A DNA stretch of 37,186 nt, taken from the NCBI GenBank assembly GCA_947508055.1, contig CANNRR010000019.1, positions 1 to 37,186 on the forward strand, written 5' to 3'. Position 1 is the first letter of the stretch. Every line of letters begins with the position of its first letter. Positions 1-37,186 of this stretch are shown here, one piece after another. The notes under the pieces are model-generated. The model was not told the DNA's origin and ran no database searches. It saw only the letters and a program-made list of their open reading frames with translations. The stretch comes from Burkholderiales bacterium (GTDB taxonomy: Bacteria; Pseudomonadota; Gammaproteobacteria; Burkholderiales; Burkholderiaceae_C). Both the position numbers and the translations under genes were made by a program.

Positions 1-395
1 AGGTTGTCAAAGTACAGCGGGAACTTTCTGAACGCCACACTCAGTGAGGTGCCGGTCTCCACGTCGGTGCGAATATCGTTGAGCAGTTTGGTTACCCTGG
101 GGTTGGGGTTTCCACGGCCCACAATGTCAAAAGCCTGCAACAGCGGCACACCAGCCTTCATCATGGTGGCCAACTGCCGCGTGAAAATGGCCATGTCCTT
201 GGGCTTGATGGACTTGCCCGCACTCATGCGGCGCTTCTTAATCTTGGTTGGCGTGACGCCTTGCCGCCTCAGCGTCGCCTTGACCTGGTTCTCACCCGCG
301 GCACGAATCTCACCACGCACCTGCTTGCCGTTGCGGTCTTTGCCTTCCCACTCGAAAACAGCATCATTATTAACAGCGGTCTTTGCAGTTGCCAT
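1..395 (-). CDS. pilC: Type IV pilus inner-membrane platform protein PilC (N-terminal part)
   Basis: The first 131 codons are present; the gene runs off the left edge of the window. The protein begins MATAKTAVNNDAVFEWEGKD and shows the usual PilC/GspF opening: a short region containing 'FEWEGKDRNGKQVRGEI', then 'MAIFTRQLATMMKAGVPLLQ', the start of the first T2SSF domain. PilC is the polytopic inner-membrane platform that couples the PilB extension ATPase to pilin assembly. The start ATG (393-395) lies about 20 nt after the pilB stop, with a GAGA purine run before it, so pilB and pilC are very probably one operon. The membrane segments and second T2SSF domain lie outside the window. Confidence 0.93.
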   Translation of the reverse strand, partial: MATAKTAVNNDAVFEWEGKDRNGKQVRGEIRAAGENQVKATLRRQGVTPTKIKKRRMSAGKSIKPKDMAIFTRQLATMMKAGVPLLQAFDIVGRGNPNPRVTKLLNDIRTDVETGTSLSVAFRKFPLYFDN

Positions 396-415
396 AGGTT
401 TCTCTCGAGTTTTTG

Positions 416-2149
416 TTATTCGTTGGTCACTGCGAGCACTTCTTCCAGCGAAGTCATCCCCAGCTTTACCTTGCTCAGACCAGCTTGCCGCAAAGAGCGC
501 ACACCTTCACTTTCGGCTTGTGCCCCAATATCCAGGGAACTGCCATCGCGCAGAATAATTCGCTGAATTTCCTCACTGATAGGCATCACCTGGTAAATAC
601 CCACCCGACCCTTGTACCCGTTGTTGCAGGCTGAACAGCCCACCGCCTTGTATGGTTTCCAACTCCCATCGAGGTCTGGTTCCTTGAAGCCCGCCTCAAT
701 CAAGGCAGCACGTGGAATCTCCACAGGAGCCTTGCAATTGGGGCAAAGTCGCCTGGCCAGTCGCTGCGCTGTAATCAAAATCACGCTTGACGCAATATTG
801 AACGCTGCGATGCCCATATTGCGCATGCGGGTCAGCGTTGCCGGCGCATCGTTGGTGTGCAATGTCGATAAAACCAAATGCCCCGTCTGGGCCGCTTTAA
901 TGGCTATGTCTGCCGTTTCCAGATCCCGAATTTCGCCGACCATGATGATGTCCGGGTCCTGGCGCAAAAACGACTTCAAAGCCGCTGCAAAAGTCAGCCC
1001 GGCCTTCTCATTCACGTTGACCTGGTTGACACCCGGCAGGTTAATTTCAGACGGGTCTTCGGCTGTGGCAATGTTCACCCCCGGCTTGTTCAGCAAGTTC
1101 AGGCAGGTGTACAGCGACACCGTCTTTCCCGAGCCGGTAGGCCCTGTCACCAGAATCATGCCGTACGGCCGTGCAATAGCTTTTAGCAGACGGGCTTTTT
1201 CCTCTGGTTCATATCCCAGTGCATCAATGCCCAGTTTTGCACTGCTGGGGTCCAGAATCCGGATCACGATCTTCTCGCCAAACAGGGTTGGCAATGTGCT
1301 CACCCGGAAGTCGATTGCTCGGTCCGGCCCCACCTTGAGCTTCATTCGCCCGTCTTGCGGAACCCGCTTCTCAGAAATATCCATTCGCGAGATTACCTTG
1401 ATGCGGGACGCCAGCTTATCCTTGATCGCAATGGGCGGTGACGCAATCTCGCGTAACTCTCCGTCGATACGAAACCGCACCCGGTATGTATGTTCATATG
1501 GTTCAAAGTGCAAATCCGATGCGCGCATACTGAACGCATCCATCAGCATCTTATGTAAAAAGCGCACGACTGGCGCATCTTCAACTTCGGCGGTATTGGC
1601 TTTGTCATTGTCTGAGACCGCCTCAGCGGCGTACTCGTCAAATTCAAAGTCACCCCCAATAATGTCTTCCATTGCTTCGGTGGCGGTGGTGGCATTGGCA
1701 TCCACAATTTTTGAGAGCTTGTCGTACTCAGCAATGATCCAGTCAACCCCCATTTGAGTTGAAAATTTGATTTTTTCAGCTGCCGCCTGATCCGAGGGGT
1801 CGGCCGTTGCAACAATGAGACGATTGCTGCGCTTGCTCAGCACAACTACGCGGTAGTCGCTACAAATCTTGCTGTCCAGCAATCCCCTGGGCAGGCGTTT
1901 GGTGTCGATGGCGTCCAGATCTAGCAACGGTGCCGCAAACGCCGTAGACAGGGTGTGCGCCAAATCCGCGGCCGACACGGCCCCAGACCCTACTAACTCG
2001 GCAATAAAGCTGGTTTTGCCCGACAAAGCCTTGCGGTAGATGTCTTCTGCAGACTTTTGGCCCAGCTTTCCAGCGTTAATCAAAGCCCTTCCAAGTCCAG
2101 GAAGCGCAACAAGTTGGGTTTCGCGTTGTAGTGGATCGACAGTGGCCAT
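416..2149 (-). CDS. pilB: Type IV pilus extension ATPase PilB
   Basis: A 577-residue hexameric AAA-type ATPase that powers pilus extension at the cytoplasmic face of the inner membrane. Visible features: an N-terminal MshEN-like region (about 15-150), a central domain with 'RASDLHFEPY' near 209, Walker A GPTGSGKT at 336-343, the Asp box 'TAEDPSE' near 362, Walker B 'DPDIIMVGEIRD' near 398, the His box 'STLHTND' near 428, and a zinc site made by two CxxC pairs (about C469/C472 and C505/C508). Length fits PilB (about 570). pilC follows 20 nt downstream. The MshEN-like N terminus could bind cyclic di-GMP, but that is inference. PilB is preferred over GspE because pilC is adjacent and no type II secretion genes are seen. 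Confidence 0.95.
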   Translation of the reverse strand: MATVDPLQRETQLVALPGLGRALINAGKLGQKSAEDIYRKALSGKTSFIAELVGSGAVSAADLAHTLSTAFAAPLLDLDAIDTKRLPRGLLDSKICSDYRVVVLSKRSNRLIVATADPSDQAAAEKIKFSTQMGVDWIIAEYDKLSKIVDANATTATEAMEDIIGGDFEFDEYAAEAVSDNDKANTAEVEDAPVVRFLHKMLMDAFSMRASDLHFEPYEHTYRVRFRIDGELREIASPPIAIKDKLASRIKVISRMDISEKRVPQDGRMKLKVGPDRAIDFRVSTLPTLFGEKIVIRILDPSSAKLGIDALGYEPEEKARLLKAIARPYGMILVTGPTGSGKTVSLYTCLNLLNKPGVNIATAEDPSEINLPGVNQVNVNEKAGLTFAAALKSFLRQDPDIIMVGEIRDLETADIAIKAAQTGHLVLSTLHTNDAPATLTRMRNMGIAAFNIASSVILITAQRLARRLCPNCKAPVEIPRAALIEAGFKEPDLDGSWKPYKAVGCSACNNGYKGRVGIYQVMPISEEIQRIILRDGSSLDIGAQAESEGVRSLRQAGLSKVKLGMTSLEEVLAVTNE

Positions 2150-2464
2150 GGAGCAATAAATATTAGTGTTACTAAAATGACCAATGAATCATCGCTGATT
2201 GCACTGTCAATGTAAATATGCGGTCATTCTCGATCATTTGCACGAAGTGCCCCGCAAGAACGCATATTTGTAACGTTTTTGCAAAAGAAGTGGAGGTGCA
2301 AATACCTCACAGCTGCCACCTCGTACCACATTGCCTGCCAATGTGGCGCATAAAACCACGTCTGTGTTGCACCAGAAACCATACGATGATCTTACCCTGC
2401 ACTGCGACTTTTACGATACCTAGTGTGATACGCTTTGCGCGGTTTACTCAAAGTGAGTTTTCGA
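2150..2464. other. Divergent intergenic region between pilB and manC-like gene
   Basis: About 315 bases without a convincing gene, separating the divergent pilB (minus) and manC-like (plus) genes, so promoters for both should lie here. I see no clear canonical promoter. The one distinct element is a perfect inverted repeat at 2326-2346, listed separately. A plus-strand open frame across this stretch continues in the wrong frame through the manC-like gene and has no family signature, so it is treated as a shadow. Confidence 0.6.
2326..2346. repeat. Perfect 8-bp inverted repeat upstream of manC-like gene
   Basis: CCACATTG and CAATGTGG flank a 5-nt spacer, with no T run on either side, so it is not an intrinsic terminator. 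It lies about 120 nt before the manC-like start and about 180 nt before the pilB start, in the shared control region. It could be an operator for a dimeric regulator or a leader hairpin; the sequence alone does not decide. Confidence 0.5.
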
Positions 2465-3898
2465 ATGGACTTAACCGAGCGCACAATGCCAGACAACACC
2501 ATCACCCCAGTTATCATGTGTGGCGGCAGCGGTACCCGGCTGTGGCCGCTTTCGCGCAAGGCGCTGCCCAAACAGTTTGTGCCACTCATCCAAGGCAAAA
2601 GCCTGTTGCAACTTACCATGGAGCGCGCCGCGCTGCTCAACCCGCAGCAACTCATCGTTGCCGCCGAAGACCACCGTTTCCTGGTGCAAGCGTGCGCTAC
2701 GGCCGCTGGCGTACAGAGCACCATACTGCTGGAACCCGTGGCCCGCAACACCGCTGCCGCCATGGCCGTGGCCGCGCTCAATGCCACGCCAGACGCTTTG
2801 CTTTTGTTTCTACCGGCCGACCACCACATCCCCGACACCGCAGCCTTTGCCGCGAGCATTCGTGCCGGCGCCTCAGCCGCGCAGGCGGGCTCCATCGTCA
2901 CCTTTGGTGTGCAGCCGTCGTTCCCCAGTACCGCCTATGGTTACATACAGCAGGGTGTGGCGTTGGCGGGGCAGGGCACCGCCCACGCCGTCCACCGTTT
3001 TATCGAAAAGCCGAACGCCGCCCGTGCCCAAGAGTTGCTGCTGGCTGGCGGCCATTTCTGGAACGCAGGCATCTTCCTGATCCAGTCCGGCACCCTGGTG
3101 GCCGCGTTGCAAGCCTATGCGCCTGACATATTGGCCGCATGCCAGCAAGCCGTATCGACTCAGACAGCCGATGGCGACTTCCGCCGTTTGGGTAAAGATG
3201 CCTTTGCCGCCTGCCGCTCCGACAGTATTGACTATGCCGTTATGGAAAAAGCCGCAAATGTTGCCGTGCTCCCGTTTACCGCAGGCTGGAGCGACGTCGG
3301 CAGTTGGAACGCCGTGGCTGACCTGACCACGCCGGACGCCAGTGGCAACCGCATCCACGGCCAGGGCTACATCGTTGATGCTACCAATACCTTTATCCAC
3401 GCGCCGCACCGCCCGGTCGTGGCCTTGGGTACGACCAACCTGCTCATCGTCGACACCGTTGACGCTCTGCTGGTCGCCGACGCCACGCATGCGGAGCAGG
3501 TCAAGACCGTAGTCGCCCAGCTTGAAGCCGCAGGCGTACCACAGGCACAGCACCACCGCCACGTGGCGAGGCCCTGGGGTACCTACGACAGTGTGGATAA
3601 CGGCGAGCGCTTTCAGGTCAAACGCATTGTGGTCAAACCCGGAGCTACGTTGAGTTTACAAATGCACCACCACCGTGCGGAACACTGGGTGGTGGTCAGC
3701 GGCACCGCCGAGGTCACCAACGGTGACAAGGTCACTTTGCTTAGCGAAAACCAGAGCACATACATCCCTCTGGGTCAGGTCCACCGCCTGCGCAACCCCG
3801 GCAAAGTGCCGTTGGAGATCATTGAGGTGCAGTCAGGATCTTATCTGGGTGAAGACGACATCGTGCGGCTTGAGGATACCTATGGGAGGGTGCAGTAG
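2465..3898 (+). CDS. manC: Mannose-1-phosphate guanylyltransferase / mannose-6-phosphate isomerase
   Basis: A bifunctional type II enzyme (ManC/AlgA/XanB/CpsB family) making GDP-mannose for exopolysaccharide, capsule or O-antigen. The N-terminal nucleotidyltransferase domain has the pyrophosphorylase signature 'GGSGTRLWPLSRK' within the first 25 residues and 'FIEKPN' in the middle. The C-terminal cupin isomerase domain is complete ('RPWGTYDSVDNGERFQVK', then 'LQMHHHRAEHWVVVSG'). With the ATG at 2465 the protein is 477 residues, the usual length. An upstream TTG (2435) and a downstream ATG (2486, 470 aa) are alternatives; none has a strong Shine-Dalgarno sequence. It is convergent with the nucleotide-sugar dehydratase gene; both fit a polysaccharide function. 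Confidence 0.93.
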   Translation: MDLTERTMPDNTITPVIMCGGSGTRLWPLSRKALPKQFVPLIQGKSLLQLTMERAALLNPQQLIVAAEDHRFLVQACATAAGVQSTILLEPVARNTAAAMAVAALNATPDALLLFLPADHHIPDTAAFAASIRAGASAAQAGSIVTFGVQPSFPSTAYGYIQQGVALAGQGTAHAVHRFIEKPNAARAQELLLAGGHFWNAGIFLIQSGTLVAALQAYAPDILAACQQAVSTQTADGDFRRLGKDAFAACRSDSIDYAVMEKAANVAVLPFTAGWSDVGSWNAVADLTTPDASGNRIHGQGYIVDATNTFIHAPHRPVVALGTTNLLIVDTVDALLVADATHAEQVKTVVAQLEAAGVPQAQHHRHVARPWGTYDSVDNGERFQVKRIVVKPGATLSLQMHHHRAEHWVVVSGTAEVTNGDKVTLLSENQSTYIPLGQVHRLRNPGKVPLEIIEVQSGSYLGEDDIVRLEDTYGRVQ

Positions 3899-3965
3899 GG
3901 CGTCAGGAACTTTGCGGAAAATGTCGGACAAATTGCTGTTAGGTTTGGTAAAACGCGCGTATACT

Positions 3966-3982
3966 GCTATCTAATTAATAGC
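3966..3982. repeat. Hairpin repeat, possible family member (5-7-5 geometry)
   Basis: GCTAT, a 7-nt loop, then ATAGC, overlapping the stop codon of the nucleotide-sugar dehydratase gene. Stem and loop lengths match the repeat copies at 16592 and 31884. The flanking tail is only loosely similar (a GCGCAT is seen on the right), so membership is tentative. It sits in the convergent 3' space between two genes, where it could also help end transcription. Confidence 0.45.
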
Positions 3983-5863
3983 AAAATCCTGCTGCGCATG
4001 AAACCCGTGCACACACACCCGCAGCACGGCTTTGATGGCGACCACGTTTTCATCGGCCGCAGCGGCCTGTAGCAGGCTTAGCTGCTCAAGCAGTTCGGGC
4101 CATGGGATAAAGTCTTCATGCGCCGTCATGATGCGAGGGTGGTCGGTGGGCGTGGGGTTGTTACCAATCAGTAGTTCTTCATACAGCTTCTCACCCGGGC
4201 GCAGGCCTGTAAAGGCAATTTCAATGTCGCCATCGGGCTGCGCCGCATCACGCACCTGCAAGCCCGATAGCGCCACCAACCTGCGCGCCAGGTCAACAAT
4301 TTTGACCGGCTCACCCATATCCAGCACAAACACATCGCCCCCCGTGGCCATAGCACCGGCCTGCAGCACCAGCTGGGCCGCCTCGGGTATCGTCATGAAA
4401 TAGCGGGTTACCTCCGGGTGCGTTACCGTAATCGGCCCCCCGTGGGCAATTTGCTCGCGAAACATCGGCAGCACGCTGCCGCTGGAGCCCAGCACATTGC
4501 CAAAGCGCACCATGCCAAAGCACGTAGCGTGCGCATCGGCCTGGGCCGCCAGCGCCTGTAACACCAGCTCAGCCATGCGCTTGCTGGCACCCATCAGGTT
4601 GGTGGGGCGCACCGCCTTGTCGGTGGACACCAGCACAAAGCGCTGCACCCGGGCCGCCACCGCCGCCTGGGCCATGTTCAGCGTGCCAAACACATTGTTA
4701 AACATACCCTCAGACGGGTTGCACTCCACCATCGGCACATGCTTGTAGGCGGCAGCGTGGTACACCGTGTGGGGCTGGTAGGTGGTGCAAATCCAGTCCA
4801 GGCGGCGGCGGTTGGACACGCTGGCCAGCATGCACACCAGCTCAATCGACGAGTCCTGCGTCTTGCACCACCCCGACAGCTCCCGGTGAATGGTGTACAG
4901 CGCAAACTCATTGTGGTCCAGCAGCACCAGCCGCTTGGGGTGCTCATGCAAAATCTGGCGGCACAGCTCGCTGCCAATGCTGCCCCCCGCGCCGCTCACC
5001 AAAATAGTCTGCCCCTGCAGGCTGCGCTGCAACAGGTCTGCCTGGTGGGGCACCGCCTCGCGGCCCAGCAAGTCTTCAACATCCAACTCACAAAAATCTT
5101 GCACCGTTACCCGCCCGCTCGCTAGGTCCGACAGGCCGGGCAGTGAGCGCGTGTGCACCGGCAAGCTACGCAGGCTCTGAATAATTTTGTTGCGTCGGTC
5201 TCGGCTGGCGCTCGGCATCGCCAGCAAAATGTCGGTCACCAACAGGCTCTGCACCACCGTGGGCACATTGCCCGGTGCATACACCGGCACCCCGTTTATG
5301 GTCTGCCCCAACTTGGCTACATCGTCGTCCACAAACCCCACCAGCTTGAACTGGCGGGTAAACGCCATGGCCGAAGACGTCTGCACCCCCGCAGCACCCG
5401 CACCGTAAATCAGCATGCGCCCCTGGCCCACCAGACCCCGGCTGCTAAAGCTGCTCAGCCACAGCTGCGCAGTCACGCGGCTGATGCTCACCAGTGCAAA
5501 GAAAATCAGCGGCAGCAACACACCCAGCGTCAGCGGAAACAGCGGCCAGCGGCGCCACCAGTGCATTGCAATCAGCACCGCCGCAAACGCCGCAATCGCC
5601 TGACCGGTCTTGAACAGCGAGTGAATGCCGCTGTAGCGGAATATGGCACGGTACAACCCAAACCACGCAAAAATCGGAATCGCCAGCACCGGGCTTATCG
5701 CATAGGTCCACCACTCGTCGCCCTGGGGCCAGTGGAGAGTCTCCATCCGCAACGAGTAGGCCAGCCAAGTGGCCAGCAGCACCAAAGTCACGTCGGTAGC
5801 AACCACCACACCGCGCTTGATGGGGCGTGGCCAGTCAAGCATTTTCAAAAGCATATGGGTCAC
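3971..5863 (-). CDS. Membrane-bound nucleotide-sugar 4,6-dehydratase, WbpM/FlaA1/CapD family
   Basis: A 630-residue polysaccharide biosynthesis protein. Four hydrophobic segments lie within roughly the first 150 residues. They are followed by a first Rossmann-like domain with 'GAGAAGV' near 175 and a second, catalytic extended SDR domain opening with 'GAGGSIGSE' near 290. The stretch 'STDKAVRPTNLMGASKRMAE' shows the large-subfamily active site, with Met replacing the usual SDR Tyr in the YxxxK position, as in WbpM-type UDP-GlcNAc 4,6-dehydratases. Such enzymes make precursors of diaminated or deoxy sugars for O-antigen or protein glycans. The exact substrate cannot be read. The C-terminal residues (about HAQQDFAIN) run into a hairpin repeat that overlaps the stop codon. 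Confidence 0.9.
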   Translation of the reverse strand: MTHMLLKMLDWPRPIKRGVVVATDVTLVLLATWLAYSLRMETLHWPQGDEWWTYAISPVLAIPIFAWFGLYRAIFRYSGIHSLFKTGQAIAAFAAVLIAMHWWRRWPLFPLTLGVLLPLIFFALVSISRVTAQLWLSSFSSRGLVGQGRMLIYGAGAAGVQTSSAMAFTRQFKLVGFVDDDVAKLGQTINGVPVYAPGNVPTVVQSLLVTDILLAMPSASRDRRNKIIQSLRSLPVHTRSLPGLSDLASGRVTVQDFCELDVEDLLGREAVPHQADLLQRSLQGQTILVSGAGGSIGSELCRQILHEHPKRLVLLDHNEFALYTIHRELSGWCKTQDSSIELVCMLASVSNRRRLDWICTTYQPHTVYHAAAYKHVPMVECNPSEGMFNNVFGTLNMAQAAVAARVQRFVLVSTDKAVRPTNLMGASKRMAELVLQALAAQADAHATCFGMVRFGNVLGSSGSVLPMFREQIAHGGPITVTHPEVTRYFMTIPEAAQLVLQAGAMATGGDVFVLDMGEPVKIVDLARRLVALSGLQVRDAAQPDGDIEIAFTGLRPGEKLYEELLIGNNPTPTDHPRIMTAHEDFIPWPELLEQLSLLQAAAADENVVAIKAVLRVCVHGFHAQQDFAIN

Positions 5864-6012
5864 GGGTTGCCGAAAGGCTCGAATGGTACCAGTTGGGGAT
5901 GTGTGCCAAAGCAGCCTTGGTCACCATTGTCCCGCACCGGAGTCACTACGTCGCAGATAAGCAGTGAACATTTTCAAAATGCCAAACATAAGGCTGGCGA
6001 AAGAAGGGCTGA

Positions 6013-6042
6013 TTTGTAGTTTACTGTAAACTAAACTACAAA
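6013..6042. repeat. A/T-rich perfect inverted repeat between dehydratase gene and tRNA-Pro
   Basis: Ten-base arms TTTGTAGTTT and AAACTACAAA surround a 10-nt centre that itself offers a second, shorter palindrome (AGTTTA/TAAACT). It lies 47 nt beyond the 3' end of the tRNA-Pro gene and about 150 nt upstream of the dehydratase start codon. It is too A/T-rich for a typical intrinsic terminator. An operator for the divergent-looking sugar gene, or a scar at the edge of inserted DNA, are both possible. Confidence 0.5.
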
Positions 6043-6088
6043 TGCCAGCAACCACTTACGTCGCAACGCCCATGGATATTGACTTTTC

Positions 6089-6165
6089 TGGTCGGGGTGA
6101 GAGGATTCGAACCTCCGGCCTCTACGTCCCGAACGTAGCGCTCCACCAGACTGAGCTACACCCCG
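6089..6165 (-). tRNA. tRNA-Pro (anticodon CGG)
   Basis: A 77-nt cloverleaf read on the minus strand. The acceptor stem CGGGGTG pairs with CACCCCG, followed by A and an encoded CCA. The anticodon loop TTCGGGA is closed by a 5-bp stem (CTACG/CGTAG region) and gives anticodon CGG for codon CCG. The T arm contains GGTTCGAATCC. It starts with C, as bacterial tRNA-Pro does. The gene lies downstream of ispB in the same direction, after a probable terminator. Confidence 0.97.
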
Positions 6166-6474
6166 CTTGAGAGCTGTTGACACTGTCCTAGGCCAGCGCA
6201 ATCTGCTCAACATTTTGTGGAAATTATTGTAGCAAACAGGCAGTCTTGGGTGCTGTCGTCTCCTAGCGTCCATTTTCAACGGAGGTGCTCCGGTAAGAAT
6301 CGACGCTGGAAAGAACAAATGCGGAGGTTAGCAAGGCGTTTGCAACCTCCAGGTTCCATGAATGTCTGCTCGCGCACGACCCCGTGAGTGGATGGCACGG
6401 GTAATCAACGCGATCTGGAACTCGTCAATCAAAATGCCCTCATCGCCAAGCGAGCACGCTTTCCCAAGCAAAAA
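6166..6474. other. Intergenic region between ispB and tRNA-Pro
   Basis: About 309 bases holding the probable ispB terminator (6323-6350) and presumably the tRNA promoter. The ispB frame stays open for 48 codons after its stop, to 6328, but has no ATG and no recognisable protein signature. Nothing else stands out. Confidence 0.6.
6323..6350 (-). terminator. Probable intrinsic terminator downstream of ispB
   Basis: GGAGGTT pairs with AACCTCC and, inside, GCAA pairs with TTGC, giving an 11-bp stem with one bulged base and a 5-nt loop. On the minus strand a T-rich stretch (ATTTGTTCTTT) follows two bases later. It lies about 125 nt beyond the ispB stop and before the tRNA gene. Confidence 0.6.
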
Positions 6475-7458
6475 TCAGTGGTTTCTGTCCAGCAATTGAG
6501 ATGCCAAATTGATCAAGCACTCCCGGTGCGCGCCCTCGGGAAGAAGCATCGCCGCGTCAATCGCGCGCTTGGCTTCCTTTTGCGCTGCATGGCGGGCAAT
6601 GTCCAAGGCTCCGGTTTTCTTGACAATGGCGATGACGTTGTCCAGCATCGTGACGTCGCCTGTCTCGATGGCTTGCTGAATGGCTTCGCGCTCAGCCTGG
6701 GTACCACGTTGCATTGCTGCGATCAGTGGCAGTGTGGCTTTACCTTCGCGCAGGTCGTCACCGAGATTCTTGCCCATGACGGCAGCGTCGCCTGCGTAGT
6801 CCAGCACATCGTCGATGACCTGAAAAGCCGTTCCCAGCGCTTGTCCGTAATCCGCGCAGGCTTCTTCCAAGTCGGGGCTCGCAGCAGACAAGATGGCACC
6901 AACTCGGGCGCTGGCTTCGAATAACTTGGCGGTTTTGGATCGGATGACCTGCAGGTACCCCGCTTCGTCCAACCCGGCGTTGTGCATGTTCATCAACTGC
7001 ATCACTTCGCCTTCCGCAATGATGTTGGTGGCGTTGGCCAGCACTTCCATGATACGCATGCTTTGGGAGTCAACCATCATCTGAAATGCGCGGGAATAAA
7101 GAAAGTCCCCAACCAGAACACTGGCAGGGTTACCAAACTTGGCGTTGGCAGTTGGACTGCCGCGCCGTAGTGCAGAGTCATCAACTACGTCGTCATGCAG
7201 CAGGGTCGCGGTGTGGATGAATTCGACTACGGCGGCCATGTTGAAGCGCTGCTCCCCCTTGAACCCCAGGGCGCCGCAGCACAAGAGCAAGAGGACAGGG
7301 CGCAGGCGCTTGCCTCCCGCGGAAATGATGTAATGTGCGATGCTGCCAACCAGTGGCACGCCAGAATCAAGTCTGCGTGCGATGACCTGATCGACTTGGA
7401 GCATATCCTGTTCGACGATGGAAAGCCCGGTTGAAGTGCCGGTTGAGGTGGCTTGCAA
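6475..7458 (-). CDS. ispB: Octaprenyl diphosphate synthase (polyprenyl synthetase)
   Basis: A 327-residue trans-isoprenyl diphosphate synthase that extends farnesyl diphosphate with IPP units to make the ubiquinone side chain. Both Asp-rich motifs are present: the first as 'HDDVVDDSALRRG' near 90 and the second as 'FQVIDDVLDYAGD' near 215, plus 'GGKRLRPVL' near 48 for substrate phosphate binding. It is divergent from rplU-rpmA, the usual ispB/rplU arrangement. The start used is a TTG (7458), giving full length; an internal ATG at 7404 would trim 18 residues ahead of the conserved region. The start is the least certain part. Confidence 0.94.
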   Translation of the reverse strand: MQATSTGTSTGLSIVEQDMLQVDQVIARRLDSGVPLVGSIAHYIISAGGKRLRPVLLLLCCGALGFKGEQRFNMAAVVEFIHTATLLHDDVVDDSALRRGSPTANAKFGNPASVLVGDFLYSRAFQMMVDSQSMRIMEVLANATNIIAEGEVMQLMNMHNAGLDEAGYLQVIRSKTAKLFEASARVGAILSAASPDLEEACADYGQALGTAFQVIDDVLDYAGDAAVMGKNLGDDLREGKATLPLIAAMQRGTQAEREAIQQAIETGDVTMLDNVIAIVKKTGALDIARHAAQKEAKRAIDAAMLLPEGAHRECLINLASQLLDRNH

Positions 7459-7532
7459 GGCAGTTGAGCGGTTGGTTAGTTGCAGGATTGTATAGAAAGG
7501 CGGCGCGTCGTACCTGCCTTCAGGATAAGGAT

Positions 7533-7561
7533 TTGCTCTCGAAGGGCTGGAATGTTATAAT
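7533..7561 (+). promoter_or_regulatory. Sigma-70 promoter of rplU-rpmA
   Basis: TTGCTC (7533-7538) and a perfect TATAAT (7556-7561) are separated by 17 nt. The -10 box ends 78 nt before the rplU start codon, leaving a structured 5' leader of about 70 nt. Confidence 0.75.
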
Positions 7562-7597
7562 CTTTGGCTCCGCGGAAATTCGTCCGGGGAGTCAAGT

Positions 7598-7618
7598 CCG
7601 CTGACGTTAAGTCAGCGG
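7598..7618 (+). promoter_or_regulatory. Leader hairpin in front of rplU
   Basis: CCGCTGAC and GTCAGCGG form a perfect 8-bp stem over a GTTAA loop in the transcribed leader, ending about 20 nt before the rplU start codon. No T run follows, so it is not a simple terminator. Ribosomal-protein operons often use leader RNA structures for autoregulation; this one is a candidate, by position only. Confidence 0.5.
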
Positions 7619-7639
7619 GGTCAAGATTAAGAGGTCAAC

Positions 7640-7951
7640 ATGTACGCGGTCATAAAAACCGGTGGCAAGCAATATCGGGTTGCTGCTGGCGAAAAAATTA
7701 AAGTAGAACAGATTGCTGCGGACGTAGGCCAAGAGATTGTGTTCGATCAGGTTCTGGCTGTCGGTAACGGCGCTGAACTAAAGGTTGGCACACCCTTGGT
7801 GTCCGGCGCAACTGTAACAGTCACAGTACTGTCTCAGGGCAAGCACGACAAAGTGCGCATTTTTAAAATGCGCCGTCGCAAGCACTATCAGAAACGTCAA
7901 GGTCACCGCCAGCTGTTCACAGAACTGCAAATCGGCGCTATCGTAGGATAA
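7640..7951 (+). CDS. rplU: 50S ribosomal protein L21
   Basis: A 103-residue protein beginning [20 protein letters not shown] and containing the L21 signature '[19 protein letters not shown]' in the form '[19 protein letters not shown]'. It binds 23S rRNA in the large subunit. Length is normal. rpmA follows 4 nt after the stop, so the two are one transcription unit driven from the promoter at 7533. A GAGG Shine-Dalgarno sequence lies about 5 nt before the ATG. Confidence 0.98.
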
Positions 7952-7955
7952 GGTC

Positions 7956-8213
7956 ATGGCACAGAAAAAAGGCGGCGGCTCTACGCGAAATGGGCGTGAT
8001 TCCAAGCCCAAAATGCTCGGTGTGAAAAAATTTGGCGGCGAATTGGTCAGCGGTGGCGCGATCATCGTGCGTCAACGTGGCACCAAGTTTCATCCTGGTA
8101 CCAATGTTGGCATCGGCAAGGATCACACCTTGTTTGCATTGACAGAAGGCCATGTTTCGTTCGCCACCAAAGGTGCGCTGAACAAACACACGGTGAGCGT
8201 GACTGCAGCCTGA
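7956..8213 (+). CDS. rpmA: 50S ribosomal protein L27
   Basis: An 85-residue protein starting [19 protein letters not shown], the usual L27 N terminus that reaches the peptidyl transferase centre, followed by '[27 protein letters not shown]'. It is complete and of normal length. It lies 4 nt downstream of rplU and is followed by a clear intrinsic terminator at 8237, which separates the ribosomal-protein genes from obgE. Confidence 0.98.
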
Positions 8214-8225
8214 TTCTTGCGGTAA

Positions 8226-9359
<1,134 letters not shown>

Positions 9360-9363
9360 CATC

Positions 9364-9412
9364 ACTATAAATATCGTAGCTGTCTGCACATAGTGGACGC
9401 GCGCTACAGGCT
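9364..9412. repeat. Dispersed hairpin repeat between obgE and proB
   Basis: ACTAT, a 7-nt loop and GTAGC, followed by a tail ending AGGCTC. Over 50 positions it aligns without gaps to the copy at 16592 with about 32 identities, by hand count. It fills almost the whole intergenic space and ends 3 nt before the proB ATG, so it must form most of the proB leader. Confidence 0.6.
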
Positions 9413-9415
9413 CAT

Positions 9416-10552
9416 ATGGTAAATATTTCTAGCTCATCTGTCTTGCGTGATGCGCGTCGCGTGGTCGTCAAGGTGGGTTCCAGTCTGGTCACCAATGATG
9501 GCCGTGGACTAGACGAAGTGGCCATTGGCGAGTGGTGTCGCCAGATGGCCCACCTGATTCGCGATGGCCGTGAAGTCATCATGGTGTCCAGCGGCGCGAT
9601 TGCCGAAGGCATGAAGCGACTGGGCTGGACGGTGCGCCCGAAAGCCATTCAGGAACTGCAGGCCGCTGCTGCCGTCGGGCAGATGGGTCTTGCGCAAATG
9701 TACGAGACCAAGCTCAAACTCAATGGGCTTGGCAGCGCCCAAGTGTTGCTCACCCATGCCGACCTGGCTGACCGCGAACGCTACCTCAATGCCCGTTCGA
9801 CACTGCTCACGCTGCTCAAACTGGGTGTGGTGCCGGTGATCAACGAGAACGACACCGTGGTCAACGACGAAATCAAGTTCGGCGACAACGACACCTTGGG
9901 TGCATTGGTTGCCAATCTGGTCGAAGCCGATGCACTCATTATTCTGACCGATCAAAAGGGCCTTTTTACGGCCGACCCACGCAAGGACCCAGACGCCGAA
10001 TTTGTTCACGAAGCGCGTGCCGGTGATGTGGCGTTGGAAGCAATGGCGGGTGGCGCGGGTTCCAGTCTGGGTCGTGGCGGCATGATTACAAAGATACTGG
10101 CGGCCAAGCGCGCAGCTGGTTCTGGTGCATCTACTGTCATTGCCTGGGGGCGCGAGCCTGACGTGCTGATTCGCCTGTCCCAGGGCGAGTCCATTGGCAC
10201 CTTGCTGGTGGCGCAAACCCAGAAAAATCAAGCTCGCAAGCAATGGATGGCCGACCATCTGCAGTTGCGCGGGTCCGTGGTGGTTGACCTGGGCGCTGTT
10301 GTGAAAGTTCGCGATGAGGGTAAGAGCCTGCTGCCCATTGGCATGGTGCAGGTTGAAGGAGACTTCTCGCGCGGCGATGTGATCGCTGTGCGCGATGGGG
10401 CGGGTATTGAGATTGCCCGCGGGCTGGCGAATTATTCGAGCTCGGAAGCGCGCCTACTGTGCCGCAAGCCCTCCGCCGACATTGAGAAACTGCTGGGCTA
10501 TGCTGCTGAACCTGAAATGCTGCACCGGGATAACCTGGTGCTTGCCCGTTAG
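9416..10552 (+). CDS. proB: Glutamate 5-kinase
   Basis: A 378-residue enzyme for the first step of proline synthesis, ATP-dependent phosphorylation of glutamate. The N-terminal amino-acid-kinase domain shows '[15 protein letters not shown]' near 17, '[10 protein letters not shown]' near 59, '[20 protein letters not shown]' near 142 and '[15 protein letters not shown]' near 219. A C-terminal PUA domain (about 285-365) is present, as in E. coli ProB. The start codon lies only 3 nt beyond a hairpin repeat, which makes the ribosome-binding region unusual and no clear Shine-Dalgarno sequence is visible. Confidence 0.96.
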
Positions 10553-10600
10553 CTGTACGTAGCCGTTACTTGGCGATTAGAACCCGCTTTTTCGGTGAAT

Positions 10601-11245
10601 CTAGCGTCCCGGTTCATGCCCCGGTTCCACGTTTGCATTTGTATTCGGGTCGGTCTCATACGACGCCCCCTGGGGCAATTCGATTCCCCCTTCGCTATGC
10701 ATGACATTGTGGAACTCGCTTCCTGTTTCCTGGGGGCGGTGACCATGGCGTAGAAAGCGATTGCGTTGCTCATTGCGCGGTAGGTAGCGGGAAAGCTCAG
10801 TCAGGGCCGTCTCATAGACGCCCCGTTTGAATTCAACCACAGCGTCCAGCGGCACCCAATAGTCGTTCCAACGCCAGGCGTCAAACTCGGGGTGGTCGGT
10901 GGCGCGCAGGTTTAAATCCCAGTCATGCCCCAGCAGTTTGAGCAAAAACCAGATTTGCTTCTGGCCTTTGTAGTGGCCGCGCGCATCGCGGCGAATGTAA
11001 CGATCCGGCACCTCGTAGCGCAACCAGTCTCGGGTACGGGCAACAATGCTGACGTGCTCTGCGAGGAGCCCCACTTCCTCGTGCAGTTCGCGGATCATGG
11101 CTTGCTCGGGGGTTTCTCCCCGGTCAATGCCACCCTGCGGAAACTGCCACGAATGGGTTCGTATGCGCTTGCCCCAAAATACCTGATTTCGCTGGTTGAG
11201 CAGGATGATACCGACGTTGGGCCGAAAGCCGTCCCGGTCGAGCAT
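10601..11245 (-). CDS. rppH: RNA pyrophosphohydrolase
   Basis: A 214-residue Nudix hydrolase that removes pyrophosphate from the 5' end of mRNAs and starts their decay. The N terminus '[17 protein letters not shown]' and '[19 protein letters not shown]' are typical, and the Nudix box continues '[11 protein letters not shown]' with the metal-binding glutamates in place. The region beyond about 160 is a longer, polar tail common in betaproteobacterial RppH. ATG 11245 is preferred over a TTG two codons upstream. It is divergent from proS across 91 nt and convergent with proB. Confidence 0.94.
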
Positions 11246-11336
11246 AATCAAACCCCAATTTTTAAACTTCGTTCATTATGCACAGCAAGCGCTGCGTATC
11301 AAGGGGCGGGGGCCAATGTAGTTCGCGAGTCACCCC

Positions 11337-13079
11337 ATGAAAGCATCCCATTTCCTGATTTCCACCCTGAAAGAAGCGCCAGCCGACGCCGAAGTGGCTA
11401 GCCACAAGCTGATGATGCGTGCTGGCATGATCAAAAAGCTGGGCGCGGGCATTTACACGTATATGCCCATGGGGTTGAGGGTTATTCGCAAGGTCGAGGC
11501 AATCGTTCGCGAGGAAATGAACCGCGCCGGCTCGGTGGAACTGACCATGCCGGTGATCCAGCCGGCTGAACTGTGGCAGGAAACTGGCCGCTTCACTACC
11601 AATGGACCGGAGTTGCTGCGCATCAAGGACCGCCATGGTCGTGATTACATCGTGCAGCCCACCAGTGAAGAAGTGATCACTGACATTGCACGCCAGGAAA
11701 TCAAGAGTTACAAGCAGTTGCCACTGAATTTGTACCAGATCCAGACCAAGTTTCGCGACGAGCGCCGCCCGCGTTTTGGCCTGATGCGTGGACGCGAATT
11801 CACAATGAAGGACGCGTACAGCTTTGATCGCGATCTGGAGGGGGCAAAAAAGAGCTACCAGATCATGAGCGACGCCTATCGCCGGATTTTTGACCGCTTC
11901 GGCCTGCGTTACCGGGCGGTCGCGGCCGATAGTGGCGCCATTGGAGGCGACATGACTGAAGAGTTCCAGGTCATTGCCGATACAGGCGAAGATGCCATCG
12001 TCTACTGCCCTAGCAGCGATTACGCAGCCAACATGGAAAAGGCCGAGGCGCTGGCGCCGGTCGGCCCCCGCAAGGTACCCGTCCAGGCGATGAGCCAGGT
12101 TCCAACCCCCGGAAAAAGCACTTGCGAAGACGTGGCCCTGTTGCTGGGGGTGCCGTTGTCCACCACTGTCAAGTCGCTGGTGCTGGCGACCGACACCAAG
12201 GACGACAAGGGCAATGTCACCAAGACCCAGGTGTGGCTGCTACTGCTGCGCGGCGACCACGACATGAACGAAATCAAGGTGGGCAAGTTGCCGGGACTGA
12301 ACGATTTCCGTTTTGCCACCGCCACAGAAATTGAAGACCACTTCGGCTGCAAGCCCGGCTATCTGGGCCCCATCGGGTTGAAAATGCCGCTGAAGATCGT
12401 TGCCGACCGCGAAGTGGCGGTCATGTCCGACTGGATTTGCGGTGCCAACGCCGAAGACTTTCACACCACCGGCGCCAATTGGGGTCGCGACCTGCCCGAG
12501 CCGGACTTGGTGGCCGACTTGCGCAATGTGGTGGCGGGCGATGCCTCGCCTGACGGCAAGGGCGTGTTGGCTATTGAGCGCGGTATCGAAATCGGTCAGG
12601 TGTTTGTGCTGGGCACCAAGTACAGCAAGGCCATGAACGCCACCTACCTAGACCCTAACGGCAAGCCCCAGCCGCTGGAAATGGGCTGCTACGGCATCGG
12701 CATCACCCGCCTACCTGCGGCCGCGATTGAGCAAAATCACGATGAGCGGGGAATCATCTGGCCGGACGCATTGGCACCCTTCACGGTAGTGCTGTGTCCT
12801 ATCAGTCCAGATCGTTTTCCTGACGTCAAAACTGCGGCGGACCAGTTGTATGCAGACCTGATGAAAGCCGGTGTGGATGTAATTTTGGATGACCGCTGCG
12901 AACGCCCTGGCGCCATGTTTGCCGATTGGGAACTGATTGGCGTGCCGCATCGCGTCACGATTGGGGACCGGGGTCTGAAAGAGGGCCAGGTCGAATACCA
13001 GCATCGCCGTGACACCGCTGCCACCAAAGTAGCGCTGGGCGAGGTGGCCGCGCTAATTCGTTCCAAACTGGTGGCATGA
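11337..13079 (+). CDS. proS: Prolyl-tRNA synthetase (bacterial type)
   Basis: A 580-residue class II aminoacyl-tRNA synthetase charging tRNA-Pro. It opens [20 protein letters not shown] and has motif 2 as '[20 protein letters not shown]' near 140. The YbaK-like editing insertion spans about 225-400 ('[18 protein letters not shown]'), motif 3 contains '[20 protein letters not shown]', and an anticodon-binding domain ends the protein. Length is as in E. coli. The stop codon overlaps the start of the transglycosylase gene (ATGA), implying coupled translation. Confidence 0.97.
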
Positions 13080-13732
13080 CGCCAGCGACGAGTCCGTTGG
13101 GCCTGCGCGCCACACGAAGAATCTGCCTCCTGCGCACGTTGATAGGGCTTGGATTGCTATCGATTCGAGAGCAATCCTGGGCTGGCGCGCAAATTGAGGA
13201 GCCCATAGCCGATGCTGTTCGAAACGCAATGCGTGCATCCGTGCATAGTGACGCACCACCAGAACCGGTCTTTCCAACTACAGAGTCGCGCTTGCACTAT
13301 TTGCGCTGGAAGATTGAGATGAACAAGCGGCTGATTAGTCGCAAAACCGACCTGCAAACTTTTTTGGAGAGAGACGAGTTTCTGCAGTCCGTTTGGTACA
13401 ACAGCAAACGCACGCGACTTGACGTGGATTTGGTCTTGGGATTGATTCAGGTTGAAAGCAATTTCCGAAAAAGAGCCATTAGCCCGGTGGGGGCCCGTGG
13501 CTATATGCAAGTCATGCCCTTTTGGATGCGCTTGCTGGGCGAAGGTGACGTTGCCAAGTTGTTCAACATGCAGACCAACCTGCGCTTTGGTTGCGTGATC
13601 CTGCGCCACTACCTCGACCGGGAGAATGGCGACCCGTTCATGGCGCTGGGCCGCTACAACGGCTCGCGTGGCAAGCCGCAGTACCCCGATGCGGTGTTTG
13701 CCAACAAGCGGCTGTGGGAGTTTGCTGGATAG
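13076..13732 (+). CDS. Lytic transglycosylase (SLT domain), probably periplasmic
   Basis: A 218-residue protein with a basic, hydrophobic N terminus ending near 'SWAGAQ', a likely signal peptide. The C-terminal SLT domain (about 115-215) carries the catalytic Glu in '[19 protein letters not shown]', followed by '[15 protein letters not shown]' and '[18 protein letters not shown]'. Such enzymes cleave peptidoglycan glycan strands with formation of 1,6-anhydro-muropeptides. It overlaps proS by 4 nt. The signal-peptide coding region contains an 8-bp inverted repeat (GGATTGCT/AGCAATCC, about 13150-13176). The exact transglycosylase family cannot be given. Confidence 0.88.
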
Positions 13733-13762
13733 ACGCTACTGCGCTGCTGCGCCGCGTTTGAC

Positions 13763-14089
13763 TCAGGCGGTCGGAGCGCCCAGGGCTTTTTGCAACTCGC
13801 CGTTTTCGTACATCTCCATCATGATGTCGGACCCACCGATGAACTCGCCTTTGACGTAGAGCTGTGGAATGGTGGGCCAGTTGCTGTAATCCTTGATGCC
13901 GGCGCGGATGGCGTCGTCTTCCAGTACATTCACGGTCTTGATGGCTTTTGCGTCCACACCACATGCCTTCAGGATCTGGATGGCGCGGCCTGAAAAGCCG
14001 CACTGGGGGAAACTGGCGTTGCCCTTCATGAACAGCAAGACCTCATTGTTCTTGACCAACTCATCGATGCGTTGTTGTGTATCGCTCAT
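13763..14089 (-). CDS. grxD: Monothiol glutaredoxin Grx4 type
   Basis: A 108-residue monothiol glutaredoxin with the CGFS active site ('NASFPQCGFSGRAIQILKA') near 30, 'WPTIPQLYVKGEFIGGSDIM' for glutathione binding and a normal C terminus. These proteins bind a bridging [2Fe-2S] cluster with glutathione and serve iron-sulfur trafficking. In related bacteria it usually lies next to prmC-prfA-hemA. Here an ATPase gene and a small membrane-protein gene separate it from prmC. Confidence 0.95.
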   Translation of the reverse strand: MSDTQQRIDELVKNNEVLLFMKGNASFPQCGFSGRAIQILKACGVDAKAIKTVNVLEDDAIRAGIKDYSNWPTIPQLYVKGEFIGGSDIMMEMYENGELQKALGAPTA

Positions 14090-14270
14090 CGCAAAACTCC
14101 ATGTAATCAGGTCAAATCGACCCAGTGCTTTTCCTTAATCGCCATTATCCCAGACCTTGCTGGCAGTGCGGACAAGGTTCTCTGTGCTGCTGATTGATTG
14201 ATTTAGGTCATGTTGGGTTACCGCCTTCGGTGCCAGCATCGGCCCGTTGGCTATTTTTCCGTGTCTCACC

Positions 14271-16181
14271 ATGACAAAACCCGATATCGAACTCCCTCAC
14301 GATGTGCTGCTGAGTGACGATTTTGCGCACCATCACAGGCGCGCGTCGGGCGACTGGCCTGCACACGACACGGCGCCAGTTCCGCTTGATGGTGGCGCGG
14401 CTGTGATTACGCCCTTCCAAATGGGCGTGGCCCACAACCTCGACGAGTTGCAGGATGTGCTCGAGCAAAAAAGTTTTAGGGTACTACCTTTGGAGAGTAC
14501 AAGCTCGCTCGAAAAAGGCGCCGGTCATGCCTGCCTGGTCGCGGCTTTTCACGCCCGAACTCTTTACCCCATCGAGGATGCGGCCGAACTGGTGTCGCGC
14601 TTGGTCACGCAATTGTCGATGGATGCACACAGTCAAAGTGATGTGGGCCATGCCCTTCGGGTGGTCGATGTGCTCAGCCACGTACCAGTCGCCGTATTGA
14701 CCGATTTCGACCCACAATTGCAAGCCTTGCAGAGTCTACCGGCCGAAATGGCGGCGCGACTCAATGTGCTGCCGTTGATGCGAGAAGGCGAAGTTCTGAT
14801 GGTGGCCCTGGCTGAACCAGTCGATGCCGAGCAACAGCACCTGATCCGTTTCGTAACCCAATGCCGTGTGGTGGCCGTGCTGGCGACGGCCGACGATGTA
14901 CAGCACGCTCTGGTTCGCTGTTATGCCTCGCACAGCGATTCAGATGAACTGGAATCGTTGGCTATCAGTGAGATGGAGACTGGCTCGGAAGAAGAGGAGA
15001 TGCGCGTCTGGAGCGAGGCCGAACTACTGGCCCGACAGGCGCCCATCGTACGCTTGGTCAGTAACCTGCTGGCCGATGCCGTGAGCCGCCGCGCCTCAGA
15101 TATTCACATCCGTCCCGGTCAAAAGACGTTTGAGGTGCTGTTTCGTATCAACGGCACGCTGGTACCGGTGCGGCGACTGCGCCGGGCGTTGCTGCCTCCG
15201 GTGGTGGGGCGCATCAAGATTTTGGCCAGCATGAATAGCTCGGAGCACCGTTTGCCTCAAGATGGACGCATCCGTATCAACGAGAGCGGCGCAGGCATTG
15301 ATTTGCGTATTTCCATTATCCCGTCGCAGTTTGGCGAAAGTGTGGTGATACGGGTATTGGCACGCACGGCTGACATGCGCAGTCTGGACGCCATCGGGTT
15401 CGAGGCCGGTGATCTGGCGCGGCTGAGGGACTTGTTGCGGCGCAGCATGGGCATTGTGCTGGTTACGGGCCCGACCGGTTCGGGCAAGACCACCACGTTG
15501 TACGCTGCGCTGCAGGAGGTGGTGCGCCAGAACGTCAACATCATCACGGTGGAAGATCCCATTGAGTACGAACTGGAAAACGTGATCCAGATTCAGATCA
15601 ATCCAGTTATCGAATTCAGCTTCCCCAAGGCCCTGAGACACATCCTGCGGCACGACCCGGACGTGATTTTGATTGGCGAAATGCGCGACTATGAGACCGC
15701 CAAGATTGCGGTGGAAAGCGCGCTCACCGGACACTTGGTGTTTAGCACCTTGCACACCAATGATGCGCCTAGTGCCTTGGTGCGGCTGATTGAAATGGGG
15801 GTGGAGCCGTACCTCATTCGCTCGGCGGTGATTGGCGTGTTGGCGCAGCGTCTGGTGCGCACCAACTGCACCCATTGCCGCGAGGTGGAGCCGGTGGACA
15901 CGCTGATGCGAACCAATCTGGACATCGGACCGGAAGACGTTTTTTTGCACGGCAAAGGTTGCGACCGTTGCCACGGCACCGGTTTCTCGGGCCGCCAGGC
16001 GATTTACGAGTTGCTGGTGATGGACAAGCAACTCGCCGAACGTGTGGACGTGGGGGTCTCGGCAGACGTGTACCGCGACAGTGCCTTGGCCAGTCGCATG
16101 CACAGTCTGCCGGCCAATGGCATCAGGCTGGCGCGTACCGGGGTGGTGTCGTTGGCCGAAATTTATCGCGCCTGCATGTAG
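14271..16181 (+). CDS. Orphan GspE/PilB-family secretion ATPase
   Basis: A 636-residue ATPase of the type II secretion/type IV pilus extension family. A long N-terminal region holds an MshEN-like part (about 155-217). The ATPase core has 'RRASDIHIRPG' near 273, Walker A GPTGSGKT near 400-407, 'TVEDPIEYELENVIQIQIN', Walker B 'DPDVILIGEMRDYETA', the His box 'STLHTND', and a zinc site of two CxxC pairs (about 533/536 and 564/567). ATG 14271 is chosen over a TTG 24 nt upstream. No pseudopilin, platform or secretin gene is nearby, so its partner machine is encoded elsewhere. It is distinct from PilB at 416-2149. Confidence 0.9.
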   Translation: MTKPDIELPHDVLLSDDFAHHHRRASGDWPAHDTAPVPLDGGAAVITPFQMGVAHNLDELQDVLEQKSFRVLPLESTSSLEKGAGHACLVAAFHARTLYPIEDAAELVSRLVTQLSMDAHSQSDVGHALRVVDVLSHVPVAVLTDFDPQLQALQSLPAEMAARLNVLPLMREGEVLMVALAEPVDAEQQHLIRFVTQCRVVAVLATADDVQHALVRCYASHSDSDELESLAISEMETGSEEEEMRVWSEAELLARQAPIVRLVSNLLADAVSRRASDIHIRPGQKTFEVLFRINGTLVPVRRLRRALLPPVVGRIKILASMNSSEHRLPQDGRIRINESGAGIDLRISIIPSQFGESVVIRVLARTADMRSLDAIGFEAGDLARLRDLLRRSMGIVLVTGPTGSGKTTTLYAALQEVVRQNVNIITVEDPIEYELENVIQIQINPVIEFSFPKALRHILRHDPDVILIGEMRDYETAKIAVESALTGHLVFSTLHTNDAPSALVRLIEMGVEPYLIRSAVIGVLAQRLVRTNCTHCREVEPVDTLMRTNLDIGPEDVFLHGKGCDRCHGTGFSGRQAIYELLVMDKQLAERVDVGVSADVYRDSALASRMHSLPANGIRLARTGVVSLAEIYRACM

Positions 16182-16201
16182 CCGGGTCCCCGTTCAAGGA
16201 C

Positions 16202-16495
16202 CTACAGCAGGCCCGCCAACTGCGCTGCGGGCCTGACAACGCTGGCCCTTCCAAACATCAGGTGCTCGAGGATCGGCAGTGCCATGCACAGGAGGACGAA
16301 TGCCGGCAACTTGCTGGTGCCCCAACGGTCTTCATGCCATTCCTTTTCCAGCATGAACCACCAATCGGCTGAAGTCCACAAACGCAGCGCCTCGAGGAAA
16401 CCACCCCAGCCCCCAAAGATCAACCGCCCCAAAGCCAGATAGACAGGTAGGTTGATGATGACCAGAATGAACCATTGGGCGCTTTTAGGATTCAC
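16202..16495 (-). CDS. Small hypothetical membrane protein
   Basis: A 97-residue protein with two hydrophobic segments ('WFILVIINLPVYLALGRLIF' and 'LPAFVLLCMALPILEHLMF') around a polar, Trp-rich loop ('TSADWWFMLEKEWHEDRWG'). I do not recognise a family. The start is a GTG at 16495; the only later Met is inside the loop. A strong hairpin (16504-16521) lies immediately upstream. It is in line with prmC and is the next gene after it on the minus strand. Confidence 0.65.
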   Translation of the reverse strand: MNPKSAQWFILVIINLPVYLALGRLIFGGWGGFLEALRLWTSADWWFMLEKEWHEDRWGTSKLPAFVLLCMALPILEHLMFGRASVVRPAAQLAGLL

Positions 16496-16503
16496 GATGT
16501 ACA

Positions 16504-16521
16504 GACGAAGTTACCTTCGTC
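16504..16521 (-). promoter_or_regulatory. Hairpin just upstream of the 97-residue membrane-protein gene
   Basis: GACGAAG and CTTCGTC form a perfect 7-bp stem with a 4-nt loop, ending 8 nt before the GTG start codon on the minus strand. The only AAGG-like run is inside the stem. It could end transcription from prmC or hide the ribosome-binding site; no T run follows. Confidence 0.45.
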
Positions 16522-16591
16522 AGAGTAGGTGTTTTGCATCGTGCACCGGGGGCTGATGGGGGTGGTGCTGGGCATTATGGTGGATAATTTT

Positions 16592-16639
16592 GCTACCAAA
16601 ATTGTAGCTGGTTACCCATATTCTACGGGGGATGAAGGC
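16592..16639. repeat. Dispersed hairpin repeat overlapping the 3' end of prmC
   Basis: GCTAC, a 7-nt loop and GTAGC, followed by a tail containing CATATTCTACGGGGG (16617-16631). That 15-base core is identical in the ugpQ copy at 31909-31923. The tail covers the last prmC codons and the stop, and the hairpin lies just beyond the stop codon. Confidence 0.75.
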
Positions 16640-17574
16640 TGAATTGCGTTCAGACCCTTGGCTCCCGGCAGAAACAAAGACCAGCAGCCACCGCTGCAGC
16701 GTTCAATGCCCGCCAGGTCGCGGCGCGACTGCACGTCTTGCAGGCCGGCGGCAGTCAGCAGTGCGCGCACCGCGGCCGCCTGGTCGTAGCCGTGCTCCAG
16801 CAGCAACCAGCCACCGCTGCACAAGCGCGACGGTGCCTGCCCAATGATGGTGCGGATGTCGTCCAGACCATCGCTTCCGCTCGCCAGCGCAGACAGGGGC
16901 TCGTGGCACAGCGCCTCTAAGTGTGGGTCGGCGGCGGCTATGTAGGGCGGGTTGGACACGATGAGATCGAAGAGGCCTTGCAGGGCGGCCAGCCAGTTGC
17001 CGCGCACGAACGCGACCCCCAGACCCAAGCTGCGGGCATTGGCCTGGGCCACTGCCAGCGCGTCGGCGCTGACGTCCACCGCCGTCACCTGCCAGTGGGG
17101 TCGGCGGTGTTGCAGGGCGAGTGCAATGGCACCGCTGCCGGTGCCCAAGTCGACCACGCGTTGGTGCGCGTCCCCGTCGCCCAAGTCCAGTGCCCAGTCC
17201 ACCAGGGTCTCGGTGTCGTCGCGCGGGTCGAGAACGCGCGTGTCCACCTGCAGGGGCAGGCCGTAGAACTCCTTAGTCCCGGTGATGTATGCCATGGGCT
17301 CACCCTGAAGGCGGCGGCGCACGCAAGATTGAAGGGTAGACCAGATGGGTGCTGGCATCGCGTCGGTGTCGTGCGCCAGCAACCAGGCTCGATTCTGCGG
17401 GCCTTGTCCCAACGCGTATAGCGTCAACATCTGCATTTCCAGACGGCTCAGCCCCTGCGCCACCACCCAGGCGCAGCGCTGTTGGATCGTGGGGACGGTG
17501 GGGAAGATCAATTCACACTCCGCACCCATAGCATGTGGGCACACAGTGTGCGGCAAGGGCTGTGAGTAGGCCAA
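16612..17574 (-). CDS. prmC: Release-factor glutamine N5-methyltransferase
   Basis: A SAM-dependent methyltransferase that modifies the GGQ glutamine of release factors. It shows the helical N-terminal domain, 'YITGTKEFYGLPLQVD' near 95, motif I 'VVDLGTGSGAIALAL' near 140, and the catalytic 'NPPY' near 209 that binds the target glutamine. The ORF is 320 residues; an internal ATG at about 17529 may be the true start. The C terminus extends past the conserved end, and the last residues (SPVEYG) are encoded by a dispersed repeat. prfA and hemA, its usual neighbours, lie 11 kb away on the same strand, beyond the secretion/cyclase operon. Confidence 0.93.
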   Translation of the reverse strand: MAYSQPLPHTVCPHAMGAECELIFPTVPTIQQRCAWVVAQGLSRLEMQMLTLYALGQGPQNRAWLLAHDTDAMPAPIWSTLQSCVRRRLQGEPMAYITGTKEFYGLPLQVDTRVLDPRDDTETLVDWALDLGDGDAHQRVVDLGTGSGAIALALQHRRPHWQVTAVDVSADALAVAQANARSLGLGVAFVRGNWLAALQGLFDLIVSNPPYIAAADPHLEALCHEPLSALASGSDGLDDIRTIIGQAPSRLCSGGWLLLEHGYDQAAAVRALLTAAGLQDVQSRRDLAGIERCSGGCWSLFLPGAKGLNAIQPSSPVEYG

Positions 17575-17586
17575 AAGGGACAGGGC

Positions 17587-17739
17587 ATGAGAATCAGGAT
17601 GCCAAAATTGGTGCTAATAGGAGGCATGTTGGTGATGGTCCGGCCAAGCGGATGCTACGCTATTAAAGATTATGGCGAATTGGCTCGAGGCTTGTATACA
17701 CTATTGCCGACGTATGCAATGTTGACCTTAAATTTGTAG
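17587..17739 (+). CDS. Possible small ORF or gene remnant upstream of the secretion operon
   Basis: A 50-codon frame starting MRIRMPKLVLIGGMLVMV, with a basic-hydrophobic opening that could be a signal or lipoprotein leader (Cys at 23), then 'YAIKDYGELARGLYTLLPTY'. A purine-rich stretch precedes the ATG. It ends 40 nt before the transporter gene. The arrangement resembles the beginning of a larger secreted or membrane protein cut short, but I cannot name the family; it may also be chance. Confidence 0.3.
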   Translation: MRIRMPKLVLIGGMLVMVRPSGCYAIKDYGELARGLYTLLPTYAMLTLNL

Positions 17740-17779
17740 TTGCAGCCTTTTCAGCTCTCCATAGGGGTTTCGTAGATTT

Positions 17780-19471
17780 ATGAAATTGCCACATTACGCC
17801 TCCTCACTTTTGATCAGCGCAGTGATGCTGATGATTGGCCAGGCGGTACTGGCTCAGCAGGCACCTTCGGCTGCAAATCAGCTACTGCAAGTACCTGCGC
17901 CTCGGACCATTCAAATGATCAAACCCGATCTGCGGGTTGAGTCTGACAGCCAACAGCCCACTGCAAGCGCCGATACGAACGCGGTGGTTGTCAAAGAACT
18001 TCAATTCACTGGGGCAACCTTAATTGCCGCGGCCGAACTGATTCGGGTGAGTGGATTTGCTGCGGGGGGGGGCTATACCGTTGCCGAATTGCGCAATCTG
18101 GCCTCCACGATTACTTCCCACTACCGCGGTCTGGGGTATTTTTTGGCCCAGACTTATTTGCCCGCGCAGGACATCACGGAAGGGGTTGTGCGGTTCACGG
18201 TAGTGGAAGGCCAATACGGCCAAATCAATTTGCAAAATCGATCGGGTTTGTCGGACGCAGTGGCCAACACCCTTTTGGCTGGTCTGAAGGGAGCAAACGC
18301 CGTTAGCGATTCTGCGCTGGAACGTCGCCTATTGATGCTCTCAGACCTGCCTGGCATCAATGTCAAATCGGTTTTGACCCCAGGTGCGGCGTTCGGCTCC
18401 ACTGACCTCCTGGTCGACATCGCCCCCGGCCAGCCCATCAGCGGCAGTGTGGAAGCGGACAATCAGGGAAACAGCTACACCGGATCCAACCGAATCGGCG
18501 CCAGCATCAACATCAACGAGCCGACCGGGCTGGGGGATGTCGCCACGGCGCGCTTGCTTACTTCCGGCGAGGGCTTGGCTTATGGGCGGGCGTCCTACCA
18601 GGCCCTGATCGGATGGGTCAATGTCGGTTTGGCCTACACGACCCTGCAATACAAACTCGGCGGCGAGTTCGCCAGCACACAGTCGAGCGGAACTGCACGA
18701 ATTGGAAGCGTGTATGTGAACTATCCGCTGATTCGGTCTCGCAATAGAAACCTCAGCGCCCAGTGGTCCATTGACAACAAGGAGTTCGCCGACAGGTCGG
18801 AAAACAGTTCTCCGGTTAGCAGTTCCGACAAGAAGGCCCGTACCAGTTCCGCCGGCCTGCGAGGTGACTTTCGAGATGCATTGGGTAGCGGGTTTGGCAA
18901 CTATGCGTTGACCTGGACGCAAGGCACCGTCAACTTGCAAGATCCGATTGGCCTACGCATAGACTCTATGAGTGCACAAAGCAATGGCACGTTCGACAAA
19001 GTTGCTCTTGCATTCGCCCACCAGCAGGCGATCACGGTCGGTACCGACCTCTTCCTGAGTTTCAACGCGCAGTGGGCCTCCAAGAACCTCGACGCGTCAG
19101 AAAAGATCAGCCTCGGTGGGCCTGGTGGTGTGCGTGCATTTCCTACGGGTGAGGCAACTGGCGATGAAGGCGTTTTGTTTACGCTGGAGTCCAGAACAGG
19201 CTTGCCCAGCCTGACGGAGCGTCTGTCCGGTCAAATACAACTGATTGGATTTGTAGACGCCGGTATCGTAACCCTGAACAAGAATCCATGGGACACCGGC
19301 GCATCCTCCAATCGTCGCGTGCTAACAGGTGCCGGCTTGGGATTTGGCTATATCGGTGCCCGCAACTTGATGATCAAAGCGTACTGTGCATTCAAACTTG
19401 GAGGAGAGGTTGCGACGTCGGCACCAGATACCCCAGGACGTTTTTGGCTGCAGATCAATAGAACTTTTTAG
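17780..19471 (+). CDS. Two-partner-secretion outer-membrane transporter (TpsB, FhaC/ShlB/HecB family)
   Basis: A 563-residue Omp85-superfamily pore that exports the neighbouring exoprotein. A signal peptide occupies about 1-25 (cleavage likely after 'QAVLA'). POTRA-like domains span about 70-215 ('VVVKELQFTGATLIAAAELI', then 'GLGYFLAQTYLPAQDITEGV'). The rest is a beta-barrel ending in Phe (INRTF), the classic outer-membrane signature. The lid-loop motif appears as 'GGPGGVRAFPTGEATGDEG' near 446, with the conserved Arg at about 452. Codons near 95-98 contain an uninterrupted run of nine G (18064-18072). The exoprotein gene starts 30 nt downstream. This is probably the first gene of the operon; I could not assign a firm promoter. 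Confidence 0.93.
   Translation: MKLPHYASSLLISAVMLMIGQAVLAQQAPSAANQLLQVPAPRTIQMIKPDLRVESDSQQPTASADTNAVVVKELQFTGATLIAAAELIRVSGFAAGGGYTVAELRNLASTITSHYRGLGYFLAQTYLPAQDITEGVVRFTVVEGQYGQINLQNRSGLSDAVANTLLAGLKGANAVSDSALERRLLMLSDLPGINVKSVLTPGAAFGSTDLLVDIAPGQPISGSVEADNQGNSYTGSNRIGASININEPTGLGDVATARLLTSGEGLAYGRASYQALIGWVNVGLAYTTLQYKLGGEFASTQSSGTARIGSVYVNYPLIRSRNRNLSAQWSIDNKEFADRSENSSPVSSSDKKARTSSAGLRGDFRDALGSGFGNYALTWTQGTVNLQDPIGLRIDSMSAQSNGTFDKVALAFAHQQAITVGTDLFLSFNAQWASKNLDASEKISLGGPGGVRAFPTGEATGDEGVLFTLESRTGLPSLTERLSGQIQLIGFVDAGIVTLNKNPWDTGASSNRRVLTGAGLGFGYIGARNLMIKAYCAFKLGGEVATSAPDTPGRFWLQINRTF
18064..18072 (+). repeat. Homopolymeric G9 tract inside the tpsB-type gene
   Basis: Nine consecutive G encode part of 'FAAGGGYT' in the first POTRA-like domain. 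Gain or loss of one G would shift the frame near codon 97 of 563 and destroy the transporter. Tracts of this kind are known slipped-strand phase-variation sites in other bacteria; that this one varies is inference. Confidence 0.9.
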
Positions 19472-19501
19472 GCTAACCCAGCAAGCCGTCGAGTTTACAA
19501 A

Positions 19502-22500
19502 ATGAACCACATCCGCAGCCCATTCTGGAAAGACACTTTTGGCACCTCTGTTGCCACCACAGGCCTTGTCGTAAGAACCGGCCAGAATTCTTCAATGGAA
19601 ATGGCAGGCGGTCTCGCAAGCCAGTGCCCTGCACTCAAGGCATTGGGCCTTTGCCTGCTCGGTGCGTTTGGCACCATGGCGCACGCCTTGCCCACCTCAG
19701 GCGTGATCACTGCAGGCAGTGCAACGATCAGCAGCAATGGTGCGAGCAGCCTCAACATCAATCAGACAAGCCAGAACGCGACATTCAACTGGCAAGGCTT
19801 CAATGTTGGCGCCGCTGAGTCCGTCAAGTTTGTTCAGCCCAATAGCAACTCTGTGGCAATCAACCGGGTACAGGGGTCGGACCCGTCGCGCATTCTGGGC
19901 AGTCTTGCGGCCAACGGCAAGGTCTTTCTTGTCAACCCCAATGGAATTTGGTTCGGCAAGGATGCGTCTGTCAATGTGGGTGGATTGGTGGCTTCCACGT
20001 TAGACCTCACCGACTCGGACTTCATGGCGGGCCAGTATCGATTTGACGGATCTGGCAAGGGCGAAGTCAGCAACCTTGGAACCATCCGTGCAGAAGATGG
20101 TGGGTACGTTGTATTGCTCGGCAACAAAGTTGGCAATGACGGGACGATCACTGCCAAGCTGGGAACGGTTTCGCTGGCAGCCGGCAGCGCCATGACGATG
20201 GGGGTGACCGCAGACGGCTTGCTGCATGTCACTATTGATAAGGCTACCCTGAATGCACTGGCGAGTAATGGTGGGCTTGTTCGGGCGGATGGAGGCGTGG
20301 TCTTTATCGCTGCTCAAGCCAGGGATGCGTTGCTCAGCACAGTGGTGAACAATACCGGAATCGTCCAAGCGAATTCAGTTGGATATCGAAACGGACGAAT
20401 CGTTCTGGATGGTGGTGACGCCGGGGTCGTAAACGTCGGTGGTGCGCTTCGTGCCAGCGGGCACACACCGAACACCACCGGCGGAACCGTCATCGCCAGC
20501 GGCGACAAGGTTGTGGTCAATGACCACGCGCAGGTGGATGCCAGTGGCGTTGCGGGGGGCGGAGGCATCTATATGGGCGGCGGTTGGCAAGGCAATGACC
20601 CCGGGATTCGCCAAGCCAGTGGTCTCTACATCTCGCCCAGCGCTACGCTCGATGCCTCGGCTACTCAGAACGGCAATGGGGGTACTGTGGTGGCGTGGTC
20701 TAACACATCCGTTCCGCATTCAACGACCAGGGTTTACGGGTCTTTGTCGGCGCGCGGAGGTGTTGACGGGGGGGACGGCGGGCGCATTGAGACTTCTGGC
20801 CACTGGATTGACGTCGCAGGACTACGGGCTGACGCTGCTGCACCGCGCGGCAAAGCGGGGCAATGGTTGCTGGATCCCGCGGACCTACTGGTGAGCGGTG
20901 TGCCGCCTGGTGTGCCGACCGACGCAACGTTCTCTCCCGGGTCACCGGCAACATTCACATCAGGGGCCGCGACGCCAAATGTTCTGAATACCGACATTGA
21001 GGCCCAATTGAACGCGGGTACTAGTGTTGTATTGCAGACCGGACCAACTGGAGGCGGCATTGGCGATATTTTGATTGGCGCCAGTATTACAAAGGCGGGT
21101 GGAGCAGGCGCTACGCTCACGCTCAACGCAGTCGGAAGTATCGTCTTCGGGCCTGGCATCGGCATCACGTCGTTGGTCGGACCGTTGAATGTCAATCTCG
21201 ATAGCGGCAGCAATATTCTGTTTAACCCTGGCAGCAATATTTCGAGCAACGGGGGCAATATTGCAATGACAGCTAGTGCAGTGTTCGGAATTCCGCCCTT
21301 GGTTGGTACGGGTTTGGAAACGCTCACGATGACAATTCTCGGAGCCACCAGCATTGGACTCGGCTTGGGCGCGGGTGCCATGTCTCTGCCATCTGGTTTT
21401 GCCACCGGGTTTTCAGCGATCAATATTCTGGCTGGCTCCGGTAACGTCACTGTCGGGGGGCTTATGGGCTTCACTGACTCGGTGTCGATTGCTACGTCAG
21501 GAAATATCATCGTAGATCCCCTAAGTGCAATTGCAACCAGCAAGGTTGGGGGAGTCCTGGCACTCGCCGGAGCGAGTTTTGTGAATAGCGCAGGTGCTGG
21601 AGCGGTAACTACTTTTGGTGGTGGGGGTGCTCGCTGGATCATTTACAGCAACGACCCCTCGACAAACACGTTTGGTGGCTTGAGCAGTGGCAGTCAAGCC
21701 ATTTGGGGACAAAGCTTCATTGGCCTTGCGCCAGGGTCCGTTGCACCAGGAAACCGGTATGTATTTGCCACGCCAGGAGCGGTTGTAGCCACTACGGCGG
21801 GCACAGTTACCAAGACGTATGGCCAGTTGGTTAGCTTGGCTGGCAATGTGACGTATAGCGGAACGCCCCTGACCAGTGCCGCAACCTACGGCAACGCTTA
21901 CCAGGATCTTGCGATCAGTGATGTCCTGAGCGTAGCGCCAGCCATCACTTCAATAGGGGCCGCCGCTGGTGCCACCGTTGCTGGTAGTCCGTACGCGGTG
22001 ACTGCTGCAGGCGGCCTGGCAAACTCGGGTTACAGCATTGGCTATGTCAACAACGGCCTGTTGGTTGTCAACAAGGCGACGCTCGACGTCATCGCTCTGG
22101 CTGATAGCAGAACCTATAACGGTCAACCTTACACAGGTGGCAACGGGATTGCCTACAGTGGCTTCTTGAGCGGCGACACTGCGGCTGGTCTTGGCGGAAT
22201 ATTGGTCTATGGTGGCAGCAGCCAGGGCGCAGTCAGCGCGGGCCAATATGGGATTGCTCCCAGTGGCCTCACGAGCAACGACTATTCCATTCGTTATGTT
22301 GGAAGTGCTTTAACCATAAAACCGAAAGAAGTGACGGTCACCGGCTTGGTTGCCGACAACAAGGAATTCGACGGAACCAATATCGCGATCATCCGCAATT
22401 GGGGGATGGTAAACACTGGAGTAGGACCGGAAACCCTGTCACTTAATCATGGCGGTGCAAGCTTCAGCGATGCCGCTGTTGGCATCGGCAAGACCGTCAC

Positions 22501-23380
22501 GGTCGATGGCTACAGTTTGGCCAATGGGGACCACGGTGGACTTGTAAGCAACTATGTGCTCAAGAGTCCAATCGCTACCGCGACGGCCGATATTGTGATC
22601 GCGCCACGGACACAGACGGTTCATGCGGTTCAAGCGTCTGTGAATGTGTTGACTGGGTCCGAGAGCATGGAGTCCCGCAGAGGCGCCTTGCACCTTGACT
22701 ACAGCCAACTCGAGTTGGCTTTCGATGACGTGAAAAAGAGTACTGCCACAGGCAAGCCTGTTGCAAATGCAGCGGCTGGATCGAGCGCAACTGTCAATTT
22801 GAATGGCAATCGCACTGCTGGCACCGCACTTGCGAACGCTTCTTCCGCTCCTGGTAGCCTGGGCAGCATCGGCGTTGGCAATACCTCGCAAGGTCTGCCG
22901 GTTGCAGCCGTTGGGGGTACCCCCGGTGCTATTTCGGGCACCAGTCGTTTTAGTACGCCTGGTCTGTCAAGCCTTCCCAAATCGAGCAGTCGTGTCCCTG
23001 CCGCCGGTACTCCCCCAATGCCTCGGGATGCCTATTTGAAAGGTGCTGCGCGTGCATCAGTAGTGGGGGCAACCACCAGCGGCGCCGCAATTGTCGCAAG
23101 CGTTTCCGGTAGTGGCCAAACCGTCCGTCTGATGGTCACGGTTGCCCCGGGTGATGGATTTGGTATTTCCATCCCCAGGGATCTAATGGATAAGTCGAGT
23201 GCAAAGGGTGATTTGGCGTCGATTGGAGCCACTTCGTCCGGCGGTGCACTGCCAGAATGGCTCACATTTGACCGAAAAGAACTGAGATTGACAGCAACAA
23301 ACGTGGCGCCAGGCGCACTGCCACTCACGGTGAAATTACTCGGGACTTCAGGCAAGTCTGTCGAGGTAACCTTCAAATGA
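19502..23380 (+). CDS. Two-partner-secretion exoprotein (TpsA, filamentous-haemagglutinin-like) with MBG/YDG repeats
   Basis: A 1,292-residue secreted protein. An extended N-terminal signal region (about 1-62, opening MNHIRSPFWKD, ending near 'GTMAHA') resembles the ESPR of TPS substrates. The TPS haemagglutination-activity domain (about 63-300) has 'NATFNWQGFNVG', 'INRVQGSDPSRILGSLAANG' and 'LVNPNGIWFGKDASVNVGG' with the NPNGI signature. Gly/Ala/Asn-rich beta-helix-like sequence follows to about 740. Then come MBG-like repeats (about 760-940, 'KTYGQ', 'RTYNGQPYTG') and a YDG-like repeat (about 941-1035, 'VTGLVADNKEFDGTN'). A Ser/Gly/Pro-rich linker leads to a C-terminal cadherin-like segment ('LPEWLTFDRKELRLTA'). 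Its stop overlaps the FecR gene by 4 nt. A G7 run lies at 20768-20774. Role as adhesin or matrix protein is inferred. Confidence 0.9.
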   Translation: MNHIRSPFWKDTFGTSVATTGLVVRTGQNSSMEMAGGLASQCPALKALGLCLLGAFGTMAHALPTSGVITAGSATISSNGASSLNINQTSQNATFNWQGFNVGAAESVKFVQPNSNSVAINRVQGSDPSRILGSLAANGKVFLVNPNGIWFGKDASVNVGGLVASTLDLTDSDFMAGQYRFDGSGKGEVSNLGTIRAEDGGYVVLLGNKVGNDGTITAKLGTVSLAAGSAMTMGVTADGLLHVTIDKATLNALASNGGLVRADGGVVFIAAQARDALLSTVVNNTGIVQANSVGYRNGRIVLDGGDAGVVNVGGALRASGHTPNTTGGTVIASGDKVVVNDHAQVDASGVAGGGGIYMGGGWQGNDPGIRQASGLYISPSATLDASATQNGNGGTVVAWSNTSVPHSTTRVYGSLSARGGVDGGDGGRIETSGHWIDVAGLRADAAAPRGKAGQWLLDPADLLVSGVPPGVPTDATFSPGSPATFTSGAATPNVLNTDIEAQLNAGTSVVLQTGPTGGGIGDILIGASITKAGGAGATLTLNAVGSIVFGPGIGITSLVGPLNVNLDSGSNILFNPGSNISSNGGNIAMTASAVFGIPPLVGTGLETLTMTILGATSIGLGLGAGAMSLPSGFATGFSAINILAGSGNVTVGGLMGFTDSVSIATSGNIIVDPLSAIATSKVGGVLALAGASFVNSAGAGAVTTFGGGGARWIIYSNDPSTNTFGGLSSGSQAIWGQSFIGLAPGSVAPGNRYVFATPGAVVATTAGTVTKTYGQLVSLAGNVTYSGTPLTSAATYGNAYQDLAISDVLSVAPAITSIGAAAGATVAGSPYAVTAAGGLANSGYSIGYVNNGLLVVNKATLDVIALADSRTYNGQPYTGGNGIAYSGFLSGDTAAGLGGILVYGGSSQGAVSAGQYGIAPSGLTSNDYSIRYVGSALTIKPKEVTVTGLVADNKEFDGTNIAIIRNWGMVNTGVGPETLSLNHGGASFSDAAVGIGKTVTVDGYSLANGDHGGLVSNYVLKSPIATATADIVIAPRTQTVHAVQASVNVLTGSESMESRRGALHLDYSQLELAFDDVKKSTATGKPVANAAAGSSATVNLNGNRTAGTALANASSAPGSLGSIGVGNTSQGLPVAAVGGTPGAISGTSRFSTPGLSSLPKSSSRVPAAGTPPMPRDAYLKGAARASVVGATTSGAAIVASVSGSGQTVRLMVTVAPGDGFGISIPRDLMDKSSAKGDLASIGATSSGGALPEWLTFDRKELRLTATNVAPGALPLTVKLLGTSGKSVEVTFK

Positions 23381-24735
23381 GTGCAAATACCTCCTGGAAG
23401 ACGATGACACGATTTTTCGTGTCACTTTGTGTGCTAACCCTGTCGCTGAGTCACGCCCAGACAGGCGAGCAGGTGTGGGGTTACAAAGTGAAGCCGGGAG
23501 ACCGGCTCATCGATATTTCAAAGGCCTATCAAAAGAGCCCTGATGAGTGGAAAAAGCTGCAGCAAAAGAACGCTGTTCCCGACCCGAAACTGCTCGCGCC
23601 AGGAAAGCAAATTAACATTCCTGTCGCCGACTTGAGACAGGGCAATCCGGTCGCCGAAGCCGTGCTGGTGCACGGGGATGTTCAACGTCTGGACAAGGCG
23701 GGGCAACTCGTGGGGAAGCTATCGTCGGGCGAAGCGTTAAAGATGGGAGATACGGTGCAAACCGGTTCGCGCAGTACATTGACCATACGCTTCGCCGACG
23801 ATTCCCGCATGCTGATTACAGAGAAGAGCAAGATTACCCTGTCGAGTTTGGTCAACTACGGCAAGACCGGCATGGCAGACACCAAAGTTCAGGTACACGA
23901 AGGTGGTACTGATTCCCAGGTCTCGCCTCAGAAGGGGCCAGTGGCACGGTATGAAATCAACACGCCGGCAATCAACCTTACAGTGCGCGGCACTGGATTC
24001 CGGGTTCAAGTGGACGAGGCGTCAGGTGCAACGCGTACGGAGGTAGTTGAGGGCCTTGTAGCCGGGAATACCGATGGCAGTCAGGCCATGATTGCAAATG
24101 GATTTGGCATCATCGCCGAGCCTGGTAAGCCATTGGGCAAGCCCTCGCAGCTTCTTGGTGCACCCGTGCTGAATGCTGCTACACACCTTGTGGAGAGGAT
24201 GCCTGTCCGATTTGAGTGGCAAGCCCTCAGCGGCGCTCAGAGATACCGCTTGCAACTGTTGGCCAGCGTTCAGGGCAATGATGCAATTATTTTTGATGAG
24301 GTCCTGCAAACCACCAAAGTGCAATGGGACGATTTGCCCGATGGTGACTTTGTGTTACGGGTGCGTGGTGTCGACGCAGTCGGACTGGAAGGGGCTAACG
24401 CGGTCATTGGTTTTAAGCTCAAGGCACGGCCCGAACCGCCCGTTCTCAACTTCCCCCAAAATGGGCACGATTCAGCTAGTGAAAAGATATTCTTTCGCTG
24501 GGAATCTGCTTTAGATGCCAATGAATACGTTTTTCAATTGGCCGAGGACGCTGATTTCAAGCGCGTGCTGGCTTTTGTGCCTCAAATTTCAAACAAGACC
24601 CGTGGAATACTGCTTGCACTTCCATCCGGTCAGTATTTCTGGAGGGTCGCCAGTGTAAGCACTGCGGGTAATGTCGGCCCGTATGGCGACGCCTTTACAT
24701 TTTTACAGCAAAGTGCATTGACTCAGGGGAACTGA
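23377..24735 (+). CDS. Periplasmic LysM-FecR domain protein
   Basis: A 452-residue exported protein. The signal peptide ends near 'LSHAQ' (about 28). A LysM domain (about 33-82, 'GYKVKPGDRLIDISKAYQKS', 'LLAPGKQINIPV') should bind peptidoglycan. A FecR domain (about 115-225) includes 'GDTVQTGSRSTLTIRFADDS' and 'EINTPAINLTVRGTGFRVQV'. Two fibronectin-III-like repeats fill about 255-445 ('VRFEWQALSGAQRYRLQL', 'IFFRWESALDANEYVFQL'). There is no transmembrane helix and no ECF sigma factor nearby, unlike iron-regulatory FecR. It starts inside the tpsA stop (ATGA) with a good GAGG Shine-Dalgarno. LysM-FecR proteins are often found beside CHASE2 cyclases; partner binding here is inference. Confidence 0.88.
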   Translation: MSANTSWKTMTRFFVSLCVLTLSLSHAQTGEQVWGYKVKPGDRLIDISKAYQKSPDEWKKLQQKNAVPDPKLLAPGKQINIPVADLRQGNPVAEAVLVHGDVQRLDKAGQLVGKLSSGEALKMGDTVQTGSRSTLTIRFADDSRMLITEKSKITLSSLVNYGKTGMADTKVQVHEGGTDSQVSPQKGPVARYEINTPAINLTVRGTGFRVQVDEASGATRTEVVEGLVAGNTDGSQAMIANGFGIIAEPGKPLGKPSQLLGAPVLNAATHLVERMPVRFEWQALSGAQRYRLQLLASVQGNDAIIFDEVLQTTKVQWDDLPDGDFVLRVRGVDAVGLEGANAVIGFKLKARPEPPVLNFPQNGHDSASEKIFFRWESALDANEYVFQLAEDADFKRVLAFVPQISNKTRGILLALPSGQYFWRVASVSTAGNVGPYGDAFTFLQQSALTQGN

Positions 24736-24767
24736 AGCCGTGAAAGCCCAAGATTGCGTTGAAGACA

Positions 24768-26981
24768 ATGGAACTTGGGCGTCAGCACATGCTTAGCCAG
24801 TGGCTCAGGCGCGTGAGGTGGACCCGCAAGCAGATTTACCAGTCCTTGACACGCGCTCTGCTTCCAATGGGGGTTGTCGCAGCGCTGCTGGCGGTGCAAT
24901 TCCAAGACCCGTTGTTCAGGATGCGCATTCGCGATCAGTCGTTCGATCAGTTGCAAAAGTTGCATCCAGGACCCAATGCCGGGGACATTCCGGTAAGTGT
25001 GATTGCCATTGATGACCCCAGTCTGGCGGCAGTGGGCCAATGGCCGTGGCCACGCACCGTCTTGGCGCAGATTATCGACCGGTTGACCGCCATGGGTGCG
25101 AGAGTTGTGGTCATGGACTTGTTTCTTGCTGAGTCGGATCGTACTTCGCCGGAACAGGTTAAACAGTTCTGGCCCGACAACGAACAGCTCGATGCTTTGC
25201 TTGAGCACTTCCCCTCCCACGACCAGATTCTGGCTGAAAGCTTTGCACGTAGCCGCGTGGTGGCTGGCGTGGTAGCACAAAATTCGTACCCATCGAAACC
25301 CCTGCCACCACGCAGAACCGAAATCCGCAGCCAGGGTGGAGAAGCCAGCGGCTGGTTGAAAGACTGGGCAGGTGGAGTGGGGTTTCTGCCTGCATTGGCG
25401 GCGACTGCAGTCGGGGCTGGAGTACTCACCGTGGTGCCGGATCACGATGGCATCTTGCGTTCGATGCCGTTGCTTAGCATGCTGGGCGGCGAACTTTACC
25501 CGAGCCTCGGGCTCGATGCGCTGAGGGTGTATCTGGGTGCCGACACTCTTACCGCCAGAGTCGTATCCAAACACGATGCTGTCCTGCCCGAACTGCCGGG
25601 CATAGCGGGGATAGTCCTGGGTGGAGCAGGGTTTTTACCGACGTCCAGCGATGGGCGCGTGTGGTTGCGCGCGCGCGCGCAATCGACCGATCGCTATGTT
25701 TCGGCAATTGATGTACTGACGGGCAGCGTAGAACCCAGGCGAATCAAAGATCACATCGTCATCATTGGCGCAACTTCGGTTGGACTCGGCGACATTGTGC
25801 GCACCCCCCTGGGTGAGGCCGTTCCCGGTCTCGAGGGGCACTTGCAATTGATTGAGCAGTTGCTGACGAACGAATACTTGCTTCGTCCGGCCTGGGAGAA
25901 CACCCTGATCACCACGCTCGTACTGGCTTTTGGACTTGCCTTAGCCCTGATGCTGGCGTACCTGCGCCCTGCGTGGTCGGTGGCTTTAACGGGGGTGGGC
26001 ATTGGGGGAGTTTTTGGTCTGTCGGACTGGCTATTCCAGAGTCACCAGCTATTGCTCGACCCGGTATTTCCGACGATATGTTTGACCGCACTGTTCTTGT
26101 CCCTGGCTGTGCCGCGTTATCTGCGCACAGAGCGGGACCAGCGCTGGATCAAGACCGCATTTTCCCGTTATGTCTCACCCAACAGGGTGAGGTATTTGCA
26201 AGAGCATCCTGAAACATTGAACCTTGGCGGTGAATACCGGGAGTGCTCGTTTGTCATGACCGATTTGGCTGGGTTTACATCCTTAATGGAAAAATACGAA
26301 CCCTCCATGCTGTCGTCATTGCTGAATGAATACCTTAACGGCATGATCGAAATTGCCTTTGCCCACGACGGTACGCTGGACCGGATTGTGGGCGATGCGG
26401 TGGCCGTAATGTTTTCTGCCCCCGTCCAACAGCCCGATCATGCTTCGCGTGCCGTAGCTTGCGCATTGGCCATGGATCGGTTTGCCCATGCCTTCAGTCT
26501 GCGTCAGCAGGAGCGAGGTATTCCTTTTGGAAAGACTCGCATTGGCGTGAACACGGGCGATGTCATGGTGGGCAATTTTGGTGGTAAGGTCATGCTGGAC
26601 TACCGCGCGTTGGGCGATGCGATCAACACGGCGGCTAGGTTGGAGACAATCAACGCCCATTTAGGGACCCGCATCAGTGTTAGCGACTCGACCGTAAAAC
26701 AGTGTGTGGACTTTCGTGGCCGCCCGGCCGGGCGGCTGATATTGAAAGGGAAGAAAATTGCCGTTACTGTGTTTGAACCACTTACAGAGGACGAAGAGAG
26801 AAGCGAGCGTGTCGCGCAATACCGCGAAGCCTATCTGCTCATGGACGCAGAATCGCCAGGCGCAGCCGAAGCATTCAAAATGCTGAAGGCTCAGTTTCCT
26901 GAGGATCCGCTGGCGAACTACCATGCACAACGGTTCGAATCCGGTGAAACAGGTAGTCTGGTTGTCATGAGTCGGAAATAA
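24768..26981 (+). CDS. CHASE2-domain class III adenylate/guanylate cyclase
   Basis: A 737-residue membrane receptor cyclase. The order is: one N-terminal helix (about 30-47), a periplasmic CHASE2 domain (about 55-370, 'VSVIAIDDPSLAAVGQWPWP', 'IVIIGATSVGLGDIVRTPLG'), three helices (about 378-450) and a cytoplasmic cyclase domain (about 490-650). The two metal-binding Asp are present ('MTDLAGFTSLMEKYE', D499; 'RIVGDAVAVMFSAP', D543), as are the transition-state Asn and Arg ('INTAARLE', N620/R624). The two base-selecting positions, usually Lys and Asp/Thr, both read Arg (R539, R613), so ATP versus GTP preference is uncertain. ATG 24768 is chosen over a TTG three codons upstream. A (GC)7 run lies at 25667-25680. 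Confidence 0.9.
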   Translation: MELGRQHMLSQWLRRVRWTRKQIYQSLTRALLPMGVVAALLAVQFQDPLFRMRIRDQSFDQLQKLHPGPNAGDIPVSVIAIDDPSLAAVGQWPWPRTVLAQIIDRLTAMGARVVVMDLFLAESDRTSPEQVKQFWPDNEQLDALLEHFPSHDQILAESFARSRVVAGVVAQNSYPSKPLPPRRTEIRSQGGEASGWLKDWAGGVGFLPALAATAVGAGVLTVVPDHDGILRSMPLLSMLGGELYPSLGLDALRVYLGADTLTARVVSKHDAVLPELPGIAGIVLGGAGFLPTSSDGRVWLRARAQSTDRYVSAIDVLTGSVEPRRIKDHIVIIGATSVGLGDIVRTPLGEAVPGLEGHLQLIEQLLTNEYLLRPAWENTLITTLVLAFGLALALMLAYLRPAWSVALTGVGIGGVFGLSDWLFQSHQLLLDPVFPTICLTALFLSLAVPRYLRTERDQRWIKTAFSRYVSPNRVRYLQEHPETLNLGGEYRECSFVMTDLAGFTSLMEKYEPSMLSSLLNEYLNGMIEIAFAHDGTLDRIVGDAVAVMFSAPVQQPDHASRAVACALAMDRFAHAFSLRQQERGIPFGKTRIGVNTGDVMVGNFGGKVMLDYRALGDAINTAARLETINAHLGTRISVSDSTVKQCVDFRGRPAGRLILKGKKIAVTVFEPLTEDEERSERVAQYREAYLLMDAESPGAAEAFKMLKAQFPEDPLANYHAQRFESGETGSLVVMSRK
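25665..25682. repeat. (GC)7 dinucleotide run within an 18-bp perfect palindrome
   Basis: Seven GC units bounded by TT and AA form a perfectly self-complementary 18-mer inside the CHASE2 coding region, encoding part of 'VWLRARAQS'. Alternating GC runs can adopt Z-DNA and can slip; either is inference. Confidence 0.7.
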
Positions 26982-27045
26982 TGGAACTTATCCCGAGCGG
27001 TGGGGTTGTCAGAAACTCCCATTTATACTCACTTGGAGCTAATTT

Positions 27046-27831
27046 ATGAACTCAGCGTTAATCAATTTGCTTGATGTAATAGCGAAACACAGCGATGCCC
27101 ACACTATGGCGGCAAAAGCTATGCCACTTTTCGTAGGCCACATGGGGGCAGACAACGGATCGCTCATGTTGCTGGCGGATGATCGGGTTGTACATAAGGT
27201 ATTGGCTACCAAAGAGACCTTCACTGCGGTGTCCGAGCATAAGGTGCGCACCGTGCTCGACGGAGGGCTGGCAGGTTGGTCACTTAGGCACAGGCAAGGT
27301 GGCTTGGCATCGGATACCGAAATTGATGAACGCTGGGTTTCTATGGGCGATTCAGCGATTGCTTCTGCACTCGTCGTCCCCATGATGAGCCGAAGCACGG
27401 TTATTGGACTGCTTGCGTTCCATCACGCTGATCGGGGCTATTTTCGTGAAGCTCACCTGGCCAGGGCGGCCGAACTGGCACAGTTAGTATCTCCACTGTT
27501 TGATATTGCCCTCATGACAGAGTCATCCATCGCGTCGCTTGCAAAGCTGTGCCAAGGTGCCGGGTATCCGTCAACCGTTCTCGACTGGCACGGCAATGTC
27601 AAAGTGGTGAATAAGGCGATGGAAGAGCTTGACATAGTCTGGGAGGGCGCCAATTTCTCCCAGAGCTTGCTCCCGCGTGAGTTGAATGTTGGGTCAATCA
27701 GGGAGTGCGACTGGGATGGAATGCGAAGATTGACCTCGTTGCCGTACGATGCGTACGCCACCCCGTTTCGCGGTGCCGGCGTCTGGATTCAATTGGCAGA
27801 AAGCGCTATCTCAACATCGCAGAATGCCTAA
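27046..27831 (+). CDS. GAF-domain sensory protein
   Basis: A 261-residue soluble protein with a GAF domain at about 15-160 ('ADNGSLMLLADDRVVHKVLA', 'LDGGLAGWSLRHRQGGLASD', 'SALVVPMMSRSTVIGLLAFH'). A shorter C-terminal segment resembles a degenerate PAS fold ('YPSTVLDWHGNVKVVNKAME'). No kinase, GGDEF, EAL or DNA-binding output is present, so it probably works through a partner. A GGAG Shine-Dalgarno lies 8 nt before the ATG. It follows the cyclase gene by 64 nt and is followed directly by the cNMP-binding gene (TAAAATG), which suggests joint action. GAF domains of cyclases and phosphodiesterases can bind cyclic nucleotides, but its ligand here is unknown. Confidence 0.8.
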   Translation: MNSALINLLDVIAKHSDAHTMAAKAMPLFVGHMGADNGSLMLLADDRVVHKVLATKETFTAVSEHKVRTVLDGGLAGWSLRHRQGGLASDTEIDERWVSMGDSAIASALVVPMMSRSTVIGLLAFHHADRGYFREAHLARAAELAQLVSPLFDIALMTESSIASLAKLCQGAGYPSTVLDWHGNVKVVNKAMEELDIVWEGANFSQSLLPRELNVGSIRECDWDGMRRLTSLPYDAYATPFRGAGVWIQLAESAISTSQNA

Positions 27832-27832
27832 A

Positions 27833-28441
27833 ATGTCCGCCATGAACCCGACGAACACAACTCCTAATGTAGCGCGCCCGCCAACTTCCACGCGAGCCAT
27901 CGCAGAGTTTCCCAGCCACGCTGCCAAAGCGGTTGAGTTATTGACCATGCGCAGCCCGAGCTTTGCGCTGGCACCCAACGAAGCCGCGTGCATTGTCGCG
28001 TTAATGAGGCTCGTGAATTTCCCGGCCGGGACTACGATATTTAGCGCAGGCGATGACACGAACACCGGTTACATGTTGTTGGTGCTAGAAGGTGATGTAT
28101 CGGTAGACACGGGAAATGTGGGGGGCGGGGCCAAGGTTGATATTTCAGTCGTAGGACCTGGTGCTTTGATAGGCGAACTGGCGCTTATAGACGGTGCTCC
28201 GAGATCAGCCACTTGCACTGCTGTCTCCGGGGTAACTGCCGCAGGGCTTGCGGCGGCAGGATTGCAACGCTTGACGGAGACCCATCCGCAAGTTGCTGCC
28301 AAGTTGGCTATTTATATTGCTCGTAATGCGGGTGACCGACTGCGGTCGTTGAGCGAGCAGCTCCAAATGTATGATCAACTGACCGCCACCATGCAGCGCG
28401 AAATTGATCAATTGCGTATAGCCGTTAAACGAAACGGTTGA
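27833..28441 (+). CDS. Stand-alone cyclic-nucleotide-binding (CAP_ED) protein
   Basis: A 202-residue protein. After a Thr/Pro-rich N terminus comes a cyclic-nucleotide-binding domain (about 40-165). It contains 'FPAGTTIFSAGDDTNTGYML' and the phosphate-binding cassette 'GALIGELALIDGAPRSATCT', in which Glu binds the ribose and Arg the phosphate in known family members. The remaining 45 residues are amphipathic and probably coiled-coil ('RLRSLSEQLQMYDQLTATMQ'). There is no helix-turn-helix, so it is not a CRP-type transcription factor. The ATG at 27833 lies 1 nt after the GAF-gene stop; no Shine-Dalgarno is seen, implying translational coupling. It is the last gene of the accessory operon. Confidence 0.87.
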   Translation: MSAMNPTNTTPNVARPPTSTRAIAEFPSHAAKAVELLTMRSPSFALAPNEAACIVALMRLVNFPAGTTIFSAGDDTNTGYMLLVLEGDVSVDTGNVGGGAKVDISVVGPGALIGELALIDGAPRSATCTAVSGVTAAGLAAAGLQRLTETHPQVAAKLAIYIARNAGDRLRSLSEQLQMYDQLTATMQREIDQLRIAVKRNG

Positions 28442-28449
28442 CCCCCGGG

Positions 28450-28467
28450 CACTGGTCCCCGGTGTTT
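28450..28467 (+). terminator. Weak candidate terminator at the end of the accessory operon
   Basis: CACTGG and CCGGTG form a 6-bp stem (one G-U pair) with a 3-nt loop, followed by TTTC. It lies in the 25-nt gap between the convergent cNMP-binding and prfA genes. The stem is short, so this is tentative. Confidence 0.3.
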
Positions 28468-29552
28468 CAGGCCAGACTCAGTTCCAGCGCCGTCAGTTGC
28501 TCGGCCGCTTCATAGGCCTGCAGCGCTTCGATCACATCGTTCAGGTCACCTTCCATGATGGTCAGCAGCTTGTACAGGGTCAGGTTGATGCGGTGGTCGG
28601 TGAGTCGCCCCTGCGGGAAGTTGTAGGTGCGGATGCGGTCGCTGCGGTCGCCACTGCCCACCAGGCTCTTGCGTTCGGCTGCGTCCTTGGCGGCACGCTC
28701 ACTGCGCTCCTTCTCATGGATGCGGGCGGTCAGCACTTTCAGGGCCTGGGCCTTATTGCTGTGCTGGCTGCGCCCGTCCTGGCATTCGGCCACGATGCCG
28801 GTGGGGATGTGGGTGATGCGCACCGCCGAGTCAGTCTTGTTGATGTGCTGGCCACCGGCACCGCTGGCCCGGTAGGTGTCGATGCGAAGGTCCGACGGGT
28901 TGATCTTGATGGCTTCGGCCTCGTCCTGCTCGGCCAACACGGCGATGGTGCAGGCGCTGGTGTGGATACGGCCCTGTGTCTCGGTGGCTGGCACGCGTTG
29001 CACGCGGTGCCCGCCGGACTCGAACTTGAGCGCCCCATATACGTTGTGGCCTTCGATGCGTACTACAACCTCTTTGTAACCACCGAGTTCGCTTTGGGAT
29101 TCGCTGACGATCTCACACCTCCAGCCACAGCGGTCGGCATAGCGCATGTACATACGCAGAAGGTCGCCGGCAAACAGTGCCGACTCGTCGCCACCGGTGC
29201 CGGCGCGGATTTCTACAAAAGCCGGGCGCGCATCGTCCGGGTCTTTGGGTAGCAGCATGCGCTGCAGTTCGCCCTCGAGTTGCGCCAGCTCGGCCGTGGC
29301 GCTGGTGATTTCTTCCTCCGCCATTTCCGCCATATCGGGGTCCGAGCGCATCTCCTGAGCGCCTGCCAGGTCGGCCTCGCGCTGCTGGTAGCGTGCCCAA
29401 CGGCTGGCCACCGCCGCTACGTCGGTATGTTCGCGCGAGAGCTTCAGAAACTGCTCCATGTCCTTCATGATGTCCTCTCGGGACAGCAGGAATTCCAGCT
29501 CGGCCTGGCGATCGGTATAGCGGACCAGTTGTTGACGGAAGAAGGCTTTCAT
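28467..29552 (-). CDS. prfA: Peptide chain release factor 1
   Basis: A 361-residue class I release factor for UAA and UAG. The stop-codon-reading motif is PAT at 188-190 (RF1 type; RF2 has SPF), and the peptidyl-transferase motif GGQ is at 233-235 within '[20 protein letters not shown]'. Both positions match E. coli RF1. ATG 29552 gives the standard start ('[20 protein letters not shown]'); the frame is open for 24 more codons upstream. It follows hemA by about 80 nt in the same direction. Its usual neighbour prmC, which methylates the GGQ glutamine, lies 11 kb downstream. Confidence 0.97.
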
Positions 29553-29633
29553 GGGAGCAGGAATGGGGTGTTGGATCGGGGCTGACAGGAAGGTACCGCT
29601 GAGGGCACCGTGCGAACGATGCAAGGAGAGTCG

Positions 29634-30896
29634 CTAACGACTGGAGTTGCGCAAGAAAAAGTGGGAGATGGCGGAACCTGCGCGCTCACGCGCCTGAGCG
29701 TCGCCGGCGTGCAGCTCTGCCATGGCCCCGTGCAGCATTTTCTGGGTCAAGCCTTTGGACAGGGCTTCGAGCACGGCGTCCACTGGCTCGCCCTTTGCAA
29801 TCATTTTGCGCGCACGGGTCAGTTCAGTCGCACGCCAGGCCTCGGCCTGCGCGTTGAGCTGCTGGATCAGGGGCACGCTGCTGCGCTGGTCGACCCAGTG
29901 CAGAAAGCTTTGCACGCCGGCGTCCACAATGGCCTCGGCCTGCGCCACGGCGGCCTGGCGGCTCGCCTGCGCCGTCTGCACCACGCTGGCCAGATCGTCC
30001 ACGGTGTACAGGTACACATCTTCCAGCGATTTGACTTCGACCTCGATGTCGCGTGGCACGGCCAGATCGACCATGAACATGGGCCGGTGCCGGCGCTTCT
30101 TGAGTGCCCGCTCGACGGCACCCAGGCCAATAATGGGCAGCGTGCTGGCCGTGCAGCTGATGACGGCGTCAAACTCATGCAGGCGGTCGGGCAGATCCCC
30201 CAGACGCATCACTTCACCGCCAAAGCGGCTGGCCAATTTCTCCCCGCGCTCCAGTGTGCGGTTGGCGATGGCGATGGACTTTGGGTTTTTGGCCGCGAAG
30301 TGCGTGGCGCACAGCTCGATCATTTCGCCCGCGCCGACAAACAGTACGTTGACCCGGCCCAGGTCCTCAAACAGATTGCCTGCCAACCGCACGGCCGCTG
30401 CCGCCATGCTGATCGAGTGGGCACCGATTTCGGTGGACGTGCGTACTTCTTTGGCCACTGCAAACGAGCGCTGGAACAGCTGTGACAGCGTGGTTCCCAA
30501 TGCGCCCGCTGCTTCGGCCGCGCGCACGGCGTCCTTGAGCTGCCCCAAAATCTGTGGCTCGCCCAGGACCATCGAGTCCAGCCCGCTGGCCACCCGAAAG
30601 GCGTGCCGAGCGGCATGGCCGTCTTGCAGGCTGTAGGTGTGGGTGCGCAGTGCCTCCGGTGAAATGCCTGCCGAACCAGCCAGCCAGCCCAGCGTGGGTT
30701 CCAGTTCGGAGTGCTCGCCAGCGCAGTAAATTTCGGTGCGGTTGCAGGTGGACACAATCGCTGCTTCCGGCATGCGGCTGAGCGACTGGCGCAGTCCCTG
30801 CAGATGCGGCGCAATCTGGTCCATCGCGAACGCAAACCGTCCGCGCACGTCCAGCGGCGCAGTGGTGTGGTTGATGCCTAAAGTCCAGACGGCCAT
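29634..30896 (-). CDS. hemA: Glutamyl-tRNA reductase
   Basis: A 420-residue enzyme making glutamate-1-semialdehyde, the first committed step of C5-pathway tetrapyrrole synthesis. The N terminus reads '[20 protein letters not shown]', the catalytic Cys is C51 in '[10 protein letters not shown]', and '[20 protein letters not shown]' is the family signature. An NADPH-binding domain follows ('[18 protein letters not shown]'), then a helical dimerisation domain. The start ATG 30896 is chosen over an upstream in-frame start for family length. A promoter is visible at 30980-31007. prfA follows, the common order. Confidence 0.97.
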
Positions 30897-30979
30897 GTAT
30901 TCTTTTGGTGCAACCGTACAGGGTTGCCAGTGAGCAATGGCCACGCCTGAGCGCCGCGATTGCAATTGATTTATCTGCG

Positions 30980-31007
30980 ATTATAAAATCGCCAACACTT
31001 GAACCAA
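30980..31007 (-). promoter_or_regulatory. Probable sigma-70 promoter of hemA-prfA
   Basis: On the minus strand TTGGTT and a perfect TATAAT are separated by 16 nt, with the -10 box about 84 nt before the hemA start codon. Confidence 0.6.
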
Positions 31008-31033
31008 CTTTTAGGCCCCTAGGGCCCAGCTGC

Positions 31034-31309
31034 ATGGGCACTCTGGACCAAATCTATCACATGGCCAATTTTCTGGCGCCCGCCTTCGCGGTTGGCGTTG
31101 CATTGGCTTTGACCGGCCATATATTTATGAGGAAAGTGGCTGCAGCGCCCGGATTTACTGCGCAAGCAGCTATCAACTTTGTAGCTGGAAGTTTGACCCT
31201 GGGCTTGGGTTTGTGGTTTTTTGGCAGCGAGGGCAAGATGGCCAGTTACGCCGCATTATTGGTGGTGGCGGCCACGAGTCAGTGGGCGGGTGGGCGCAGC
31301 TGGCGTTGA
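31034..31309 (+). CDS. Small hypothetical membrane protein
   Basis: A 91-residue protein with three hydrophobic segments: about 10-30 ('ANFLAPAFAVGVALALTGHI'), about 44-63 and about 68-84. It is divergent from hemA and convergent with ugpQ. I do not recognise a family. The ATG at 31034 begins 'MGTLDQIYHMANFLAP'. Codons 46-51 run through a 17-base hairpin (31169-31185) that resembles the dispersed repeat. Composition and position support a real gene, but no function can be given. Confidence 0.65.
   Translation: MGTLDQIYHMANFLAPAFAVGVALALTGHIFMRKVAAAPGFTAQAAINFVAGSLTLGLGLWFFGSEGKMASYAALLVVAATSQWAGGRSWR
31169..31185. repeat. Possible hairpin-repeat half inside the 91-residue protein gene
   Basis: GCTAT, a 7-nt loop and GTAGC (one G-U pair), followed by TGG. 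Over its first 20 bases it matches the copy at 16592 at about 17 positions, but the tail does not match. It encodes part of 'AAINFVAGS'. Membership in the repeat family is uncertain. Confidence 0.35.
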
Positions 31310-31330
31310 AATTCGAGGTTCAGACCCGTT

Positions 31331-32131
31331 TTATACCGGACTGAACAGATCCACCCGGTCGGTGATGATGCCGTCGGTTCCGAGGTCAATCAGCCGCTGT
31401 GCGGCCCATTCATCATTGACGGTGTAGCTCAGGGTGCGAAAGCCTGCACTTTGGGCTTGGGTAACGCTGCTGCGGTCCCACAGGGCCTGATTGCAGACGA
31501 TGGCCTTGCACCCTAGCGCCAGTGCCATTTCCAGCCAACCGGTCCACAACGTGTCAAGCAACAGGCCGCGTGGCAATTCGGGTTGGGCGTTCATGGCGCC
31601 GCGCAAGGCGTCCGGTTCAAACGAGGTCAGCAGTGGCAGCACGGCCTGCCCGGCCCACAACCGGGCGGCGTGCCGCGCCACAACTTCACCTGTGTGTTGG
31701 GCTGTATTGGGTGTCGGCTTGATTTCAATATTCAGGCAGTAACCGTTGCGGATGCAAAAGGCCGCGATGTTGTCCAGAGTCGGTAACGGTTCGCCCGCAA
31801 AGGTGCGGCTGTGCCAGCTGCCCGCATCCAGACGCCCAAGCTCACCCCAGGGCCAGTCTCCGCCCGCCAGACTGGTGGTGCTTGCTCCTGAATCAGGAGC
31901 GCCTTGCGCATATTCTACGGGGGCCAGAAGCACTTTTGATGCATTGGTGGTGCGCTGTAGCGTGGCGTCGTGCATCAGAAATGGAACATCGTCTGCGCTG
32001 AGCTTCACATCGCACTCGAACATACGAAAACCGTGGCTCGCACCCACGCGAAAGGCCGCCAATGTGTTTTCGGGTGCCAGTTTGCCGGCACCACGGTGGG
32101 CGATCCATCGCGGGTAGGGCCAGTCGTTCAT
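31331..32131 (-). CDS. ugpQ: Glycerophosphodiester phosphodiesterase UgpQ with in-frame repeat insertion
   Basis: A 266-residue GDPD-family enzyme hydrolysing glycerophosphodiesters to glycerol-3-phosphate and an alcohol. Active-site motifs are present: '[17 protein letters not shown]' near 11, '[17 protein letters not shown]' near 39 and '[17 protein letters not shown]'. E. coli UgpQ, as I recall, has about 247 residues. The excess lies in one place, about residues 66-86 ([20 protein letters not shown]), between 'LQRTTNAS' and '[13 protein letters not shown]'. This segment is encoded by a copy of the dispersed hairpin repeat (31884-31931). The start codon overlaps the ugpC stop (ATGA), and the gene closes the ugpBAECQ operon. 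Confidence 0.93.
31884..31931. repeat. Dispersed hairpin repeat inserted in ugpQ
   Basis: GCTCC, a 7-nt loop and GGAGC (the whole 17-mer is almost fully palindromic, with TGA/TCA extending the stem). The tail holds CATATTCTACGGGGG (31909-31923), identical to the prmC copy. The stem differs from the copy at 16592 by a paired change (A-T to C-G), so pairing is kept. Confidence 0.8.
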
Positions 32132-33144
32132 TTGCGTTTGCCCGTTGCGGCATCAAAGTGGTGGATGCGGTCCGGACGCGGCGTGACATGGATGGTGGTG
32201 CCCAGCACCGGAACGGCGTGAGATTCTTCGGTGCGGATGATGACTAACTCGTCGGTGCTGCTGTGCGTCCAGCGTCCATAGACAAGGCGCTCGGCACCCA
32301 GCATCTCCACCGCTTCCACCTGCAGTGCCCAGCCCACAGCGGTGATGTCCAGATGCTCAGGCCGTACGCCAGTGATGACGCCCGGTTTGGCGTCGGGTGC
32401 GCTCTTGAGCAGGTTCATGGGCGGCGAGCCGATGAAGCTGGCTACAAAGGTGGTTGCCGGGCGGGTGTAGACCTCTTCGGGTGTGCCAAATTGCTCCATT
32501 ACGCCGCCATTCATCACGATCATGCGTTGAGCCAGGGTCATGGCCTCCACCTGGTCATGGGTGACGAACAGCGATGTAATGCCCAACTCACGGTGCAGCT
32601 TTTGAATCTCCAACCGTGTCTGGGCGCGCAGCTTGGCGTCCAGGTTGGACAGCGGCTCATCAAACAAAAACACCTGCGGCTGGCGCACGATAGCGCGCCC
32701 CATGGCCACGCGCTGGCGCTGGCCGCCTGAGAGCTCGCGCGGCTTGCGCGCCAGGAACGGGCCAATCTCCAGAATCTTTGCAGCCTTGTCAACGCGCGCT
32801 TTGATTTCGTCCAGCGGGACTTTTGCAATTTTCAGACCGTAGGCCATGTTGTCGAATACGCTCATGTGCGGATACAGCGCGTAATTCTGGAACACCATGG
32901 CAATGTCGCGGTCGCTGGGTTCGACGTTATTGACGACCTTGCCATTGATCGCAATCTCGCCACCGGTGATCTCCTCCAGTCCGGCGACCATGCGCAATAG
33001 CGTCGACTTGCCGCAACCGGATGGCCCGACGATGACGATGAATTCACCGTGTGCAATTTCGGCATTGACGCCGTGAATCACAGGGACCGCCTTTGGACCT
33101 GTGCCATAGCGCTTGACGACGTTTCTGAGGGAAATAGATGCCAT
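32128..33144 (-). CDS. ugpC: sn-Glycerol-3-phosphate ABC transporter ATPase UgpC
   Basis: A 338-residue MalK-type ATP-binding subunit. Walker [10 protein letters not shown] starts near 40, the signature is '[16 protein letters not shown]', Walker B is '[12 protein letters not shown]', and the H-loop is '[12 protein letters not shown]'. A C-terminal OB-like regulatory domain follows ('[12 protein letters not shown]'). ATG 33144 gives '[14 protein letters not shown]'; the stop of ugpE shares one base with this start (TAATG). It energises uptake through UgpA/UgpE. Confidence 0.96.
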
Positions 33145-33995
33145 TACTTCTCCGTGTCCACCAGCCCCTTGATAAACCAGCGCTGCATGAAGATGACTAT
33201 CACCGCGGGTGGCAGCATGGCAAGGATGGCGGTGGCCATCACAATGTTCCACTCGTTGCCGGAATCACCGCCGGCGATCATGCGCTTGATGCCCACCACC
33301 ACCGGGTACATGTCTTCACTGGTGGTGGCCAGGAGTGGCCACAGGTACTGGTTCCAGCCGTAGATGAACTGGATCACGAACAAAGCCGCAATCGACGTGC
33401 GCGACAGCGGCAGCAGGATGTCCTTGAAGAACCGCATCGGCCCGGCCCCGTCCATGCGTGCCGCTTCCAGTAGTTCATCGGGCACGGTCAGAAAAAACTG
33501 CCGAAACAGGAAGGTGGCTGTGGCCGAAGCGATGAGCGGCACCGTCAAGCCGGCGTAACTATTGAGCATGCTCAGGTCGGACACCACCTGGTAGGTCGGG
33601 CCAATGCGCACCTCCACGGGCAGCATGAGGGTGATGAAGATGGCCCAGAAGAAAAGGCTGCGAAATGGAAACTGGAAATAGACCAACGCAAACGCTGACA
33701 GGAGTGAAATGGTGATCTTGCCAAAGGTGATGATGAGTGCCGTCATCAAGCTGATCCACATCATGCGCGCCACCGGTGCATTGGAGCCCGCACCGCCGCC
33801 CTGACCGGTGAGCGCGGCGGCATAGTTGTCCCACAGGTGCGCGCCGGGCAGCAGGGGCATCGGGGCCTGCAAAATGTCCTGCGCGGTGTGGGTCGAAGCC
33901 ACAAAGGCCAGATACAGCGGAAAAGCGACGATCAACAGCCCCAACACCATCACGGTGTGGGCCAGCAGATCCAGCCAGGGGCGGCGCTCAACCAT
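33144..33995 (-). CDS. ugpE: sn-Glycerol-3-phosphate ABC transporter permease UgpE
   Basis: A 283-residue inner-membrane permease with about six hydrophobic segments. The EAA loop that docks on the ATPase appears as '[20 protein letters not shown]' near 195. The start follows the ugpA stop immediately (TAG then ATG), so translation is coupled. It forms the channel with UgpA. Confidence 0.95.
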
Positions 33996-34895
33996 CTAGT
34001 AATTTACTTTCTTTTCGATGTATCGGAATTGAAAGATCGTCATCGCCACGACCACCAGCATCAGGATGACGGATTGCGCCGCCGCGCCGCCGATGTCGCC
34101 GCCCTTGAAGCCGTCCTGGTAGACCTTGTAGACCAGAATGACCGTATCGCGCCCGGGGCCTCCGTGCGTGGTGGCATCGATGATGGCAAAGGTGTCGAAG
34201 AAGGCGTACACCATGTTGATGACGAGCAGAAAGAACGTGGTCGGCGAGAGCAGCGGAAACTGAATCGTCCAGAAGCGCCGCCAAGGGCGCGCACCGTCCA
34301 TCGCAGCTGCTTCAATCAGCGATTTCGGGATCGACTGCATACCCGCCAGGAAGAACAGGAAGTTGTAGGAAATCTGCTTCCAGACCGCCGCAGTGACGAT
34401 CAACGCCATCGCGTGCGTCGAATTGAGCAGGTGGTTCCACTCAAAGCCCAGCGAGTGGCTGAGCGCATAGGACACCACGCCAATGGAGGGTGAGAACATG
34501 AAAACCCACAGAACGCCCGCCACCGCTGGCGCTACTGCATAGGGGACGATCAGCATGGTGCGGTACACCAGGGCGCCGCGAACGATACGGTCGGCAAAGA
34601 CTGCCAACCCCAGCGACAAGGCAATGCCCAGCACTGCTACCAGGATGGAGAATATCGCCGTGGTCTGAAACGACTCCAGGTAGGCCGAGTCCGATAACAG
34701 CGTCTTGAAGTTATCAAACCCGACCCATTGGACGCTGAGTCCAAAAGCATCCTGCTCCTGCAGGGACTGCACCAGCGCTTGCCCGGCCGGCCAGAAGAAA
34801 AACACGCCGACGATGGCCAGTTGCGGGGCCAGGAGCAGCCACGGTAGCCAAGTCGACTTGAAAAAAACGCGTTTTTCTGCTGCCATCGGCTTCAA
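33996..34895 (-). CDS. ugpA: sn-Glycerol-3-phosphate ABC transporter permease UgpA
   Basis: A 299-residue inner-membrane permease with about six hydrophobic segments ('WLLLAPQLAIVGVFFFWPAG' near 16) and an EAA loop 'IEAAAMDGARPWRRFWTIQF' near 210. It lies 13 nt downstream of ugpB and directly abuts ugpE. UgpA rather than another sugar permease is called because of the whole operon order, including ugpQ. Confidence 0.95.
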   Translation of the reverse strand: MKPMAAEKRVFFKSTWLPWLLLAPQLAIVGVFFFWPAGQALVQSLQEQDAFGLSVQWVGFDNFKTLLSDSAYLESFQTTAIFSILVAVLGIALSLGLAVFADRIVRGALVYRTMLIVPYAVAPAVAGVLWVFMFSPSIGVVSYALSHSLGFEWNHLLNSTHAMALIVTAAVWKQISYNFLFFLAGMQSIPKSLIEAAAMDGARPWRRFWTIQFPLLSPTTFFLLVINMVYAFFDTFAIIDATTHGGPGRDTVILVYKVYQDGFKGGDIGGAAAQSVILMLVVVAMTIFQFRYIEKKVNY

Positions 34896-34908
34896 TCAGT
34901 CAATCGCA

Positions 34909-36210
34909 CTACTTGTTGGCCTTTTCGAATTTCTCCAACTGCTCGTTGCCGCGCTTCATGGCAGTCTCCAGCGCTTCCTTGGGGCCCTTCTTGCCAGCCC
35001 AAATGGTTTCGGTCTCTTCGTCGATGATGTTGCGGATCTGCACGAAATTGCCCAGGCGGATGCCGCGCGACTTGTCGGTTGTCTTGCGAATCATTTGTGT
35101 CACAGCCACGTCGGTCCCAGGTTTTTCTTTGTAAAACCCCGACTTTTCGGTGAGCTGGTAGGCCGCCATGGTGATCGGCAGGTAGCCCGTGCGTTTGTGG
35201 CTGGCCGACTGGATTTCCGGGCTGGACAGGTACTTGAAGAATTCGGCAACGCCCTTGTACTCGGCCGGCTTCTTGCCAGCCATAACCCACAGGCTGGCGC
35301 CGCCAATCACTGTGTTCTGCGGTGCGCCTTCGACATCGGGGTAGTAGGGGAGGGGGGCCAATCCGTAAGCAAACTTGGCGCCCTTGCTGACGTCGGCATA
35401 CGAGCCCGAGGAGCCGGTGAACATGGCGCATTCACCCGACACGAAGGACGGAACAGCCACGCTGGCACGGCCCTTGTAGACAAAAAGCCCCTGTTTTGAC
35501 ATGTTGGCCAGGTTCTCAAAATGGCGCAAGTGCAGTGGTGAATTGAACGCCAAACGTGTGCTGGTTCCGCCAAAACCGTTATTCTGGGTGGCAAACAGGG
35601 TGTTGTGCCAGGTCGAGAAGCTCTCCAGATGCACCCAGCTCACCCAGCTTGAGGTGTAAGGGCACTTGTGGCCGGAAGCCTTTAGTTTGGCCGCCGCCAG
35701 GGTGACCTCTGGCCAGGTGCTGGGCGCGTGGTTGGGGTCCAGACCGGCTGCCTTGAAGGCGTCCTTGTTGTAATAGAAGATGGTGGTCGAGCTGTTAAAC
35801 GGGTACGACATCATCTCGCCGTTGGGGGCTGTGTAGTAACCGGACACCGCAGGCACATAGGCCTTGGGGTCGAAGGAGGCCCCCGCCTGTTTCATTACTT
35901 CGCCCACCGGCTTGATGGCGCCTTTTGCGGCCATCATGGTGGCAGTACCTACTTCGAACACCTGCAAGATGTGCGGCGCGTTGCCGGCGCGGAACGCAGC
36001 CATGGCGGTGGTCATCGACTCGTCGTAGTTTCCTTTGAAGGTGGGAACTATTTTGAAGTCTTTCTGACTGTCGTTGTATCCCTTGGCCAGATCGTTGACC
36101 CACTCGTTGAGGCCTCCGGTCATGGAGTGCCACCACTGGATTTCGGTTTGTGCCTGGGCATTGACTGATAACGCAGACGCGATGGCCAGGGCGGCGAATT
36201 TCAGTTTCAT
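34909..36210 (-). CDS. ugpB: sn-Glycerol-3-phosphate-binding periplasmic protein UgpB
   Basis: A 433-residue family 1 solute-binding protein. The signal peptide is MKLKFAALAIASALSVNAQA (cleavage after about 20), followed directly by 'QTEIQWWHSMTGGLNEWVND', typical of UgpB. 'GNAPHILQVFEVGTATMMAA' and 'PYTSSWVSWVHLESFSTWHN' are also characteristic. It delivers glycerol-3-phosphate or glycerophosphocholine to UgpAE. A Shine-Dalgarno AGGA lies 6 nt before the ATG. It is the first gene of ugpBAECQ. In enterobacteria the operon is under phosphate (PhoB) control; I found no convincing Pho box here. Confidence 0.95.
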   Translation of the reverse strand: MKLKFAALAIASALSVNAQAQTEIQWWHSMTGGLNEWVNDLAKGYNDSQKDFKIVPTFKGNYDESMTTAMAAFRAGNAPHILQVFEVGTATMMAAKGAIKPVGEVMKQAGASFDPKAYVPAVSGYYTAPNGEMMSYPFNSSTTIFYYNKDAFKAAGLDPNHAPSTWPEVTLAAAKLKASGHKCPYTSSWVSWVHLESFSTWHNTLFATQNNGFGGTSTRLAFNSPLHLRHFENLANMSKQGLFVYKGRASVAVPSFVSGECAMFTGSSGSYADVSKGAKFAYGLAPLPYYPDVEGAPQNTVIGGASLWVMAGKKPAEYKGVAEFFKYLSSPEIQSASHKRTGYLPITMAAYQLTEKSGFYKEKPGTDVAVTQMIRKTTDKSRGIRLGNFVQIRNIIDEETETIWAGKKGPKEALETAMKRGNEQLEKFEKANK

Positions 36211-36435
36211 GGTGATTCCTGTGAAAAATGTGTATCGTAACCAAGCTGTGTGTCCGTCCGATTAAACGTGATTCCTGCCCGTGGAGGCTCGGTGGTTTCC
36301 ACTAGAGGGGCGCGCCCGCGGATGGACGCTGGCGCTCTTGCCATTGCACAAAGTAGGTGTTTGTTGCACTGCGGTAAAATTTCTGCTCTGCCAAGGCAGC
36401 CTTGAAAGTCGTCAAGACTGCAACCGTACCGCCTG
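36211..36435. promoter_or_regulatory. Divergent control region between ugpB and the FAD oxidoreductase gene
   Basis: It carries a 10-base direct repeat GTGATTCCTG at 36212-36221 and 36268-36277, the first copy being the ugpB ribosome-binding site. Near 36343-36370 two TTGCAC elements and a GTAAAAT that could serve as a -10 box face the plus-strand gene. None is strong enough to assign a regulator. Confidence 0.4.
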
Positions 36436-37186
36436 ATGAACGCCCCCACCTCGCTCAACCACCTGCTTGCACCCGGCTCACAGCCACACGTGCATGAACG
36501 CATTCGCGAAATTCCGTACAACTACACCTCATTTTCTGACCGGGAAATCGTGATTCGCCTGCTGGGGGAGCGCGCCTGGGGCCTGCTCAATCAGTTGCGC
36601 GGCGAGCGGCGTACTGGCCGCTCGGCCCGCATGCTGTACGAGGTGCTGGGCGATATCTGGGTGGTGCAGCGCAACCCCTATTTGCAGGACGATCTGCTGG
36701 ACAACCCCAAACGTCGCAATCTCCTGGTGGAGGCCTTGCACCACCGGTTGCATGAGGTCGAAAAACGCCGCACCCCACAGGCGGACCCCGAGCGCGACGC
36801 CATGGTGGGAGAATTGCTTGGGGCGGCCAGAGCCGCGGTCGAGTCGTTCGACGCCGCCTCCGTTGAAGTGGGTGTATTGAGGCGCAAGGCACAGCGTGCG
36901 CTGGTCAAGCTGACCGCCAAGGACAACATCAAGTTTGATGGACTGTCGCGTGTGTCGCATGTGACCGATGCCACCGACTGGCGCGTCGAGTACCCGTTTG
37001 TCGTACTTACGCCCGATTCCGAAGAGGAAATGGCGGGGCTGGTCAAGGGCTGCATTGACCTTGGGCTGACCATCATTCCCCGGGGCGGCGGCACCGGTTA
37101 CACGGGCGGCGTCATTCCTCTGACCTGGAAGTCCGCCGTCATTAACACCGAAAAACTCGAAGCTATGACCGAGGTGGAGATGCGCA
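36436..37186 (+). CDS. Large FAD-linked oxidoreductase (DUF3683-type), N-terminal part
   Basis: The first 250 codons are present; the gene continues past the right edge. It starts '[20 protein letters not shown]' and contains '[20 protein letters not shown]' near 30, which I associate with the N-terminal domain of very large betaproteobacterial D-lactate-dehydrogenase-like flavoproteins. A PCMH-type FAD-binding domain then begins: '[20 protein letters not shown]' and '[20 protein letters not shown]' near 215. The latter is the pyrophosphate-binding loop of glycolate/lactate oxidase-type enzymes. Substrate cannot be told from this part. It is divergent from ugpB. Confidence 0.85.

Follow-up and report, generated by a model that had tools for sequence, protein, structure and literature searches.

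Whether a two-partner secretion (TPS) pair and a CHASE2 nucleotide cyclase that are encoded side by side form one working system is the question raised by a locus in the 37,186-nt stretch of Burkholderiales DNA analyzed here (contig CANNRR010000019.1; hereafter the window). A preliminary description had proposed that six close-set genes form a single self-contained operon, leading from a secreted surface protein to a cytosolic cyclic-nucleotide receptor.

Composition of the operon

ORF calls and Pfam analysis indeed placed six plus-strand ORFs of the kinds described at 17780-28441 (Table 1), with the domains ShlB and POTRA_2 in TpsB, TPS, MBG_2 and YDG in TpsA, and LysM plus FecR, CHASE2 plus Guanylate_cyc, GAF, and cNMP_binding in the four that follow. 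The last was the sole Pfam domain of the cyclic-nucleotide-binding-domain (CNBD) protein, in which no DNA-binding domain was found by Pfam, in agreement with its earlier depiction as an effector devoid of one. From tpsB to the CNBD gene the intergenic gaps are 30, -4 (ATGA), 32, 64 and 1 nt, the 32-nt value assuming a cyclase start at ATG 24768, as suggested by the 737-aa record P0133 (alternatives include TTG 24759), and the 1-nt value being counted from ATG 27833; all CDS boundaries are ORF-based, not expression-based. The earlier statement that the genes are joined by overlaps or tiny gaps is thus accurate for the tpsA/fecR ATGA and for the single nucleotide between the GAF and CNBD genes, but the 64 nt between the cyclase and GAF genes are an ordinary distance. 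A promoter and terminator scan, a weak test, returned no more sites than were found in shuffled sequence. Hydropathy agrees with export of TpsB and with an inner-membrane location of the CHASE2 protein, which shows one membrane segment at its N-terminus and two or more further on. The neighbors of the operon are housekeeping genes, and Rfam detected a single tRNA and nothing else in the whole window.

Table 1. Features of the operon and of its two edges (window coordinates)
Feature	Coordinates	Strand	Description
prmC-like methyltransferase	16612..17574	-	Left edge of insertion
tpsB	17780..19471	+	Outer-membrane TpsB/FhaC-type transporter; 563 aa, signal peptide, POTRA and ShlB barrel
tpsA	19502..23380	+	TPS exoprotein; 1292 aa, TPS domain with NPNG, MBG_2 and YDG repeats
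tpsA variable linker (residues 1041-1175)	22622..23026	+	18-51% identity to 11 relatives; 59% A/G/S/P/T
tpsA C-terminal domain (residues 1176-1292)	23027..23377	+	In all group relatives; absent in other TpsA examined
ATGA overlap (tpsA stop, fecR start)	23377..23380	+	In 7/7 group loci, also in L130
LysM-FecR protein	23377..24735	+	452 aa, signal peptide, LysM 36-82, FecR 125-228, then Ig/Fn3-like part
CHASE2 class III nucleotide cyclase	24768..26981	+	~737 aa; Arg/Arg at presumed substrate-specifying positions
GAF-domain protein	27046..27831	+	261 aa; linked, place in operon varies
Stand-alone CNBD protein	27833..28441	+	202 aa; facultative
prfA	28467..29624	-	Right edge of insertion
hemA	29634..30965	-	Beyond prfA

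TpsA and TpsB form a two-partner secretion (type Vb) pair by their domains (TPS, E 5e-37; ShlB, E 2.9e-22), the NPNG motif of TpsA lying at residue 145. Neither a VENN motif nor, in Pfam, a toxin domain was found in TpsA, and its C-terminal domain is conserved rather than variable; a CDI (CdiA) toxin system was therefore rejected. Comparison with 11 relatives gave 57-83% identity in the TPS part, a middle region of varying length, and a C-terminal domain (~117 aa) that is found in every relative at 36-81% identity and full coverage. In this domain the window is 36-54% identical to the other five full loci, against 63-72% in the TPS part, and since the domain is the less conserved of the two, a strong pairing constraint is not obvious. 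A search with the C-terminal domain alone retrieved six TpsA of like architecture and one weak Dyadobacter match. A Cys within the last five residues is found in 11 of 11 TpsA outside the group, versus 0 of 7 inside it.

Conservation of gene order and the insertion site

Scanning of gene neighborhoods by tblastn and HMMs found the order tpsB-tpsA-fecR-cyclase in six loci, namely the window, L005 (the same as L071), L006, L070, L072 and L073 (where the cyclase ends at the contig end), with the tpsB homologue in position one or two in the five others; a contig fragment with tpsA-fecR-cyclase, L097, is the seventh locus, and is included in the count of ATGA overlaps. Close cyclase homologues lay on apparently the same contig as a close FecR homologue in 17 of 44 cases and more distant ones (51-63% identity, a range that includes cyclases of Gallionella and Methylococcaceae) in 0 of 46, these counts taking equal contig size as a proxy for a shared contig and entering only protein-search rows (91 of the 120 listed for the cyclase, P0133-P0223, and 107 of the 120 listed for FecR), without FecR rows P0085 and P0121-P0132 and the window's own rows. 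Considering that the order is kept in six loci and a fragment, and that linkage is 17/44 versus 0/46, the four-gene association is beyond chance. The first four genes (tpsB, tpsA, LysM-fecR and cyclase) are a conserved unit in Rhodoferax-type loci and are inherited as such. A cyclase of at least 70% identity occurs in 6 of the 100 sampled congeners (own genome and fragment counted), so that the adjacency of the secretion and signaling halves, whose confinement to one strain had been named beforehand as the result that would speak against a single system, is not so confined; with other congener loci holding the same order and the linkage as above, a strain-specific accident was rejected. In the order-level sample of 349 genomes, no cyclase above 45% identity was found apart from that of the own genome.

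The last two genes are less constant. The GAF gene lies 3' of the cyclase in the window, L005, L006 and L072, and upstream of tpsB in L070 and L073, while the CNBD gene comes next after GAF, in the same orientation, in the window, L005 and L072, and is convergent in L006. No CNBD orthologue turned up in the two genomes that hold L070 and L073, namely G209 (78% complete) and G203 (91% complete), and in G179 the orthologue sits on a different contig. The self-contained set of six thus stands in three of the six loci and fails in the others, through a relocated GAF gene in two of the six, a convergent CNBD gene in one, and the lack of a CNBD orthologue in two genomes. Likewise, a genome search for all six families in order, as had been suggested, recovered the first four genes in six loci, but GAF and CNBD varied, and a strict six-gene unit was rejected.

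The operon of the window lies between prfA and prmC. The usual order is hemA-prfA-prmC, and among 20 congeners, sampled with one locus each out of the 48 genomes in which prfA was matched, 15 have prfA and prmC next to each other on the same strand with 1-110 nt between them; the remaining 5 have 1.7-4.0 kb between them, and operon proteins were found there in 0 of 20 at E 1e-20. Because it splits a pair that adjoins in 15/20 congeners, the operon looks like a horizontally exchanged, mobile cassette. At the DNA level the window resembles the other five full loci in the operon only, apart from two ~150-nt matches with L070; L005 and L072 have 1.3 kb of upstream flank in common. In G209, whose hemA, prfA and pilB are 95% identical to those of the window, the operon lies elsewhere in the genome, in a different gene order and with only 57-71% protein identity, which fits separate acquisition. 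The prmC of the window may have arrived with the operon, since it is just 55-68% identical to the prmC of congeners. GC content did not indicate a foreign origin, and a plasmid origin was rejected for want of a close relative, as 15 plasmid records match FecR, all below 60% identity.

Lineages of the cyclase and of FecR

The catalytic domain of the cyclase keeps the metal-binding Asp, Asp and the transition-state Asn/Arg pair of a CHASE2 class III enzyme. The positions aligned to Lys and Thr of Pseudomonas CyaB (3r5g), which we take to be the substrate-specifying pair, are Arg/Arg, and are so in 29 of 29 sequences of groups A and B and, by pattern, in 116 of the 120 homologues listed (the other four were not fully matched by the pattern); the adenylate-cyclase-type pair (Lys, Asp/Thr) is not present, whereas Lys/Thr occupies these positions in L130, as in other ordinary CHASE2 cyclases. 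A tree of the cyclases unites the window group (83/83) with group B (80/93), both lying within a branch supported at 100/99. Group B holds the commonest relatives of the cyclase; in 20 of 23 loci its members have a short FecR and an OmpA lipoprotein as neighbors (the other three are within 2.3 kb of contig ends, and the partial row G246 was left out), and in 4 of 23 a CNBD gene beside them. TPS genes occur in 0/23 of these loci, so a cyclase of this type does not depend on TPS. The output domain being Guanylate_cyc and not a kinase, the histidine kinase output and response regulator of the BiofilmReg kind (see below) are lacking. A Pycsar system was also rejected, as the similarity to PycC models is confined to the catalytic domain (best E 9.5e-18) and TIR is absent from the CNBD protein.

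FecR has a different set of relatives. In 150 genomes of the family, CHASE2 lies beside FecR in 19 of the best 20 P0003 matches outside the own genome (L110-L129), and TPS in none; the exception, L117, ends there with its contig. The unbiased rate refers to L110-L129 only, L102-L109 and L137-L143 having been chosen partly for a nearby CHASE2. The CHASE2 partners examined carry histidine-kinase parts (L102, L109, L126, L173), GGDEF-EAL (L111) or nothing more (L110, a short frame), and in four loci (L144-L147) LysM-FecR is followed instead by stand-alone cNMP-binding proteins. Altogether, TPS genes were found in 0 of the 40 LysM-FecR family loci whose DNA was examined. By contrast, a double-FecR lineage lies beside TpsB in 17 of 19 loci (L154-L172) and beside CHASE2 in none (L131, L133 and L149 are top matches besides these 19, and G083:C488 was left out); the FecR of L130 has its closest relatives in L154 and L155, the two loci without TpsB. 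In a FecR tree with few columns, a midpoint root and several long rows, the window group (100/99) falls within the half that holds the LysM-FecR/CHASE2 proteins, where L110, L111 and L113 are its sisters (99/94), and makes with CHASE2 a module of the BiofilmReg kind; L130 is in the opposite half (100/99 branch). The operon is modular in origin, and looks like a mosaic with its cyclase from one FecR-CHASE2 lineage, its FecR from another and its TPS pair from a third. With one FecR lineage beside CHASE2 proteins of varied output and another beside TPS genes, FecR proteins behave like a shared, exchangeable connector between outer-membrane inputs and CHASE2 outputs.

L130, from another genus of the family, encodes in sequence TpsB, TpsA (2339 aa), a double FecR, a CHASE2 cyclase and a GAF-HD protein, and its tpsA/fecR junction shows the same ATGA overlap as in the window group. 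Its cyclase lies among ordinary CHASE2 cyclases, and because its FecR and cyclase fall in other clades, its TPS-FecR-CHASE2 union looks independent of that of the window group and a common origin is not favored, the alternative being that parts were replaced within one older ancestral operon. Two independent unions in one order would argue for a working link. The window GAF protein has no similarity to the GAF-HD protein in BLASTP. L150, where TPS genes are divergent from a CHASE2 cyclase and FecR is absent, was rejected as an operon of this kind.

Candidate roles of the operon

Several known systems resemble parts of the operon, as far as the available excerpts of their descriptions go. In the BiofilmReg operon of Burkholderia contaminans (PMC5192318), a LysM-FecR gene likewise lies directly upstream of a CHASE2 receptor gene and starts inside the preceding gene, so that the association of LysM-FecR with CHASE2, earlier called a known one, is indeed published; however, as excerpted, that operon comprises a response regulator, LysM-FecR, a CHASE2 histidine kinase and DUF4136, with no TPS genes, and the output of the published pair is thus a histidine kinase rather than a cyclase. 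A Campylobacterota cluster (PMC9239204), in the excerpt proposed as one pathway spread by HGT and known by annotation only, does set a FecR-domain outer-membrane protein beside a CHASE2 adenylate cyclase, but this FecR protein is a different one, and the accompanying genes encode a phosphodiesterase and a TPR protein, not TPS, GAF and CNBD. A precedent is provided by NsrA-CyaK/CyaD of Sinorhizobium meliloti, in which an outer-membrane beta-barrel is needed to activate CHASE2 cyclases, although there the barrel is the receptor, unlike TpsB, and the cAMP receptor Clr is a CRP-type regulator (excerpts of PMC7529298 and PMC13001267). A pathway of that type was rejected for the window, where the gene upstream of the cyclase is LysM-FecR and the CNBD protein has no DNA-binding domain; NsrA-CyaK-type cyclase relatives (L008, L009) lack the Arg/Arg pair of the window cyclase. 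In FhaB/FhaC of Bordetella, the C-terminus of a TPS exoprotein is held in the periplasm, with a proposed relay of outside events, as proposed here for TpsA, but the excerpt describes a proteolytic relay, a locus without FecR or cyclase, and a prodomain of ~1200 aa against the ~117 aa of the TpsA domain (PMC8263021). In Xanthomonas campestris, XC_0250/XC_0249 similarly link a class III cyclase to a CNBD effector other than a transcription factor, the effector differing by its GGDEF and no TPS or FecR part being described in the excerpt (PMC3770947). Searches of the open-licence literature found neither CHASE2 or FecR-CHASE2 joined to two-partner secretion or haemagglutinin, nor the FecR domain with filamentous hemagglutinin, adhesin and operon; for FecR with two-partner secretion or FhaB, the matches listed include a review (PMC6650576). 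As far as searched, then, the FecR-CHASE2 pairing is already published and its union with TPS is not.

The reading that we prefer, though tentatively and at close to even credence, is that the cassette senses, across the envelope, the export or binding of TpsA and responds with a cyclic nucleotide. TpsB would export TpsA, and the C-terminal domain, behind its flexible linker, would remain in the periplasm or be the last part to cross it. The LysM-FecR protein, presumably peptidoglycan-held and made beside this domain through translational coupling, would read the presence of the domain, reporting that export has stalled or finished, or that the domain is pulled when the surface part binds. FecR would signal to the periplasmic CHASE2 domain and so set the activity of the cytoplasmic cyclase. 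The putative cyclic nucleotide would have the CNBD protein as its reader in loci that encode one and different receptors in the rest, and the GAF protein may tune the output. Contact of a FecR protein with an outer-membrane protein is described for FecR-FecA, but a FecR-domain protein of the cAMP regulon in S. meliloti is dispensable for plant-signal perception (excerpt of PMC5498481), and this, like the lack of an outer-membrane anchor in the window LysM-FecR, counts against a sensor of TpsA, as do the lower conservation of the TpsA C-terminal domain relative to the TPS part and the group B cyclases that occur without TPS. A bolder form, to which we give little credence, is that secretion monitors itself: a FecR relay anchored in the wall would take the periplasmic end of TpsA as its ligand and drive a cyclase that belongs to a distinct Arg/Arg clade and has an altered or unusual nucleotide choice, TPS, FecR and CHASE2 having been so joined at least twice.

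Control might instead run from inside to outside, with LysM-FecR/CHASE2 sensing the wall or periplasm and the nucleotide acting by way of the CNBD or GAF protein to set the secretion, retention or release of TpsA. Control of adhesin retention by c-di-GMP is known, and the operon could hold a cyclic-nucleotide analogue of it. The LysM domain suggests wall anchoring, the closest FecR relatives pair with CHASE2-GGDEF-EAL (L111), and a linked cyclase and CNBD effector govern biofilm in Xanthomonas (excerpt of PMC3770947). We nevertheless consider such control unlikely, if deserving of attention, as the operon encodes no protease or retention module, the CNBD gene, its expected effector, has no orthologue in two operon-bearing genomes, and the pair that is coupled is tpsA with fecR, not with the CNBD gene. 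It could also be that an adhesin and a surface-signaling set travel together without contact, both serving surface life, and that the sensor reads a cue other than TpsA, as would suit an operon that acts as a mobile cassette and whose halves occur apart (TPS in none of the group B or LysM-FecR family loci counted above). This, too, is a minority view in our judgment, considering that FecR stands in between and overlaps tpsA in every group locus, and that L130 reached the same order from other lineages. Finally, FecR could belong to the secretion apparatus and assist TpsA/TpsB as a partner in the periplasm, with the cyclase only reporting envelope stress from it; double-FecR genes do lie beside TpsB in loci without any CHASE2, but the window FecR is in the LysM-FecR/CHASE2 clade and not in the TPS-associated one, across the 100/99 branch, which makes this reading very improbable.

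CHASE2 is presented in the excerpt of PMC5192318 as a widespread sensor domain whose cues are mostly unknown, and an operon that unites a TPS exoprotein, a putative wall-bound FecR relay and a CHASE2 cyclase offers a concrete candidate for a ligand. The FecR survey hints at a general rule, that of an exchangeable connector between outer-membrane inputs and CHASE2 outputs, and the Arg/Arg cyclase clade poses a separate, directly assayable question. The locus bears on how a cell learns what its secreted adhesins do, and in some Rhodoferax the cassette may be a means of perceiving the condition of the surface protein that the cell itself exports.

CHASE2 cyclases and the genes beside them

The CHASE2 cyclase of the window and its homologues make up a clade that has Arg/Arg at the positions where Lys/Thr is found in ordinary CHASE2 cyclases; by source names, this clade covers Rhodoferax, Limnohabitans, Gallionella, Sideroxydans, Sulfuricella, Methylococcaceae and Magnetococcus. 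Upstream of the related cyclases of group B, which mostly lie beside a short FecR, there is a divergently oriented, conserved protein of ~460 amino acids, for which a Pfam match was absent. The genome of the window also encodes a tandem pair of CHASE2 proteins (G000:C111, L101), which is how the genus ordinarily has them.

Coordinates of the genes and of the junction discussed in the text
Feature	Location	Remark
CHASE2 cyclase	window 24768-26981	Arg/Arg clade
Divergent ~460-aa protein	L084:10674-12038	group B example
Divergent ~460-aa protein	L086:6899-8308	group B example
GAF-HD (HD_5) protein	L130:3517-5142	gene 5 of second TPS-FecR-CHASE2 operon, after CHASE2 cyclase
prfA-prmC junction	window 17575-28466	

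FecR and TPS proteins at other loci

At four loci (L144, L145, L146 and L147), a single stand-alone cNMP-binding protein or a pair of them comes after LysM-FecR, and no CHASE2 was seen near these genes. A second TPS locus of the window's own genome (G000:C120, L165) consists of a YDG-bearing protein, a double FecR and TpsB, and CHASE2 was not found across its 10.7 kb contig. Outside the window group, a lone Cys lies among the five C-terminal residues of TpsA in all 11 proteins, counted at loci L130-L133, L150, L156-L158, L166, L170 and L172.

The prfA-prmC junction

Inserts other than the operon of the window, 1.7-4.0 kb in length, occupy the prfA-prmC junction in five of 20 congeners (L180, L184, L189, L193 and L194), and the junction therefore looks like an insertion hot spot.
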